NCBI RefSeq assembly: GCF_031081985.1
Contig: NZ_JARWSK010000005.1
Coordinates: 1-64,000 of the forward strand
Origin: Komagataeibacter xylinus
GTDB taxonomy: Bacteria > Pseudomonadota > Alphaproteobacteria > Acetobacterales > Acetobacteraceae
DNA: 64,000 nt
Reading direction: 5' to 3'
Positions within the stretch are counted from its first letter, which is position 1; the number at the start of each line of letters is the position of its first letter. The notes beneath the pieces were generated by a model, which saw nothing but the letters and a program-made list of their open reading frames with translations, did not search any database and was not told where the DNA came from. Shown here piece by piece: positions 1 to 64,000 of this stretch. The translations under genes were made by a program, and so were the position numbers.

Positions 1-45
1 CTTGTCAAAGAACCGCCGGAGCAGCATCGCCGTCCGGTGAAGGGG

Positions 46-74
46 CTTTTACGGATATTAGCCCCCCCTGTCAA
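46..74 (-). promoter_or_regulatory. Leftward promoter, possibly of an rRNA operon
   Basis: On the minus strand TTGACA (74-69) is followed after 17 bases by TAAAAG (51-46). The transcript would run off the left edge. Near that edge (10-1) it reads CTTTGACAAG, which resembles the conserved leader stretch upstream of 16S rRNA in many alphaproteobacteria. The rRNA assignment is inference because no mature rRNA lies in the window. Confidence 0.4.
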
Positions 75-180
75 CGCCATGCCAAAAACCCGAAAAACAC
101 ACGGTATTCAGCCATAAAACACACTTAACATTCACAATCCGCACCAAAAAAAATGCACGCAAAGTGAAAATTATACGAAA

Positions 181-204
181 AAAGGAGGGGCAAGCCCCTC
201 CTTT
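181..204 (-). terminator. Rho-independent terminator, leftward
   Basis: AAAGGAGGGG, a four-base loop CAAG and CCCCTCCTTT form a perfect 10 bp stem. In the leftward direction it is followed by a continuous U tract (174-183 are mostly A on the plus strand). In the rightward direction only three T follow, so the leftward orientation is much better supported. Confidence 0.7.
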
Positions 205-345
205 CCTCAAATCCGGGGCCACTACCATGAGAACAGCTCTCCATCACGCTGGGCACGCCAGACAGTTCACTCTACCCAAACCACGCGACGGGCACTGATA
301 AAGCGCGCCACTCGCGCGGCAAGCATCGGGCATTGAAACATATTT
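184..345 (-). ncRNA. Candidate leftward small RNA
   Basis: On the minus strand a TATTAT/TATAAA-type -10 lies around 343-353, with no recognisable -35. About 150 bases follow that can form two hairpins, and the stretch ends in a perfect terminator with a run of seven U at 184-201. No leftward protein gene precedes this terminator, so a free-standing RNA would explain it. The sequence matches no RNA family I recognise: I see neither SRP RNA nor RNase P consensus, and 6S RNA could not be judged. The ends are approximate. Confidence 0.3.
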
Positions 346-538
346 ATATAATAAGACCCGAAAGCGCCCGCGGACTCACTCCGCTTCGAATTGATTTATC
401 GCAAGGCAGATTTCATTAAATGTCACACCCTTATAGGTGGCAGTTTGTGCTACCTTGCAAAACCTTCTTTATAGGGTTGGCAAACAGGGATAGAACCATG
501 TCATCTTGTCTTTAAGCGCGCTGACAGGCTTACTTTAA

Positions 539-1672
539 GTGTATCATATCCTTTTTCCGTATATTGCCCAGCCTCATCAGGAGTTCCATTCATTCCCGAT
601 CGCGCTGGAAATGGCGCGCCTGTATAAAGATGTTCGGGTTCACATTGCCAGCCTGACAGATGAACGCGCAGACCGGCTTCACGAGCTTTCGCGTCTCTAT
701 CCGGAGTCTTCCGTTACCTTTGATATGCTGGCCATGCCCCAGTGGATCCGCAACCACATAAAGCAGCATGGGCCGACGCCACTGAGCAAAATGGCCGTGC
801 TTTTTCTGAACAGAAATTATTTCAACAAGTTTCAGGCCATTGTCATTCCCGAGCGCACCTCGCTCTATTTACGCAAGATGGGAGTGCACAACCCCCGCCT
901 TATCTGGACCCGGCATGGCGCCGGAGACAGGGCCATCGGCTTTACCAATGACGTGCGGAAATTCGACTATATCCTGATGGCGGGCCACAAGGTTGAAGAG
1001 CGGCTGCTCCATGCGGGCACATTGCGCAAGGGGCACTATACCACTGGAATCTATGCAAAATTTGACATGGTGCGACGACTTCACGTTCAGGCACGCCCGC
1101 TTTTTGATAATGGGCGCCCCACGGTTCTCTACAACCCGCACTTCAGTCGCAGCCTGTCTTCATGGCCACGATTTGGCATGAAATTGCTGCGATATTTTGC
1201 GCAGCAGGAAAAATATAACCTCATCTTTGCCCCGCATTACCGGCTTTTCGATACAAATCGTGAGAAAAGCATGGAAATCCTGGCGCCTTTTACCCAGTTT
1301 CCCCATATGATCATTGACCTTGGCAGCGACAAAAGCGTCGACATGACCTATACCATGGCTGCCGATCTCTATCTGGGTGATGTCAGCAGTCAGGTCAGTG
1401 AATTCCTTATAAAACCGCGCCCCTGCCTTTTCCTTAACGCGCACCGGACCCCATGGCGCGGCGACCCCAATTATGAGAACTGGACCCTTGGCCCGGTCGT
1501 GGAAAACGTGGAAACAGCAGGCAATGACCTTGACAATGCTTTCCTGTCACATGCAAATTTCCTTGATCGGCAAAAAGAGTATATACACGACACATTCGGG
1601 TTTGAGCCGCCGGCAGATACGGCGGCCAAAGGCGCGAAATCGATTATTGACTTTTTGAGGGTAATTGGTTGA
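539..1672 (+). CDS. CDP-glycerol glycerophosphotransferase-like protein
   Basis: This 377-residue protein has a GTG start and resembles the CDP-glycerol:glycerophosphotransferase family (teichoic-acid-type enzymes). Visible features are an early HILFPYIAQPHQEFH segment, a WTRHGAGD segment near residue 123, FAPHYRLF near 231 and a late LGDVSSQVSEFL block followed by RPCLFLN. There is no signal peptide or obvious membrane segment, so it is probably cytosolic or peripheral. Its TGA overlaps the TTG start of the acyl-AMP ligase by four bases, so the two are co-translated. That links it to sphingolipid synthesis, possibly moving a glycerophosphate-like head group. The substrate is unknown, and other nucleotide-activated polyol transferases are possible. 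Confidence 0.65.
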   Translation: MYHILFPYIAQPHQEFHSFPIALEMARLYKDVRVHIASLTDERADRLHELSRLYPESSVTFDMLAMPQWIRNHIKQHGPTPLSKMAVLFLNRNYFNKFQAIVIPERTSLYLRKMGVHNPRLIWTRHGAGDRAIGFTNDVRKFDYILMAGHKVEERLLHAGTLRKGHYTTGIYAKFDMVRRLHVQARPLFDNGRPTVLYNPHFSRSLSSWPRFGMKLLRYFAQQEKYNLIFAPHYRLFDTNREKSMEILAPFTQFPHMIIDLGSDKSVDMTYTMAADLYLGDVSSQVSEFLIKPRPCLFLNAHRTPWRGDPNYENWTLGPVVENVETAGNDLDNAFLSHANFLDRQKEYIHDTFGFEPPADTAAKGAKSIIDFLRVIG

Positions 1673-3468
1673 ACACCGCCCATTCGCCGTTTCAAGATAC
1701 GTCTGTGGAAGTCAAATTACCGGAAATGATAAGCCTCCCGACCCCCTCCGATTCTGGTCTGCCTCGTCGTTACGGCGATTTTTCGTCGTTTCCGGCTGCG
1801 CTGGACTATGCCGCCCAGGGCAAGAGCGGCTTCAACATCTATTCCGGCAAGGGCGTCCTGCTCGAAACGCTGCCTTACAGCACGTTGCGCGAACAGGCGA
1901 TCGAGACCGGCAGGCGCCTACTGTCACTCGGGCTTGAACCGGGCGACCGGGTGGCCGTCGTAGCGGAAAGCGATGGTGACTTTGCCCGTATCTTCTTTGG
2001 CTGCCAGTATGCAGGCTTGGTGCCCGCGCCCCTGCCGCTGCCGGTCGCCTTTGGCGGGCGCGAGGGCTATGTCGGCACCCTGCGCGGCATGATCGAGGGC
2101 GCTGCGGCATCGGCCGTGGTCATCGCCTCGATCATCGCATCATGGACTGATGAGATCACGACCGGGCTGGACCTGAAGTTCTCCGGCACGCCAGCCGAAC
2201 TGCTGCAAACGCCCATTACGGTCGAAACCCTGCCCCCGGTCGGGCCGGATGACCTGTCCTATTTGCAGTTTTCCTCGGGTAGCACGCGTTTCCCCATGGG
2301 CATTGCCGTAACCCAGCGTTCGGGCATGGCCAATGCACACGCCATTGCGCTCAACGGGCTCAAGGTGCGCGAAACCGGCGATCGCTGCGTGTCGTGGCTG
2401 CCGCTTTATCATGACATGGGACTCGTTGGTTTTTTCTTAACGCCCATGACCTGCCAGCTCAGCGTCGACATGCTACCCACGCGTGAGTTCGCCCGTCGCC
2501 CCCATGTATGGCTGGACCTGATCAGCCGCAATCGCGGCACGATTTCGTACAGCCCCTCCTTTGGCTATGAGCTGTGCGCGCGTCGCGCCACCTCGATCGA
2601 GCTTGATCTCTCATCGTGGCGCGTGGCGGGCATTGGCGGCGACATGATCCGCTATCATATCCTTGAGGATTTCGCCCAGCGCTTCGCGTCCGCCGGTTTT
2701 GACAGCGGTGCCTTTACCGCCAGCTACGGCATGGCCGAGGCGACGCTGGCCATCAGCTTCGCTCCGCTTGGCAAGGGCATCTGCACCGATACGATCGACC
2801 TGCGCGCGCTCGAGACACAGGGCAAGGCCGTAGCCTCCAATGATCCGGCCCGCGCGCTGCGCACCTTCGTGCTTTGTGGCGAGGTGCTGCCGCATCACGA
2901 GCTTGAAGTCCGTGATGCGCAGGGCCGTGTGCTGGGCGACCGCGAGATCGGCACCGTCTATGTGCGTGGCCCGAGCCTGATGCAGGGCTATTTCCGCCGC
3001 CCGCAGGAAACCGCCCGCGTGGTCGATGCCGAAGGCTGGCTCAATACCGGCGATCTTGGCTACATGCTCAACGGGCAGGTTGTCATTACCGGGCGCGCCA
3101 AGGATCTGATCATCATTAACGGTCGCAACATCTGGCCGCAGGATCTGGAATGGTCGGCCGAGACCGAGATCAGCACGCTGCGCAGCCGTGACGTGGCCGT
3201 GTTCTCAGTTGATGAGGATGAAGGCGAAAAGATCGTGGCCCTCGTGCAGTGCCGCGCGACCTCGCCCGAAGCCCGTGAAACGCTGAAAACCGAAACAGCC
3301 AGCCTGTTCCGTCGGCAGCATGGGGTGGATGTGTCCATCATCTTGGTGCCGCCCCACACCCTGCCGCAGACTTCATCGGGCAAGCTGACGCGGGCTCGGG
3401 CTCGGGCCATGCTGCTTTCCGGGGCGTTCCAGCCGCTGGAAACATCCTCTTCCGTTTCCGTGGTCTGA
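1669..3468 (+). CDS. Fatty acyl-AMP ligase (FAAL-type acyl-activating enzyme)
   Basis: This 599-residue ANL-superfamily adenylating enzyme starts at TTG inside the TTGA junction with the preceding gene. The nucleotide loop is FSSGSTRFPMG (about 201-211), without the usual Lys after Pro. The core-to-C-domain hinge is GRAKDLIIINGRN (about 475) and the catalytic Lys motif is SSGKL (about 569). FAALs make acyl-AMP from fatty acid and ATP and pass the acyl group to a carrier protein rather than CoA. A dedicated ACP and serine palmitoyltransferase follow directly, so the likely role is to load the ACP with the fatty acid used in long-chain-base synthesis. CoA ligase activity is the alternative. Confidence 0.82.
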   Translation: MNTAHSPFQDTSVEVKLPEMISLPTPSDSGLPRRYGDFSSFPAALDYAAQGKSGFNIYSGKGVLLETLPYSTLREQAIETGRRLLSLGLEPGDRVAVVAESDGDFARIFFGCQYAGLVPAPLPLPVAFGGREGYVGTLRGMIEGAAASAVVIASIIASWTDEITTGLDLKFSGTPAELLQTPITVETLPPVGPDDLSYLQFSSGSTRFPMGIAVTQRSGMANAHAIALNGLKVRETGDRCVSWLPLYHDMGLVGFFLTPMTCQLSVDMLPTREFARRPHVWLDLISRNRGTISYSPSFGYELCARRATSIELDLSSWRVAGIGGDMIRYHILEDFAQRFASAGFDSGAFTASYGMAEATLAISFAPLGKGICTDTIDLRALETQGKAVASNDPARALRTFVLCGEVLPHHELEVRDAQGRVLGDREIGTVYVRGPSLMQGYFRRPQETARVVDAEGWLNTGDLGYMLNGQVVITGRAKDLIIINGRNIWPQDLEWSAETEISTLRSRDVAVFSVDEDEGEKIVALVQCRATSPEARETLKTETASLFRRQHGVDVSIILVPPHTLPQTSSGKLTRARARAMLLSGAFQPLETSSSVSVV

Positions 3469-3475
3469 CAAGTCT

Positions 3476-3499
3476 GGCAACGCATCTATATGCGTTGCC
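3476..3499 (+). terminator. Perfect hairpin between ligase and ACP genes
   Basis: GGCAACGCAT, loop CTAT, ATGCGTTGCC: a perfect 10 bp stem lying 8 bases after the ligase stop. No U tract follows, so it may be an attenuator or an mRNA 3'-end stabiliser that sets different levels of ligase and ACP rather than a classical terminator. Confidence 0.4.
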
Positions 3500-3668
3500 A
3501 TGTCAGTTCAGGATGGAAAGCAGGACTGGCCAAAAACCTGTTTTTCGCGCATAAGGCTTTGCAATGAAGGGGACCGGTTGCAGTCCCCGTCCCCGCCGCA
3601 TGCGCGGGGCGACCATTCATGCTGATCCGCTGCCTCTGGCAGGCTGGACATGCCATAAGGATGTAGGA

Positions 3669-3920
3669 ATGAGTGAAACGGTAGCGAGCGTCTCCGCGCT
3701 GATCGTGAAGACGCTGCTGGCGAACCCGAAGGTTCCCCGTGATATCAATGGCAGCAGCAAGATCGTTGAGGATCTGGCCTTCGATTCACTGGCCGTCATG
3801 AATTTCGTCATGGAAATCGAGGATACCCTCGATGTTTCCGTGCCGCTTGACCGGCTGGCCGATATCCGCACCATTGATGACCTGGCTGCCTGCATCGTTT
3901 CCCTCAAGCAGGCTTCCTGA
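3669..3920 (+). CDS. Dedicated acyl carrier protein of the sphingolipid pathway
   Basis: This 83-residue acyl carrier protein has the phosphopantetheine Ser at position 40 in the motif LAFDSLAV. I chose the ATG at 3669 because it is preceded by a purine-rich AGGATGTAGGA, and because the longer upstream frame (from 3564) adds 35 residues unlike any ACP. It is distinct from the housekeeping AcpP at 16832-17071, which has [16 protein letters not shown] around its Ser. Its position between the acyl-AMP ligase and serine palmitoyltransferase implies that it carries the acyl thioester consumed by the transferase. It lies six bases before the spt start. Confidence 0.9.
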   Translation: MSETVASVSALIVKTLLANPKVPRDINGSSKIVEDLAFDSLAVMNFVMEIEDTLDVSVPLDRLADIRTIDDLAACIVSLKQAS

Positions 3921-3926
3921 CGCATC

Positions 3927-5129
3927 ATGTCGATTTTTTCCAAATATGAAGGGCTGGCCTCCGCCCTTGCGTCCGTAACCGCTGGTGGCGGCCGCAACCC
4001 CTTCAATGTCGTGATCGAAAAGCCCATTTCCTCAACGGTGGGGCTGATCGAAGGGCGCGAGACGCTGCTGTTCGGCACCAATAACTACCTGGGGCTGAGC
4101 CAGTCACCTGCGGCAATCAAGGCTGCGATAGCCGCAGCAGAAGCCTATGGCGTGGGCACGACCGGCTCGCGCATTGCCAATGGCACGCAGGGCCTGCACC
4201 GCCAGTTGGAGGAACGGCTTTGCGCCTTCTTCCGGCGCAGGCACTGCATGGTATTCTCCACGGGCTATCAGGCCAATCTTGGCACCATTTCCGCCCTTGC
4301 GGGTAAGGATGACTACCTGCTGCTCGATGCCGACAGCCATGCCAGCATCTATGATGGCAGCCGCCTTGGCCATGCGCAGGTGATCCGCTTCCGCCATAAC
4401 GATGCCGATGACCTGCACAAGCGCCTGCGCCGCCTTGAGGGCACGCCGGGTGCGAAGCTGGTTGTGGTTGAAGGCATCTATTCCATGATGGGCGATGTGG
4501 TGCCCATGGCGGAATTCGCTGCCGTCAAGCGCGAGACCGGGGCCTGGCTGCTGGCCGATGAAGCCCACTCCGTTGGCGTGATGGGCAAGCATGGGCGCGG
4601 CGTGGCCGAGGCCGATGGCGTGGAAGATGATGTGGACTTCGTAGTCGGCACCTTCTCCAAAAGCCTGGGCACGGTGGGGGGCTACTGTGTCTCCAACCAT
4701 GACGGGCTGGACCTGATCCGCCTGTGTTCACGGCCTTACATGTTCACGGCCTCGCTGCCGCCGGAAGTCATTGCCGCAACCATGGCGGCCCTGACCGAAC
4801 TGGAAAACCACCCGGAGCTACGCACCCGCCTGATGGACAATGCCCGCAGGCTGCATGCGGGCCTTCAGGCGGCGGGCCTGCGCACTGGCCCGCAGGCAAG
4901 TCCGGTCGTATCGGTCATTCTGGATGACGTGGCGGTTGCCGTGGCGTTCTGGAACCGGCTGCTTGACCTTGGGGTTTACGTCAACCTCAGCCTGCCGCCC
5001 GCAACGCCGGACCAGCACCCGCTGCTGCGCACCTCCGTCATGGCAACGCATACGCCTGCGGAAATTGACAAGGCTGTTGATGTCTTCGCGACAGTCGCGC
5101 GCGAGATGGGACTCAGCCACGCCGCCTGA
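3927..5129 (+). CDS. spt: Serine palmitoyltransferase
   Basis: This 400-residue PLP enzyme of the alpha-oxoamine synthase family condenses L-serine with an acyl thioester to 3-ketosphinganine, the first step of sphingolipid synthesis. Visible motifs are DADSHASIYDG (His stacking on PLP), LADEAHSVG (Asp binding the pyridine N) and GTFSKSLGTVGGY with the PLP Lys at 245. The following RPYMFTASLPP segment is typical of bacterial soluble SPT and argues against KAPA synthase (BioF), although bioB occurs 21 kb away. The acyl donor is probably acyl-ACP from the gene just upstream. Its 3' end overlaps the convergent cytidylyltransferase-like gene by 17 bases. Confidence 0.9.
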   Translation: MSIFSKYEGLASALASVTAGGGRNPFNVVIEKPISSTVGLIEGRETLLFGTNNYLGLSQSPAAIKAAIAAAEAYGVGTTGSRIANGTQGLHRQLEERLCAFFRRRHCMVFSTGYQANLGTISALAGKDDYLLLDADSHASIYDGSRLGHAQVIRFRHNDADDLHKRLRRLEGTPGAKLVVVEGIYSMMGDVVPMAEFAAVKRETGAWLLADEAHSVGVMGKHGRGVAEADGVEDDVDFVVGTFSKSLGTVGGYCVSNHDGLDLIRLCSRPYMFTASLPPEVIAATMAALTELENHPELRTRLMDNARRLHAGLQAAGLRTGPQASPVVSVILDDVAVAVAFWNRLLDLGVYVNLSLPPATPDQHPLLRTSVMATHTPAEIDKAVDVFATVAREMGLSHAA

Positions 5130-6075
5130 AGAATCCTGCCTGCCGGAGCTTCCATAACAGGTACGGCAGGCAGATCAGCGGATGCTGCTCGGAAAATGGT
5201 CCAAGCGGCAGTTCAATGCCGGAGTGCCGCCTGATCTTCCAGGCAATATAGCGCGCGCCCCCTTCAAACGTGAAGGCGCCCTTGAACAGGCGGCTGACAT
5301 TGAGCACCCGCCCCAGCCGACCGCGCAGCCACCAGCCTTCATGCATGCTGCGCCGCAATTGCGGGGTCAGGCGCGGGGCAAGGCGATCCCCCTCTCGCGA
5401 GAACGGCAGGCCATCGGCCAGCCATATATCAGGCAGCAGCGCGCGATAACGCGCTTCACGCCCCTCAAGCAGGGCGGATGGCCTGCGCCCGTTCTCCACC
5501 CGCAATTCCGCGCCATAGGTGTGCGCGAACAGCGCCAGCCAGAATGCATCCGCCGTGCCCTGTTCAGGGCCAAGAGCCGCCGCCCAGCGCCCGGCCTGCC
5601 CCATGGCGCGCACCAGGCAGCCCAGTATGGCGTCAGCCGCCTCTGGCCCACGCACCCAGACCAGCCTGACCGGCTGGCAGAACCGCGCCCAGATGGTGGT
5701 GTCAAGCGTGGCCCGCCCCGTCATGCGCCGGAACTGGGCAATCGACAGGATGGCCACCTTGGCGCGGATGATGCGCCCGCCCACCGGGATCTCGTGGTAT
5801 TCAACATTGGGCGGCAAAAGGCGATTGGCCTCACGCGCGAAGTAACCAGAGGTCCAGTCTTCCAGCCGTTCCACGATGACATAAAAGTCCAGCACGCCAT
5901 CAGGGTCGGGTTCGCGCAGCACGGAGCCGTAAAACAGCACGCCCAGGGGCTGCGTCTTACCCAGCAGCTCGCATACAAACTGCGTGACAAAGGCAGGAAC
6001 CGGCTGGACCAGTTCATTGGCCAGCGTATGGGCAATGCGCCCTGCCGCGGCAAGGCGGCTGGAAGGATCAGCCAT
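5113..6075 (-). CDS. Tam41-like phosphatidate cytidylyltransferase family protein
   Basis: This protein of about 320 residues has a nucleotidyltransferase-fold signature YGSVLREPDPDGVLDFYVIVE, followed by EDW, an Asn-rich LPPNVEYHE segment and TTIWARFCQPVRLVW. This order resembles mitochondrial Tam41 phosphatidate cytidylyltransferase, which makes CDP-diacylglycerol. The ATG at 6075 is preferred because GAGGA lies nine bases upstream; the ATG at 6084 abuts it. It starts 12 bases after the lipid kinase stop, so the two form a leftward operon. By context it may activate ceramide 1-phosphate with CTP, or act in a related head-group step. The reaction is inferred. Confidence 0.6.
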   Translation of the reverse strand: MADPSSRLAAAGRIAHTLANELVQPVPAFVTQFVCELLGKTQPLGVLFYGSVLREPDPDGVLDFYVIVERLEDWTSGYFAREANRLLPPNVEYHEIPVGGRIIRAKVAILSIAQFRRMTGRATLDTTIWARFCQPVRLVWVRGPEAADAILGCLVRAMGQAGRWAAALGPEQGTADAFWLALFAHTYGAELRVENGRRPSALLEGREARYRALLPDIWLADGLPFSREGDRLAPRLTPQLRRSMHEGWWLRGRLGRVLNVSRLFKGAFTFEGGARYIAWKIRRHSGIELPLGPFSEQHPLICLPYLLWKLRQAGFFRRRG

Positions 6076-6087
6076 GGTCAGCATTCC

Positions 6088-7080
6088 TCAGGCGTGGATA
6101 AAGTCGATGGGTGCCGTGGCGGACAGCATGATCCGGCCAGACGCGCCGGGGGAAAAGACTTCCCCATCCAGCACGAAATCGGATTCAAGCGCCATTTCGA
6201 TCCGCTCTTCGCAACCGCTGCAGTAATCCGGGTTATGACGCAGCCAGGCCGGGTGCCGCCCCCGCAGCAGCGCCCAGGCCGCAGCACCGAGGCGCGAGGG
6301 CTGGCCTGCCACATGCAGGTAATTGATTACATCGGTGCGCCCGCCCGCCACGTTCCAGAACGGCCATATGCCATGCGGCAGGCGCTGGAGCGTGCTGGAC
6401 AGGAACAGAAAGCAGTTTCCATGCCGCACCGACTTCTCACCCGCCCTGAGCGTAATCGGGTTGCCCTGCATCCATTCCCGCCGTGAGCGACGGGTGAACA
6501 GATGCGCGACCGAAGACAGGAACGAGACGACAACCGCCATTTCATGGGAGTAATTGTTCAAGATGGCGGGCTGGTGGGCGAGTTCAATGCCGCGCGTAAA
6601 GGCGGCGGCCCCGTGGAACATGCCTACGACCGCAGGCTTGGCCTCGGCCTCGGGCCATTCCACAACAAGCCCGCAACGCCTGCGCACCTTCTGCCGCAGC
6701 GTGCCCGCCTCCGCAAGGCTGAGCAGCAGGTCAAGGGCCTTGCGCCCGCGCAGGCCAAAGCCCACGTCACCCGCGATCAGGTTGGTATTGCCCGAAGGCA
6801 GGATGGCAAGGGCAGGGAAACGCGCGGGGTCGTAATGGCGATGGATGGCGGTCAGCACATCGCTGACCGTGCCATCCCCCCCATCGACCACGATACAGCC
6901 CATGTCGCGCGCGGCCAGTTGCGCGATTGCGGCATCGAGAAGGGAACGGTCGGCCGGATCAATGAAATTCTCTCCCAGAAGGCTACGGGCCATCGGGGCA
7001 TACGAACTCTTGTCGCCCATATTCCGCCGGCTGCGCGGGTTATAAACAAGCGCAAAACGTCCGGTCACTGATGATTCCAT
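6088..7080 (-). CDS. Ceramide/diacylglycerol-type lipid kinase
   Basis: This 330-residue protein belongs to the diacylglycerol kinase catalytic family. The nucleotide-binding glycine motif is VVDGGDGTVSDVL (about 60-72), followed by LPSGNTNLIAGDVG, the conserved GTxNDxA-type block. Caulobacter has a related ceramide kinase (CpgB) in its ceramide phosphoglycerate locus. Next to serine palmitoyltransferase, ceramide 1-phosphate formation is the most likely role. It is transcribed divergently from the phosphoesterase gene, with 66 bases between them, and is followed by the Tam41-like gene. Diacylglycerol or sphinganine could also be the substrate. Confidence 0.72.
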   Translation of the reverse strand: MESSVTGRFALVYNPRSRRNMGDKSSYAPMARSLLGENFIDPADRSLLDAAIAQLAARDMGCIVVDGGDGTVSDVLTAIHRHYDPARFPALAILPSGNTNLIAGDVGFGLRGRKALDLLLSLAEAGTLRQKVRRRCGLVVEWPEAEAKPAVVGMFHGAAAFTRGIELAHQPAILNNYSHEMAVVVSFLSSVAHLFTRRSRREWMQGNPITLRAGEKSVRHGNCFLFLSSTLQRLPHGIWPFWNVAGGRTDVINYLHVAGQPSRLGAAAWALLRGRHPAWLRHNPDYCSGCEERIEMALESDFVLDGEVFSPGASGRIMLSATAPIDFIHA

Positions 7081-7146
7081 CCCTGTCTGAAATTTGACTT
7101 ACAGGCCATAAGCAACCATCTGCCTTCTATTGCAAGGCACGAAACG

Positions 7147-8097
7147 ATGGAACGCATCACCACACTGGCAGGCATAACACCGCCCGGCCCGGTTACTGAC
7201 CGGCCTGATGCAGGGAAAGACACCAGCTTGAACACCATCACCATAGCCCATCTTTCTGACCCGCATCTGCCGACGGAAATGTCGCCCCCGCGCCTGCGCG
7301 AGAAGCTGAACAAGCGCGTGTTCAGCCATCTTTCATGGAAGCGGCGCCGCCGTTTTTTGCACCGCCCGGAAATTCTGGCCCGCGTGATGGCCGATATCGG
7401 CAGCGCCCATGTGAACATGATCGCGCTGACTGGCGACCTGACCAATATGGGCCTGCCGGGAGAATGCCGCCACGCCCTGCGCTGGCTTGAACAGATGCCC
7501 GCCCCATGCACAGTCATACCGGGAAATCATGACACCCTTGTGCATGATAACTGGCAGCAGACCGTAGGCCTGTGGCAGCCATGGATGGGCGCACTACCCT
7601 TTCCGTTCGTGCGCCGGGTGGGCCCGGTTGCGCTGATCGGGGTCAGTTCGGCGGTGCCGACGCCCTGGTTCAGGGCCACAGGCCGCGTGGGCGCGCGCCA
7701 GGCTGCCCGCCTGGCCGCAATACTGCACGAAACAGGCAGGCAGGGGCTGTGCCGCATTGTCATGATCCACCATCCGCCCGTGCCGGGCCTCGCCATTGCC
7801 CGCAAGGCGCTCAAGGATCCCCAGCTTTTCGCCCATGGCATTGCGCGCGAAGGTGCCGAGATGGTACTCCATGGTCATATCCATACCTCCACCCTGTCTT
7901 CCCTGCCCGGCCCCGCAGGCGCGGTGCCGGTGCTGGGCATTGCGTCGGCATCGGCACGGTCACATGATCCGCTGCGCGCGGCGGCATGGAACCGGATTAC
8001 CATCACGCCACGCGATGGAGGGTATACGCTTGGTGTTACAAGGCGTTTCTTTCCGGCGGGGGAACCGGCGGGTACAACGCGGGAAACTATTTTTTGA
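7147..8097 (+). CDS. Metallophosphoesterase
   Basis: This calcineurin-like phosphoesterase shows all metal-ligand blocks: SDPH, GDLTN, GNHD, HHPP and LHGHIH. The frame opens at ATG 7147, but the conserved part begins at the TTG of 7228, giving MNTITIAHLSDPH, with AGGGAAAG upstream. That shorter 289-residue form is plausible and would leave 147 bases for the divergent promoters. No signal peptide or membrane segment is seen. It lies between the lipid kinase and the LptF-like permease, so it may dephosphorylate or hydrolyse a lipid intermediate of the sphingolipid route, much as LpxH-type enzymes do for lipid A. The substrate is unknown. Confidence 0.75.
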   Translation: MERITTLAGITPPGPVTDRPDAGKDTSLNTITIAHLSDPHLPTEMSPPRLREKLNKRVFSHLSWKRRRRFLHRPEILARVMADIGSAHVNMIALTGDLTNMGLPGECRHALRWLEQMPAPCTVIPGNHDTLVHDNWQQTVGLWQPWMGALPFPFVRRVGPVALIGVSSAVPTPWFRATGRVGARQAARLAAILHETGRQGLCRIVMIHHPPVPGLAIARKALKDPQLFAHGIAREGAEMVLHGHIHTSTLSSLPGPAGAVPVLGIASASARSHDPLRAAAWNRITITPRDGGYTLGVTRRFFPAGEPAGTTRETIF

Positions 8098-8141
8098 ATG
8101 AGTCCTCCTCCGTATCGTTTTTTGGATATAAGCACGCCTAG

Positions 8142-9374
8142 ATGAGCCGCATGTCTTTACAGCACGGGATTCTGGCCAAGCTGCGTCCCACAACCATGGA
8201 CCGCTACCTGCTGCGGCAGGTCGTGCCGCCGTTTTCCATCGCGCTGGGCGTGGTCATGTCCGCCCTGCTGCTGGAGCGGCTTCTGGTGCTGTTCAACATG
8301 CTGGCTGCCAATGGCAGTTCCATGAAGACATTCTTCGGCCTGCTCAGCGACCTGATCCCCCATTACCTGGGGCTCGCACTCCCGGCGGCCATGTGCGTGA
8401 GCGTGTTTTCCATTATCCGGCGCATGAGCGCCAACCATGAAATTGATGCCCTGACGGCCAGCGGGGTCTCGATCTTCCGCATCTGCCAGCCCTTCGTGCT
8501 GACAGGGGCGGTGTTTGGCGTGCTGGCCTTCTCGCTCTATGGCTTCATCCAGCCTTACGCGCGCTACGACTACCGCTCGGCCTTCTATTTCGCCAGCCAT
8601 GCGGGCTGGACGCCGCACCTGCAGTCCAAGATGTTCGCCATATCCGATGACATCATGCTCACGGCCGAGAACGTGGACCATGCGGGGTCGCGGCTGTTCC
8701 ATGTCTTTATCCGTGACAATTCGGACAAGTCGCGCGTGCGCTACATTACCGCGCAGAAGGGTTACCTGTACAATCCCGCCGACGGCTCACGCATGCGGCT
8801 TGACCTCGTCAACGGCACCATCGTAACCGACACGCCCGACAAGCCCCCCACCATCACCGGCTTTACCCGCACCACCCGCCTCATTTCCGGCGAGGCCAAG
8901 CTTGATGATGAAGCCTATCGCAAACGCGGCGAGACAGAACGCGAACTGACCTTGCCAGAACTGTATTACGGCATACGGCACGGCTACCCCGGCATCAGCC
9001 CGTCCTACATGCTGGCCGAACTGCACTTCCGCCTCGCGCGCACGGCCGCCATTCCGTTCATTCCCATCCTGGCCTGCGCGCTTGCGGGCGTGCGCAAGCG
9101 CCAGAAGGGCAATCCCGGCCTGGCCATTGCCGCCATCACGCTGGTCAGCTTTGACCACACGCTGCAGATGGGCATGAGCTTCGTCGCCAACATGCACATG
9201 TCGCCGCTGCTGGTCATCTGGCTGCCTACGGTCATTTTCGCCGTAGTGTGCGTCGGCATGCTGATCCGGCAGGCAGGCGGCCTGCGCACCCTGCTCTCGC
9301 CGGGGCCGCGCCTGCCGCCACGCCAACTTTCGGCAGATGGCCTGCCGCGACGGATGCAGGAAAAAGAGGCATGA
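8142..9374 (+). CDS. LptF-like lipid export permease
   Basis: This 410-residue YjgP/YjgQ-family inner-membrane protein has three N-terminal membrane helices (about 25-45, 65-90 and 115-135), a periplasmic beta-jellyroll-like middle and three C-terminal helices. The early MDRYLLRQVVPPF start of helix 1 is characteristic. LptF and LptG with LptB2 extract lipopolysaccharide from the inner membrane. The housekeeping pair usually sits beside lptD, surA or pdxA. Here it lies amid sphingolipid genes and overlaps its partner by ATGA, so export of a sphingolipid is a reasonable inference. No ATPase gene accompanies it, so it would borrow one. Confidence 0.8.
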   Translation: MSRMSLQHGILAKLRPTTMDRYLLRQVVPPFSIALGVVMSALLLERLLVLFNMLAANGSSMKTFFGLLSDLIPHYLGLALPAAMCVSVFSIIRRMSANHEIDALTASGVSIFRICQPFVLTGAVFGVLAFSLYGFIQPYARYDYRSAFYFASHAGWTPHLQSKMFAISDDIMLTAENVDHAGSRLFHVFIRDNSDKSRVRYITAQKGYLYNPADGSRMRLDLVNGTIVTDTPDKPPTITGFTRTTRLISGEAKLDDEAYRKRGETERELTLPELYYGIRHGYPGISPSYMLAELHFRLARTAAIPFIPILACALAGVRKRQKGNPGLAIAAITLVSFDHTLQMGMSFVANMHMSPLLVIWLPTVIFAVVCVGMLIRQAGGLRTLLSPGPRLPPRQLSADGLPRRMQEKEA

Positions 9375-10477
9375 AGCTACGCCTGCGCCTGGCCAGCGGC
9401 ACGGTCCTGCTCGGGTATATCTCGCGTGAGTTGCTGGCCAAGGTGTTCACCACGACCATCATCGTCGTGGCGCTGATGGAAATCCTGGCCCTGCTGGAAC
9501 AGGTGACCGAAATCATGCACCGTCACCTTGGCCTGTCCGGGGTATTGTACTACGCGGTCATGCACCTACCGCTCCTGTTCGGCAACGCCATGCCCATAGC
9601 CGTGCTGATTGGTGCGCTGCTGACGCTGCTGCAACTGACGACATCGAACGAAATCTCGATCATGCGGGCGGCCGGCCTGTCCACCCCGGGGCTGATCAAG
9701 CTGTGCCTGCCCACCATACTCGGCCTTGGCGTGCTGTGCGGGGTGGTCAATGACCAGATCACGCCGCGCTCGGAGCAGCACCTCGCCGAATGGTGGAACG
9801 CCACGACCCCCGATGCCGCGACGGTATGGCACAACTACTGGCTGCGCGCGCATGATGACCTGATCAACATCAACTACCTTTCGCGTGGCGGGCAGGCGCT
9901 TGACGGGGTCTCGGTCTATCACCGCGACCACCAGAGCCTGCTGCAGAAGGTCACCACCCTGCGCGACGTGCATTACATCCATGGCCACTGGTATGGCACG
10001 CCCACGCGGGTGGTAAGCGTGATCAGCCCGACCCACGTCGAACTGCTCGACACGCCTGCGCAGCCCGTGCGCCTTGACTGGCCCGATACGCTCACGCCCG
10101 GCTACGTGATGCAGATTACCGTCAGTTTAACCCAGTCCATCGGCACCATGCTGGCCGAGCAGAACGATACCATGCCCTCCAGCCAGTCGCCCTCGTTTTT
10201 CATAACCGAAATACTGGGACGCATCATGTTACCGGTCACGTTCGCGGTAATGCTGTTACTCGCCGTGCCGGTGGTCTATATCCCCCCCCGGGCTGGCACG
10301 CGCAGCTGGTTACCCATATGGTGCCTTGGCGCGGGCCTGCTGTTTGTCGTGTTCCAGGGGCTGCTCCGCGCGCTTGGCAATGCGGGAACATTGCCCTCGC
10401 TTATGGCGATATTCGTCGGGATCCTGATTTTCATCCTTGGCGTCATCACCGTGCTACTGAGGATCGAAGAGCGATGA
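9371..10477 (+). CDS. LptG-like lipid export permease
   Basis: This 368-residue second YjgP/YjgQ permease starts at the ATGA overlap with the LptF-like gene. The upstream extension of the frame from 9248 is not used. It has an N-terminal helix starting LLGYISRELLAKVF, two more helices, a periplasmic middle domain (about 125-255) and three C-terminal helices ending in VLLRIEER. It is the partner subunit of the preceding protein. Its stop overlaps the hydroxylase start (ATGA), tying transport and lipid modification into one transcript. Sequence alone does not separate an LPS role from a sphingolipid role. Confidence 0.8.
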   Translation: MKLRLRLASGTVLLGYISRELLAKVFTTTIIVVALMEILALLEQVTEIMHRHLGLSGVLYYAVMHLPLLFGNAMPIAVLIGALLTLLQLTTSNEISIMRAAGLSTPGLIKLCLPTILGLGVLCGVVNDQITPRSEQHLAEWWNATTPDAATVWHNYWLRAHDDLININYLSRGGQALDGVSVYHRDHQSLLQKVTTLRDVHYIHGHWYGTPTRVVSVISPTHVELLDTPAQPVRLDWPDTLTPGYVMQITVSLTQSIGTMLAEQNDTMPSSQSPSFFITEILGRIMLPVTFAVMLLLAVPVVYIPPRAGTRSWLPIWCLGAGLLFVVFQGLLRALGNAGTLPSLMAIFVGILIFILGVITVLLRIEER

Positions 10478-11256
10478 TTACAAATACCCTGAAGAACAGT
10501 TCCATCCGCACAGGCCGCAGCTTCGACCTGGGCAAGATGAACCTGTCCCAGCTCTGGATTGCCTACCTCACCTACCCCACCATCATCCTGTATTTCGTGC
10601 TGGCCATCGCCAGTTACGCGGTCATGGTGCACACCTACACGTCGTTCGCGCCGGTCGCCATCAGCATCGCGGCGGTGATGCTGGTCTACCCGCTGGTCTG
10701 GTATGGCATCCATCGCTTCATCCTCCATGGGCGGTTCCTGTACCGCATGAAATGGAGCGCCACCCTGTGGAAGCGCATCCATTTCGATCACCATCAGGAT
10801 CCCCACCTGCTTGACGTGCTGTTCGGCTCGCCGCTCAACACCATTCCCACCATCGCCATCGTCACCATTCCCATCGGCTACGCCATTGGCGGGCTGGCAG
10901 GTTCGGGTGCCGCCTTTGGCGCGGGGCTGACCATTACGTGCATCTATGAATTCTTCCACTGCATCCAGCACCTGAACTACAAGCCGCGCATGCGCTGGAT
11001 CCAGTTGATGAAGCAGCGCCACGTTCTGCATCACTTCCATAACGAGAACGGCAATTACGGCATCACCAGCTTCGTGGCCGACCGCATCTTCCACAGCTAT
11101 TACCCCGATGCCCGTGGCTGCCCGCGCAGCCCCACCGTGTTCAACCTTGGCTATGACATCGAGGAAGCCCATCGCTACCCCTGGGTGATGGAAGAGACCG
11201 GCTCCCCCCCGCGCGACCGCCCCGATGGCGCCAACACCACCCGGAACGCGGCGTGA
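10474..11256 (+). CDS. Fatty acid hydroxylase / sterol desaturase superfamily protein
   Basis: This 260-residue integral membrane di-iron enzyme has four hydrophobic segments and His boxes: HRFILH (about 80), RIHFDHH (about 104), FFHCIQH (about 155) and KQRHVLHHFH (about 180). The family hydroxylates or desaturates lipid chains using two irons held by these His residues. Acetic acid bacteria are reported to contain ceramides with hydroxylated acyl chains, so a ceramide or long-chain-base hydroxylase is likely here. The exact position hydroxylated is unknown. It overlaps both neighbours (ATGA before, GTGA after). Confidence 0.8.
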   Translation: MITNTLKNSSIRTGRSFDLGKMNLSQLWIAYLTYPTIILYFVLAIASYAVMVHTYTSFAPVAISIAAVMLVYPLVWYGIHRFILHGRFLYRMKWSATLWKRIHFDHHQDPHLLDVLFGSPLNTIPTIAIVTIPIGYAIGGLAGSGAAFGAGLTITCIYEFFHCIQHLNYKPRMRWIQLMKQRHVLHHFHNENGNYGITSFVADRIFHSYYPDARGCPRSPTVFNLGYDIEEAHRYPWVMEETGSPPRDRPDGANTTRNAA

Positions 11257-12038
11257 GCACGGACATGGCGCTGAATGTTCTCATCCTGGCGGGCAGCAGG
11301 CCGGGGCGGCCCGACCCCATGGCGCAGGCGGCGGGTATTTCGCACAAGGCCCTGCTGCCGGTTGGCGGCAGCCCCATGATCAGCCGGGTCATCACCGCCC
11401 TCCAGTCGGTCGAGGCCATTGGCAGGATCGCCATCTGCATCGAGCGCCCCGAGGTGCTCGCGGGCATCGTGCCCGACAACGTGACCTTCATCCCCCCCGC
11501 CTCCGGGCCGAGTTCCAGCGTGATGAAGGCGCTGGACACGCTGGGCACGCCGCTGCTGGTCACCACCGCCGACCATGCCCTGCTCGAGCCCGCCTGGGTG
11601 CGCAGCTTCGTGCTCAAGGCACAGGAAAGCGGGGCCGACGTGGCCGCAGGCATTGCGATGGAACGCGATATCCTGCGCGATGTGCCGGGCACCAAGCGCA
11701 CCATGATCCGTCTGGCTGATGGCGCCTTCTCGGGCTGCAACATGTTCCTGTTCCGCACGCCTGCCGCGGCCGGCGTGATCCGGCTGTGGCAGAAGCTCGA
11801 GGCCGACCGCAAGAACCCGCTTAAAATGGCGCGTACGCTTGGCCTGGGCATCCTGCTGCGCTTTGTGCTGCGCCGCCTGACCCGTGCGGATGTATGCCGC
11901 CGCATCGGCCAGCTTTCACACGCGCGGGTGGCCATGATCGAGCTGCCCAACGGGCGCGCCGCCGTGGATGTGGACAAGCCCGCCGACCTTGAACTGGTCA
12001 CGCACCTGCTCGCATCCCACCCCCTGCCCGCGACCTGA
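11253..12038 (+). CDS. MobA-like nucleotidyltransferase
   Basis: This 261-residue protein has a GTG start in the GTGA overlap with the hydroxylase gene. The N-terminus LNVLILAGSRPGR with KALLPVGGSPMI resembles NTP-transferase (GT-A/MobA-like) enzymes, and TTADHALL near residue 107 would be the metal-binding acidic motif. The C-terminal VDVDKPADLELV is typical of the family. Such enzymes transfer a nucleotide to a small phosphorylated molecule. By position it may activate the polar head group of the sphingolipid. Molybdenum cofactor synthesis is unlikely because no mo genes are near. Confidence 0.65.
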   Translation: MSTDMALNVLILAGSRPGRPDPMAQAAGISHKALLPVGGSPMISRVITALQSVEAIGRIAICIERPEVLAGIVPDNVTFIPPASGPSSSVMKALDTLGTPLLVTTADHALLEPAWVRSFVLKAQESGADVAAGIAMERDILRDVPGTKRTMIRLADGAFSGCNMFLFRTPAAAGVIRLWQKLEADRKNPLKMARTLGLGILLRFVLRRLTRADVCRRIGQLSHARVAMIELPNGRAAVDVDKPADLELVTHLLASHPLPAT

Positions 12039-12056
12039 TGCCCACGCCCTGACGCC

Positions 12057-12557
12057 ATGCACCGTCCATCCGCGCCACAGCTTCAGTCCGCCATCCGCAC
12101 GGGTGTCAGCCAGATGTGCCGGATGCATGGGTGGGCGGTCCTGCATGAATTCGTCCTGCCTGATCGCAGGCGGGCCGATATCATGGCCCTGACACCGCAG
12201 GGCGACCTTTTATGCATCGAGATCAAGTCCGGCCTGCCGGATTTTCGCGCCGACCATAAATGGCCCGATTACCTGCAATGGTGCGACCAGCTCTATTTCG
12301 CGGTCAACCAGGACTTTCCCCACCACATCCTGCCGCAGACAGCCGGGCTCGTGATCGCCGCCACCCGGCCTGCTGCCGCGCAGGCAGCCACCTGCATGGA
12401 CTGCGCCATCATCCACCACCCGCAGCGCAGCCCGCTTGCCGCCGCACGCAGGCGCAAGCTCACGCTACAGTTCGCCATGCAGGCCGCCGAACGGCTGGGC
12501 CGGGTTGACATGCCGCAGGTGGAACATGCGGTGAAAACGGCGTTACGTGTAGAATAG
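12057..12557 (+). CDS. mmcB: MmcB family DNA repair protein
   Basis: This 166-residue protein has the PD-(D/E)XK-like core RRADIMAL ... CIEIKSG (about 38-62) and a Trp/Tyr-rich middle. It matches MmcB, an alphaproteobacterial putative endonuclease induced in the SOS response of Caulobacter. It follows the nucleotidyltransferase gene by 18 bases, so it may be read through from the sphingolipid operon, but its function is unrelated. No LexA-type site was recognised upstream. Confidence 0.82.
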   Translation: MHRPSAPQLQSAIRTGVSQMCRMHGWAVLHEFVLPDRRRADIMALTPQGDLLCIEIKSGLPDFRADHKWPDYLQWCDQLYFAVNQDFPHHILPQTAGLVIAATRPAAAQAATCMDCAIIHHPQRSPLAAARRRKLTLQFAMQAAERLGRVDMPQVEHAVKTALRVE

Positions 12558-12583
12558 AGTTCCTTCCACAAGAAAGGTTACCC

Positions 12584-13372
12584 ATGTCACAGGCCATCCT
12601 GACCCGCTTTGAAGCCGCCCGCTCCGTCGTGCGCGATGCCGCCGCCCTCGCCATGAAAATGCGCCCTGCCCCCGGCGGCCCCAAGGGCACCCAGAAAAGT
12701 GCTCAGGACTGGCTGACCGAAACCGATGGAGCGGTGGAAGCCTTCATCTCCGAGCGAATCGGCATGCTGTTCCCCGAGGATGGCTTTCAGGGCGAGGAAG
12801 AAGGCCGCACCCGTACCGGCAGCCTGCGCTGGGTGGTGGACCCGATCGATGGCACCTCAAACTACGCGCGCGGCCGCAATCGCTGGTGCATCTCGCTGGG
12901 CCTGATGGATGGCGACACCCCCGTGGCCGGCATTATCGAGGCCCCGATGCTGGGCGAGACCTATACGGCGGTAAAGGGGCATGGCGCATTCCTTAACGGC
13001 GCGCGCATCCAGGCCTCCCCCGTGACCGACCCCGCCACCTCCCTGATCGAGATGGGCTGGAGCAACCGGGTGCCGCCGGGCGTGTTCCAGGAAAAGATCG
13101 ACGCCATCCTGAACCTTGGCGCCATGCCACGCTCGGGCGGCTCAGGCGCCATTGCCCTGGCTGAGGTCGCCTGCGGGCGGCAGGACGGCTATCTGGAAAT
13201 TCGCATCAACCTGTGGGATGTGGCCGCCGCCCTCGTGCTGCTGGAGGAGGCAGGGGCGAAGGTCTCACCCTTCCTGCGCGATGGCGGGCTTGAGGATGGC
13301 ATCCATATCCTTGCCGCAGCCCCCGGCATTGCCGATGCCCTGTCGCAGGCGGTAGGCGTCTCCCTTAAATAA
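12584..13372 (+). CDS. Inositol monophosphatase family protein
   Basis: This 262-residue Mg-dependent, Li-sensitive-type sugar phosphatase has E-E at GEEEG (about 67-71), the metal motif WVVDPIDGTSNY (about 84-95) and the late INLWDVAAALVL block. The nearest functional classes are SuhB (inositol-1-phosphatase), histidinol-phosphatase and CysQ; the motifs do not decide among them. An AGAAAGG ribosome binding site sits just before the ATG. It is preceded by mmcB, 26 bases away, and followed by a separate secreted protein gene. Confidence 0.82.
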   Translation: MSQAILTRFEAARSVVRDAAALAMKMRPAPGGPKGTQKSAQDWLTETDGAVEAFISERIGMLFPEDGFQGEEEGRTRTGSLRWVVDPIDGTSNYARGRNRWCISLGLMDGDTPVAGIIEAPMLGETYTAVKGHGAFLNGARIQASPVTDPATSLIEMGWSNRVPPGVFQEKIDAILNLGAMPRSGGSGAIALAEVACGRQDGYLEIRINLWDVAAALVLLEEAGAKVSPFLRDGGLEDGIHILAAAPGIADALSQAVGVSLK

Positions 13373-13498
13373 CGGCAATATAGGGCTGGATCATGCCACG
13401 CAGGCTTGCCTTGAGAGCCATGATTCAGCCATGAACACAGACCACTCCAGTGCACGGACCGTTTTGTTGGATCAGCCGTGACGAATCGGAAAGGGAGC

Positions 13499-14311
13499 AT
13501 GGGTTTGCACAAGTTTCATCTCATCAGGACGTCACTCGCCACGCTGGCCCTGATGATGCCGCTGCACGCCGCGATGGCCGCCAGCATGGAAGAAGAACAG
13601 AGCCTGGTGGACCGTGCCACGCTGACCGTGCGCGACATGTTCTCAGGCGCCACGGCGGGCAGCAAGGTTACCCGTTATCTCGCCGAATCGCGTGGCGTGA
13701 TTGTCTGCCCCTCGGTGTTCCGCATGTCGATCGCCTTCGGCGGCGGCGGCGGCGGTTGCGTGTTCCTGACGCGTGATGCCCATGGCTCGTGGTCCGACCC
13801 GGCCTTCTACCGCATGTCATCGGCCAATTTTGGCCTCCAGCTCGGCATGCAGGATGTGCAGGTGATGCTGTTCGTCATGACGGATCAGGGCGTGCAGTCG
13901 CTGCTCGACAGCCAGATGAAGCTGAGCGCGGATGTCGGCACGTCCTTCGCCTCATCAGGCTCGGGGCTTGAAGCGGGCACGGCGGGCGAGCACAACACAT
14001 CCATCAAGGGCGTGCAGAAATCCAAGGGCCTGTTTGCAGGAGCCGCCCTTGGCGGCTCCAAGATGCGGGTCAACAGTGCCGCCAACCGCGCCTATTACAA
14101 CCAGATTGTAGGCCCTGAGGATATTGTTGTGTCCATGCGGGTGAACAATTCGGGGGCTGACCCGCTGCGCTCCGCCCTGACCGAGGTGCTGGCCACCGCG
14201 CAAAGCCGCCCGGACAAGAATGGCCAGACCAGTAATACGACGCAGACCCAGCAGCCGATGACAACCGCGCCGTCTGGCTCGGTAAGCAGCCAGAACCTGC
14301 CTGCTCAGTAA
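13499..14311 (+). CDS. Secreted SYLF (Ysc84-type) domain protein
   Basis: This protein of about 270 residues has a signal peptide (LIRTSLATLALMMPLHAAMAAS) and a SYLF/DUF500 lipid-binding domain with the Gly-rich IAFGGGGGGCVFL stretch and LSADVGTSFASSGSG. Three starts are possible: GTG 13478, ATG 13499 and TTG 13505. The AAGGGAG at 13491-13497 is one base from the ATG but seven from the TTG, so the TTG may be the true start. The Ser/Thr/Gln-rich tail is low complexity. SYLF proteins bind phosphoinositides in eukaryotes; the bacterial role is unclear. A dispersed repeat with a stem-loop follows. Confidence 0.78.
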   Translation: MGLHKFHLIRTSLATLALMMPLHAAMAASMEEEQSLVDRATLTVRDMFSGATAGSKVTRYLAESRGVIVCPSVFRMSIAFGGGGGGCVFLTRDAHGSWSDPAFYRMSSANFGLQLGMQDVQVMLFVMTDQGVQSLLDSQMKLSADVGTSFASSGSGLEAGTAGEHNTSIKGVQKSKGLFAGAALGGSKMRVNSAANRAYYNQIVGPEDIVVSMRVNNSGADPLRSALTEVLATAQSRPDKNGQTSNTTQTQQPMTTAPSGSVSSQNLPAQ

Positions 14312-14343
14312 GAGATTACCTGAAAACCAGAGAATATTCGGGT

Positions 14344-14410
14344 GCCGCCTTTATTTAAAAGGCGGCATTCCTTTTGAAGCCTGATGAAAAAGCTTCACCA
14401 GACACTTTCT
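14344..14410 (+). repeat. Dispersed intergenic repeat, copy 1
   Basis: A palindrome GCCGCCTT ... AAGGCGGC (14344-14366) is followed by a GAAGC ... GCTTC inverted pair and the core AAAAAGCTTCACCAGA, then CACTTT. The same arrangement recurs at 46004-46071 and, reversed, at 54927-54999. Here it lies between the convergent SYLF and mltG genes and probably also serves as their terminator. Confidence 0.7.
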
Positions 14411-14411
14411 G

Positions 14412-15416
14412 TCATTGGTGCTCAGACTGGCCCGCGACTGCGCGCCTGCTGGCCCGGAAGGCCGCCACGTGGCGATTATGGTCATCGAGCGTGCTGGTAA
14501 AATCATGCCCGCCCAGACCATTGGCCACGAAATAAAGCTGGTCGCCCTGAGCCGGATGGGCGGCGGCATAAAGCGCTGCCATGCCAGGCGAGCAGATCGG
14601 CCCCGGCGGCAGGCCAGCAATCACGTAGGTATTGTAAGCCGTAGGCTGCTGCAGGTCGGCACGGGAGAGCGCATGCCCCAGCGGCCCTGCCCCCTTGTTC
14701 AGCCCATAAACCACGGTCGGGTCGGACTGAAGCCGCATGCCCTGATGCAGGCGGTTGAGAAACACACGCGCCACCACGGGGCGTTCGGAGGCGATGGCCG
14801 TTTCACGCTCGATCATGGAGGCCAGCACCAGCAGGTCATGGCGGTTGACGATGGCCGGATCCACCTCGCGGTTTTCCCATGCCTGGTCAATGGCGCGGTC
14901 CATGGCGTGCTGCATGCGCGCCAGCATCTGCGCGCGCGGCATGCCCCATTCGTAATCATAGGTCAGCGGCATGACCGATCCCTCATCGGGGAAGGGAAAG
15001 CTGCCATCCATAAAGGGCGCATGTTCCAGCAGGTTCGCGATCTGGATGGCGGAGAGCCCCTCCGGCACGGTCAGCCTGTGCACGACCGGCTTGCCATGCC
15101 GCAACACCAGCAGCACCTGATGGATGGAGGCATGGGCGGGAAAGACCAGCTCGGCAGCATGAAACGCGCCATCCACCCGTGTCAGCACGGTAGCGGCCTC
15201 GAACACCTTCTGCGCAAGCCAGCCCTGCTCGATGATACCCGCCGCCTGCAGGCTGGTCAGGACCTGTTCTGTCCCGCCATGGGGCACGACCTGCGTGCGC
15301 TGCTGTGCCAGCGGGCCGGGGGCATTGTACTGCCGCACGCCGATGAACAGGGTGCCCAGACCTGACAGCACCAGCACGAGAAATGCCAGCCCACATACCG
15401 CCAGAACCCTGCGCAC
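14412..15416 (-). CDS. mltG: Endolytic murein transglycosylase MltG
   Basis: This 334-residue YceG-family protein has one N-terminal membrane anchor (about 4-26), a LysM-like region and a catalytic domain with the Glu in ASMIERETA (about 204). VFLNRL, LQSDPTVVYG and YNTYVIAGLPPGPI are hallmark blocks. It cleaves nascent glycan strands in the periplasm and is thought to terminate their elongation. It lies downstream of fabF, the usual order in this class (acpP-fabF-mltG). It ends next to a dispersed repeat that separates it from the convergent SYLF gene. Confidence 0.93.
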   Translation of the reverse strand: MRRVLAVCGLAFLVLVLSGLGTLFIGVRQYNAPGPLAQQRTQVVPHGGTEQVLTSLQAAGIIEQGWLAQKVFEAATVLTRVDGAFHAAELVFPAHASIHQVLLVLRHGKPVVHRLTVPEGLSAIQIANLLEHAPFMDGSFPFPDEGSVMPLTYDYEWGMPRAQMLARMQHAMDRAIDQAWENREVDPAIVNRHDLLVLASMIERETAIASERPVVARVFLNRLHQGMRLQSDPTVVYGLNKGAGPLGHALSRADLQQPTAYNTYVIAGLPPGPICSPGMAALYAAAHPAQGDQLYFVANGLGGHDFTSTLDDHNRHVAAFRASRRAVAGQSEHQ

Positions 15417-15473
15417 ACCCGCTCCTTCGCCCTATGCCTGAAATAAAAAGGGGCGCCCTCAGGCGCCCCGGTC

Positions 15474-16757
15474 CTACACGCCGCGCAGGATGATGCTGGC
15501 GTTGGTGCCGCCAAAGCCGAAGCTGTTGGACAGGATGGTGTCGATCTTGCGCTCCTGCGCCGTGTGCGCAACCCGGTCGATCACGCTCTCGCGTGAGGGA
15601 TTGTCGAGGTTGAGCGTGGGCGGGGCCACATTATCGCGAATGGCGAGGATGGAATAGATCGCCTCGACCGCGCCTGCGGCACCAAGCAGATGCCCCGTGG
15701 CCGATTTGGTGGACGACATGGCCAGCTTGCGCGCATCATCGCCAAACAGGCGCTCGACGGCATCAAGCTCAAGGTCATCGGCCATGGTGGAGGTGCCATG
15801 CGCGTTGACGTACTGAATGTCAGCCGTGGTCAGGCCCGCGCTGCGCAGCGCGTTCTGCATGGCGCGGAACGCCCCTTCATGGCCTGCGGCAGGCGCCGTG
15901 ATGTGGTGCGCATCGCCCGACATGCCATAACCGATCACCTCGGCATAGATCTTGGCACCGCGCGCCTTCGCGTGCTCGTATTCTTCCAGCACCACGATAC
16001 CCGCACCCTCACCCATCACGAAACCATCGCGGTCACGATCCCACGGGCGGGAAGCCTTTTCCGGGGTGTCATTGAAGTGGGTGGACAGCGCCTTGGCGGA
16101 GCAGAACCCCGCAATGCCCAGCGGGCACACGGCGGCCTCGGCACCACCAGCCACCATCACGTCGGCATCGCCGAGCATGATCATGCGCGCGGCATCGCCA
16201 ATGGCGTGCACGCCGGTGGCGCAGGCGGTCACGACCGAATGATTCGGCCCCTTGAATCCGTATTTGATCGAGACATGCCCGGAGACCAGGTTGATCAGGG
16301 CGGACGGAATGAAGAAAGGCGAAAGCCTGCGGGCCCGGCCTTCCTTTACCGTCACGGATGCCTCGTAGATGGTCTGAAGACCGCCGATGCCTGCGCCGAT
16401 CATAACGCCGGTGCGGCAGCGATCCTCTTCCGATTCCGGCTTCCAGCCTGAATCCTCGACCGCCTCGGTAGCCGCGACAAGACCGAGATGGATGAAGCGG
16501 TCCATCTTCTTCTGGTCCTTGACGGGCACCCAGTCCGAAAGGGTCAGGCCGCCACTTTCCGTAGGCCCTGCGGGCACTTCGCCCGCAACCTGCGCGGGCA
16601 GGTCAGAGGCATCGAACGATGAGATACGGCCAAAGCCGTTCTCTCCGGCCACGATACGCGACCAGTTGCGCTCAACACCCAGTCCGAGTGGGCTGACCAT
16701 ACCCATACCGGTTACGACAACACGCCGCTGTCCAGACATTGATCCGGTAGACTGCAT
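15474..16757 (-). CDS. fabF: Beta-ketoacyl-ACP synthase II
   Basis: This 427-residue condensing enzyme extends acyl-ACP chains with malonyl-ACP. The Cys-His-His triad is visible: TACATGVH (Cys179), NAHGTST and SATGHLLGAAG. The ATG at 16757 follows an AGGAAGCAGGG ribosome binding site; the TTG just before it is not needed. Genes upstream are acpP, fabG and fabD on the same strand. A hairpin at the acpP stop may reduce read-through into fabF. Confidence 0.97.
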   Translation of the reverse strand: MQSTGSMSGQRRVVVTGMGMVSPLGLGVERNWSRIVAGENGFGRISSFDASDLPAQVAGEVPAGPTESGGLTLSDWVPVKDQKKMDRFIHLGLVAATEAVEDSGWKPESEEDRCRTGVMIGAGIGGLQTIYEASVTVKEGRARRLSPFFIPSALINLVSGHVSIKYGFKGPNHSVVTACATGVHAIGDAARMIMLGDADVMVAGGAEAAVCPLGIAGFCSAKALSTHFNDTPEKASRPWDRDRDGFVMGEGAGIVVLEEYEHAKARGAKIYAEVIGYGMSGDAHHITAPAAGHEGAFRAMQNALRSAGLTTADIQYVNAHGTSTMADDLELDAVERLFGDDARKLAMSSTKSATGHLLGAAGAVEAIYSILAIRDNVAPPTLNLDNPSRESVIDRVAHTAQERKIDTILSNSFGFGGTNASIILRGV

Positions 16758-16812
16758 CAACCCGCCCTGCTTCCTGAAAGTAACGATACCTGACTGAATT
16801 CGTAATAACTAT

Positions 16813-16834
16813 TGATCGACAAACGGGTCGATCA
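16813..16834 (-). terminator. Hairpin overlapping the acpP stop codon
   Basis: TGATCGAC, six-base loop, GTCGATCA: an 8 bp perfect stem whose first bases include the acpP TGA. In the leftward direction it is followed by AATAGTTATTACG rather than a clean U run. It may be a partial terminator or stability element that keeps acpP mRNA more abundant than fabF mRNA. Confidence 0.4.
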
Positions 16835-17071
16835 GGCAGCTTTCTGCTTCTCGATGTAGTCGATCGCGTCCTTCACGGTCGTGATCTTTTCAGCGGCATC
16901 CTCGGGGATCTCGACGCTGAACGCTTCCTCGAACGCCATGACCAGCTCGACCGTGTCGAGGCTGTCGGCGCCCAGATCGTCGATGAAAGAGGCATCCGGG
17001 GTGACCTTGCTTTCGTCAACACCAAGGTGCTCGACTACGATCTTCTTAACCTTATCGGCGATTTCGCTCAT
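16832..17071 (-). CDS. acpP: Acyl carrier protein
   Basis: This 79-residue housekeeping ACP has its 4'-phosphopantetheine Ser at position 37 in [16 protein letters not shown]. It carries all intermediates of type II fatty acid synthesis in the cytosol. It lies between fabG (256 bases upstream) and fabF (74 bases downstream). The long upstream gap suggests its own promoter; TTGGCG and TAATCG spaced by 18 bases on the minus strand around 17190-17220 are weak candidates. It is distinct from the sphingolipid-locus ACP at 3669. Confidence 0.98.
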
Positions 17072-17327
17072 CTGTCTCTGCTTCCTGTCTGCCCCTGAAG
17101 AAACGGGCGGTTCGAAACGTGTTCGTCCTGTAACGTCCCTGCAAACCGATGACGTACACCGGCCCGCTTCGGACGAAGCTGCGGGCGATTAGCACGGTTT
17201 TGATGCAATCGCCAAGGCGGCGTTTGCATTTCCTGTCCGCACGCCCCGCAATGAAGGGGACAGCTGGGCTGTCAGGACTATCTTTTTTGTCACTTCAGGC
17301 CCGCTGTCCAGCAAAATATCACATTGC

Positions 17328-18083
17328 TCAGACCATCGCCATGCCACCATTGACATGAAGCGTGGCCCCCGTGACCCATCCGGCCTCGTCCGATGCCAGA
17401 TAGACCACCGCGGGTGCGATGTCACCGGGCTGGCCCATGCGGCCGAGCGGGATGGAGCCGACCAGCTTTTCCTTCTGTGCCTCGGGCAGCACGTCGGTCA
17501 TGGCGGTCTGGATGAAGCCCGGCGCCAGCGTATTGACGGTCACGCCACGGCTGCCTGCCTCCTGCGCCAGCGACTTGCCCATGCCGATCATGCCCGCCTT
17601 GGCGGCGGCGTAGTTGGCCTGGCCTGCATTGCCCGTCACCCCCACCACCGAGGCGATGTTGATGATGCGCCCCGCCCTGCGGCGCAGCATGCCCTTGAGT
17701 GCCGCGCGGCACAGGCGGAAGGGGGCGGCGAGATCCACGTCAAGCACGCGGCTCCAGTCCTCGTCCTTCATGCGAATCGCAAGCGTGTCGCGCGTCAGCC
17801 CCGCGTTGTTGACCAGAATGGACAACGGCGCACCGGCCTTCTCCTCGGCTGCGGCGACCAGCGCGTCGGCCGCCGTGGCATCCGACAGGTCAGCGGGGCA
17901 CACATGCAGGCGGTCAGCACCACCCTCGGCCCCGATGCTGGCCGCAACCTCCTCCAGCACGGCCTGGCGCGTGCCTGACAGCACGACCGTAGCCCCCTGC
18001 GCATGCAGCGCGCGCACGATCTCGCGCCCGATTCCCCCCGATGCGCCGGTCACCAGCGCAACTTTTCCATCCAGCCTGAACAT
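17328..18083 (-). CDS. fabG: 3-oxoacyl-ACP reductase
   Basis: This 251-residue short-chain dehydrogenase has the Rossmann motif TGASGGIG, NNAG, catalytic Ser in INIASVVG and YAAAK (Tyr-x3-Lys). It reduces 3-ketoacyl-ACP with NADPH. I chose the ATG at 18083 giving MFRLDGKVALVTG, the canonical N-terminus. The ATG at 18110 would add nine residues. It follows fabD by 67 bases and precedes acpP. Confidence 0.96.
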   Translation of the reverse strand: MFRLDGKVALVTGASGGIGREIVRALHAQGATVVLSGTRQAVLEEVAASIGAEGGADRLHVCPADLSDATAADALVAAAEEKAGAPLSILVNNAGLTRDTLAIRMKDEDWSRVLDVDLAAPFRLCRAALKGMLRRRAGRIINIASVVGVTGNAGQANYAAAKAGMIGMGKSLAQEAGSRGVTVNTLAPGFIQTAMTDVLPEAQKEKLVGSIPLGRMGQPGDIAPAVVYLASDEAGWVTGATLHVNGGMAMV

Positions 18084-18150
18084 GAGCTGTCCGTTCCCTT
18101 CGGTATCCATCAATCAGAATGCCCCCGGCACGCGGGCCGGAGGCGTTGTT

Positions 18151-19128
18151 TCAGCGCGTGGCCAGATAGGCTTCGATATCCGCCGGCGTGCCGACCGAGC
18201 GGGTCGCGACATCGCCATTGATGCGCTTGACCAGCCCCGCCAGCACCTTGCCCGAGCCGATCTCGACAAAGCTGTCCACGCCCATGGCCACCATGGCGTC
18301 CACGCTTTCGCGCCAGCGCACGGTGCCGGTAATCTGGCGCACCAGCAGGTCGCGGATCGTGGCCGGGTCGGTCACCTTGGCTGCCGTCACGTTGGCCACT
18401 ACCGGCACGACGGGGGGCTTGATCTCGGCCGCGTCCAGCGCCGCGCGCATGGCCTCGGCGGCAGGTTCCATCATCGAGCAGTGGAAGGGCGCGGAGACCG
18501 GCAGCTTGAGCGCGCGCTTGACGCCCTGCGCCTTGGCCAGTTCGATCACGCGGTCAATCGCCGCCATCTCGCCCGCCACGACCACCTGGCCGCCGCCATT
18601 GTCGTTGGCCACCTCGATGATCTGTCTGTGGGTCTTGCCCGCCTCATCGGTATAGGTCGCGGCCTCGGCGCACAGGCTGGCGGCACGCGCCATGTCCATG
18701 CCTACACCAATCAGCGCCGCCATGCCGCCCTTGCCCGGCGGCACGGCGGCCTGCATGGCGTTGCCGCGCAGGCGCAGCAGGCGGGCGGTCTGGGCGATGC
18801 CCAGCGCACCGGCAGCGGCAAGGGCCGAATATTCGCCCAGCGAGTGACCGGCCACCAGCGCCACGTCGCGCCTGAGGTCCACGCCGCCTTCGCGCTCGAG
18901 CACCCGCAGCACGGCCAGCGAGACGGCCATGAGCGCGGGCTGGGCGTTGTCGGTGCGGGTGAGGTCCTCCATCGGGCCTTCGAACATGAGTTTGGAGAGA
19001 TGCTGGCCCAGCGCCTCATCAACTTCCTGAAACACTTCGCGCGCCGGGGCGAAGGCCTCGGCGAGGTCGCGCCCCATTCCAACTGACTGACTTCCCTGAC
19101 CGGGGAAAACAAAGGCTTGCACAGGCAT
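18151..19128 (-). CDS. fabD: Malonyl-CoA:ACP transacylase
   Basis: This protein of about 325 residues begins MPVQAFVFPGQGSQ. The active Ser is in VAGHSLGEYSAL (about 91), and the catalytic His is in APFHCSMM (about 210). It loads malonyl groups onto ACP for fatty acid elongation. The ATG at 19128 is preferred because a GGATGGAAG stretch precedes it; the ATG at 19137 has no ribosome binding site. It opens the fabD-fabG-acpP-fabF-mltG series. Confidence 0.96.
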   Translation of the reverse strand: MPVQAFVFPGQGSQSVGMGRDLAEAFAPAREVFQEVDEALGQHLSKLMFEGPMEDLTRTDNAQPALMAVSLAVLRVLEREGGVDLRRDVALVAGHSLGEYSALAAAGALGIAQTARLLRLRGNAMQAAVPPGKGGMAALIGVGMDMARAASLCAEAATYTDEAGKTHRQIIEVANDNGGGQVVVAGEMAAIDRVIELAKAQGVKRALKLPVSAPFHCSMMEPAAEAMRAALDAAEIKPPVVPVVANVTAAKVTDPATIRDLLVRQITGTVRWRESVDAMVAMGVDSFVEIGSGKVLAGLVKRINGDVATRSVGTPADIEAYLATR

Positions 19129-19194
19129 GACTTCCATCCAGACTAACTATGGTTCTTGGGTTCATCCGCGTGATGCGGGCTGGGGCGGGCAGTG

Positions 19195-19722
19195 TCAATC
19201 ACCATCACGCCCGGCGCGCAGCAGGTGGCAGCCAAGCAGCAGCACATCCCACGGCAGGGCCGCGACCTCACGCACGCGCCAGAACCACCGCTTGTGCCAG
19301 CGCCGCGCGGCGGGCACGGATGGCGGCGGCACGCGCATGACCTGCCAGCCCATCATGCGCATGAGCACAAGGCAGCGTGGCAGGTGATAGGCGCTGCTGG
19401 CCACCGCCACCGGCCCTTTATACCCGCGCTGGCGCAGCAGCCGGGTGCAGGCGATGACGGAGGCCAGCGTGTCGGGTGCCGTGCCTTCCACCAGCACGGC
19501 ATCAGGTGGCACGCCCGCGGCTTCCAGCATGGTGGCCATGACATCGCCCTCCCGCAGGCCCGAAGGGCGCGACAGGCCGCCAGTCGGCATGTACAGCACC
19601 GGCGCACGGGCTGCGCCAAAGGCATGCGCGGCCGACAGACGCAGCCACAGGGTGCGGCCCGGCGCGCCATCAGGCTGGAGCCTTGCGCCGAATATGACGA
19701 TGGGCAGCGGCGGCTGTGGCAT
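19195..19722 (-). CDS. YdcF/SanA-like (DUF218) protein
   Basis: This 175-residue DUF218 protein starts PLPIVIFGARLQPDGAPG with the family-typical VxGARV-like strand, then MPTGGLSRPSGLREGDVM, TLASVIACTRLL and VASSAYHLPRCLV. These match the YdcF fold, which has no settled enzymatic role; SanA relatives affect envelope integrity. A hydrophobic stretch (EVAALPWDVLLLGCHLL) near the end could be membrane associated. It lies six bases after the methyltransferase gene in the same transcript. Confidence 0.75.
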   Translation of the reverse strand: MPQPPLPIVIFGARLQPDGAPGRTLWLRLSAAHAFGAARAPVLYMPTGGLSRPSGLREGDVMATMLEAAGVPPDAVLVEGTAPDTLASVIACTRLLRQRGYKGPVAVASSAYHLPRCLVLMRMMGWQVMRVPPPSVPAARRWHKRWFWRVREVAALPWDVLLLGCHLLRAGRDGD

Positions 19723-19728
19723 GGTCCC

Positions 19729-21003
19729 TCAGGCAGGCGCGCGCAGCAGCACCCGGTTGAGCGATTCCAGCGTGGTGAACATCTGCGCCCAGATCTTGGC
19801 AAAGCGGCTGGCCGAGACACCCCGCGTTTCCATGATGGCGGCAAGGTCGGCCACCGTGCGCTCGCCATCGATCAGCGGCAGGATGCCACGCGCCTGCGGC
19901 GGCAGGGCAACGGCGACCTGAAGCGTGCCGAATGCAAAGGGCAGCCGGTCATCACCCCCCATCATACGGGCGAGTTCAAGACCGGGAATCTCGCGCATGA
20001 CGGGCACGGCACCGGGCGCAAACGGGTCCGCCCGCGTAACCGGCTCGCTCACGCGGCGCACATAGGCGACATGGGTGGCCATGTTGCCTGCCACGTCCTC
20101 CGCCACGGCCTGGCGGGCGCGTTCGGGCAGGGCTGCAATCCGCTCGCGCAGGCGCGGGTCGGGCAGCAGCAGGGCGGGGTCGTAGCGGGCGGGTTCCATC
20201 AGGCAGCTCGCCGCAAGCCCCGCGCGGTCGAGCAGGGCATGGAAGGCGGTAATGTCATAGGCCCGGTCACGCGGGTTGAGCAGCAGGTCATACAGCCCCG
20301 CGTCGCCCCCGGTCAGGTGATCGCCAAAATTGGTGTTCTGCCGCAGCCAGGCGGTGGCGGGCAGATGGCGCATGACACGGCGGGCCACGTCGAGCCGCCC
20401 CTTTGGGGCCTCATCCACCGGGGCAAGGCGCTCAAGGGCATCTTGCAGCATGTACACGCCCGTGCGGCCATAAGGCGCATAGACCATCAGCCCCATGCCG
20501 CCACCAGGGGCCAGCACGCGCTCAAGGGCCGCAAGCCCGGCATCGGGGTCGGGCAGGTGGTGCAGCACGCCGCAGCAGTCGATGTAGTCGAACGGGCCGG
20601 GGGCCACCTGCGCGATATCGGTCAGGTCGCCGCGCACGAAGCGCATGTTCTCCAGCCCGCGCGCCGCGGCACGCTGGCTGACAATATCGAGTGCCGCGGG
20701 CGAACGGTCGAGGCACAGCACCTCGCCCGGCCGCCCGGCCCGCGCCATGTGGGTGGCCAGCATGATCGCGCCATCACCCGTGCCGCACCCTGCCACCAGC
20801 ACCCGCAACGGCTGCGAACGCGGGCGGGTGGCGCCAAACACCCAGTAATCGATCTCGCGCAGGTGGCTGGGGCTGCCGATCAGCAGCCTGCTTTTTTCCT
20901 CGCGCGGGTCGCGGGCGGGATAGGGGTACTGCTCGTACTGGGCCACAAGCCCGGCATCACGCCCGTCATGCGGGGCGGGAATGGCGCTTTCATCGCGGGT
21001 CAT
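19729..21003 (-). CDS. SAM-dependent methyltransferase with C-terminal PqqD-like segment
   Basis: This 424-residue class I methyltransferase has motif I VLVAGCGTGDGA (about 67), an acidic LCLDRSP strand and GVLHHLPDPDAGL. The first 40 residues (YEQYPYPARDPRE) are typical of a Pro/Tyr-rich N-terminal family. The C-terminal 80 residues contain GILPLIDGERTVADLAAIM, a pattern seen in PqqD-like winged-helix units. The substrate is unknown. It is transcribed with the binding-protein gene upstream (8-base gap) and the YdcF-like gene downstream. Confidence 0.7.
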   Translation of the reverse strand: MTRDESAIPAPHDGRDAGLVAQYEQYPYPARDPREEKSRLLIGSPSHLREIDYWVFGATRPRSQPLRVLVAGCGTGDGAIMLATHMARAGRPGEVLCLDRSPAALDIVSQRAAARGLENMRFVRGDLTDIAQVAPGPFDYIDCCGVLHHLPDPDAGLAALERVLAPGGGMGLMVYAPYGRTGVYMLQDALERLAPVDEAPKGRLDVARRVMRHLPATAWLRQNTNFGDHLTGGDAGLYDLLLNPRDRAYDITAFHALLDRAGLAASCLMEPARYDPALLLPDPRLRERIAALPERARQAVAEDVAGNMATHVAYVRRVSEPVTRADPFAPGAVPVMREIPGLELARMMGGDDRLPFAFGTLQVAVALPPQARGILPLIDGERTVADLAAIMETRGVSASRFAKIWAQMFTTLESLNRVLLRAPA

Positions 21004-21011
21004 GACGGGCC

Positions 21012-21770
21012 TCAGCGCGGCAGCAGCTTGCCGCGCTGCCAGGCCTCGGCGGCGTCTTCAGCGCTCATGCCTTCAAAACGCATGGCATGGTCAAGCGCGC
21101 TGACCACCTTGTTGCCCAGCGTCAGTTCATCAAGCTCGTCGATCAGGTCGCTGTCCATGTCGCCACGAATGGCGGAACGCAGCAGGATGCGGGCATCCTG
21201 CTCCGCGCCATAGCTGCCCTTGGGGTCATCGAGCGCGAGCAGCTTCTGGCCGTAATGCACGAAGGAAGGCTGCCAGGCGGGAATGATCTCGGGCAGGCTG
21301 GCCTCAAGCACGTGGGCTGCGTGGTCATGGGCCTCCGCGTCGGGGCGGGCGGCAATGGTGTAGCCTGCCTCGGTCAGGTTATAGGCGGCCACGACCTGGC
21401 GCACCCGGTCGAGCAGCGATGCGGGGGTCACGATCTCGCGGCTGACGGGGCAGTCGGTCGCGGCCAGCCCGGCAACCGAGGTCACGCCCGTGGCGGCGGC
21501 CTCGGGCACGCCCCAGCCAAAGACGGGACGATAAAGCTGCCCGAAGGCTTCCATGCCCAGTTCGGGGGCCAGGAAGGCTGCATCCACCTCAGGCAGCCAG
21601 GCCGAGACGAACAGGTCCACATCGCCACGGCGCATGTGCTCGATCATCTCCGCGCGCGGGGCAACGACGTATTCAATTTCCAGCTCATAGGCTTCAAGCA
21701 CGCGGGCGACAGCGGCGGCGGAGGCCTGCTGCACGGTTTCATCAAGGTGCCCGAGGGTCACGGTGGTCAT
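21012..21770 (-). CDS. Glycine betaine-type substrate-binding protein (OpuAC domain)
   Basis: This 252-residue OpuAC-family protein has VTLGHLDETVQQASAAAVARVLEAYELE at the start and DVDLFVSAWLPEV, with YNLTEAGYTIAARPDAEAH and IIPAWQPSFVH further on. It lacks a signal peptide and lipobox, beginning directly with the mature fold, and no permease or ATPase gene is adjacent. It may be a cytosolic ligand-binding protein rather than a transporter subunit. The ligand is not determined by the sequence. Confidence 0.68.
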   Translation of the reverse strand: MTTVTLGHLDETVQQASAAAVARVLEAYELEIEYVVAPRAEMIEHMRRGDVDLFVSAWLPEVDAAFLAPELGMEAFGQLYRPVFGWGVPEAAATGVTSVAGLAATDCPVSREIVTPASLLDRVRQVVAAYNLTEAGYTIAARPDAEAHDHAAHVLEASLPEIIPAWQPSFVHYGQKLLALDDPKGSYGAEQDARILLRSAIRGDMDSDLIDELDELTLGNKVVSALDHAMRFEGMSAEDAAEAWQRGKLLPR

Positions 21771-21807
21771 GTAGTTTCACTCCTTGGTGGCAAGTGTGCC
21801 CGGCCCG

Positions 21808-22605
21808 TCAGCCCTGCTGCTGGGGAACCTGCGCTGCGTGCCCGGTCTGGACCGGCGCCACGCGCTGGGGGTGCGCGGGTGCAACGGCATAGTCAAATAC
21901 GAGGGTGGTGACGATATAGGGTGCGGCGAATTTCTTGAAGGCTTCATGCGCGGGGTCGAAATAGGCCGGGTCGGTCACGACCGGGCGGCCCACGTAATAA
22001 TTGCGATCCCCCTCCGAGCGGAAGGTGACCACGAAGGCCTGCTGCAGCCCATCATCCACGCCCTCGCCGCTGATCTGGGCGCCGGTCTCGATCGAGACCA
22101 CCACGGGCGCACCATCCTCGCGGCGCGAGGTGCGGGCCAGCGCCATGAACCGGCGCACCACCTCGGCACGCTGGTCATCGGTAATGGTGGGCAGAAAGCG
22201 GAACAGCACGATATGGCGCACAAGGCCACGATGAAAACCCGCCGAGGTAAAGCGCAGCAGCCCCACCTGCGAGGCCATGAGCCGCTCGGCCCGCGTGGCG
22301 TCGCTCAATGGCGGCTCGGCTGGTGCCTGCGCCGCGCTGGCCGGAGCGGGAACCGGCACGGCGGCCGGGGCCTGGGCTGGAACCGGGGCCGCAGGAGCGG
22401 CTGATGCCGGAGCCGGAACCACGGGCGCCGTCGAGGCCGGGGGCTGGGCCGGAACCGAAGCCGCAGGAGCCGTCGCGGTCGGGGCCACGGTCGCGTCCGG
22501 GGTGGGTGTTGCAGGCGCGCCATCCGCCCACGCGGCTCCTGCCAGGAACAGGCAGCCCGCCGCGATGATGGCAGCCTGTCCCGCCCTGATGTCACGCACC
22601 TTCAT
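21808..22605 (-). CDS. Secreted protein with Ala/Pro linker and Dabb (stress-responsive A/B barrel) domain
   Basis: This 265-residue protein has a signal peptide (about 1-27, ending GAAWA), then an Ala-Pro-Val-rich linker (about 28-97) and a Dabb-type domain with LVRHIVLFRFLPTITDDQRAEV (about 128) and GDRNYYVGRPVVTDPAYFDPAHEAF (about 190). Dabb domains are small dimeric barrels, usually cytosolic, so export with a long disordered linker is unusual. The function is unknown. It sits in the leftward run between the ferritin-like and OpuAC genes. Confidence 0.72.
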   Translation of the reverse strand: MKVRDIRAGQAAIIAAGCLFLAGAAWADGAPATPTPDATVAPTATAPAASVPAQPPASTAPVVPAPASAAPAAPVPAQAPAAVPVPAPASAAQAPAEPPLSDATRAERLMASQVGLLRFTSAGFHRGLVRHIVLFRFLPTITDDQRAEVVRRFMALARTSRREDGAPVVVSIETGAQISGEGVDDGLQQAFVVTFRSEGDRNYYVGRPVVTDPAYFDPAHEAFKKFAAPYIVTTLVFDYAVAPAHPQRVAPVQTGHAAQVPQQQG

Positions 22606-22642
22606 TCAGTCTTCATTCCTTTCATGCAGCAGCCATTGGAGG

Positions 22643-23467
22643 TCAGGCTGCGGCGGTCATCCGCGCGAATTTGCGCTGGCGCATCATGAGCAGGCGGTAC
22701 ACCGCACTGCTGATCAGCCCGCTCAGCCGCCCGTGGGGCGTCCAGCCAATGGTTTTCAGAATCATGCCCGTGACCCGCACGGCATGGCGCGGCTTGTAAA
22801 GCCGCAGCACGCGCGACATGTAGGCCGCGATGCAGCGGCGGTGGTCATAGGGCATGGAGGCGGGCTCGTTGGTGGTGTGGAAGGCGGAAGCCAGTTCGTC
22901 ATCCTCGCTTTCCGTCACCCGGCCAAGGGCGATGCGGGTGCGCTGCCATGCGCCCAGGCGCTCACGCCGCAGGTAGCGCCGCATATGATCATAGAACAGC
23001 TTGAAATGCCGGTATTCATCAGCGGCAATCTGCTTGCATATGGCCTTGAGCAGCGGCTCGTCGGTGGCATCGGCCAGCGCGGTGTAGAAGGACGACGTGC
23101 CCGTCTCGACCATGCACCGCGCGATCAGTTCCCCCGTGCGTGAGCCGCGTATGGAGGCATCAACCTCAAGGTCGAGGCTGTAGGCCTGCCGGTAGCGGTC
23201 GAAGGCGGCCATGTAGTCCCAGTTCGGGTCGGCCAGCATGGCCCAGCGGCCCAGCGCATCGCCGTGCTGCACTTCCTCCACCGCCCAGTTATCCGCCGCA
23301 CGGGCAAAGGCGGGGTCATCGGCAAAGACATTTTTCAGGTAGCGGGCGTAATCAAGGCCATTACGCTCCACGACCGATGCCGCCTTGATGACGGGTATCA
23401 TGTCAGGGTCCACCCGTTGCGGGTCGAAACTGTTCCAGTTCATCTGTTCAATGCGCCAGTGTTTCAT
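22643..23467 (-). CDS. Ferritin-like di-iron protein
   Basis: This 274-residue helical protein has two carboxylate/His iron motifs, EEVQH (about 84) and DEYRH (about 171), the arrangement of ferritin-like and acyl-ACP-desaturase-like oxidases. I chose the ATG at 23467 (MKHWRIEQMNW), which has AGGTTGCG upstream; the longer frame to 23584 adds 39 unlikely residues. A C-terminal basic segment (RQRKFARM) follows amphipathic helices. The substrate could be a lipid or protein; no partner gene is adjacent. It is divergent from sucC. Confidence 0.72.
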   Translation of the reverse strand: MKHWRIEQMNWNSFDPQRVDPDMIPVIKAASVVERNGLDYARYLKNVFADDPAFARAADNWAVEEVQHGDALGRWAMLADPNWDYMAAFDRYRQAYSLDLEVDASIRGSRTGELIARCMVETGTSSFYTALADATDEPLLKAICKQIAADEYRHFKLFYDHMRRYLRRERLGAWQRTRIALGRVTESEDDELASAFHTTNEPASMPYDHRRCIAAYMSRVLRLYKPRHAVRVTGMILKTIGWTPHGRLSGLISSAVYRLLMMRQRKFARMTAAA

Positions 23468-23599
23468 CGCAACCTGCTCTTGTGCTTTTTCTCCATGAAG
23501 GCCCGCCCAGCGCGCCATTGATGAAGAGGACATGACACATGTTTCATGTTTACGCCAATCCTGACACCATCCCACCCCTGTCATTGCGCTGCCAAATCA

Positions 23600-23613
23600 T
23601 GCTAGGGGCCTAG
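23600..23613. promoter_or_regulatory. Short palindrome between ferritin-like gene and sucC
   Basis: GCTAGG GG CCTAGC is a 14-base palindrome with 6-base arms about 40 bases upstream of the sucC ATG. Its position in a divergent intergenic region makes it a possible operator. There is no independent support. Confidence 0.25.
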
Positions 23614-23652
23614 CCCGACACCGCCAATAAGAACGACAGATTGGGTCGCCAC

Positions 23653-24852
23653 ATGAATATTCATGAATATCAGGCCAAGGCGCTCCTGCGCTCCTACGGC
23701 ATGCCCGTGCCTGAAGGACATGCCGCCACCACCGCCGATGAGGCCACCACCGCGGCAGAGGCGCTTGGCGCGCCGGTTACCGTGGTCAAGGCGCAGATCC
23801 ACGCCGGTGGGCGCGGAGCCGGGCATTTCGCGGGCAAGCCCGAGGGCAAGGGCGGCGTGCGCCTTGCCCGCACCCCTGCCGAGGTGGCGCAGGCCGCCCA
23901 CGCCATGCTGGGCGAGGTGCTTGTAACCAAACAGACAGGGCCTGCAGGCCGCCTCGTGCGCACGCTGTATGTCGAATCCGGCTGCGATATCGCGCGCGAG
24001 CTGTATTTTTCCATGCTGGTCGACCGCGTGACCGGGCGCGTGGTCATTGTCGCCTCGCCTGATGGCGGCATGGAGATCGAGGACGTCGCCGCCCGCACGC
24101 CAGAGCGCATCTTCAAGGAATACATCGACCCCGCAATGGGCCTGTGCGACTACCAGTCGCGCGCGCTGGCCGTGCGCCTGGGCCTGAAGGGCCGCGAGAT
24201 CCGCGCGTTCCAGAACGTGGTGCGCGCGGCCTATACCGCCTTCACCAGCCTTGATGCCGCCATTGTCGAGATCAACCCGCTGGTCGTGACCGGATCGGGC
24301 GACCTGCTGGCACTCGACGCCAAGATGTCGTTCGACGAGAACGCGCTCTACCGCCACCCCGAGATAGCGAAGCTGCGCGACGTGCACGAGGAAGACCCCC
24401 GTGAGCGTGAGGCGGCGGAATACGGCCTGGCCTATGTGGGGCTGGACGGCAATATCGGCTGCATGGTCAATGGCGCGGGCCTGGCCATGGCCACGATGGA
24501 CATCATCAAGATGGAAGGCGAGGAGCCGGCCAACTTCCTCGATGTTGGCGGCGGCGCCACGAAAGAGCGCGTGGCGGCGGCCTTCCGCATCCTCATCGGC
24601 GACCCCAAGGTGCGCGGCATCCTGGTCAACATTTTTGGCGGCATCATGCGCTGCGACGTGATTGCCGAGGCCATCATCGCCGCCTCGCACGAGACCGGGC
24701 TGAACGTGCCGCTGGTGGTGCGCCTGGCGGGCACCAATGTCGATCGGGGCAAGGCACTGCTGGCTGAATCCGGCCTGACCATCATCCCCGCCGATGATCT
24801 GGGCGATGCCGCCCGCAAGATCGTAGCCGCCGTCCGTAACGCGGGAGCCTGA
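23653..24852 (+). CDS. sucC: Succinyl-CoA synthetase beta subunit
   Basis: This 399-residue ATP-grasp subunit begins [12 protein letters not shown] (the ATG at 23653 is preferred over a longer frame). Visible signatures are [46 protein letters not shown] and [15 protein letters not shown]. With SucD it interconverts succinyl-CoA and succinate with nucleotide phosphorylation in the TCA cycle. Some acetic acid bacteria replace this enzyme by a succinyl-CoA:acetate CoA-transferase, so its presence matters. Malate thiokinase (MtkA) is the main alternative, but the GGIMRCD motif favours SucC. Confidence 0.92.
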
Positions 24853-24857
24853 AACCC

Positions 24858-25730
24858 ATGTCCATTCTCGTCAACAAATCCACCAAGGTGATCACGCAGG
24901 GCTTTACCGGCGCGCAGGGCACCTTCCACACCGAGCAGGCGCTGGCCTACGGCACCCACATGGTCGGCGGCGTGACCCCCGGCAAGGGCGGCAGCGTGCA
25001 TCTGGGCCTGCCGGTGTTCGACACCGTAGCGCAGGCGCGGGCCGCAACCGGGGCCGATGCCTCGGTCATCTACGTGCCGCCCGCAGGTGCCGCCGATGCC
25101 ATCCTTGAGGCCATTGCCGCTGGCATCGGGCTGATCGTGTGCATTACCGAGGGCATTCCCGTGCAGGACATGGTGCGCGTGCGCGCCGCGCTCGAGCAGT
25201 CGGCCAGCCTGCTCATCGGCCCCAACTGCCCCGGCATCATCACGCCTGATGAATGCAAGATCGGCATCATGCCCGGCCCCATCCACCGCCGCGGGCATGT
25301 GGGCATCGTCTCGCGCTCGGGCACGCTGACCTATGAGGCCGTGGCCCAGACCACCGCCATCGGGCAGGGCCAGAGCACCTGCGTGGGCATTGGCGGTGAT
25401 CCGGTCAAGGGCATGGACTTTACCGACGTGCTCGCCCGCATGATCGAGGACCCCGACACGCATTCCATCGTCATGATTGGCGAGATCGGCGGCACGTCGG
25501 AAATCGACGGGGCGGAACTGATCCGCGCAAGTGGCACGCACAAGCCGGTCGTGGGCTTCATTGCCGGCGCCACCGCCCCTCCCGGCCGCCGCATGGGCCA
25601 TGCGGGCGCCGTGATTACCGGCGGGCACGAAACCGCAGGCGCCAAGATCGAAGCCCTGCGCGCAGCGGGCATCCATGTCGCCCCCAGCCCCGCTGAACTG
25701 GGCACGACGCTGGCCCGCGTGCTGGGCTGA
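24858..25730 (+). CDS. sucD: Succinyl-CoA synthetase alpha subunit
   Basis: This 290-residue subunit begins [18 protein letters not shown] with the CoA-binding Rossmann domain. The phospho-His lies in [13 protein letters not shown] (about 244). [23 protein letters not shown] and [12 protein letters not shown] are family signatures. It follows sucC by five bases and ends at a strong terminator. No mdh or sucA gene accompanies the pair, unlike the common alphaproteobacterial order. Confidence 0.95.
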
Positions 25731-25739
25731 CCCCTGTTT

Positions 25740-25785
25740 CCGGCGATGGCCCCATAGCAATAAAAGTGTGGTCATCGCCGGTTTT
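25740..25785 (+). terminator. Rho-independent terminator of sucCD
   Basis: CCGGCGATG (25740-25748) pairs with CATCGCCGG (25773-25781) around a 24-base loop that can itself pair partly. It is followed by TTTTG. It lies nine bases after the sucD stop. Confidence 0.65.
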
Positions 25786-25839
25786 GTATGGCACAGCCGG
25801 AAGCGTTTTTTCCACCACCCGCCAGAGGACCAAAGCCCG

Positions 25840-26850
25840 ATGCCCGATGGGAGCAGCCCGGATACCCTGCCCATGCATGGCGCCGCCATGCCCCCCGTCC
25901 GCACGGACTGGACGCGCGATGAAGTCGCGGCCCTCATGGCCCTGCCCTTCCCCGACCTGATCTACCGTGCCCAGACCGTGCATCGCGCACGCTTTGACCC
26001 CATGGAAATGCAGATCTCCACCCTGCTGTCGATCAAGACCGGCGGCTGCCCCGAGGACTGCGCCTACTGCCCGCAGAGCGCCGTGCACGAGGATGGCGGC
26101 GTCAAGGCCAGCCGCCTCATGGCGGTGGAAGAAGTGCTGAAGGAAGCCCGCGCCGCCAAGGCCGCGGGTGCCGCGCGCTTCTGCATGGGGGCGGCGTGGC
26201 GCAGCCCCAAGGAACATGACCTCGAGACCGTGTGCGCCATGGTCGAGGGCGTGAAGGCGCTGGGGCTGGAAAGCTGCGTGACGCTGGGCATGCTCGACAA
26301 CAGCCAGGCGCACAGGCTCAAGGATGCCGGGCTGGACTACTACAACCACAATATCGATACCTCGCCCGAATATTATGGCGACATCATCTCGACCCGCACC
26401 TTCCAGGACCGGCTCGATACGCTCGAGAACGTGCGCGACGCGGGCATCAATGTCTGTTGTGGCGGAATCGTGGGCATGGGCGAGGACAGCACCGACCGCG
26501 CGGGCATGATCGCCACCCTGGCCAGCCTGCCCCGCCACCCCGAGAGCGTGCCGATCAACATGCTCGTGCGCGTGGAAGGCACGCCCCTGGCCGACAAGGC
26601 CGAGGCGGTCGACCCGATCGAATTCGTGCGCACCATCGCCGCAGCCCGCATCACCATGCCCGCCAGCCGCGTGCGTCTTGCCGCAGGCCGCGAGGACATG
26701 ACCGATGAAGCCCAGACCCTGTGCTTCCTGGCCGGGGCCAACTCCATTTTCTATGGCGAGCGCCTGCTGACCACGCCCAATCCCGCAGCCCTGCGCGACC
26801 GGCAGTTGCTGGACCGGCTGGGCATGCATACATCCCACAAACAGGGCTGA
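25840..26850 (+). CDS. bioB: Biotin synthase
   Basis: This 336-residue radical-SAM enzyme inserts sulfur into dethiobiotin. The SAM 4Fe-4S motif is [13 protein letters not shown] (Cys about 69, 73 and 76). [21 protein letters not shown] and [11 protein letters not shown] are hallmark blocks. The ATG at 25840 has AGAGGA about ten bases upstream; the frame extends further upstream through the sucD terminator but is not coding there. No other bio gene is nearby. Confidence 0.96.
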
Positions 26851-26858
26851 ACCCGACG

Positions 26859-26890
26859 CGGCCGGGCGGGGACCGGCCGGGGCATTTTCC
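26859..26890 (+). terminator. Probable terminator after bioB
   Basis: CGGCCGG, seven-base loop, CCGGCCG: a GC-rich stem eight bases after the bioB stop, followed by GGGCATTTTCC. The U tract is short, so support is moderate. Confidence 0.4.
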
Positions 26891-26937
26891 CGTGCTGGCC
26901 CCTGTTATCTGGCCATGTGCATCACGAAATCTGGAAT

Positions 26938-27573
26938 ATGTCCTATACCGTAAAGGAAATCTTCCCCACCCTGCAGGGTGAGGGCGCACAGGCTGGCCGC
27001 ACCGCCGTATTCTGCCGCTTTGCAGGGTGCAACCTGTGGAGCGGGCTGGAGCGTGACCGCGCGCAGGCCACCTGCCGGTTCTGTGATACGGATTTCATCG
27101 GCACGGATGGCCCGGGCGGAGGCCGCTTTGCCGGGGCTGACGCCCTGGCCGATGCCATTGCAGCACAGTGGCCCGGCCCTGATGCCGGGCGGGCCTTCGT
27201 GGTGTTTACCGGCGGCGAGCCGCTGCTCCAGCTTGATGCGGCGCTGATTACAGCCATCCATGCACGTGGCTTTGAAATTGCGGTGGAAACCAACGGCACC
27301 CTGCCCGCCCCCGCAGGCATTGACTGGCTGTGCGTCAGCCCCAAGGCCGGTGCGGCACTGGTGCAGAAATCGGGGCATGAACTCAAGCTGGTCTACCCCC
27401 AGCCCGACCTGCTGCCTGAGCACGTGGCGGGGCTGGATTTCGGGCAGTTCTGGCTCCAGCCCATGGATGATGCGCGTCGCAACCACAACACGGCGGCAGC
27501 GGTTGATTACTGCATGCGCCACCCGCAATGGCGGCTGTCGCTCCAGACCCACAAGCTGATCGGGATCCCCTGA
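26938..27573 (+). CDS. queE: 7-carboxy-7-deazaguanine synthase
   Basis: This 211-residue radical-SAM enzyme converts 6-carboxytetrahydropterin to 7-carboxy-7-deazaguanine in queuosine synthesis. It starts [16 protein letters not shown]. Its cluster motif is the family's spaced [23 protein letters not shown] type (C-x14-C-x2-C). [11 protein letters not shown] and VETNGT follow. The ATG at 26938 gives the canonical N-terminus; the GTG at 26917 is the alternative. It precedes queC by two bases. Confidence 0.95.
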
Positions 27574-27575
27574 CC

Positions 27576-28316
27576 ATGAGCGTTTCCCCTCCTCCCCCCT
27601 CACGGCCCGAGAATGAAGCAGCCCTGGTCCTGTTTTCCGGCGGGCAGGATTCAGCCACCTGCCTGGCGTGGGCGCTGGCGCGGTTTGGCCGGGTGGAAAC
27701 GCTGGGTTTCGATTACGGACAGCGACACGCGGTGGAACTGGAATGCCGCGTCACGCTGCGCGATGGCATGGCGCGGCTCAACCCTACATGGGCGCAGCGC
27801 CTTGGTGCTGACCACACGCTCGACCTCGCCGCCCTTGGCACCGTTTCGGACACGGCGCTGACGCGCGAGGCGGAAATTGCGCTGACCGAGGGCGGGCTGC
27901 CCAACACCTTCGTGCCCGGCCGCAACATCATTTTCCTCACCTTTGCCGCAGCCCTGGCCGCGCGGCGCAATATCCGCCACATCGTGACCGGCGTGTGCGA
28001 GACGGATTATTCCGGCTACCCCGACTGCCGCGATGACACGATCAAGTCCCTGCAGGTCACCCTCAACCTGGGCATGGCCAGCAATTACATCCTCCATACC
28101 CCGCTCATGTGGATCGACAAGGCCCAGACATGGGAGCTGGCCGAACAACTCGGTGGCAACGCGCTGGTGCAACTGATCAACCGCGAGAGCCATAGCTGCT
28201 ACCTCGGCACGCGCGGCGTGATGCATGAATGGGGGCATGGGTGTGGCACATGCCCGGCCTGCCTGCTGCGCAAGGCGGGGTGGGAGCGGTTCATGGCACA
28301 AAAACACCATGTTTGA
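27576..28316 (+). CDS. queC: 7-cyano-7-deazaguanine synthase
   Basis: This 246-residue PP-loop ATPase converts the QueE product with ammonia and ATP to preQ0. The PP-loop is [18 protein letters not shown] (about 17-34), followed by GFDYGQRH. The zinc site is formed by Cys in SHSCYLGTR and [13 protein letters not shown] near the C-terminus. The ATG at 27576 follows the queE stop. The stop overlaps the queD start by eight bases. Confidence 0.96.
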
Positions 28317-28836
28317 ACTGGTTTTCAGCCGTCGCTTTTCCATGGCGCACCGGCTGCTGGCAGGTGGCAGCGAGCGCTGCGCCCTGCCGCATGGGCATAA
28401 TGAATATGTGCGCGTGCACCTGCGCGCCACAAACCCCGCACCGCTTGATGGCCGGGCCAACATGGTCCTGCCCTTCGAACGCGCCAAGAAAGTATGGCAC
28501 GCCTTCATAGACGGGCATGTCGACCACGCCCTGCAACTGGGCGAGGATGATCCGCTGCTGCCATGGTTCCGCCAGCATGAGCCCCGGCGCGCCGCCCGCA
28601 TCCTGATCACGCCGGGCGACCCCACGACCGAGATGCTGGCCTGCCTGCTCATGGCCAAGCTGAACGCCTTCCTTGCCGCCGATGGCGGAGCGCTGACCTG
28701 TGCCGCCATCGAAATGGAAGAAACACCCACCAACACGGTCCGTTACACCGGCGACCCGCTTGCGGTCCTGCCCCAGCCCCGCGCGGCGCCCCAATGCTGG
28801 TGGCGGCGTGCGGACATGACCATAGCCGACACCTGA
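28309..28836 (+). CDS. queD: 6-carboxytetrahydropterin synthase family protein
   Basis: This 175-residue QueD/PTPS-like enzyme makes the pterin precursor for QueE. Zinc ligands are His in FSMAHRL and the pair in PHGHNEY; the catalytic Cys is in [11 protein letters not shown] Glu in [12 protein letters not shown] matches the substrate-binding Glu. It is longer than typical QueD (about 120 residues) by an insert (about 45-80) and a C-terminal tail. It overlaps queC and completes the queE-queC-queD operon. QueF and the later queuosine genes are not in the window. Confidence 0.88.
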
Positions 28837-28867
28837 TCCCCCTACCCTGAAAGGCCCCGTTTTTTTC

Positions 28868-30328
28868 ATGTCAGCACTTGCCCGCTACCGCCACGAATGG
28901 TTCGGCAACATCACGCGCGACACTCTGGCCGGGATGGTCGGAACGTTCGCGCTGATCCCCGAGGTCATCGCGTTTTCCTTCGTAGCGGGGGTGGACCCGG
29001 CCGTTGGGCTTTATGCTTCCTTTGTCATCAGCGTGGTCATTGCGTTCACGGGTGGTCGGTCGGGCATGATCTCGGGAGCCGCGGGCTCGGTGGCGCTGGT
29101 CGCGGCGGCGCTGGTGCGCGGGCATGGCGTGCAGTACCTTCTGGCGGCCACCCTGCTGTGCGGCCTGTTGCAGGTTCTGTTCGGCATCCTCAAGCTTGAC
29201 GTGCTCATGCGCTATGTCTCGCGCCCTGTGCGCACGGGGTTCGTCAACGCGCTGGCCATCCTGATCTTTTCCGCCCAGGTGCCGCACATGCTGCATGTCA
29301 CGTGGCATACCTATGCCATGATCGCGCTGGGGCTTGCCATCATCTACACGGTGCCGCGCTTCTTTAGCGCCATCCCCTCGCCGCTCATCTGTATCGTGGT
29401 GCTGACGGTGGTGGCCATGGCCTGCCCCATGCCGCTGCACACGGTAGCCGATCTTGGCCGCCTGCCTGACAGCCTGCCACATCTGGTCTGGCCCGATGTG
29501 CCCTTCTCGCCTGATACGCTGGGCATCATCGCCCCCTATGCGCTGGCCATGGCCAGCGTGGGCATGCTCGAGTCCATGATGACCGCCCGCGTGGTCGATG
29601 ACCTGACCGATACCCACAGCAGCAAGAAACAGGAATGCATCGGCCTTGGCGTGGCCAATATTGCAGTCGGCCTGTTTGGCGGCATTGCGGGCTGCGGCAT
29701 GATTGGCCAGACGGTGGGCAACCTGCGCTATGGCGGGCGGGGCCGGCTTTCCACCTTCGTGGCGGGCGCGTTCCTGCTGCTGCTGATGGTTGTCCTGCGC
29801 CCGTGGGTGGCGCAGGTGCCGGTGGCGGCACTCGTTGCGATCATGATCATGGTCTCGGCCAGCACGTTCTCATGGGGGTCGCTGCGTGACCTGGCGCACC
29901 ACCCGCGCACGACCAGCATCATCATGCTGGCCACCGTAGCGGTTGTGGTGGGCACGCATGACCTTGCCGCGGGTGTTGCCGCGGGCGTGCTGCTCAATGG
30001 CCTGTTCTTCGCCTTTCAGGTGTCGAACATGCTGTCGGTCACCAGCACGCTTTCCCCCGATGGCCTCAGCCGCACCTATATCGTGAACGGGCAGGTGTTC
30101 TTTGCTTCATCCGACGGGTTTACCGATGCGTTCGACCTGCATGACACCGCACGCGACATCACCATAGACCTCACCCACGCCCATCTGTGGGACATGACCG
30201 CCGCTGGCGCAGTGGAAGAACTGGTGGGCCGGATGAAGGCGCAGGGCATGCAGGTGCGCCTGACCGGGCTGAACACGGCCAGCGCCACGCTGATCGAGCG
30301 GCACACAGGGCTGGAAAGCCTGACCTGA
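28868..30328 (+). CDS. SulP family anion transporter with STAS domain
   Basis: This 486-residue SLC26/SulP transporter has about 10-12 membrane helices in the first 390 residues, including EVIAFSFVAGVDPAVGLYASF near the start. The C-terminal STAS domain (about 400-486) contains ITIDLTHAHLWDMTAAGAV. Substrates in the family include sulfate, bicarbonate and dicarboxylates and cannot be told from sequence. It starts 31 bases after queD and could share that transcript. A hairpin follows its stop. Confidence 0.85.
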   Translation: MSALARYRHEWFGNITRDTLAGMVGTFALIPEVIAFSFVAGVDPAVGLYASFVISVVIAFTGGRSGMISGAAGSVALVAAALVRGHGVQYLLAATLLCGLLQVLFGILKLDVLMRYVSRPVRTGFVNALAILIFSAQVPHMLHVTWHTYAMIALGLAIIYTVPRFFSAIPSPLICIVVLTVVAMACPMPLHTVADLGRLPDSLPHLVWPDVPFSPDTLGIIAPYALAMASVGMLESMMTARVVDDLTDTHSSKKQECIGLGVANIAVGLFGGIAGCGMIGQTVGNLRYGGRGRLSTFVAGAFLLLLMVVLRPWVAQVPVAALVAIMIMVSASTFSWGSLRDLAHHPRTTSIIMLATVAVVVGTHDLAAGVAAGVLLNGLFFAFQVSNMLSVTSTLSPDGLSRTYIVNGQVFFASSDGFTDAFDLHDTARDITIDLTHAHLWDMTAAGAVEELVGRMKAQGMQVRLTGLNTASATLIERHTGLESLT

Positions 30329-30629
30329 AAGAGAGCTGGCAGGAGGGCATGACCCTCCTGCCGCGCCAGATTCAGACCCGTTTGGCCTGTGTCATGCACA
30401 TGGTCACGGCAAGGAATAAGAGAACCATGCCTGCATGGACCGGCCTTGCCCGATCCAAAGGTTCACCGCCCTGCATGTCTGCCGTTATTGACGCGGCAGG
30501 ATGCGCGGATCATTCCGGCCTGGAGGCATGGTAAGATGCTGGCCTTCCGTTCACGGTCCATGTCAGCCCGGGTATAGATAGATTGCCCTCCCACCAGTCC
30601 TCCGGCCTGGGCGCGTGCTATCGAGGGCG
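30329..30629. other. Convergent intergenic region
   Basis: No gene is visible. Near its left end (30338-30362) lies the stem-loop after the SulP gene. The remainder contains no good second terminator for the convergent lipoprotein gene and no RNA gene that I recognise. Confidence 0.5.
30338..30362 (+). terminator. Stem-loop after SulP gene
   Basis: GGCAGGAGGG, loop CATGA, CCCTCCTGCC: a perfect 10 bp stem nine bases after the SulP stop. No U tract follows, so termination may be weak or factor dependent. Confidence 0.5.
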
Positions 30630-31526
30630 TTATTTTTTGCTTTTGCCCGTGGCCGAAGTGGCGGCTGGCGGGGCGAAAGGATCGGCCACCGTGCCTGTGC
30701 CCGCCAATTTGGCCCACTGGTCGGCTGCCGTCGTATCACCGGCCTGCCGCGCGCTCTGGCTGGCGCGGGCATAAAGCTCGGCTGCGGCCTGTCCATTGCC
30801 TGCCTTGGTCGCTGCACGGGCAGCCACGCCAAGGGCGCGGGCCATGTCACGGTAATGCACCTGTGTCTGGCGGATGGTCGCAGCCTGCAGCGCATCCTGC
30901 CAGGCGGTCTGGGCGCTGCCGCCGGTGGCGAGCAGGTTGCGGGCTGCCATCTCCTTGGCGTCGGCACTCCAGCTATCGGGCAGCTTGCCGGTCAGCGTCT
31001 CGAAATAGGCCGCGACCGAGGCAAGGGTTGCGCTATCGCCGCTTTCATCGGCAATCAGCCCACGGATGAACTGGCCTTTCTCGGCAATGTCAGGGTCCTG
31101 CGCGCCTGCGGCAAGGGCGGCCTGTCTTGCGGCTTCTGCCTCGCGGCCCAGCCGGTGCAGCGCACCGGCCTGCACCAGGTCCAGCCCCGTATCATCCGTC
31201 GTCTGCCCACGCAGCGCCACCGCCGCGCGGGTTGAGGCGATGGTGGCCAGCGCATCCTGCGGCCTGTTTTCATCAAGCTGCACGGTGGCCAGATTGTAGC
31301 CTGCATCGCCTATGGCCGTGACGTCATCACGCGCCACGGCACGCTGGCCTGCCGCGCGGTACTGCTGCTCGGCCACCGCAAGGCGGTCAAGCCCCACGGC
31401 ATCGTGCCCGGTATCCATGTCCTGCGACAGGGTGCTGTCGGTTGGCGGCTCGGGCTTCTGTGCCCCACCGCAGGCGGCAAGGCCGATGACCAAGCCCAGC
31501 GCCGCGTAGTTCTTCTTCATCTTCAT
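30630..31526 (-). CDS. Lipoprotein with TPR-like repeats, Mla operon
   Basis: This 298-residue protein has a lipoprotein signal ending LGLVIGLAACGG, with lipidated Cys at about 19. Ala-rich helical pairs follow, which look like tetratricopeptide-type repeats (about 45-250), and the tail is Pro/Ala/Lys rich. The ATG at 31526 is preferred: it has AAGGTG upstream and overlaps the mlaD stop as ATGA. It is the last gene of the cyclase-mlaE-mlaF-mlaD operon, so it may be an envelope partner of the lipid transporter. Function is inferred from context. Confidence 0.65.
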   Translation of the reverse strand: MKMKKNYAALGLVIGLAACGGAQKPEPPTDSTLSQDMDTGHDAVGLDRLAVAEQQYRAAGQRAVARDDVTAIGDAGYNLATVQLDENRPQDALATIASTRAAVALRGQTTDDTGLDLVQAGALHRLGREAEAARQAALAAGAQDPDIAEKGQFIRGLIADESGDSATLASVAAYFETLTGKLPDSWSADAKEMAARNLLATGGSAQTAWQDALQAATIRQTQVHYRDMARALGVAARAATKAGNGQAAAELYARASQSARQAGDTTAADQWAKLAGTGTVADPFAPPAATSATGKSKK

Positions 31527-32473
31527 GGCTGCACCTTCTGCGCGGGGAGACGGGCGTGGCTTTTCTTCACCTTGTTGCCGCTGCCGCCCAGCAGCCACAT
31601 GCCCCGCATCTGGTCAACCAGCTTCTGCAGGCTGCTGGCCGTGGTCTGGGCCTGCACCAGGAGCACCGGCAACTGCTGGCTGGCATCCTTGAGGTTGGCG
31701 GTAATGGCGGGCGAAGCGTTGCTCAGGTCGCCCGTTGCCTTCTGCACGTTGCTCATCGAAGCATTGGCCTTTTCCATCACGGTGCCAAGCTGCTTCTCGA
31801 TCGGGGTCAACTGGCTGACCGTGGCATCAAGGCTGGTGATCATCTGTTCCGCCTGGCGGATCAGGTCATCATTGGTCATGAGCCGCCCGATGGAGCCCTT
31901 GCCCGCATGCATGTCGGTAATGGTGGCATCGAGCGTTGCCATCATGTGCTGGGCGTTATCAAGAACCGGGATCACACGGTCGCGGATGTCGCTGAAGGTC
32001 TGGGTAATGGTATCAGCCGGGTTGGGCGCGTTGGTGGCGCTGAGCACGGCGTAGCTCCAGTCCAGCTTCTCGCCCACGCCCCGCGAGATGTCGATATAGC
32101 TCGCACCCGCCACCACGAAGCGCTTGCGGATGATGGCCGTGCTGTCATGGCGGATATAGGGTTCGATATCGGGGTCGATCTCGGCAATGGCATACATGCC
32201 ACCCGAGGGGTTGATGCGCACGCGGCGCACCGTGCCCGCATGGATGCCCATCACCTCGAGGTCATCGCCAACGGAAAGGCCGCTTACTCCATCTTCAGGC
32301 AATACGATGCGCAGTCGGCCCGCGGGCGTGAGCCAGTCACGCAGCACGCCCGCCTCGATCACCGCGCCAAACAGGATGATCAGGGCGACAAGAACGAGGA
32401 TACCCACCCATTCATCGGCGTAACGGACGCGCACAAGCTGCCGGATTCCGTCTGACTGTTGTTTCTGCACCAT
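31523..32473 (-). CDS. mlaD: MCE-domain lipid-binding protein (MlaD-like)
   Basis: This 316-residue protein has one N-terminal membrane helix (about 22-44), an MCE domain (about 50-130) with GDDLEVMGIHAGTVRRVRI and a long helical region (about 165-290). MlaD-type proteins form periplasmic hexamers that carry phospholipids between membranes together with MlaE and MlaF. Its start overlaps the stop of the ATPase-like gene by one base (TAATG). It is longer than E. coli MlaD (183 residues) because of the helical tail, as in PqiB- or Mce-like proteins. Confidence 0.82.
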   Translation of the reverse strand: MVQKQQSDGIRQLVRVRYADEWVGILVLVALIILFGAVIEAGVLRDWLTPAGRLRIVLPEDGVSGLSVGDDLEVMGIHAGTVRRVRINPSGGMYAIAEIDPDIEPYIRHDSTAIIRKRFVVAGASYIDISRGVGEKLDWSYAVLSATNAPNPADTITQTFSDIRDRVIPVLDNAQHMMATLDATITDMHAGKGSIGRLMTNDDLIRQAEQMITSLDATVSQLTPIEKQLGTVMEKANASMSNVQKATGDLSNASPAITANLKDASQQLPVLLVQAQTTASSLQKLVDQMRGMWLLGGSGNKVKKSHARLPAQKVQP

Positions 32474-33168
32474 TACACCACCCGCAGGGAAAAAAGACCT
32501 TCGTCGAGAAGGCGCATGTGGATATTCACCGCCTTGCGATATTCATGCCACGCCGCAGTGGAGCGGACGAACCACAGCACCCCGCAGCCACGGTCGCGCG
32601 CGGCGGTCATCGTTTCAAAAAACGGCAGGACCGTCTCTTCTGGCAGCATGTCGGAAATATCTTCCAGTATCAGCAGGTCAGGCCGCCCCATGAAAGCGCG
32701 CACGCAGGCCGCCCGCGCCAGATCCGCGCCGGAAAGCCGGTCCGGCGCGGTAATGGGCAGGCCGGGAAAGCCGAATGTATGCCCAAGCTCGGTCGCGCGC
32801 TGGACCACGTGATCAAACGGGTCGGTCGTATGGTACAGGTGTGGCAGCATGATGTTGAGATGCGTGCCGAACAGGCTCAGCCAGCTACCATGGCGCGAGA
32901 TGCGGCCAATACGCCCGCGCAGTGCGTTGAGCTGGCGGTCATACAGCGTGCTCCAGTCCAGCCCCATGAACTTGATGCTGCCCTGCGTGAGCGGGATCAT
33001 GCCCGTGCACATGTCAGCGAACATGGCGGCGCGCTCGAAGTCACGGCAGTCGATCACCGCGCATTCACCCGGCATGATGCGCAGGTTGTAGGGCGCGGGC
33101 ATGAGGCCGCTTTCCTCGAACGAGGGCACGGCGTCGCGTAGTTCCAGCAGGGGCGCGTTTGCTGCCAT
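32473..33168 (-). CDS. MlaF-like ABC protein lacking Walker A
   Basis: This 231-residue protein sits exactly where the MlaF ATPase belongs, between MlaE and MlaD. It retains the LSGADLARAACVRAF signature region (about 147) and a Walker-B-like LLILEDIS (about 168). However, the P-loop position reads VIDCRDFERAAMFADM, with no GxxGxGKS/T. The Q-loop position is RISRHG and the switch His is replaced in WFVRSTAAW. By eye it cannot bind or hydrolyse ATP in the usual way. It may be a structural subunit, or an active ATPase elsewhere may be used. The reading frame is intact, so this is not a simple pseudogene. Confidence 0.75.
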   Translation of the reverse strand: MAANAPLLELRDAVPSFEESGLMPAPYNLRIMPGECAVIDCRDFERAAMFADMCTGMIPLTQGSIKFMGLDWSTLYDRQLNALRGRIGRISRHGSWLSLFGTHLNIMLPHLYHTTDPFDHVVQRATELGHTFGFPGLPITAPDRLSGADLARAACVRAFMGRPDLLILEDISDMLPEETVLPFFETMTAARDRGCGVLWFVRSTAAWHEYRKAVNIHMRLLDEGLFSLRVV

Positions 33169-33170
33169 GG

Positions 33171-34067
33171 TCAGAAATCCAGCATGAAGAGGATATTGAC
33201 CACCAGCACCAGCATGATTCCGCGGGCGAAGCCGCGCGGCATGATGGTGGCCATCGTATCGTTACTGCTTACGGTCAGCCCCGAAATGCACGCCCCCAGT
33301 CCGACAAAGAAACCGACCAGCACGAATTTGAGCGGGATGATGAGATAATCCCACGTGGTCATGGCCACCAGCACGTTGAAGAAGAACGTCCAGACCGATG
33401 ACGTGATCGCCCCGCTGGCATGCGCCACCACGAAACCCATGAGCAGCGAAACCACCGCAAAGATCATGCCCAGCGTAAAGCCACCCACCGTAAAGGCGAA
33501 GGTGCGCGGCATGACCAGTGCCAGAAAGGGATCGATGCCACGCGCCTGCAGGCCGCGCACCTCGCCGCCAAGCACCATCATGCCGATCTCGGTCAGCGAC
33601 AGCATGCCGCTGCGGCCCATCAGGATGATGCCCACGAGAATGGGCGCGATTTCACGCACCAGCACCGAGACCAGGATCGAGCCGGTCATCTGCGCCATGC
33701 CGGCATAACCCAACCAGTACGCCGCCTGCGACACGACCATGAGGCCCGCGAGCGTTGCGGTAATGACAATGCTCAGAAAACCGCCGCCAATCACCTGCCG
33801 CAAGGTGGCGCGGAATTCGTAGATGACCGGCCTGCGCCATGAATTGGGCCGCAGACTCTCGCGCAGAGTGCCCCACCCGGCCCCGATCAGCAGCAGCGTA
33901 AAGCGGACCTGATGGCGCGTCAGCCGCCCGATGGCGGCAAGCCACGGCGCAAAATGCCCTGCCAGCGTGGCGAAGCGGCCCGTGTCCCTGCTCTCCTCTG
34001 GCGGGGCCATCTGGGCCAGCACGCCTGATGCCTCCTGTTCGGGCGGGGGGGGAGCGTTCTCTGTCAT
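33171..34067 (-). CDS. mlaE: MlaE family lipid transport permease
   Basis: This 298-residue MlaE-family inner-membrane permease has an N-terminal cytosolic extension of about 45 residues and about five membrane helices. Family motifs include IGGGFLSIVITATLAGLMV, REIAPILVGIILMGRSG and GGEVRGLQARGIDPFLALVMPR. It pairs with the ATPase-like and MCE proteins to move phospholipid. It overlaps the sensor gene upstream by ATGA and precedes the ATPase-like gene by two bases. Confidence 0.88.
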   Translation of the reverse strand: MTENAPPPPEQEASGVLAQMAPPEESRDTGRFATLAGHFAPWLAAIGRLTRHQVRFTLLLIGAGWGTLRESLRPNSWRRPVIYEFRATLRQVIGGGFLSIVITATLAGLMVVSQAAYWLGYAGMAQMTGSILVSVLVREIAPILVGIILMGRSGMLSLTEIGMMVLGGEVRGLQARGIDPFLALVMPRTFAFTVGGFTLGMIFAVVSLLMGFVVAHASGAITSSVWTFFFNVLVAMTTWDYLIIPLKFVLVGFFVGLGACISGLTVSSNDTMATIMPRGFARGIMLVLVVNILFMLDF

Positions 34068-36427
34068 CGCCGCCCGGCCAGCACATAGGTGCGCGTCAGC
34101 CCCGCGCCGGGAATGAAGAACCGCCCGCGCTCACGGAACAGGAAGTTCTGACGCAATGCGTGGTAGACATCCTCCGTCACCTGAATGGTGCCGACATCGG
34201 GCGCACCCTGGGCCATCATCTCGGCCATGCCCATGGCATCGCCCCACAGGTTGAAGGCCTGCGGCGCCTTGCCAAGCATGCCGCCAAAGACGGGGCCAAC
34301 ATCAATGCCGATGCGGAAGACGGGGTCGAGGTCCTCCTTGGCCAGCACGGCCAGCGTGTTTTCACGCATCATCAGCGCCGCATTGGCCATGCGGAAGATA
34401 GCCCCCTTGTCGGGGGTGTGCGAGCAGCCCGCCACGCACACCACGCGGTGGCCAAGCATGCGGATGGAGAACAGCCCGCACTGCCGGGCAATATCCTGCA
34501 GCATGCCCGCCATCGCATCAATCAGCTTGAGGTTGGCCATCGGGTCGTTCTGGGCCGTCATGACCATGTCGGACAGGCTGATGACCATGATGGCCACGGC
34601 CGGGAAGAACCCTTCCATATTGGCCAGGTCCTGCGCCGATGCCTGGCCGTTCATGCCCAGGCTGCCGGGCGCAAGCAGGAAGCCTTGGTTGGGGTCTTGC
34701 GCCACTTCATCAGGCGAAGGCTCGGATTCCAGTTCCTCGCGCGCGGCGGCGACCGCCGTGTAATGCTGTGCCGAGAAGCGTGCCGCCGTAACGCCTGCCA
34801 TCATCTCCACAAAATGGGAGACCACCCCCGCCCGCGGTGCATCCTCGAGCGTGATGACGCCCACGGGGCCGCTGCTGCCCAGAATGGGGCTGCAGAACAG
34901 CGCATGGCTGCCAAACGAGCGCATATAGACACGGTAGAACGCCCCGGCCCGCTCATCGGCTGCCGCATTTTCGGTTATCAGCGCATCACCATGCGAGACG
35001 GCATCGAAAAAGGTCTTGAGTTCGGTAGTGGCCATCTCGAAGCCACCCGAATGCACATCTTGCTGCCGGTCGTAGGAATCGATGCACATCAGCGTGTGCC
35101 CGTCATGCAGGATGCGCCAGATGGCGGCCCGGCGGGCATGGGACTGATCGGCCAGCGTCTCGGTCAGCAGCAGGGCGTTATCTTCGGGGTTGAACAGGTC
35201 CGGATAGGTCGCGACCGACTGCAGGGCATGGCTCTCGTAATTGGCTACGGCGCGCGAACTGGCAATCTGCGCGCGCATGCGGTCAGCCCGGCGCGCCTGC
35301 AGGAACAAAAGCAGCCCCAGCCCCGAGGCCAGAATCACGACCAGAACGATGAAGAGCAGGTTCTGCCGCCCATCCGCCATGGCGAACTGCGAGAAATCAT
35401 CCTCCGGCGCCACGAGCAGCAGCACCCAGCTATCGGTGCCAACGGGCAGGTTGGCGGTGATGGTGACGTAATTCTTGCCCTTGACCTTGACCGTGCGCGC
35501 GCCCTCGCCGTGAACGCGATATTCATCAAACGCCTTGGTCATGACCGGAAAGTGCTGCGGGTCGAGCTTCATCCTGTCGGGGTCGCCCCCTGCGGCGGCC
35601 TCGGCCTCCTGCATGCCGTGCCCTGCGAGCACATGCCCGTCGCGGTCCATCAGGATGGCGTTACCGCTTTCACCGATGCGCAGGGAATTGAGGAATTTGT
35701 TCAGATGCGCGAGCGACATGTTGATGGCATAGACATAGGTCTTGTCATCCTGGCCCTTATAGGGAATGGCCGCCGTAAGCGTGAGCTGGCGGGTCACTTC
35801 CACGATATAGGGGTGGGTCCAGTGTAACTGCCCTGCCTTGACCGTATCGGCAAACCAGGCATGGCCGCGCGGGTCATAGCTGCCCGCCGGTGTCTGCCAC
35901 TGCCGGAGCGTCTTGCCGTTGGCATCGCGCAGTTCATGGGTGAAGACGGGGGGCTTGTTCGCTTCCCGTACCAGTGTGGTCAGGGCCACTTCCTGGTCGT
36001 TCTCGCCATGTTCGAGCGTGCTGAAATTCCCATCGCCATCAGCAATGTAGAAAGACTGGATCTGCGGCACGTTGCGCATCATGGTGCTGCTGTAGCCCAT
36101 GAATATCTTCTGTTCCACCGCGGGCGCGCCATGTTCGAGCATGTCACGCGCCACCACGCTGCCAGCCGATGCCGGGGCGAGGAAGGAATTGACTTCCTTG
36201 GCGATGTAATCCTGCTGGCTGACCAGCAGTTCATGTGTCAGGGCAAGGGCGCCGGTGCGCACCGTGCGGTAGGAGTGCCAGCCAAAGCCTGCGATGATGG
36301 CAATGATGCCCACCACGCCCGCCACGGGCACGCCCACATGCAGCAGGAAACGCTTGGCCTGATCGGAAGGGGCAATCGTGGGATCGACAATCTCGTCCGT
36401 GGACAATGCTCTCTTCCTGTTCAACAC
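34064..36427 (-). CDS. Membrane sensor with Cache, GAF and degenerate class III cyclase domain
   Basis: This 787-residue protein has a membrane helix (about 29-52), a large periplasmic Cache-like domain (about 60-350), a second helix (about 365-388), a GAF-like domain (about 400-570) and a C-terminal class III cyclase-like domain (about 605-787). In the last, the first metal Asp is kept (ISLSDM). The second reads LGHR instead of GD, and the transition-state Asn and Arg positions in NLWGDAMGMAEMM are Gly and Met. It is probably not a working cyclase. Translation starts at GTG 36427, or at TTG 36406 with AGGAAGAG upstream. It heads the Mla-like operon and may control it. Confidence 0.72.
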   Translation of the reverse strand: MLNRKRALSTDEIVDPTIAPSDQAKRFLLHVGVPVAGVVGIIAIIAGFGWHSYRTVRTGALALTHELLVSQQDYIAKEVNSFLAPASAGSVVARDMLEHGAPAVEQKIFMGYSSTMMRNVPQIQSFYIADGDGNFSTLEHGENDQEVALTTLVREANKPPVFTHELRDANGKTLRQWQTPAGSYDPRGHAWFADTVKAGQLHWTHPYIVEVTRQLTLTAAIPYKGQDDKTYVYAINMSLAHLNKFLNSLRIGESGNAILMDRDGHVLAGHGMQEAEAAAGGDPDRMKLDPQHFPVMTKAFDEYRVHGEGARTVKVKGKNYVTITANLPVGTDSWVLLLVAPEDDFSQFAMADGRQNLLFIVLVVILASGLGLLLFLQARRADRMRAQIASSRAVANYESHALQSVATYPDLFNPEDNALLLTETLADQSHARRAAIWRILHDGHTLMCIDSYDRQQDVHSGGFEMATTELKTFFDAVSHGDALITENAAADERAGAFYRVYMRSFGSHALFCSPILGSSGPVGVITLEDAPRAGVVSHFVEMMAGVTAARFSAQHYTAVAAAREELESEPSPDEVAQDPNQGFLLAPGSLGMNGQASAQDLANMEGFFPAVAIMVISLSDMVMTAQNDPMANLKLIDAMAGMLQDIARQCGLFSIRMLGHRVVCVAGCSHTPDKGAIFRMANAALMMRENTLAVLAKEDLDPVFRIGIDVGPVFGGMLGKAPQAFNLWGDAMGMAEMMAQGAPDVGTIQVTEDVYHALRQNFLFRERGRFFIPGAGLTRTYVLAGRR

Positions 36428-36502
36428 ATCAGGGCCAGTGGAGTGGCAAGACTAGACCAAAGCCACCCGAACGGCCACTCCCTATTGTTACATACCGCCT
36501 AT

Positions 36503-37183
36503 TCAGGTCAGCCACACGGGGTCGGACAGGGTGGCCACAAAGGCCTGATGGGCCTCGATTTCCGCTGTGTCGGGCCTTACCCGCACCGCCACATGCCCTG
36601 GCGGCCGCACATAGGTGTAGCTGGCGATGCCCCCGCCCCCTTCATCCACCGACAGGCCAAGCCCGCGCTGGCGGCCGCCGGTCAGTTCAAGATAGACCTC
36701 GGCGAGCAGCTTGCAGTCGAGCAGGGCGTTATGGGTGGTGCGGGCCGAGAGGTCGATGCCAAAGCGGCGGCACAGCGCATCAAGGCTGTTGGGCATGCCG
36801 GGAAAACGCTCGCGCGCCATATCCAGCGTATCGACCATGCGGCCCATATCAAGTTCCGGCAGGCGGGCGCGGGCGAGTTCCGCATTCAGGAAGCCGAAGT
36901 CGAACCGCGCGTTATGGGCGACCAGCGGGTCGCTGCCCACGAATTCGAGGAAACCGGGGGCAATCTCGGCAAATTTCGGCTTTCCCTCAAGGTCGGCATA
37001 GGTAAAGCCATGCACGCGCGATGCCTCCTCGGGCACGTCGCGCTCGGGGTCGATCAGCACATGGAAATTATTGCCCGTGGGCAGGTCACCCATCAGTTCC
37101 AGCGCTGCGATTTCAATCACGCGGTCGCCCTTGAGCGGGTCAAGTCCCGTGGTTTCCGTATCGAACAGGATGGAGCGTTTCAT
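36503..37183 (-). CDS. dnaQ: DNA polymerase III epsilon subunit
   Basis: This 226-residue DEDD-family 3'-5' exonuclease has ExoI ILFDTETTGLD (Asp7, Glu9), ExoII AHNARFDFGFL and ExoIII HNALLDCKLLAEVY. It proofreads during replication as part of the Pol III core. The ATG at 37183 overlaps the coaE stop as ATGA. The aroE-coaE-dnaQ order is typical of alphaproteobacteria. Confidence 0.95.
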   Translation of the reverse strand: MKRSILFDTETTGLDPLKGDRVIEIAALELMGDLPTGNNFHVLIDPERDVPEEASRVHGFTYADLEGKPKFAEIAPGFLEFVGSDPLVAHNARFDFGFLNAELARARLPELDMGRMVDTLDMARERFPGMPNSLDALCRRFGIDLSARTTHNALLDCKLLAEVYLELTGGRQRGLGLSVDEGGGGIASYTYVRPPGHVAVRVRPDTAEIEAHQAFVATLSDPVWLT

Positions 37184-37809
37184 GCGGGTTTTCCCCTGTA
37201 GGCCGCCCATGCGGCGGGGCTGGCCGCGTGCATGGCGCGCAGCAGGCGCCTGACCTGCCGCAGCGTGTCATGCCGCGACAGCCCGGTTTCAATCACGATA
37301 TCGGCCCTGCGCCGCCGGGCGGCATCGGGCATCTGGCGGGCCAGCACGGCATCAAGCTGCGCGGATGTCATGGTGCCGCGCTTCAGCACGCGCGCGCGCT
37401 GGATGGGGGCGGGCGCGCTGACCACCACAACCCTGTCACAGATCCGCTCGGCCCCGGTCTCGAACAGGAGCGGAATGTCCAGCACCACCCACCGGCAGCC
37501 GTCACGCCGCGCACGCTCGAGGAAGCGCGTGCGCGCGGCCCGCACCAGGGGGTGCAGAATGCCTTCCAGCCCCCGCATGACGGCGGGTTCGGCCAGTGCT
37601 GCGCGCCGCAGCACCGCCCGGTCCAGCACGCCATTGCGCACGCAGCCGGGCACCAGCCTTTCAATGGCGGGCAGCGCGCGGCCATGCGGGGCCTGAAGCG
37701 CGCGGACTTCGGCATCGGCATCGAACACGCGCAGGCCCGCGCGGCGCAGCAGGGCCGCCATGGTGGACTTGCCCATGCCGATCCCGCCCGTAAGGCCGAG
37801 CACCCGCAT
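37180..37809 (-). CDS. coaE: Dephospho-CoA kinase
   Basis: This 209-residue P-loop kinase begins MRVLGLTGGIGMGKSTMA (Walker A GGIGMGKS). DADAEV and VLDIPLLFETG are characteristic. It phosphorylates the 3'-OH of dephospho-CoA in the last step of CoA synthesis. It lies five bases after aroE and overlaps dnaQ. Confidence 0.96.
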   Translation of the reverse strand: MRVLGLTGGIGMGKSTMAALLRRAGLRVFDADAEVRALQAPHGRALPAIERLVPGCVRNGVLDRAVLRRAALAEPAVMRGLEGILHPLVRAARTRFLERARRDGCRWVVLDIPLLFETGAERICDRVVVVSAPAPIQRARVLKRGTMTSAQLDAVLARQMPDAARRRRADIVIETGLSRHDTLRQVRRLLRAMHAASPAAWAAYRGKPA

Positions 37810-37814
37810 TGCAT

Positions 37815-38696
37815 TCAGCCCCCCGCGTGGGCCGCGCGCAGGTCGGCATCGAGCAGGGCTTCAACCTCGGGGCCGATGGCAGGCCGCGCGCCAAACCATT
37901 TTTCAAACCCCAGCCCGGCCTGATGGATCAGCATGCCCAGCCCATCAACCGTGCGCAGGCCGTGGCGCGTGGCAAGTTGCAGCAGCCCGGTCTGGCGCGG
38001 CACGTAAACGATGTCACACACCACAAGCCCGGCATCGGCCCGCACCAGATCAAGCGGAAAGGCGGCGTCATCAGCACCCTCCATCCCGATCGAGGTGGTA
38101 TTGACCAGCAGCGTGCAGCCCACCAGCGCCTCACCGGCCCGCGCCCAGTCAATGACCTCGATTCCCTCAAGCAGGGCTGCCAGGGCCTCGGCGCGGGCGC
38201 GGGTGCGGTTGGCAACGATCACCTGCACGCCACGGTCGAGCAGGCTTGCGGCGATGGCGCGCGCAGCTCCCCCTGCGCCAAGCAGAAGGGCGCGGCCACC
38301 ACGCACCGCCACGCCATGCGCCTCGACATTGGCCACGAAGCCATCGCCATCGGTGGAATAGCCTTCAATCTGGCCATCGGCGGCAAAGACCAGCGTGTTG
38401 ACCGAACCCGAGCGCTGCGCCGAACGGTCAAGACGGTTAACGATGCGATAGGCGGATTCCTTGTGCGGGATGGTCACGTTCACCCCCCTGAACCCCGCTG
38501 CCTGCAACCCTTTCACCGCCGTATCAAACGCGCCGGGCTGCACGGGCAGCGGCACGTACGCGCCATTGATTCTGCCCTGCGCCAGCCAGAAATTATGCAT
38601 GAGCGGCGAGCGTGAATGCGCCACCGGCCAGCCGATTACCCCCGCAAGCATGGTGTGCCCGTCAATGCGGGGGCTGCGTTCCATCGTGTTGTTCAT
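37815..38696 (-). CDS. aroE: Shikimate dehydrogenase
   Basis: This 293-residue NADPH-dependent enzyme reduces 3-dehydroshikimate. The substrate site is GWPVAHSRSPLMHN, the catalytic Lys lies in VTIPHKESAY, and the nucleotide loop is LGAGGAARAIAASL, with NTTSIGM further on. The ATG at 38696 gives a normal length; a longer frame runs into the preceding gene. AGGA lies ten bases upstream. It starts 16 bases after the N-formylglutamate amidohydrolase gene. Confidence 0.95.
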   Translation of the reverse strand: MNNTMERSPRIDGHTMLAGVIGWPVAHSRSPLMHNFWLAQGRINGAYVPLPVQPGAFDTAVKGLQAAGFRGVNVTIPHKESAYRIVNRLDRSAQRSGSVNTLVFAADGQIEGYSTDGDGFVANVEAHGVAVRGGRALLLGAGGAARAIAASLLDRGVQVIVANRTRARAEALAALLEGIEVIDWARAGEALVGCTLLVNTTSIGMEGADDAAFPLDLVRADAGLVVCDIVYVPRQTGLLQLATRHGLRTVDGLGMLIHQAGLGFEKWFGARPAIGPEVEALLDADLRAAHAGG

Positions 38697-38712
38697 GAAC
38701 GGCGTATCCTGC

Positions 38713-39531
38713 TCAGTGGCGGTATTCTTCCCACGCGCGGGGCAGGATGCGCGCAAGCCGCGCGGCCCATTCGGCCTGCCCCTCCGGGGTTGCGATCAGG
38801 TCCTGCCTGATCTCGATTTCCAGATACGGCAGGCCGCGTCCTTCGGCATGGACCGGCACGGTGTAGTCATTCACGTCCGTCAGCGCATAAGGCTCGTTGC
38901 TGCCCACCACCAGCCCGTCTTCCGCCGCCAGCAGGTCGCGCACGCGCAGGCCGAAGGCGGGGTTGCGGTTGTGCAGCACCCCCGTATGCCACGGCCGCGC
39001 CTGGCCATTCATGCAATCGGTAAAGCTGTGCAGCGAGACCAGCACCACGGGCAGCCCGGCCTCGAGCCGCGTGGAAATCTCGCCGCGTATCTTCTGGTGA
39101 TAGGGCAGGAAAATTTCCTCCACCCGGCAGCCTTCCGCATCGGCGCTGAGGTCGGCATTGGCGGGCACCGGCGTGCCGTCGCTTTCGCGCACGATGGAGG
39201 TGGGGTGCCCCGGCGCGCGGTTACAGTCGATGACAAGGCGGGAATAGGCCTGCTCGATCAGCACGCAGCCCAGCTTTTCAGCCAGAAGACGGCCGGTTTC
39301 AGCCATGCCCAGGTCACAGGCGATATGGCGCGCGCGGTCCTGCGCACTCACCCCCATGTCGCCCAGTGCGGCGGGAATGGCCTGGCCCGCATGGTCGCTG
39401 ACCAGCACGAAGGGCAGCCCGCCTGCCGTGGCCACGCCATCGAGCGCCGACGGGCCGAACTGGATGACCGGCGACGGGTCGGTCGGGGTCAGCAAACGTG
39501 ACGGCTCCTGTGCAAGGGCTGCATGGTGCAT
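38713..39531 (-). CDS. N-formylglutamate amidohydrolase family protein
   Basis: This 272-residue protein of the FGase family has the zinc-site region LVSDHAGQAIP (His about 46), YSRLVIDCNR and VVLVSLHSFTD. Family members release formate from N-formylglutamate in histidine breakdown or act on related N-formyl compounds. No hut gene is adjacent, so the substrate is open. The ATG at 39531 gives MHHAALAQEP. It is divergent from argH. Confidence 0.8.
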   Translation of the reverse strand: MHHAALAQEPSRLLTPTDPSPVIQFGPSALDGVATAGGLPFVLVSDHAGQAIPAALGDMGVSAQDRARHIACDLGMAETGRLLAEKLGCVLIEQAYSRLVIDCNRAPGHPTSIVRESDGTPVPANADLSADAEGCRVEEIFLPYHQKIRGEISTRLEAGLPVVLVSLHSFTDCMNGQARPWHTGVLHNRNPAFGLRVRDLLAAEDGLVVGSNEPYALTDVNDYTVPVHAEGRGLPYLEIEIRQDLIATPEGQAEWAARLARILPRAWEEYRH

Positions 39532-39780
39532 TGTGGCGTAACGTCCTCTGCCATGGGCGGGTTGGGAGCCGACATTACAGCCCCGGCCCGCCAAGTGAAA
39601 GACCCCGCCGGAGCAGCGCGCCGCATCCCCGCCCCGCGCCATGGCCCCATGCCCGCAGGATTGCGGCGCGCCACGATTGTATCTGCCGCGCCGCGCCGGT
39701 AGGGTGCGCTGCGCGCGGTGGCATTTTGCCATGCAGGCGCGCCATAATCCTTTTCACACTTGGGGTAGCTGGAACACAGG

Positions 39781-41211
39781 ATGCCGGGGAACGCAAAAAC
39801 GCTGACGGATCAGGACGCGCACGAGGCGAACGCACAATGGGGCGGCCGCTTTGCCGGGGGGCCTGCGGCCATCATGCAGGACATCAATGCCTCTATCGGC
39901 TTTGACAAGGCACTGTGGCGGCAGGACATCGCGGGCTCAAAGGCCCATGCCGCCATGCTCGCGAAAACCGGCATCATTTCCGGCGAGGACGCCAAAGCCA
40001 TTACCGAGGGGCTGGACCAGATCGGCCGCGAGATCGCGGCAGGTACGTTCGAGTTCAGCACCGCCCTTGAAGATATTCACATGAATATCGAGGCCCGCCT
40101 GTCCGATCGCATTGGCGAGGCGGGCAAGCGCCTGCACACCGCACGCTCGCGCAATGACCAGGTGGCGACCGATTTCCGCCTGTGGGTGCGCGATGCGATT
40201 GACGGGCTGGACCAGCAGGCCGCCGCCCTCATGCGCGCACTCGCCCGCCGCGCGCTCGAGCACGCAGCCACTCCCATGCCCGGCTTCACCCACCTGCAGA
40301 CCGCCCAGCCCGTGACCTTCGGCCATCACCTCATGGCCTATGTCGAGATGCTGGCGCGTGACCGGGGCCGCCTGAACGATGCCCGGCGCAGGCTCAACGA
40401 ATCCCCGCTCGGCTCGGCAGCGCTTGCGGGCACGTCCTTCCCCATCGACCGTAAGATGACGGCTCAGGCGCTGGGCTTCGACCGGCCCACCGCCAATTCG
40501 CTCGATGCCGTATCGGACCGCGATTTCGCGCTGGAATACCTTTCGGCCCTGTCCATCATGGCTATGCACCTCTCGCGCCTGGCGGAAGAAATCGTGATCT
40601 GGTGCTCGGCTCCCTTCTCGTTCATCCGCCTGTCCGATGCTTTCACCACCGGCTCGTCCATCATGCCGCAAAAGCGCAACCCGGACGCAGCCGAGCTGGT
40701 GCGCGCCAAGGGCGGGCGCATTACCGGCGCGCTGGTGGGCCTGCTTACGGTCATGAAGGGCCTGCCGCTGGCCTATGCCAAGGACATGCAGGAAGACAAG
40801 GAACCCGTCTTCGCCGCCACCGATGCCGCCACCCTGTGCCTTGCGGCCATGGATGGCATGGTGCGCGACCTCACGGTCAATGAAGCACAGATGCGCGCCT
40901 ATGCCGGGTCCGGCTTCTCCACCGCCACCGACCTGGCCGACTGGCTGGTGCGCGTGCTCAAGGTGCCCTTCCGCACCGCGCACCATGTGACCGGCCGCCT
41001 CGTGGGCAAGGCGGAAGCAAAAGGCGTGGGGCTGGCCGAGCTGAGCCTTGCGGAAATGCAGGAAGAGGAAGCAGGCATCACGCAGGACATCTTCTCGGTG
41101 TTGAGCGTCGATTCCTCCATCGCCTCGCGCACCAGCCTCGGCGGTACGGCGGCCGATAACGTGCGGGCACAGGCCACGCGCTGGCTTGACACACTGGGAG
41201 CACAGAAATGA
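39781..41211 (+). CDS. argH: Argininosuccinate lyase
   Basis: This 476-residue fumarase-superfamily lyase splits argininosuccinate into arginine and fumarate. Signature blocks are [29 protein letters not shown] and [12 protein letters not shown] with the catalytic Ser. It is the first gene of a rightward set, argH-lptM-lysA-DUF4175. Its stop overlaps the small lipoprotein start (ATGA). Confidence 0.97.
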
Positions 41212-41369
41212 ACACGCTGACCATCCTGCGCCAGCGCGCGCCCCGCTTCATGCTCATGCTCGCCATGCTGGCGGCCATGGGCACAACGCTCGGGGCCTGC
41301 GGGCGCATTGGCAACCCGCACAGCCCCAGCAAGGCGATCTACAACAACTACCCCGACAAGGACCGCTAG
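41208..41369 (+). CDS. lptM: Small lipoprotein, LptM-like
   Basis: This 53-residue protein has an N-terminal Arg-containing segment, a hydrophobic stretch and a lipobox LGAC, with lipidated Cys at 31. A short tail ends NNYPDKDR. It starts at the ATGA overlap with argH. Enterobacterial LptM (YifL), a small lipoprotein that helps mature the LPS translocon LptDE, lies beside dapF. Small lipoproteins between argH and lysA are common in alphaproteobacteria. Homology to LptM is by context and size; the tail is too short to prove it. Confidence 0.7.
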
Positions 41370-41384
41370 GCCGGCCCGCGCCGG

Positions 41385-41786
41385 TCAGGCCAAGTTGCCC
41401 GGCCCGAAACTGTCGGGCAGCAGGTCGGCCAGCGTGTGAACCACCAGCACCGTGCCCTGGGGCGAGATCATGGTGATCTCGGCCTCGAGCGGGGCGAATT
41501 CGCGTATCTTCTGGCGGCATCCCCCGCATGGCGTGCAGGCTGCCCCCGTGCCGCCACACACCACCACGCGCCGGATGCGGCGCGCGCCTGCCGCCACCAT
41601 GGCCGCAATGGCGCCTGCCTCGGCGCAGGTTCCCTCGGGGTAGGCCGCGTTTTCAACATTGCAGCCGGCAAAAACCCGGCCATCCGCGGCCTCGACCGCG
41701 GCCCCTACCTGAAAGCGGGAATAGGGCGCATGGGCATGGGCCCGCACGGCCATTGCCGCCCGTGCCACGGGGTCGTAATCCATCAT
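41385..41786 (-). CDS. cdd: Cytidine deaminase
   Basis: This 133-residue zinc enzyme deaminates cytidine to uridine. The zinc ligands and catalytic Glu are in GTCAEAGAI and PCGGCRQ, and the substrate loop is GCNVENAAYPEG. The ATG at 41786 has AAGGA seven bases upstream; the frame extends further to 41822 without support. It runs opposite to the argH-lysA genes and separates the lipoprotein from lysA. Confidence 0.94.
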   Translation of the reverse strand: MMDYDPVARAAMAVRAHAHAPYSRFQVGAAVEAADGRVFAGCNVENAAYPEGTCAEAGAIAAMVAAGARRIRRVVVCGGTGAACTPCGGCRQKIREFAPLEAEITMISPQGTVLVVHTLADLLPDSFGPGNLA

Positions 41787-41861
41787 GGGGCTGTCCTTCC
41801 TGTTCTTTCCTGCGTCAACCACCTTGGAAGGGATGCGGCAAGGCGGTATCGTGCAGGCATC

Positions 41862-43232
41862 ATGGCTGATACTCCCCTCCCCTGTCCCGGACAGGATCCT
41901 TCCGTCGCCGACCTTCTGGCCGTCCGTCCCGCGCTGTCAATGCACGCCATGGACGGGCTCGTGCTCGAGGACGTGCCGCTCAACGCCATAGCCGATGCGC
42001 TGGGCACGCCCACATGGGTCATGAGCGCGGGCACGCTGCGCGCGCGCTACCGCAGGCTGGCCAATGCCTTTGCCGCGACGGGCGGCCCGGTTTCCATCCA
42101 TTTTGCGGTCAAGGCCAACGACCATCTGGCCGTGCTGCGCGTGCTGGCGGCGCAGGGTGCCGGGGCGGACGTGGTCAGTGGCGGCGAACTGCGCCGCGCC
42201 ATGGCGGCGGGCATCCCGGCGGGCAAAATCGTATTCTCGGGCGTGGGCAAGACTGCTGACGAGATGCGACTGGCGCTGCGCGCGGGCATTTTGCAGATCA
42301 ATGTGGAAAGTGCGGAGGAACTCGAACTCCTCTCCGCCACGGCGCAGGCCGAAGGGCTTGAGGCGGCGGTTGCCCTGCGCATCAACCCCGATGTCGATGC
42401 GGGAACGCACGCCAAGATCACCACGGGGCTGGCCAACAACAAGTTCGGCATTCCCTATAACCGCGCGGTCGAACTTTATGCCCATGCCGCAGCTCTTCCG
42501 GGCATCCGCCCCGTGGGGCTGGCCATGCATATCGGCAGCCAGATCGTGCGCATGCAGCCCTACCGCACCGCCTATGCCCGGCTGGCCGAACTCGTGCATG
42601 CCATACGCGCGCGCGGGCTGGTGGTCGACGCGCTGGACTGTGGCGGCGGCCTTGGCATTTCCTACCGCGATGAAACCGAAGGCGCGCCCGAAGCGCTGGC
42701 CGCAGCCATTCATGCCGAACTGGGCGGGCTGGGCACGCGCCTTGCCATCGAGCCAGGCCGCTGGCTGGCCGGGCCTGCGGGCGTGCTGCTGAGCACCGTC
42801 ATTTTGCGCAAGCGCGGCTATGACGGCATGCCTCCCTTCCTGGTACTCGATGCGGCGATGAACGACCTCATGCGCCCCAGCCTGTATGATGCATGGCACG
42901 GCATTCTCCCGCTTTCGGCCACGGATGCGAACGCCCCGGCCGAGACGGTGCATGTGGTCGGCCCCGTGTGCGAAAGTGGCGACACCTTCGGCAATGACCG
43001 CACCCTGCCCCACATGGAGGCAGGCGCGCGCGTGGCCCTGCTCGACTGCGGCGCCTATGGCATGGTGATGAGCTCCACCTATAACGATCGCCCACTGGCG
43101 GCGCAGGTGATGGTTGATGGCAATCGCTGGGCGGTCATCCGCCCGCGCCAGCCCGTTGAGGAACTCTGGGCCGCCGACCATGTTCCCCAATGGGTGGACC
43201 AGACCCTTACCCCCGCTGGCGGAGGCCTATGA
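41862..43232 (+). CDS. lysA: Diaminopimelate decarboxylase
   Basis: This 456-residue PLP-dependent fold-III decarboxylase makes lysine from meso-diaminopimelate. The PLP Lys lies in VSIHFAVKANDH (about 83), GGGLGI binds the phosphate, and CESGD (about 369) carries the active-site Cys. The ATG at 41862 is chosen; an upstream frame runs into cdd antisense. Its stop overlaps the DUF4175 gene as ATGA. Confidence 0.96.
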   Translation: MADTPLPCPGQDPSVADLLAVRPALSMHAMDGLVLEDVPLNAIADALGTPTWVMSAGTLRARYRRLANAFAATGGPVSIHFAVKANDHLAVLRVLAAQGAGADVVSGGELRRAMAAGIPAGKIVFSGVGKTADEMRLALRAGILQINVESAEELELLSATAQAEGLEAAVALRINPDVDAGTHAKITTGLANNKFGIPYNRAVELYAHAAALPGIRPVGLAMHIGSQIVRMQPYRTAYARLAELVHAIRARGLVVDALDCGGGLGISYRDETEGAPEALAAAIHAELGGLGTRLAIEPGRWLAGPAGVLLSTVILRKRGYDGMPPFLVLDAAMNDLMRPSLYDAWHGILPLSATDANAPAETVHVVGPVCESGDTFGNDRTLPHMEAGARVALLDCGAYGMVMSSTYNDRPLAAQVMVDGNRWAVIRPRQPVEELWAADHVPQWVDQTLTPAGGGL

Positions 43233-45976
43233 CCGTCGGGCAGGACAGTATCCGGACGAACGGCGACCTGCCGCAACGCCTCGCGCGCGCGCGCGTTCAG
43301 GCACGCCGCGCCCTGTGGGCCGAGCGCCTGTGGCCGCTCATGCTGCCTGCCGCAAGTGCCGCCATGGGCGTGGCCCTGCTTGGGCTGGCGCGCGTGCCCC
43401 AGCGCCTGCCCGACAGCGTGCACGTGCTGGCGCTGCTGGGGCTGGCTGGTGCCGTATCATGGCGCACCTGGCGGCTGTGGCAGGCCGTAAGCCCTCCCAC
43501 CGCCACCGAGACCGACCGCCGCGTGGAGCAGGCCTCCGGCCTGACGGGGCAGCCACTGCGCACCCTGCACGACCAGCCCGCCAATACCGGCACCCCCGCC
43601 CTGCATGAACTGTGGCAGCTCCACCTGCATCGCACGATGGCGGCCCTCGACCACCTGCGCGGTGGCTGGCCGCACCTGCGCCTGCCTGCCTCGCAATGGG
43701 TACGCGCCGCCCCCGTGCTTGCGGTGCTGCTTGCCGGAGGGCTTGTCTGGACCGGCCCCCATGCCGCAAGCCGCATCACGGCTGCCTTCCTGCCCGGCAT
43801 GGATGATGCCGATACTCCTGCCCCGCAGGTCAATGCCTGGATCACCCTGCCCGACTACGCGCCCGGCGCTCCGGTCTTTCTTGATGCAACCCATGCCACC
43901 GCCACCATTCCCGCAGGGGCCGTGCTCAGTGTTACGCTCAACGGGCTGGACGGCACACCCGCCCTGCGCATGCAGGCCAGCCAATCTGGTCCCGCCATCG
44001 GCCCCCACGGCTTTCACGCGCTGGGTAAGGCAAGCTGGAGCGCGCAGGCCACCCTTCTGGCCAGTGGCACGCTGCGCCTGCGTGGCCGGGGGCGCACGCT
44101 GGCGCAATGGAGCCTGCACGTTACCCCCAACCCGCCACCCGATGTGGCCTGGGGGCCAAACCCCGGCAGCAGCGAGGGGGAATGGCGCACGCGTCTGCCC
44201 TACCATGTGGCCCAGCCCTACGGCATTGCCAGCCTGTACGCCGAACTGGTCATGCCCGACAGCCCGAACGACACCATGCGCGTGCCCCTGCCGCTCAATG
44301 GCCAGCCCCGCACGGCTGATGGCGTGGCAACGCCCGACCTGTCAGACAACCCGTGGGCGGGCGAGGACGTAACCGCCCGCCTGGTGGCCACCGGCCACAG
44401 CGGCACCACCGCAACGTCCGCCCCCGTAAAGCTGCGCATTGGCGCGCGCGCATTCAATAACCCGGTCGCCAAGGCCATTCTGGACATTCGCAAGCGCCTC
44501 GCCCTGCACCGCGAGAACCGGGCGCAGGCCGCGCGTGAACTGGTGGGGCTGGGGCAGGCCGACACCGTGCTGACCCACCATGTCGGCCTGCTGCTGGGCC
44601 TGACCAGCACCGCCGCCCTGCTGGGCAGCGAGGATGTAAGCGATGAGGCCGCCATTGCCCAAGCCACCGCGCGGCTGTGGTTTCTGGCCCTCGATGTGGA
44701 ACACAACCGCCGCGACATTGATAACGAACAGGCAGATTTTGGCGTAAAGGCCGCGCAGGAAGCCGTGCGCCAGCAGCTTGAGCATATGCGCGAGATGGGC
44801 CCCAAGGGGCAGGATGCCCAGCAGCAGGCCGAACTCCAGCACCGCATGCAGGCGCTCAAGGATGCAATCTCGCGCAAGATGCAGGCCCTTGGCCAGCAGG
44901 CCATGCGCGAGCATTCGGCCATTCCCGCCCTGCCGGAAATGACCCAGCAGGGCGAGCAGAATCTGGGCCAGATGATGCAGCAGCTGCAAGATGACGCCGC
45001 ATCGGGCCGCGATGCCGACGCCATGCAGAAACTCCAGCAGATGGAGGACATGGCCGACGGCATCCGCAACGCAACCCCGCAGGACATGATGCAGCTCGCC
45101 CAGCAGATGCAGGCCCGACAGCAGGCCCGTGAACTGCGCCGTGACCTGCGCGATCTGGTTACCCGCCAGTCGCAACTGCTCGATCATGCCCAGTCGCGCC
45201 TTGACCAGGACCAGCGCCAGCGTGAACGCGAGGCCGCCAGCCGCCAGACCGACATGGATGAGGATGATGGCGACCTGTCCTCCATGTCCACAACCGATCT
45301 TCTGCGCCAGCTTGGCATAACGCCCCAGGGTGGCATGCCACCGGCCGCAGCGCAGGCAGGCCCGCCCCCGCCACCCAGCCTGACGCCCGAGGCCCGCGCG
45401 GCCCAGCAGCATGTCGACCGCGCCGTGCAGCATGCCCTTGCCCGCGCCCTGCATGAGCTTCAGCGCGAGTTCAAGCAGGCCATGGGCAAGGACATGCCCG
45501 CCCTCGACAAGGCCCAGACCGACATGAAGGCGGTGCGTGCCGCCCTTGGTGCGGGCAAAGACCCCGAGGCTGCGGCAGCGGAGAAAAAAGTGCTGGCCGA
45601 CCTGCAGCAGGGCAACCAGCAGATGCGCCAGTCCATGCGCAGCCAGAGCAGCAGGGGCACCGTCAGCGTGCTGCTGCCCATGCTGTCTGATGATGGCAAG
45701 GGCAAGGGTTCCCACGGCAGTGGCGGCAACCAGTCCGGCGACCCGGATGATGAGGATGACGAACAGCAGCAGGCCGGTGACAAGGGCGATCGTGACCCGC
45801 TCGGCCGCAAGAGCGGTGGCACCCATAGCGGGATGGATAACGATACCCACCTGCCCGACAATGCCAGCCGGGAACGCGCGCGCGAGATCGAGCAGGAACT
45901 GCGCCGCCGCGATGCCGATCGCACCCGCCCGCCAGAGGAACTGGAATATCTCGACCGCCTGCTCCGCCCGTTCTGA
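43229..45976 (+). CDS. DUF4175/TIGR02302 family membrane protein
   Basis: This 915-residue protein has two or three N-terminal membrane helices (about 30-85 and 155-180), a beta-rich extracytoplasmic part (about 190-420) and a long Gln/Met/Asp-rich helical region (about 450-800) with repeated LQHRMQALKD-like heptads. The tail is rich in Gly, Asp and Ser. It matches the alphaproteobacterial TIGR02302 family, of unknown function, which commonly follows lysA. GGAGG sits three bases before the ATG. A dispersed repeat separates it from the next gene. Confidence 0.82.
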   Translation: MTVGQDSIRTNGDLPQRLARARVQARRALWAERLWPLMLPAASAAMGVALLGLARVPQRLPDSVHVLALLGLAGAVSWRTWRLWQAVSPPTATETDRRVEQASGLTGQPLRTLHDQPANTGTPALHELWQLHLHRTMAALDHLRGGWPHLRLPASQWVRAAPVLAVLLAGGLVWTGPHAASRITAAFLPGMDDADTPAPQVNAWITLPDYAPGAPVFLDATHATATIPAGAVLSVTLNGLDGTPALRMQASQSGPAIGPHGFHALGKASWSAQATLLASGTLRLRGRGRTLAQWSLHVTPNPPPDVAWGPNPGSSEGEWRTRLPYHVAQPYGIASLYAELVMPDSPNDTMRVPLPLNGQPRTADGVATPDLSDNPWAGEDVTARLVATGHSGTTATSAPVKLRIGARAFNNPVAKAILDIRKRLALHRENRAQAARELVGLGQADTVLTHHVGLLLGLTSTAALLGSEDVSDEAAIAQATARLWFLALDVEHNRRDIDNEQADFGVKAAQEAVRQQLEHMREMGPKGQDAQQQAELQHRMQALKDAISRKMQALGQQAMREHSAIPALPEMTQQGEQNLGQMMQQLQDDAASGRDADAMQKLQQMEDMADGIRNATPQDMMQLAQQMQARQQARELRRDLRDLVTRQSQLLDHAQSRLDQDQRQREREAASRQTDMDEDDGDLSSMSTTDLLRQLGITPQGGMPPAAAQAGPPPPPSLTPEARAAQQHVDRAVQHALARALHELQREFKQAMGKDMPALDKAQTDMKAVRAALGAGKDPEAAAAEKKVLADLQQGNQQMRQSMRSQSSRGTVSVLLPMLSDDGKGKGSHGSGGNQSGDPDDEDDEQQQAGDKGDRDPLGRKSGGTHSGMDNDTHLPDNASRERAREIEQELRRRDADRTRPPEELEYLDRLLRPF

Positions 45977-46003
45977 ACAACGGTTTGAAAACAACGCCCG
46001 GGC

Positions 46004-46071
46004 GCTGCCTTTGTTTTAAAAAAGGCGGCGTTCCCAGAAGCTGTTTGCAAAAAGCTTCACCAGAAACTTTC
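46004..46071 (+). repeat. Dispersed intergenic repeat, copy 2
   Basis: GCTGCCTTT and AAAGGCGGC form the palindrome (46004-46029). The AGAAGC ... GCTTC pair and the core AAAAAGCTTCACCAGA, then AACTTT, follow. Same orientation as copy 1. It lies between convergent genes and may act as a terminator for both. Confidence 0.7.
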
Positions 46072-46088
46072 GTCTGTTTCCTGCGGCT

Positions 46089-48710
46089 TCAGGCGTTGCC
46101 TGCGTCGCTGCCCCGCACCGGTATGGCCTGTGTCACCGGGGCCGTGGCGAGGTCGATCGCGTCATAGGAAGGCGCGCGGCCTGCCATCTCCGCATCATCG
46201 CCGGGCAGAAGCTGGGCATCGGGCAGTTCGCCCTTGGCGCGGGCCTGTATCAGACGCTCGAGATTTTCACCGATACGGGGATAATCCTCGACCAGCTTGC
46301 GGAAGTCGCGCGCGCTCATGGTCATGAAATGCCCGAACTGCAACGACCGGCTGGTGGCCGCCACGCGCCCGTCCTTCAGCGCTTCCTCCCCGCCAAGCAC
46401 GGCCCCGGCCCCGAAGCGCACGTCATGCTTGGGGTAATGCGTCTCGGCCAGGCCTGCGCTGATGAAATAGACCGTGCGCACCTTCTGCCCCTTGCGGTAC
46501 AGCCGCTCGCCCGGCGTGGAGAAATGGATCGACATCTTCATGGCAATGTCATGCAGCACGCCATCGGCCACGCCCTCGAAGAGGGGGAAATTGTGGATAC
46601 GGCTTTCAATACCCGCGCGGATGTTGAACTTGAGTCGGAAATCAAGCTGCTCGCGGCGGTGTTCCACATCGCGGTGCAGTTCGCGGTGCAGTTCCTCGCT
46701 CAGCAGCGATTCCGACATCAGGGTATCGTATTTTTCCTCTTCCAGCCTGAGCGCGATCTGGCGCAGCATCCGGTTTTCCAGCGCCTCGGAATAGCCATGA
46801 TAATGCAGCCGCAGGGTCTGTAGCGCCTCGTCAAGCAGCTTGCACTGCCGGCCAAGCACCTCGCCCACGATCTCGCTGATACGCACGCCCAGCGTCGGCT
46901 CCATGCGCTGGCGCATGAAACGCGTAAGCGACAGCGAGACGAAATAGCCGATCATCAGCATCTCGAAACGCTCCATCATGCAGTACATGAGGGGGGTGTC
47001 GAAATTGAAGCGATGGTGGATGAACTGCGCCACGCGAAAGCGCAGCGAGGGCCGCAGCCTGCGCCGCAATGCGCGCACATAGCCAAAGCGGCCTTCAAGG
47101 CGCGCGCCATCCACCATGGCCTCGGCCGAGCGCAGCAATGTTTCCATCACCCGGCGCGACAGGCCCTGAATGCGGAACAGGTCGAGCAGGATGGAACGCT
47201 CGCGGTTGGCAACCACGATCAGTGCCAGCGTCACGCGCTGGCGGTCGCCGAGTGCGGTATCGAATGTATTGGCCTGCTCCTCCGAATGGACGCGCCGGTC
47301 GAGCACATCGACCACCGTGCTGGTCACGTTGGGCGAAAAGCCAAGCTCACCCGCCACGTCGCGCGTCTGGTCGCGCACTTCGCCAAGGCCGATGGCCAGG
47401 ATCTGGTGGCGCAACGCCTGATCGATCAGCGGCAACTGGTCAAGCTTGAGGAACAGCACGAGGTAGCGCAGCGACAGCCCGTTGACGAACAGCGTGATCA
47501 GCACGAACCCCGTGGCAATAATGCCGATGAAGTGCGCAATGCTGCTCGAGACATGCTCGTTTTCCGTCACCGCCAGCGCCAGCGCCAGCGTGATGGCCCC
47601 GCGCAGGCCACCCCACACCATCGTCACCTTGAACGGCGTGGGCACCGGTGGCGAGAGCTTGGTGGCCGCAAGGACGGGCAGCATGCCAAACACCACCGCC
47701 CCGCGCGCAAGCAGCCCCGCACCTGCAGCCACCAGGATCAGCACGCAGTCCCACTTCGTCATGCCCACCAGCAGGCGCGGCACGAGCATCGACGCCAGCA
47801 CGAACACCAGCGAGCCTGCCCAGAACACAAGCTGCTGCCACAACTCGTTGAGGAAGCGCCAGGTCTGGGGCCGGAAGGTGGACGGGCCATAGATGGAGAT
47901 GGTCAGCCCCGAGGCCGCCGTGGCCACCACGCCCGAAAACCCGAGGAATTCATCGCACACGATATAGGACAAGTAGGGCAGCGCTACTGTCAGCGTAACC
48001 TCTGCCGCAGGAGCCGCGCCAAGGGCCGGGATCATCATGAGCACCAGCCGCCCGAACAGGATGCCGATGATGAGCGCGCCAACGAACGAGACCAGAAACT
48101 CCAGCATCGCCCCGCCCAGCATGATCTTGTGGTGCGACGTAATCGAGCCGAGCAGGATGGTGAAGATGGAAATGGCCGCCGCGTCATTGAGCAGCGCCTC
48201 ACCTTCCACCAGACGGGTCAGGCGGCTTGCCGCTCCGATCTCCTTGAAGATGCCCGCCACCGCCGAAGGGTCGGTCGTGGCCACGATGGAGCCGAGCAGC
48301 AGGCATACCGCAAGCGGCATGCCCGCCAGCGGGTAAAGCGCGAAACCGATGGCAGCGGTGGACACGGCAACCGCCACTACGGCCAGCAGAAGCACAGTGG
48401 CAGTTTCATGCGCGAGCCTGCGCACATCAATGCCAAGTGCGCCCTGAAACACCAGTATGGGCAGGAAAATGAGCAGGAACGCTTCGCTGTTAAGCGGAAA
48501 ATCCAGCAGCGTTTCCGCCGCGCCATTGAATATTTCCAGATGGCTGTTGCGCAGCACCAGATCGGCCGCGCCACCGATCACGATGCCCACGATGGCAAGC
48601 AGCACGGTCTCGGACAGTTCGAGGCGGCGGGCAAGCGGCTGGACCGCGCTGACCACGACAAGCAGCACGGCAATCGCCATCAAGATTGCTGCCAGACCCG
48701 CTATCTCCAT
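46089..48710 (-). CDS. CPA1-type Na+/H+ antiporter with cyclic-nucleotide-binding domain
   Basis: This 873-residue protein has an N-terminal NhaP-like antiporter domain with about 12 helices (residues 5-420), including IVATTDPSAVAGIFKEIG and LVEGEALLNDAAA, with ion-binding Asp residues. A long cytosolic helical region follows (about 440-710). A cNMP-binding fold (about 720-840) contains LGGEEALKDGRVAATSRS, matching the phosphate cassette with its Arg. This architecture resembles plant SOS1 and sperm NHE. It suggests ion exchange gated by a cyclic nucleotide or by a degenerate pocket. An inverted repeat lies upstream. Confidence 0.85.
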   Translation of the reverse strand: MEIAGLAAILMAIAVLLVVVSAVQPLARRLELSETVLLAIVGIVIGGAADLVLRNSHLEIFNGAAETLLDFPLNSEAFLLIFLPILVFQGALGIDVRRLAHETATVLLLAVVAVAVSTAAIGFALYPLAGMPLAVCLLLGSIVATTDPSAVAGIFKEIGAASRLTRLVEGEALLNDAAAISIFTILLGSITSHHKIMLGGAMLEFLVSFVGALIIGILFGRLVLMMIPALGAAPAAEVTLTVALPYLSYIVCDEFLGFSGVVATAASGLTISIYGPSTFRPQTWRFLNELWQQLVFWAGSLVFVLASMLVPRLLVGMTKWDCVLILVAAGAGLLARGAVVFGMLPVLAATKLSPPVPTPFKVTMVWGGLRGAITLALALAVTENEHVSSSIAHFIGIIATGFVLITLFVNGLSLRYLVLFLKLDQLPLIDQALRHQILAIGLGEVRDQTRDVAGELGFSPNVTSTVVDVLDRRVHSEEQANTFDTALGDRQRVTLALIVVANRERSILLDLFRIQGLSRRVMETLLRSAEAMVDGARLEGRFGYVRALRRRLRPSLRFRVAQFIHHRFNFDTPLMYCMMERFEMLMIGYFVSLSLTRFMRQRMEPTLGVRISEIVGEVLGRQCKLLDEALQTLRLHYHGYSEALENRMLRQIALRLEEEKYDTLMSESLLSEELHRELHRDVEHRREQLDFRLKFNIRAGIESRIHNFPLFEGVADGVLHDIAMKMSIHFSTPGERLYRKGQKVRTVYFISAGLAETHYPKHDVRFGAGAVLGGEEALKDGRVAATSRSLQFGHFMTMSARDFRKLVEDYPRIGENLERLIQARAKGELPDAQLLPGDDAEMAGRAPSYDAIDLATAPVTQAIPVRGSDAGNA

Positions 48711-48769
48711 TCAAAATCCCCGCCTTCCGGCCACATCACTATATAATAGACCAACCCTAGCGACCGACC

Positions 48770-48788
48770 ATGAACAGATTATGTTCAT
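48770..48788. promoter_or_regulatory. Operator-like inverted repeat upstream of the antiporter
   Basis: ATGAACA, five bases, TGTTCAT: a perfect 7+7 inverted repeat about 60 bases upstream of the antiporter ATG. An AT-rich TATTATATAG, a possible -10 on the minus strand, lies between it and the start (48739-48748). The position overlaps the expected -35 region, as a regulator site would. It does not match the direct-repeat LexA site of alphaproteobacteria. Confidence 0.4.
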
Positions 48789-48936
48789 AACGTATCGGTA
48801 CTGCAGAATCCGGCGTGCTGAACTCAATATCTGGCCGCAAAAGGTATTCCTTCAAGGACCAGAAATGTCAGTATCAATAATGCCACATAAGCGTTGCATG
48901 AACAACACAGCACCGATCACATTATGTTCCACTTTT

Positions 48937-49560
48937 TCACAAGGCCTGTCCCGTGCGGGTTGCGGCAAGCCAGGCCTTTACCTGCCCTGCCGGGTCAGGC
49001 ATGCGAATGAAATCCGACACCGCCGAGACACAGTCCGCGCCCGCCGCGATGCATGAAGGGGCGCGCGCGAGCGTAATGCCGCCAATCGCCACGAGCGGCA
49101 GATCACCGATGCGCTGCTTCCACGCCGTCAGTTTTGCCGTGCCCTGCGGCCCCCACGGCATTTTTTTCAGTTTCGTGGGCCAGACCGGGCCAAGGGCCAC
49201 GTAATCGGGGCTGACCGAGAGCGCACGCTCGAGTTCCGCCTCGCTATGGGTGCTGACCCCCAGCCTGATCCCGGCAGCGCGGATGGCGGGCAGGTCCGCC
49301 GTATCAAGGTCTTCCTGCCCGAGATGGATGTAATCCACCCCCTCCTCGATCGCGATGCGCCAGTAATCATTGAGCACGAGGCACACGCCGTGCTGCCGCG
49401 CCTGCGCAATCCCTGCACGGATTTCGCGCAGCAGGGCGTCAGGCGGCATATCCTTGAGGCGCAGCTGGATCAGCTTTGCACCTGCCTGGCCAAGCTCGCC
49501 CACCCAGCGGGCTTCATCAACAACCGGGTAAATGCGCGAGGGTAGCGGGGCGGCGTTCAT
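48937..49560 (-). CDS. thiE: Thiamine phosphate synthase
   Basis: This 207-residue TIM-barrel enzyme joins the pyrimidine and thiazole phosphates to thiamine phosphate. Visible blocks are [25 protein letters not shown] and VAIGGITLA (phosphate binding). It ends the thiO-thiS-thiG-thiE operon and overlaps thiG by ATGA. About 226 bases of non-coding sequence follow, towards the antiporter. Confidence 0.9.
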
Positions 49561-50333
49561 AGCACCGCCTGCCCGATAACGGGGGTGGAAGGCACGGCCA
49601 TGTCGCGTTCCTCCATCGGGTCGGCAATATAGGCCATGCGCCCGGCCTCGACCGCCATGGCGAAGGCGCGCGCCATTTCAGCCGGGTCGCCCGCCTTGGC
49701 CACCGCCGTGTTGATCAGCACCGCATCATAGCCCAGTTCCATGGCCTGTGCGGCATGCGAGGGCACACCTATGCCTGCATCGACCACCATCGGCACATCG
49801 GGGAAGTGCGCGCGCAGCGCGCGCAGGCCAAACAGGTTGTTCAGCCCCTTGCCCGAGCCGATCGGCGCGCCCCAGGGCATCAGCACCTCGCAGCCCGCGC
49901 GCAGCAGGCGCTCGGCCCCCACCAGGTCCTCAGTCATGTAGGGGAAGACCTTGAAGCCGTCTTCGGTCAAAATGCGTGCGGCTTCGACAAGGGCGAACAT
50001 GTCGGGCTGCAATGTGTCGGATTCGCCAATCACCTCGAGCTTGATCCAGTCGGTGCCGAATACCTCGCGCGCCATCTGCGCCGTGGTCACGGCCTCGCGC
50101 ACGGTGTGGCAGCCCGCCGTGTTGGGCAGCACGGGCACGTCAAGCCCGCGGATCAGTTCCCAGAACGCCTGGCCCGCACGCGCGCCTGCCGCCTCGCGCC
50201 GCAGCGAGACGGTGACAACCCCGGCCCCGGCCCGGCGCACGGCATCCGCCAGGATTTCAGGCGAGGGATACTGCGCCGTGCCCAGCATCAGGCGCGAGGC
50301 GAGTTCGGTGCCATAGAAAAGGGTCATTGCCAT
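49557..50333 (-). CDS. thiG: Thiazole synthase
   Basis: This 258-residue barrel enzyme forms the thiazole phosphate from deoxyxylulose phosphate, dehydroglycine and ThiS-thiocarboxylate. The Schiff-base Lys is in DWIKLEVIG (about 97), and [19 protein letters not shown] binds phosphate. Its ATG overlaps the thiS stop (TAATG). The two Gly codons of ThiS read GGAGGA, seven bases or fewer before the ATG, and serve as its ribosome binding site. Confidence 0.95.
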
Positions 50334-50533
50334 TATCCTCCCTGCATGGGGGCCAGAATTTCCACCTGCGCGCCCGCGTGCAGCGCCAGGGCCGGACGCT
50401 GGCTGGCCGCGACAAAGCAGCCATCCACCGCCGTGGCGATGCGGGCCGTGGCGTCATAGCCCATTTCGTCAAGCAAGGCGCTCAGGGTTGTGGCCTGAAC
50501 GTCATGGCGTTTGCCATTTACCGTTATCTGCAT
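50333..50533 (-). CDS. thiS: Sulfur carrier protein ThiS
   Basis: This 66-residue ubiquitin-like carrier begins [12 protein letters not shown] and ends in the required Gly-Gly, which is thiocarboxylated to deliver sulfur. The ATG at 50533 gives the canonical size; the frame extends upstream into thiO, where it is not coding. No thiF gene is in the window. It lies 22 bases after the thiO stop. Confidence 0.93.
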
Positions 50534-50555
50534 GGAACGCTCCTGTAGGGGCTGC

Positions 50556-51551
50556 TCACGCCGCGCCGAACACGATATCGGCCGCCTCCGCCGCCCGCAC
50601 GGGCGAGAGCAGGAAGCCGTGGCGATACATGCCGTTGATATGGATATGCCGCCCCTCATGGCGCACGGCGGGCATGTTGTCAGGGTAGGAGGGGCGCAGG
50701 CCGGTGCCGGTCTCGAGTATCTCGGCCTCGCCAAAGGCGGGATGCAGCGCATAGACCGCGCCCAGCATTTCCACCATCGAGCGCAGGGTCATGGGGCCTG
50801 CGTTTTCACTCTCGATCATGGTGGCCCCCACCATGTACACATGGTCCGCGCGCGGCACGATGTAAATGGGAATGCGCGGATGCAACATGCGCACCGGGCG
50901 GCGCAGCGTTACATCCGGGCAGCGTAGCAGCAGCATCTCGCCGCGCACGCCGCGCATGCCGGCCAACTTGTCGCGGGCGGCAATGCCGGTGCAGTCCACC
51001 ACCCAGTCAAAGCCCGCAGGCTGTTCATCAACCGGCACATTGAAACGGATTTCACCGCCCATTTCAACCAGTCGGGCAGCAAGGGCCGCGAGCGCATCAC
51101 GCGGGTTGACGTGGCCCTCGCCGGCAAAGAACAGCGCGCGCGAGAAGCGATCGGCCAGGTCCGGCTCAAGCTGCGCAATCTCGGCCTCGCCAATGGTCTC
51201 GTAATGTGATGTGCGGCGACCAAAGCGCATGATCTCGCGCATATCACGCGGGGGAGCCAGCACCAGCGTGCCGTTGCGGTCCACGCCGGGCACGTGCGCA
51301 TCCCACCAGTCGAGCGAGGCAAGGGACTGGGCGGTGACCTCCGGCGTTGCGGATTCGGCCTCGCACCACGGGGCCAGCATGCCGCCTGCCTTCCATGACG
51401 CACCCCAGCCCACGCGCGGGCCACATTCATGCACCACCACCCGCGCGCCCCGCTCGGCCAGGGTCACCGCCGCCGTCAGCCCCGAAACCCCGGCACCGCG
51501 CACCAGAACGCGCGGACCCGGACCCTGGGGGAATGCCGTTGGTGCTGTCAT
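50556..51551 (-). CDS. thiO: Glycine oxidase ThiO
   Basis: This 331-residue FAD-dependent amine oxidase has the dinucleotide loop VLVRGAGVSGLTAAVTLAERG with HECGP, the C-terminal block GLRPSYPDNMP and GMYRHGFLLSP. It makes dehydroglycine for ThiG in aerobic thiazole synthesis. It is the first gene of the operon. The 68 bases upstream do not show the conserved TPP-riboswitch elements. Confidence 0.88.
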   Translation of the reverse strand: MTAPTAFPQGPGPRVLVRGAGVSGLTAAVTLAERGARVVVHECGPRVGWGASWKAGGMLAPWCEAESATPEVTAQSLASLDWWDAHVPGVDRNGTLVLAPPRDMREIMRFGRRTSHYETIGEAEIAQLEPDLADRFSRALFFAGEGHVNPRDALAALAARLVEMGGEIRFNVPVDEQPAGFDWVVDCTGIAARDKLAGMRGVRGEMLLLRCPDVTLRRPVRMLHPRIPIYIVPRADHVYMVGATMIESENAGPMTLRSMVEMLGAVYALHPAFGEAEILETGTGLRPSYPDNMPAVRHEGRHIHINGMYRHGFLLSPVRAAEAADIVFGAA

Positions 51552-51619
51552 GTGCCTGCCGTGCCCCTGTGCTGGTTCAGTCCTGCTGGCGGCGAGTGTG
51601 CCAGCGTGCCTGCGCGTGT

Positions 51620-53443
51620 CTATTCAACAGTAACGGATTTGGCCAGATTGCGCGGCTGGTCCACATCCGTGCCTTTGATCAGCGCCACCTCATAGGCCAG
51701 GATCTGCACCGGAATGGTCTGCAGGATGGGGGCCACGAACTCATCTACCGTCGGGATCGCCACCACGCATTCCGCAATCTCGCGCAGGCGTGGCGCGCCC
51801 TCCATGTCGGTAAACACCAGCAGGCGGCCGCCACGGGCCTTGGCCTCCTGCAAGTTGGACAGCGTTTTTTCAAACAACGGCCCCGACGGCACGGTGGCCA
51901 CAACCGGCACGGTACTGTCGATCAGCGATATGGGGCCGTGCTTCATCTCGCCCGCGGCATAGGCCTCGGCGTGGATATACGTGATTTCCTTGAGCTTGAG
52001 CGCGCCTTCGAACGCTACGGGGAACATCGCACCGCGCCCCAGATACAGCACATCACGCGCTTCAGCCACGATGGCGGCCATGCGGCGGATCTCGTCATGG
52101 CGCTCGAACACCTCGGTGGCCTTGCTTGGCAAGTCGAGCAGGTTGGTGACCATGCGCTCTTCCTGCACGGCGTCAATGGTGCCGCGTGCGCGTGCGAAGG
52201 CTATGGTCAGGCACGCCAGCACCGAGAGTTGGGCTGTAAACGCCTTGGTGCTGGCCACCGAGATTTCAGGGCCTGCCACGGTGCCGAGCACGGCATCGCT
52301 TTCACGCGCCATGGTGCTCTGCTCAACATTGAGCACCGAGACGATATGCTGCCCCGCCGCCCGCATGCCGCGCAGGGCGGCCAGCGTATCCGCCGTCTCG
52401 CCCGACTGCGAGATGAGCAGCCCCAGCCCGCCATTGGCCAGCGGCGGGTTGCGGTAACGCATCTCGCTCGCCACGTCGATATCGACCGGCAGGCGCGCGT
52501 ACTGCTCGATCCAGTAGCGCCCGATCATGCCCGCATAGAAGGCCGAGCCGCAGGCGGTAATCACGGCGCGGGGAATGCTGGCCAGGTCAAACGGCAGGTC
52601 GGGCATCACCACGCGGCGGGTGGCGGGGTCGATCAGGCGCTGGAGCGTCTGGCCGATCACCACCGGGTGCTCGTGCAGTTCCTTCTCCATGTAATGGCGG
52701 TAACCATCCTTGCCCACCGAGGCCGCGATCAGCGCCGTCATCCTGACTGGACGTTCGACCGGGTTGCCCGCCATGTCAAAGAACGTGGCGCCAGCGGGTG
52801 TGATCACCGTCCAATCGCCATCATCGAGATAGGCGATGCGGCGGGTGAGCGGCGCGAGGGCCAGGCTGTCGGAGCCGAGGAACATCTCGTTATCGCCAAA
52901 GCCCACCACCAGCGGCGCGCCATGCCGCGCACCGATGACCATGCCGTCATGCCCTGCAAAGATCATGGCCAGCGCATACGCGCCTTCCAGCCGCTTGAGG
53001 CATTCATGCGCGGCTTCACGGGGGGAGAGGCCACGCTGCAGGTGGTAGTCAACCAGTTGGGCGATGGTCTCGCTATCAGTATCGGTCGAGAAGACCTGGC
53101 CTGCCGCCTCAAGCTCGCGGCGCAGTTCCTCGAAGTTCTCGATAATGCCGTTATGCACCACCGACACGCGCTCCGTGCCATGCGGGTGGGCGTTGTTCTC
53201 GGTGGGCGCGCCATGGGTGGCCCAGCGCGTGTGGCCGATGCCGGTCACACCCGGCAGCGGCACGCGCGCGAGCAGCGAGGCGAGATGGTCGAGCTTGCCT
53301 GCCGCCCGGCGGCGCTCGACATGGCCGTGCTCAAGCGTTGCGATGCCGGCGGAATCATAGCCCCGATATTCCAGCCGCCGCAGGGCATCGAGAATGACCG
53401 GCGTGGCCTGATTGCTACCCACAACCCCTACAATGCCACACAT
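51620..53443 (-). CDS. glmS: Glucosamine-6-phosphate synthase
   Basis: This 607-residue amidotransferase makes glucosamine 6-phosphate from fructose 6-phosphate and glutamine. Cys2 of MCGIVGVVG is the glutaminase nucleophile. Two SIS domains (about 285-425 and 455-600) carry ISQSGETADT and the C-terminal LAKSVTVE. It overlaps glmU by TGATG, so UDP-GlcNAc precursor synthesis is co-transcribed. No glmS ribozyme is expected in this phylum and none is seen. Confidence 0.97.
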   Translation of the reverse strand: MCGIVGVVGSNQATPVILDALRRLEYRGYDSAGIATLEHGHVERRRAAGKLDHLASLLARVPLPGVTGIGHTRWATHGAPTENNAHPHGTERVSVVHNGIIENFEELRRELEAAGQVFSTDTDSETIAQLVDYHLQRGLSPREAAHECLKRLEGAYALAMIFAGHDGMVIGARHGAPLVVGFGDNEMFLGSDSLALAPLTRRIAYLDDGDWTVITPAGATFFDMAGNPVERPVRMTALIAASVGKDGYRHYMEKELHEHPVVIGQTLQRLIDPATRRVVMPDLPFDLASIPRAVITACGSAFYAGMIGRYWIEQYARLPVDIDVASEMRYRNPPLANGGLGLLISQSGETADTLAALRGMRAAGQHIVSVLNVEQSTMARESDAVLGTVAGPEISVASTKAFTAQLSVLACLTIAFARARGTIDAVQEERMVTNLLDLPSKATEVFERHDEIRRMAAIVAEARDVLYLGRGAMFPVAFEGALKLKEITYIHAEAYAAGEMKHGPISLIDSTVPVVATVPSGPLFEKTLSNLQEAKARGGRLLVFTDMEGAPRLREIAECVVAIPTVDEFVAPILQTIPVQILAYEVALIKGTDVDQPRNLAKSVTVE

Positions 53444-54810
53444 CAGCCCTGTTCCTTCCTGTTCTTCAGCCGCTGGCGGAACACGCTGGCATAGCCCGCC
53501 TTGTCCGCCTGCCGTGCCCGGCCAATGGCCAGGGCATCATCGGGCACATCATGCGTAATCACGCTGCCCGCTGCCGTAATCACCCCTTTACCCAACCGCA
53601 CGGGGGCGACAAGCACCGAATCCGACCCGATGAAGCTTTCGGCCCCGATTTCCGTGCGGTGCTTGAACACGCCATCATAATTGCACGTAATGGTGCCCGC
53701 GCCGATATTGGCCTTTGCCCCCACAGTGGTATTGCCCAGATAGGTCAGGTGGTTGGCCTTGGCGCCCGCGCCGAGCGTGGTGGCCTTGAGTTCGACGAAG
53801 TTACCCACGCGCGCGCCCTGCCCCACATCGGTGCCCGGGCGCAGGCGGGCATAGGGGCCGATCTGGGCATCAGGCCCGACCGTTGCCCCCTCGATATGCG
53901 AGAAGGCATGGATTTCCGTGCCGCGCCGGACATGCACGCCCGGCCCGAACACCACATGGGGGTGGACCACCGTATCAGGCTCGAACACCGTATCGGCGCA
54001 CAGGAACACGGTATCGGGCGCCACGAGGGTAGTGCCACCCGCCATGGCGGCAAGGCGCAGGCGGGCCTGCACGCAGGCCTCGGCCTGGGCAAGTTCGGCC
54101 CGCGAGTTGATGCCGCGCAGTTCATCCTCGGGGGCGACGACAGCCCGCACCTTGCGCCCTTCTGCCACGGCGCGCGCCACCACATCGCCCAGATAGTATT
54201 CGCCCTGCGCGTTATCGTTATCAATCTCGGCCAGCCAGCGGCAGAAATCGTCAGTGGCGGCGCACAGCACGCCCGCGTTGCACAGGCCGATGGCGCACTC
54301 GGCAGGGGTTGCATCCGCCCATTCCACGATCCGCTGCACCAGCCCGTCGCGCGTGACCACGCGGCCATAGCGCGCGGGATCGGCAGGCTCCATGGCCAGC
54401 AGGGCAAGGCCCGTGTCATCGCTGCGGCGCTGGGCCAGCAGGGCGCGCATGGTGCCCGGCGTAATCAACGGGTTATCGCCATACAGCACCGCGACATCAC
54501 CGGTGCCAAAGGCGGCCTCGGCCTGACGGGCCGCGTGGCCGGTGCCCAGTCGGTCATGCTGCACCACGACCGTGTGCGGGGCGGCAAGGGCTGCCACGTC
54601 ATCCATGCCCGGCCCGGCGACGACAATGATGCGGTCAAATACCTGGGCCGCATTATCAATCAGGTAGCGCAGCATGGGCTGGCCCGCGAGCGGATGCATG
54701 ACCTTTGGCCGCTCCGATTTCATGCGCGTGCCGCGACCTGCCGCCAGGATGACAGCGGTTGACAGGGGCGCGGCGGAGGCGGGCTGGTCGGTCTCTGTGT
54801 CGGTGTTCAT
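53443..54810 (-). CDS. glmU: Bifunctional UDP-GlcNAc pyrophosphorylase / glucosamine-1-phosphate acetyltransferase
   Basis: This 455-residue enzyme has an N-terminal uridylyltransferase domain (LAAGRGTRMKSERPKVMHPLAG, about 23-44) and a C-terminal left-handed beta-helix acetyltransferase with hexapeptide repeats (about 255-435). It supplies UDP-GlcNAc for peptidoglycan and LPS. A TTGACA at 54849-54844 on the minus strand is a likely -35 element; its -10 is poor. glmS follows directly. Confidence 0.97.
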   Translation of the reverse strand: MNTDTETDQPASAAPLSTAVILAAGRGTRMKSERPKVMHPLAGQPMLRYLIDNAAQVFDRIIVVAGPGMDDVAALAAPHTVVVQHDRLGTGHAARQAEAAFGTGDVAVLYGDNPLITPGTMRALLAQRRSDDTGLALLAMEPADPARYGRVVTRDGLVQRIVEWADATPAECAIGLCNAGVLCAATDDFCRWLAEIDNDNAQGEYYLGDVVARAVAEGRKVRAVVAPEDELRGINSRAELAQAEACVQARLRLAAMAGGTTLVAPDTVFLCADTVFEPDTVVHPHVVFGPGVHVRRGTEIHAFSHIEGATVGPDAQIGPYARLRPGTDVGQGARVGNFVELKATTLGAGAKANHLTYLGNTTVGAKANIGAGTITCNYDGVFKHRTEIGAESFIGSDSVLVAPVRLGKGVITAAGSVITHDVPDDALAIGRARQADKAGYASVFRQRLKNRKEQG

Positions 54811-54926
54811 GGCAGTGTGCGGGTACTCCGCACCTGACTACCCTGTCAAACCCTTATCCGCACGCAGGCGCATCACTTAGAATGTCTGCATGCTACGGGA
54901 TGGCGACCAAAAATCCCTGAAATTAT

Positions 54927-54999
54927 AAAAGGTTCTGGTGAAGCTTTTTTCAAAAAGCTTCGAAGGAACGTCATCTTCCCGGGAAAAGGCGATACCCAA
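54927..54999 (-). repeat. Dispersed intergenic repeat, copy 3 (diverged)
   Basis: On the minus strand the core reads AAAAAGCTTCACCAGA then ACCTTTT, preceded by CGAAGCTTTTTG. The outer GCCGCC palindrome is degraded here to an ATCTTCCC ... AAAAGGCGAT pair. It lies between the divergent glmU and gph genes, unlike the other two copies. Confidence 0.6.
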
Positions 55000-55101
55000 A
55001 ACTTTTCTTTTTTATCAATGACCTGTTTTAAAACAATCTCTTATGACTTGCGGGGCAGCCCACGGTGAGGCTTGCTGAACGCCAGACAGTCAAAGGCATT
55101 C

Positions 55102-55782
55102 ATGATGACATCCTCCCCTCCCCGCCTGGCGGTTTTTGATATGGATGGCACGCTGATCGACAGCCTGCCCGACCTTGCTGCCTGCGCCGACTGGCTGCTG
55201 GCGCAATACCACCTGCCGCCCGTAACACCCGAAGCCGTGCGCCCGATGATTGGCGATGGCGTGGCCGCCCTCGTCAGCCGCCTGCTCGACCATGCCGGCC
55301 CCGCAGCCGCCCGCATCAACCGCGCCGAGGCCACGGCCCGCTACATGGAACGCTACACGCCCCATTCAACCGACCATTCCCGCCCCTTTCCCGGCACGGT
55401 CGCGACGCTGGCAGCCCTGCACGCGGCAGGCTGGCGCATGGCGGTCTGCACTAACAAGCCCGTGGCGGCGGCGCGGCATATCCTTCAGGTCATGGATCTG
55501 GAAAAATGGTTTGTCGCCGTGGGCGGGGGTGACAGCTTTGGCGTGCGCAAGCCCGACCCGCGCCACCTGCTGGGCACCATTGAACAGGCAGGCAGCACCC
55601 CGGCCCGTGCCATCATGACGGGCGACCACCATAACGACGTGGCCACCGCCACCGGCGCCCATGTGCCGGTCATTTTTGCCCGCTGGGGCTACGGGCGGCC
55701 GGAAATGGAAGCCGGGGCCACGGTGGGCGCCGATTCCATTACCGAATTACCGCATCTGGCAGGCGAACTGGTGCCTGCCTGA
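55102..55782 (+). CDS. gph: Phosphoglycolate phosphatase family HAD hydrolase
   Basis: This 226-residue HAD hydrolase has motif I VFDMDGTLIDS, motif II VCTNKP, the Lys in GVRKPDP and motif IV MTGDHHNDV. The cap domain and size match Gph, which removes phosphoglycolate produced in DNA repair. The ATG at 55102 has AAAGG five bases before it; an upstream TTG frame is unlikely. It ends six bases from the convergent gyrB stop. The substrate could be another sugar phosphate. Confidence 0.85.
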   Translation: MMTSSPPRLAVFDMDGTLIDSLPDLAACADWLLAQYHLPPVTPEAVRPMIGDGVAALVSRLLDHAGPAAARINRAEATARYMERYTPHSTDHSRPFPGTVATLAALHAAGWRMAVCTNKPVAAARHILQVMDLEKWFVAVGGGDSFGVRKPDPRHLLGTIEQAGSTPARAIMTGDHHNDVATATGAHVPVIFARWGYGRPEMEAGATVGADSITELPHLAGELVPA

Positions 55783-55788
55783 AGCCAA

Positions 55789-58293
<2,505 letters not shown>

Positions 58294-58347
58294 TCAGAAT
58301 GCATTATAGCCCCAACCGCCCGGCGTAACCAGCATTCCCCACGCAAA

Positions 58348-59472
58348 TCAGGCTTCATGGGCAAGATTACCCGCCCCTGGCGTCTCGAATACGGCGCGCC
58401 TCCGCAGGGGGGCGAACTGTTCGGCGTCCGTTCCGGTCAGGAACACGCCGGTGCGCATGCGGCCCACGGCGCGGAACAGGGCCTGCCTGCGGGCTTCATC
58501 CAGATGCACCAGCGGCTCATCGAGCAGGAGCATGGGCACCTGCCCCCGGCATGCCGCGAGTATGCGCGCATGCGACAGCACGATGCCCAGCAGCAGCGCC
58601 TTCTGCTGCCCCGTGCTGGACAGGGCTGCTGCACGCCCGCTCACCCGGTCGGCCAACGCAAGTCCGGTGCGGTGAGCACCAAAACGGCTGCCGCCGCGCT
58701 GGCGGTCAATGCCGCGCGTGCCCGCGATCTGTCCGGCCAGCCAGTCCTCCACGGCTAACGCAGGCCGGGTGGCGAGGTGGGCGGCAATGTCGCATTCCAG
58801 TTCCAGCCGGGCAGCTGGAAAGCCATCGGCCAACGCCTGCTCATCGGTATTGAGGCGGCTGACCATGTCCATCCGCGCGGCAACGGTGGCCACTGCATGG
58901 CGGGCCATGGTGTGCTCGAGGGCTGCAAGCCAGTCGGGATCGGGGTTGCGCTGGCCCAGAAGGCGGCTGCGCTGGGCCATGGCGCGGTCATGGGCTGCGA
59001 GTTCACGCGCATGGCCGGGTTCAAGCGCCTGCACCAGCCGGTCAAGAAAGCGCCGCCTGCCCCCTGCCCCTTCAAGGAACAGGCGATCCATCTGCGGCGT
59101 GATCCACACGGCGGAGAAATATTCGCCAATGCCATCACGGTTGCGCAGGGCCTGCCCATCCACACGGAACACCCGGCGCTCGGGGCGCAGCGGGTCGGCC
59201 CCTGTTGCAAGTTGGGCGGACAGGGCTTCATCCCCGTCCAGTCCCTCCACCTGCGCCGTAACGCCCCACAGGCCCGCACCGTGGCGGGGCAGTTCATCCA
59301 TGCGTGCGCCGCGCAGGCCACGGCCGGGCACGAGCAGTGATACGGCCTCGAGCAGGTTGGTCTTGCCGCTGCCATTCGGCCCGGTAATGACCGTAACCGG
59401 CTGCGCCGGCTGCCACGACAGGCGGCGGTAGTTGCGGAAATCCGTCAGCGTCAGCCGGGTTATGCAGGCCAT
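58348..59472 (-). CDS. recF: DNA replication and repair protein RecF
   Basis: This 374-residue SMC-like ATPase has Walker A TGPNGSGKTNLLEA (about 31-44), the STGQQKALLLGI signature and Walker B MLLLDEPLVHLD. It loads RecA at gaps with RecO and RecR. It begins ACITRLTLTDFRNYR, typical of the family. It lies between dnaN (25 bases upstream) and gyrB (90 bases downstream). Confidence 0.96.
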   Translation of the reverse strand: MACITRLTLTDFRNYRRLSWQPAQPVTVITGPNGSGKTNLLEAVSLLVPGRGLRGARMDELPRHGAGLWGVTAQVEGLDGDEALSAQLATGADPLRPERRVFRVDGQALRNRDGIGEYFSAVWITPQMDRLFLEGAGGRRRFLDRLVQALEPGHARELAAHDRAMAQRSRLLGQRNPDPDWLAALEHTMARHAVATVAARMDMVSRLNTDEQALADGFPAARLELECDIAAHLATRPALAVEDWLAGQIAGTRGIDRQRGGSRFGAHRTGLALADRVSGRAAALSSTGQQKALLLGIVLSHARILAACRGQVPMLLLDEPLVHLDEARRQALFRAVGRMRTGVFLTGTDAEQFAPLRRRAVFETPGAGNLAHEA

Positions 59473-59497
59473 GCTGCCGTAATGGGCGGCGGCGCGC

Positions 59498-60622
59498 TCA
59501 AACGCGCATGGGCATCAGCACGTACAGCGCCGAGGGGCTGTCCACATCGCGCACGATGGTCGGGGCGGAACTGTCGGAAAATGCGAATTCCACTTCCCTT
59601 TCCACCTGGTCGGTAATGTCGTTGAGGTAGCGGGCCTGAAAGCCGATCTCGATGGGCGGGGCATCGTAGGAGACGTGGTTTTCGTCGAGTTCCTCGGTGG
59701 CCGAGCCCTGATCCTGGCTGGCGGCGGACAGGGTGAGCAGGTTATGCGCCATGCTCAGCTTGACCGGGCGCGAGCGCTCCTGGCTGATGGCCGCGACACG
59801 GGCCACCGCATCGGAGAAGATCTTCTTGCCCACGCGCAGGATACGGTCATTGCCGTGCGGGATCACGCGCTCATATTCGGGGAACGTGCCATCAATCAGC
59901 TTGGAAGTGAGCGTGATGTTGCCGATGGTGAACTGGATGCGCGTGTCGGACAGGGCGACATCGACCTGCTCCGGCCCTTCATCAAGCAGCTTGCGCAGTT
60001 CGCCCACGGTCTTGCGCGGCACGATCACGCCGGGCATGCCCTCGCTGCCCGGCGGCAGTTCGGTCTCGACGCGGGCCAGGCGGTGGCCGTCGGTTGCCAC
60101 CGCACGCAGCACCTGCCCGGCCTCGCCTTCGGCCACGTGCAGGAAAATGCCGTTGAGGTAGTAGCGCGTCTCCTCGGTGGAGATGGCGAAGCGGGTGCGG
60201 TCGATCAGGCCACGCAGCACCTGCGCCGGAATGCTGAATTCATGCGGCAGGCTGCCTGCCATCATGGAGGGGAAGTCATCCACGTCGAGCACGTTGAGGC
60301 TGGTGGCAAAGCGCCCCGCCCGCAGGCCCAACGGCGCATCACCCCCGGCGTGGTCGAATTCGACCTGCGCGCCATCGGGCAGCTTGCGCACGATTTCGTA
60401 CAGCACGGCAGCCGGCGCCGTGACCGCGCCATCACGCAGCGTTTCCGCCACCATGCCCTCGACCACGGCAATTTCCATGTCGGTGGCGGTCAGCGTCATC
60501 GCGCCATCGGTGACATTGATCAGCACGTTGGCCAGGATGGGGATGGTATTGCGCTTCTCGGCAACGCTCTGGATATGGGCCAGTGCCTTGAGCAGCGTTA
60601 CGCGGTCAGCCTTCAACTTCAT
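59498..60622 (-). CDS. dnaN: DNA polymerase III beta subunit (sliding clamp)
   Basis: This 374-residue clamp has three repeated clamp domains. The ATG at 60622 gives MKLKADRVTLLKAL, the canonical start, with GGAGG upstream; the 14-residue extension from 60664 is not typical. RNTIPILANVLI and the C-terminal YVLMPMRV are family marks. It is encoded between dnaA (108 bases away) and recF. Confidence 0.98.
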   Translation of the reverse strand: MKLKADRVTLLKALAHIQSVAEKRNTIPILANVLINVTDGAMTLTATDMEIAVVEGMVAETLRDGAVTAPAAVLYEIVRKLPDGAQVEFDHAGGDAPLGLRAGRFATSLNVLDVDDFPSMMAGSLPHEFSIPAQVLRGLIDRTRFAISTEETRYYLNGIFLHVAEGEAGQVLRAVATDGHRLARVETELPPGSEGMPGVIVPRKTVGELRKLLDEGPEQVDVALSDTRIQFTIGNITLTSKLIDGTFPEYERVIPHGNDRILRVGKKIFSDAVARVAAISQERSRPVKLSMAHNLLTLSAASQDQGSATEELDENHVSYDAPPIEIGFQARYLNDITDQVEREVEFAFSDSSAPTIVRDVDSPSALYVLMPMRV

Positions 60623-60730
60623 CGGTACGATATCCTCCACATCCCGCAGCACCCGAAAAAGCACAAAACGGGGGAGACCTGTCTAGCAGCCTGAAGCAAC
60701 AGCGGTAAAGGGGCGCAGGCCCGAAATGCG

Positions 60731-62188
60731 TCAGGTCTCGAGCATGCGGCGCAGCAGTTCCACATCCTCGGCAAAGGCGGGGTCCTGCGCCATCAACTGC
60801 TCCACCTTGGTCACGCCATACATGACGGTGGTGTGGTCGCGGTTGCCGAACTTGCGCCCGATCTCGGGGTAAGAGCGGCTGGTGAGCTGCTTGGCGAGAT
60901 ACATCGCCACCTGGCGCGGCCGCGCCACGGCCCGGCCCCGACGGGCGGAGAACATGTCGGTCAGGCGCGTGTTCCAGTGCTCGGCCACCTTGCGCTGGAT
61001 TTCCTCGATGGTGACGCGGCGGTCATGCGCCTTGAGGATGTCGTGCAGCACATCCTGCGTTGCTTCCAGCGTGACGGGGCGGCCAAACAGATTGGCATGC
61101 GCGATCAGCCGGTTGAGCGCGCCCTCAAGCTCGCGCACGTTCGACGTGATCTTGTGGGCAAGGAATTCCAGCACTTTGGCAGGCACCACAACGCCGGAGG
61201 CGGCGGCCTTGGCCTCGAGGATGGAAATGCGCAGCTCGAACGTGGTGGCATGGATATCGGCCACCATGCCGCAGCCAAGGCGGGTGCGCAGCCGGTCCTC
61301 AAGCCCCGACAGGTCGGAGGGCGACTTGTCGGCCGAGACCACGATCTGCCGCCCGGCATCAACCAGCGCGTTGAAAGTGTGGAAGAATTCGTCCTGCGTG
61401 TTGTCCTTTCCAATGAGGAACTGTAGGTCATCGATCATCAGCACATCGACCGAGCGCAACTGGTCCTTGAACTCGAGCGTGGACTGCGAGCGGATGGCCC
61501 CGATGAAGCGGTACATGAACTTCTCGGCCGACATGTAGGCCACCGAGACCTTGCCACCACGCAGCAGTTCCGCGCCGATGGCGTGCATGAGGTGGGTCTT
61601 GCCCAGGCCCACGCCGCCATAAAGGAACAAAGGGTTGAAGCCGGGGCTGGACGGGCGCTCGGCTACGCGGCGGGCGCAGGCATAGGCGAACTCGTTGGGC
61701 TTGCCCACGACGAAGGTGTCAAACGTAAAGCGCGGCTCGAGCGGGGCGGCAAGGTCGCTGCGCACCTCGGCCTGGCGCGGACTTTCCACCACGCCGGGCG
61801 CTGCCACGGGGGGTGCTGGTTCGACCGGGGCCGTGGCGGCCTGAGGCGCGGGCGTTGCATCCTGCGCCTCGGGGGCGGGCTGGGCTGCGGGGCGGGCCAC
61901 CTGCAGCTCGACCCGGCGGATGGCGGGCACTTCGGCATGCCACAGCGTGCCAAGCCGGTCGCCGTATTGCCCGCGCACCCAGTCGCGCAAAAAGCGCGTG
62001 GGCAGGTAGAGGGTGATCTCGTCCTCCTCCACCGGGCCGACCGTGATCTGGCGCAGCCAGGTGCGGTATTCGACTTCGCCCACCTCGGCCTTCAGCCGCT
62101 CGCAGATGCGCGACCAGTGGATGGCGAGCACACTCTTCTGCGCGTTGGCTTCCGCAACCGCGTCGTAGCCTTCCAGTCCGCCCGTCAT
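60731..62188 (-). CDS. dnaA: Chromosomal replication initiator DnaA
   Basis: This 485-residue AAA+ initiator has an N-terminal DnaB-interaction domain (about 10-90), an Ala/Pro-rich linker (about 105-150), the ATPase domain (GGVGLGKTHL and MIDDLQFL) and the C-terminal DNA-binding domain with GNRDHTTVMYG. The ATG at 62188 has GGGGAG five bases upstream; the 64-residue upstream extension is unlike DnaA. A candidate promoter lies at 62381-62409. Confidence 0.97.
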   Translation of the reverse strand: MTGGLEGYDAVAEANAQKSVLAIHWSRICERLKAEVGEVEYRTWLRQITVGPVEEDEITLYLPTRFLRDWVRGQYGDRLGTLWHAEVPAIRRVELQVARPAAQPAPEAQDATPAPQAATAPVEPAPPVAAPGVVESPRQAEVRSDLAAPLEPRFTFDTFVVGKPNEFAYACARRVAERPSSPGFNPLFLYGGVGLGKTHLMHAIGAELLRGGKVSVAYMSAEKFMYRFIGAIRSQSTLEFKDQLRSVDVLMIDDLQFLIGKDNTQDEFFHTFNALVDAGRQIVVSADKSPSDLSGLEDRLRTRLGCGMVADIHATTFELRISILEAKAAASGVVVPAKVLEFLAHKITSNVRELEGALNRLIAHANLFGRPVTLEATQDVLHDILKAHDRRVTIEEIQRKVAEHWNTRLTDMFSARRGRAVARPRQVAMYLAKQLTSRSYPEIGRKFGNRDHTTVMYGVTKVEQLMAQDPAFAEDVELLRRMLET

Positions 62189-62380
62189 ATCCGCTCCCCG
62201 CCACATGGGGCACGAAAAGGACACCGCCTGCGCGCATGCCCCTGCCGTAACCCCGCTCCATTCCACCACCCCGCGCCACCGGCCCTTCCCCACAGGACAG
62301 GCCACAAGCCGTGCCACTGGCACGACCCACGGCCCGGCCCTTGCTGCCAGGACAACCGATGACGCTGGAATTATCCTCAT

Positions 62381-62409
62381 AATTTAGAGCACGGAATCGG
62401 GCGAAGCAA
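62381..62409 (-). promoter_or_regulatory. Candidate dnaA promoter
   Basis: On the minus strand TTGCTT (62409-62404), 17 bases, TAAATT (62386-62381). The -10 overlaps the inverted repeat and the near-match DnaA box, which would allow autoregulation by DnaA (inference). Confidence 0.4.
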
Positions 62410-62463
62410 CGGGAATCTGCCCCGCACTTGCCAAAACCCGTTCACACCATGAAGATGCTGATA

Positions 62464-62512
62464 ATAAAAAAAGGCCGCCATCGCCAATAATGGCGACAGA
62501 CGACCTTCTTTA
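62464..62512 (-). terminator. Terminator of rpsT
   Basis: On the minus strand AAGGTCG ... TCGCCA, loop TTAT, TGGCGA ... CGGCCTT forms a long interrupted stem followed by a run of T. It lies 43 bases after the rpsT stop. Confidence 0.7.
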
Positions 62513-62554
62513 TTACTTCCAGCTTTCTTTCAAATGAAAGAAACCAGCCGTATC

Positions 62555-62824
62555 TTACGCAGCAGCGATGGACTTGATACGGGCGGACAGGCGGGAAATA
62601 CGACGGGCAACCGTGTTGGCGTGAAGAACGCCCTTGCCAACGGCGCGCTGCATTTCGGGCTGTGCCTCACGCAGGGCCACCACGGCGTCGTCCTTCTTGC
62701 CGGTGGCGATCGCGGTCTCGACCTTCTTCACGAAGGTGCGCACGCGCGACAGGCGCGCGGTGTTGCGGGCGTTGCGGCGTTCGTTCTGACGGATGCGCTT
62801 GCGCGCGGATGCTGTATTGGCCAT
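62555..62824 (-). CDS. rpsT: Ribosomal protein S20
   Basis: This 89-residue basic protein begins [21 protein letters not shown] and ends IKSIAAA, with conserved VKKVETAI and [16 protein letters not shown]. It binds 16S rRNA in the small subunit. The ATG at 62824 is the canonical start. It stands upstream of dnaA in its own transcript, ending in a strong terminator. Confidence 0.98.
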
Positions 62825-62901
62825 TGCTCTCAGTTCATCTGCATAAATCAGGTTACGGCGGTCCGCCACCCGATCGTGCGGACATCCCATATCAGGCTGG
62901 C

Positions 62902-62931
62902 GATCTAGTCCACCCTGACCGTATTCGTCAA
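62902..62931 (-). promoter_or_regulatory. Candidate rpsT promoter
   Basis: On the minus strand TTGACG (62931-62926), 18 bases, TAGATC (62907-62902). It overlaps the last bases of mutM. The -10 is weak, so support is moderate. Confidence 0.35.
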
Positions 62932-63809
62932 GACAAGTCTTTGCCTAAATCGTCTCGGGCCTCCTGCAGGCGGGGACAGAAGAAGCTCGAACGCCCCGAC
63001 TGGGTGATGCGTTCCACCCCGTCACACGCAGGCGGGCCGGGGCAATCGGGGCACCCCAGCCCTTCGCGCCCGTAAACGCGCCAGGCATGCTGGAAATAGC
63101 CGAGTTCCCCATCAGGTTGCACATAATCACGCAGGCTTGAGCCGCCTGCGGCAATCGCCTCGTCGAGCACGGCGCGGACCTGGGCTGCCAGTTCATCATA
63201 TTCCGCGGCACTGATTTCGCCCACCGCCCGCGCGGGGTGGATGCGCGCGCGGAACAGCGCCTCGGACACATAGATATTGCCAAGCCCCGCCACCACGCGC
63301 TGGTCGAGCAGGAGCGCCTTGATGCTCGTGCGCCGCCCACGGCCCCTTGCCGCAAGCCACGAACCACCAAAGCGGTTGCCCAGCGGCTCGGGCCCCATGC
63401 CGGCCAGCAGGCGGTGGCTTTCCACCTCCACTGCTGGCACCAGATCGACCATGCCGAAGCGCCTGGGGTCGACCAGCCCGCAGCGCGCGCCCTCCCCGGT
63501 CTCGATCACCAGATGTTCGTGCAGGGCGGGAGGCTGCCCGCTCTCGGCCACGCTGGGCCGCGAGAGCAGCACGCGCCCGGACATGCCCAGGTGCAGCACC
63601 ACCACCATCCCGCCCGAAAGCGTGATGAGGATATATTTTCCCCGCCGGGCGAATCCATCGATCCGCTGGCCTTCCAGCGCACGGGCCAGACCGGGGGGAA
63701 ACGGCCAGCGCAGCCCCGTATGGTGCGTGCTGGCGCTAGAAATAGTGTGACCTTCAAGATGCACTCGCATCCCGCGCATCACAGTTTCGACTTCAGGGAG
63801 TTCCGGCAT
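62928..63809 (-). CDS. mutM: Formamidopyrimidine-DNA glycosylase
   Basis: This 293-residue Fpg enzyme removes 8-oxoguanine and cleaves the abasic site. The catalytic N-terminus is [12 protein letters not shown] after Met removal. [13 protein letters not shown] and [20 protein letters not shown] are typical. The C-terminal zinc-finger region has [10 protein letters not shown] and QSGRSSFFC but reads CPRLQ where CPxCQ is usual, so the last zinc Cys is Leu and an 11-residue tail is added. It is divergent from ubiE. Confidence 0.92.
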
Positions 63810-63838
63810 GGCCTCATCTGGGGTTATACCTGTGCATC

Positions 63839-64000
63839 ATGACCGACAATAGCCAGCCATACCATCCCTTCCCTTCCGCCGGCCGTCCCGATGACCGCCA
63901 TGCGGATACCACCGATTTCGGCTTCCGCGATGTGCCATTGCGCGAGAAGAAATCCATGGTGCGCGAAGTCTTTGACAGCGTGGCCTCCAAATACGACGTC
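63839..64000 (+). CDS. ubiE: UbiE methyltransferase, 5' part
   Basis: The first 54 codons of a class I methyltransferase run off the right edge. The segment [29 protein letters not shown] is the conserved N-terminus of the UbiE/MenG C-methyltransferase of ubiquinone synthesis. The GT-rich gap to mutM is 29 bases, as in other alphaproteobacteria where the two are divergent. The catalytic domain is outside the window. Confidence 0.9.

Follow-up and report, generated by a model that had tools for sequence, protein, structure and literature searches.

How could an acetic acid bacterium complete its phosphosphingolipids when orthologues of CerR, CpgA and CpgD, which belong to the pathway described in Caulobacter, are not found in its genome? 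This question arises from a locus in the window, i.e. the entire analysed stretch of DNA, which covers the opening 64 kb of contig C13 in an assembly of 3.53 Mb. The order and the place of keto reduction in bacterial ceramide synthesis are disputed, and the source of electrons for a periplasmic CerR is raised as a question in the text of PMC11087976. A group of bacteria without CerR but with serine palmitoyltransferase (SPT) and CerS offers a natural test. Moreover, the enzyme adding the outer phosphoglycerate is unproven in Caulobacter, and a group in which both CpgA and CpgD are missing directs attention to new candidates. The ceramides of Acetobacter have been treated in older lipid work; our literature search found no study that addresses the head groups of sphingolipids from acetic acid bacteria, and searches on the reductases of this group were equally unproductive.

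The sphingolipid island in the window

Gene families were assigned with purpose-built profiles, using E cut-offs of 1e-5 to 1e-8 in most scans. The initial annotation had described an eleven-gene sphingolipid island at 539-12038, and the coordinates as well as the matches to Pfam and NCBI-type families bear this out:

539..1672, plus strand: GPT, a GT-B protein distantly resembling TagF / CDP-glycerol glycerophosphotransferase, proposed head-group phosphotransferase
1669..3468, plus strand: AasR-type fatty acyl-AMP ligase for acyl activation (NF006624, 894 bits, cut-off 600)
3669..3920, plus strand: AcpR-type acyl carrier protein (PF00550, 39.8 bits; DSLA phosphopantetheine site)
3927..5129, plus strand: SPT (NF047599, 641 bits, cut-off 500; FSKSLG stretch)
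5113..6084, minus strand: CpgC-type (CC_1161) Tam41-fold cytidylyltransferase
6088..7080, minus strand: CpgB-type (CC_1160) ceramide kinase, DAGK family (PF00781, 44.7 bits; conserved position)
7147..8097, plus strand: CC_1158-type metallophosphoesterase (PF00149, 40.9 bits; conserved position)
8142..9374, plus strand: LptF2-type permease (PF03739, 183.7 bits)
9371..10477, plus strand: LptG2-type permease (PF03739, 179.7 bits; 4-base overlap with LptF)
10474..11256, plus strand: fatty-acid hydroxylase family protein (PF04116, 69.2 bits; His motifs)
11253..12038, plus strand: MobA/CofC-like nucleotidyltransferase, CC_1153-type, not CpgD (PF12804, 61.4 bits)

Overlapping junctions had been said to bind most of these genes together. 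Four junctions indeed overlap by 4 bases, including the one between the GPT and ligase genes, but the eleven genes form three transcription units, not one: GPT-ligase-ACP-SPT (plus strand), CpgB-CpgC (minus strand) and phosphoesterase-LptF-LptG-hydroxylase-nucleotidyltransferase (plus strand). The third unit is followed by MmcB and then by an inositol monophosphatase family gene. The genes spt, aasR and acpR stand together in the window, and the CpgB kinase and CpgC adjoin spt. The CpgC-type protein has the Tam41 fold and is proposed to make a CDP-lipid from CTP, and the hydroxylase probably acts on ceramide. An Rfam scan of the window returned zero families, and the scan of four relatives' loci gave a single tRNA only (in L107). 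As to gene starts, an alternative one is possible for the acyl carrier protein at 3564, and that of the metallophosphoesterase may lie further downstream.

Conservation of gene order and the place of GPT

In the class sample of 289 alphaproteobacterial genomes, SPT is present in 40, the own genome included, and its surroundings were read in 34 of the other 39. The neighbours of spt had been expected to be conserved in relatives, which is what these 34 loci display: CpgC is annotated beside SPT in 20, CpgA in 11, and a hydroxylase is found there in 18. Gene order within the Acetobacteraceae is likewise kept: 15 loci were extracted around the best-matching GPT, and in 13 of these GPT adjoins the ligase. 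The other two are L107, in which GPT lies elsewhere, and L110, in which its place is masked. The full set comprised 20 loci, of which L111-L115 centre on GPT paralogues and stand outside this count. Among the best 80 named GPT loci listed, SPT is present in 71 and GPT adjoins the ligase in 73, and neither CpgA nor CerR was found in any of these 80. Because gene order is conserved, the joining of all steps into one pathway, as proposed in the initial annotation, gains support, to which the Caulobacter genetics of others can be added (PMC11324152, as far as its text was available).

GPT is an unusual member of the island. It is 96% identical to its counterpart in Komagataeibacter xylinus NBRC 15237, which puts the source organism within or close to this group of acetic acid bacteria. 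PF04464 is the sole Pfam family that it matches at E 0.01, with 20.1 bits and thus under the curated cut-off of 22.1. Its GT-B fold is TagF-like: TagF takes each of the first five places in the VIA comparison, though it scores only about one Z unit above epimerases, and in Foldseek the epimerases rank first. The PDB sequence search gave two chance matches and nothing else. Hence, we describe GPT as working like the CDP-glycerol glycerophosphotransferases of PF04464, without filing it there, given the score under the cut-off. That GPT might be a glycosyltransferase which attaches a sugar to the head group of ceramide, rather than a phosphotransferase, appears quite improbable in view of the single Pfam match and the TagF structures at the top of the VIA comparison.

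GPT and SPT occur together far more often than their frequencies suggest. In the class sample, SPT is found in eight of nine GPT genomes compared to 40 of 289 overall (hypergeometric P 5.7e-7), and in the family sample 20 of 21 GPT genomes exceed the SPT cut-off compared to 36 of 120 (P 4.4e-12). The island-type GPT (at least 49% identity) occurs in 15 of these 21 family genomes, paralogues only in five, and G347 has paralogues together with a part-masked island copy; masked stretches also hide the GPT place in G026 and G158. In G365, GPT sits on another contig, and in seven family loci read (L273-L275, L277-L279, L282) the island order is kept without GPT beside the ligase.

Head-group enzymes: CpgA, CpgD and the nucleotidyltransferase

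Orthologues of CpgA, CpgD, CerR and CerS were searched in 19 Acetobacteraceae genomes and three controls, a set to which the GPT-bearing G297, G403, G356 and G357 do not belong. For CpgA, a CDP-alcohol phosphotransferase, none of the 19 genomes gave more than 25 bits (four weak matches of 22-25 bits, 15 without match) compared to 588-605 bits in the controls, and the own genome had no match at E 0.001. CpgD remained at or below 84 bits across the 19 genomes, and the best match of the own genome, with 47 bits, spans just a part of the profile; the controls reached 322-336 bits. Among family genomes that lack GPT and possess CerR, L269 contains both CpgA (409 bits) and CpgD (297 bits), and L267 contains CpgD (319 bits). 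The losses of CpgA, CpgD and CerR thus look specific to the group of acetic acid bacteria, in what is a small sample.

The nucleotidyltransferase at 11253-12038 was considered as a candidate for CpgD itself and was ruled out, since CpgD-like genes form a separate family adjoining its orthologues in three loci (L038, L055, L060). These CpgD-like genes of other genomes share invariant R13, K23 and D109, at an even three-residue offset from the R16, K26 and D112 published for CpgD (PMC12275187, available in part). In a PDB sequence search, the nucleotidyltransferase matched TTHA0179 alone. According to the text of PMC11324152, Caulobacter CC_1153 is required for CPG2 despite the presence of CpgD; the nucleotidyltransferase therefore has its own task in Caulobacter.

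This gene context leads us to predict a joint replacement of CpgA and CpgD, in which GPT together with the nucleotidyltransferase assembles the outer head group. GPT as a replacement of CpgA everywhere was ruled out: both coexist in six of the nine GPT genomes of the class sample, so GPT is not a strict CpgA substitute. Alternatively, ceramide phosphoglycerate could be the end product of the island, as has been suggested for Zymomonas, with GPT acting on another surface glycan and its position next to the ligase reflecting no more than co-regulation. The missing CpgA and CpgD in the 19 genomes would fit, as would the relatives in whose island the ligase has no adjoining GPT, and Zymomonas without CC_1159 is expected to have CPG without CPG2 in the text of PMC11324152. 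Furthermore, in seven of the best 80 named loci listed, GPT lies away from the ligase together with glycosyltransferase and GINT1-type genes. Against a role in another glycan stand the strong link of GPT to SPT in the class and family samples and the 4-base overlap with the ligase gene in the window, and we regard this alternative as rather unlikely.

Candidates for the keto reduction

CerS is present in all 19 Acetobacteraceae genomes; in the own genome it lies on a different contig from the island (G000:C11:7450-8586, E 2.8e-101). A CerR orthologue was not found in these 19 genomes, with scores no higher than 131 bits in 18 of them, compared to 409-450 bits in the three controls. The apparent CerR of the remaining genome, G256 (L034), was rejected: its 264.6 bits are circular, as this protein is a row of profile A1, and drop to 39.9 bits without that row. 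Outside the Acetobacteraceae, CerR lies within the SPT locus in 28 of 31 loci read. Fifteen family genomes lack GPT yet exceed the SPT cut-off, and the surroundings of SPT were read in all of them: six have CerR (306-352 bits, 9-row profile) and seven display the acetic-acid-type gene order with no CerR (L271, whose upstream part is masked, L273-L275 and L277-L279); L266, on a short contig, and L276 were left unassigned. The core enzymes are said to be common to all sphingolipid-making bacteria in the text of PMC11087976, and the group of acetic acid bacteria looks like an exception to a universal CerR.

A candidate for the missing step is found beside CerS. In all 12 loci that were read from the 19 CerS genomes (G000, G026, G256, G289, G301, G310, G313, G318, G329, G343, G347, G359), a short-chain dehydrogenase of roughly 265 residues is encoded divergently from CerS, and in G343 the dehydrogenase gene is flanked by an SPT-like gene on one side and by CerS on the other. 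TGxxxGxG and YxxxK, motifs of the classical short-chain dehydrogenases, occur in all eight aligned proteins. Scanning the collected loci at E 1e-40 found it nowhere else, and in none of the three control CerS loci. In five family loci with CerS near SPT (L268, L270, L272, L276, L281) the dehydrogenase is not beside CerS, giving 12 of 17 family loci overall; in L276 and L281 a CerR orthologue was also not found within the stretch read. No signal peptide was recognised by eye, from which we infer a cytoplasmic enzyme, while the CerR of Caulobacter is placed in the periplasm (PMC11087976, in the text available). From gene context, the dehydrogenase is predicted to replace CerR in the cytoplasm.

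The best matches of the own genome to the 9-row CerR profile are other proteins, namely HpnA (117 bits) and an extended-SDR gene near lptC (104 bits). One of these could perform the keto reduction, leaving the dehydrogenase beside CerS unrelated; in addition, a figure legend in PMC9386255 names GOX1849 as the Gluconobacter 'epi'. HpnA, however, scores 486 bits to TIGR03466, over the hopanoid cut-off of 368, and a gene similar to the extended-SDR near lptC also occurs in genomes with a true CerR (G037, G271). Considering also the pairing of the dehydrogenase with CerS in 12 loci, we hold a reduction by HpnA or the extended-SDR protein to be unlikely.

Export

The LptF/LptG pair of the island is a second copy, as the own genome encodes another pair on C12. 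Such a pair could belong to ordinary LPS export and be there by chance, given that the LptF/G families are generic and that a search of the own genome found one LptC. This appears highly improbable, because of the other pair on C12 and because 67 of the best 80 named loci listed have LptF and 60 have LptG. Among these best 80, 36 loci extend 1.4 kb or more on the upstream side, and 27 of the 36 show a flippase gene in that stretch; in the window, the contig breaks off 538 bases before GPT.

Proposed pathway

Taking the observed gene families, the two folds, the conserved order, the second LptF/LptG pair and the missing orthologues as its basis, the following route can be proposed, in which all substrates in this organism, the dehydrogenase and GPT steps and export are predictions. 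The acyl-AMP ligase would load a fatty acid onto the ACP, and SPT would condense it with serine. CerS, encoded on the other contig, would add the second chain, and the dehydrogenase divergent to it may reduce the keto group in the cytoplasm, replacing the periplasmic CerR, while the hydroxylase would add a hydroxyl group. CpgB would phosphorylate the ceramide, and CpgC might activate the ceramide phosphate with CTP, toward ceramide phosphoglycerate. The nucleotidyltransferase may then provide a nucleotide-activated phosphoglycerate-like donor, which GPT would transfer, extending the head group and doing the task of CpgD plus CpgA. LptF2/LptG2 would export the finished lipid. If true, the lipid is reduced before export and a periplasmic reductant is unnecessary.

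We favour, with middling confidence, the view that the locus is an acetic-acid-bacteria variant of the phosphosphingolipid island known from Caulobacter, with substitutions involving GPT, the nucleotidyltransferase and the dehydrogenase. It is weakened because CC_1153 is needed in addition to CpgD in Caulobacter, and because CerR is found in six of the 15 GPT-less loci, not in all. More tentatively, a teichoic-acid-type transferase together with a cytoplasmic dehydrogenase might produce a teichoic-acid-like sphingolipid of the outer membrane, whose ceramide bears a charged head group of phosphoglycerate or glycerol phosphate, with dedicated LptF2/LptG2 export.

Comparison with known systems

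The closest counterpart, CC_1168-CC_1152 of Caulobacter, comprises 17 genes including the ceramide genes, CpgA-C, a phosphoesterase, LptC2/F2/G2 and a flippase; it was genetically tested, and eleven of its genes act in phosphosphingolipid formation (PMC11324152, according to the text available). In the accessible text of the Caulobacter studies, SPT, AasR/AcpR, CerS, CerR and the kinase CpgB are demonstrated, CpgC and CC_1153 are genetically needed, and CC_1158 contributes. Both islands share aasR, acpR, spt, CpgC, CpgB, the CC_1158-type phosphoesterase, LptF2, LptG2 and the CC_1153-type nucleotidyltransferase in comparable order, a match based on order, Pfam and published text rather than on Caulobacter sequences. 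The window genome differs in that CerR, CpgA and CpgD orthologues were not found and CerS lies on a separate contig, and in the window GPT heads the first operon and the hydroxylase lies inside the island. CpgD makes CDP-glycerate (PMC12275187) and structures of it are reported (PMC13228409), both as far as their text was available; a nucleotidyltransferase occurs in both islands, the window gene being of the neighbouring CC_1153-type family.

With TagF, its top VIA match, GPT shares the GT-B fold, but it scores under the PF04464 cut-off and sits among sphingolipid genes. For bacteria, a reductase distinct from CerR has been put forward with BT_0972, the 3-ketosphinganine reductase of Bacteroides (PMC11087976, in part); it belongs to a different phylum and is likened here by description, not by sequence. 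In Gluconobacter oxydans, the aasR, acpR and spt genes are named in the accessible text of PMC9386255, and GOX2058-GOX2056 have the same aasR-acpR-spt arrangement, by locus number without cerR between aasR and acpR. GOX1849 is listed there as reductase, whereas our data favour the dehydrogenase beside CerS. The island of the window is thus a variant of the published Caulobacter phosphosphingolipid island, and its group-specific changes are the new part.

Sequence flanking the sphingolipid gene island

The contig ends directly 5' of GPT, the gene of the TagF-like GT-B protein with which the island begins, in several genera, as it does here (window 1-538). Among the best 80 GPT matches kept from the scan, less than 1.4 kb of sequence lies upstream of GPT in 44 loci. 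Because the assemblies of several genera stop at this place, a repeat may lie 5' of GPT, possibly an rRNA operon. On the other side, the genes of MmcB and of a member of the inositol monophosphatase family (window 12057-13372) come after the island. Their position there is kept in several relatives.

Additional and variant genes

Genes of the GINT1_N type (PF24793) were found in the island neighbourhood at loci L032, L033, L099, L102, L273-L275, L277 and L282, assigned by Pfam in L032 and L099 and in the remaining loci via a profile built in this analysis or by clustering, hinting at a sphingolipid decorated with sugar. In other acetic acid bacteria, a GT4-type glycosyltransferase comes after the island nucleotidyltransferase; in the K. 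xylinus genome, one of the same kind forms a pair with a GPT paralogue on another contig (G000:C14:105795-108093, corresponding to L111:9296-11594).

In some families, a second CDP-alcohol phosphotransferase-like gene is placed between LptG and the hydroxylase (L036, L051, L058 and L063, of which L036 was run against Pfam for this assignment). In genome G037, the PF03739 search revealed no LptF/LptG pair besides that of the sphingolipid island (G037:C11:255850-258104).

Finally, a variant cluster in genome G343 (G343:C41; L115, L153) comprises the classical short-chain dehydrogenase proposed to replace CerR, the ceramide synthesis enzyme CerS, two GPTs, a GINT1-type gene and an SPT-like enzyme, which scored 340 bits with bioF and 276 bits with SPT (serine palmitoyltransferase) and fell under all cut-offs tried.
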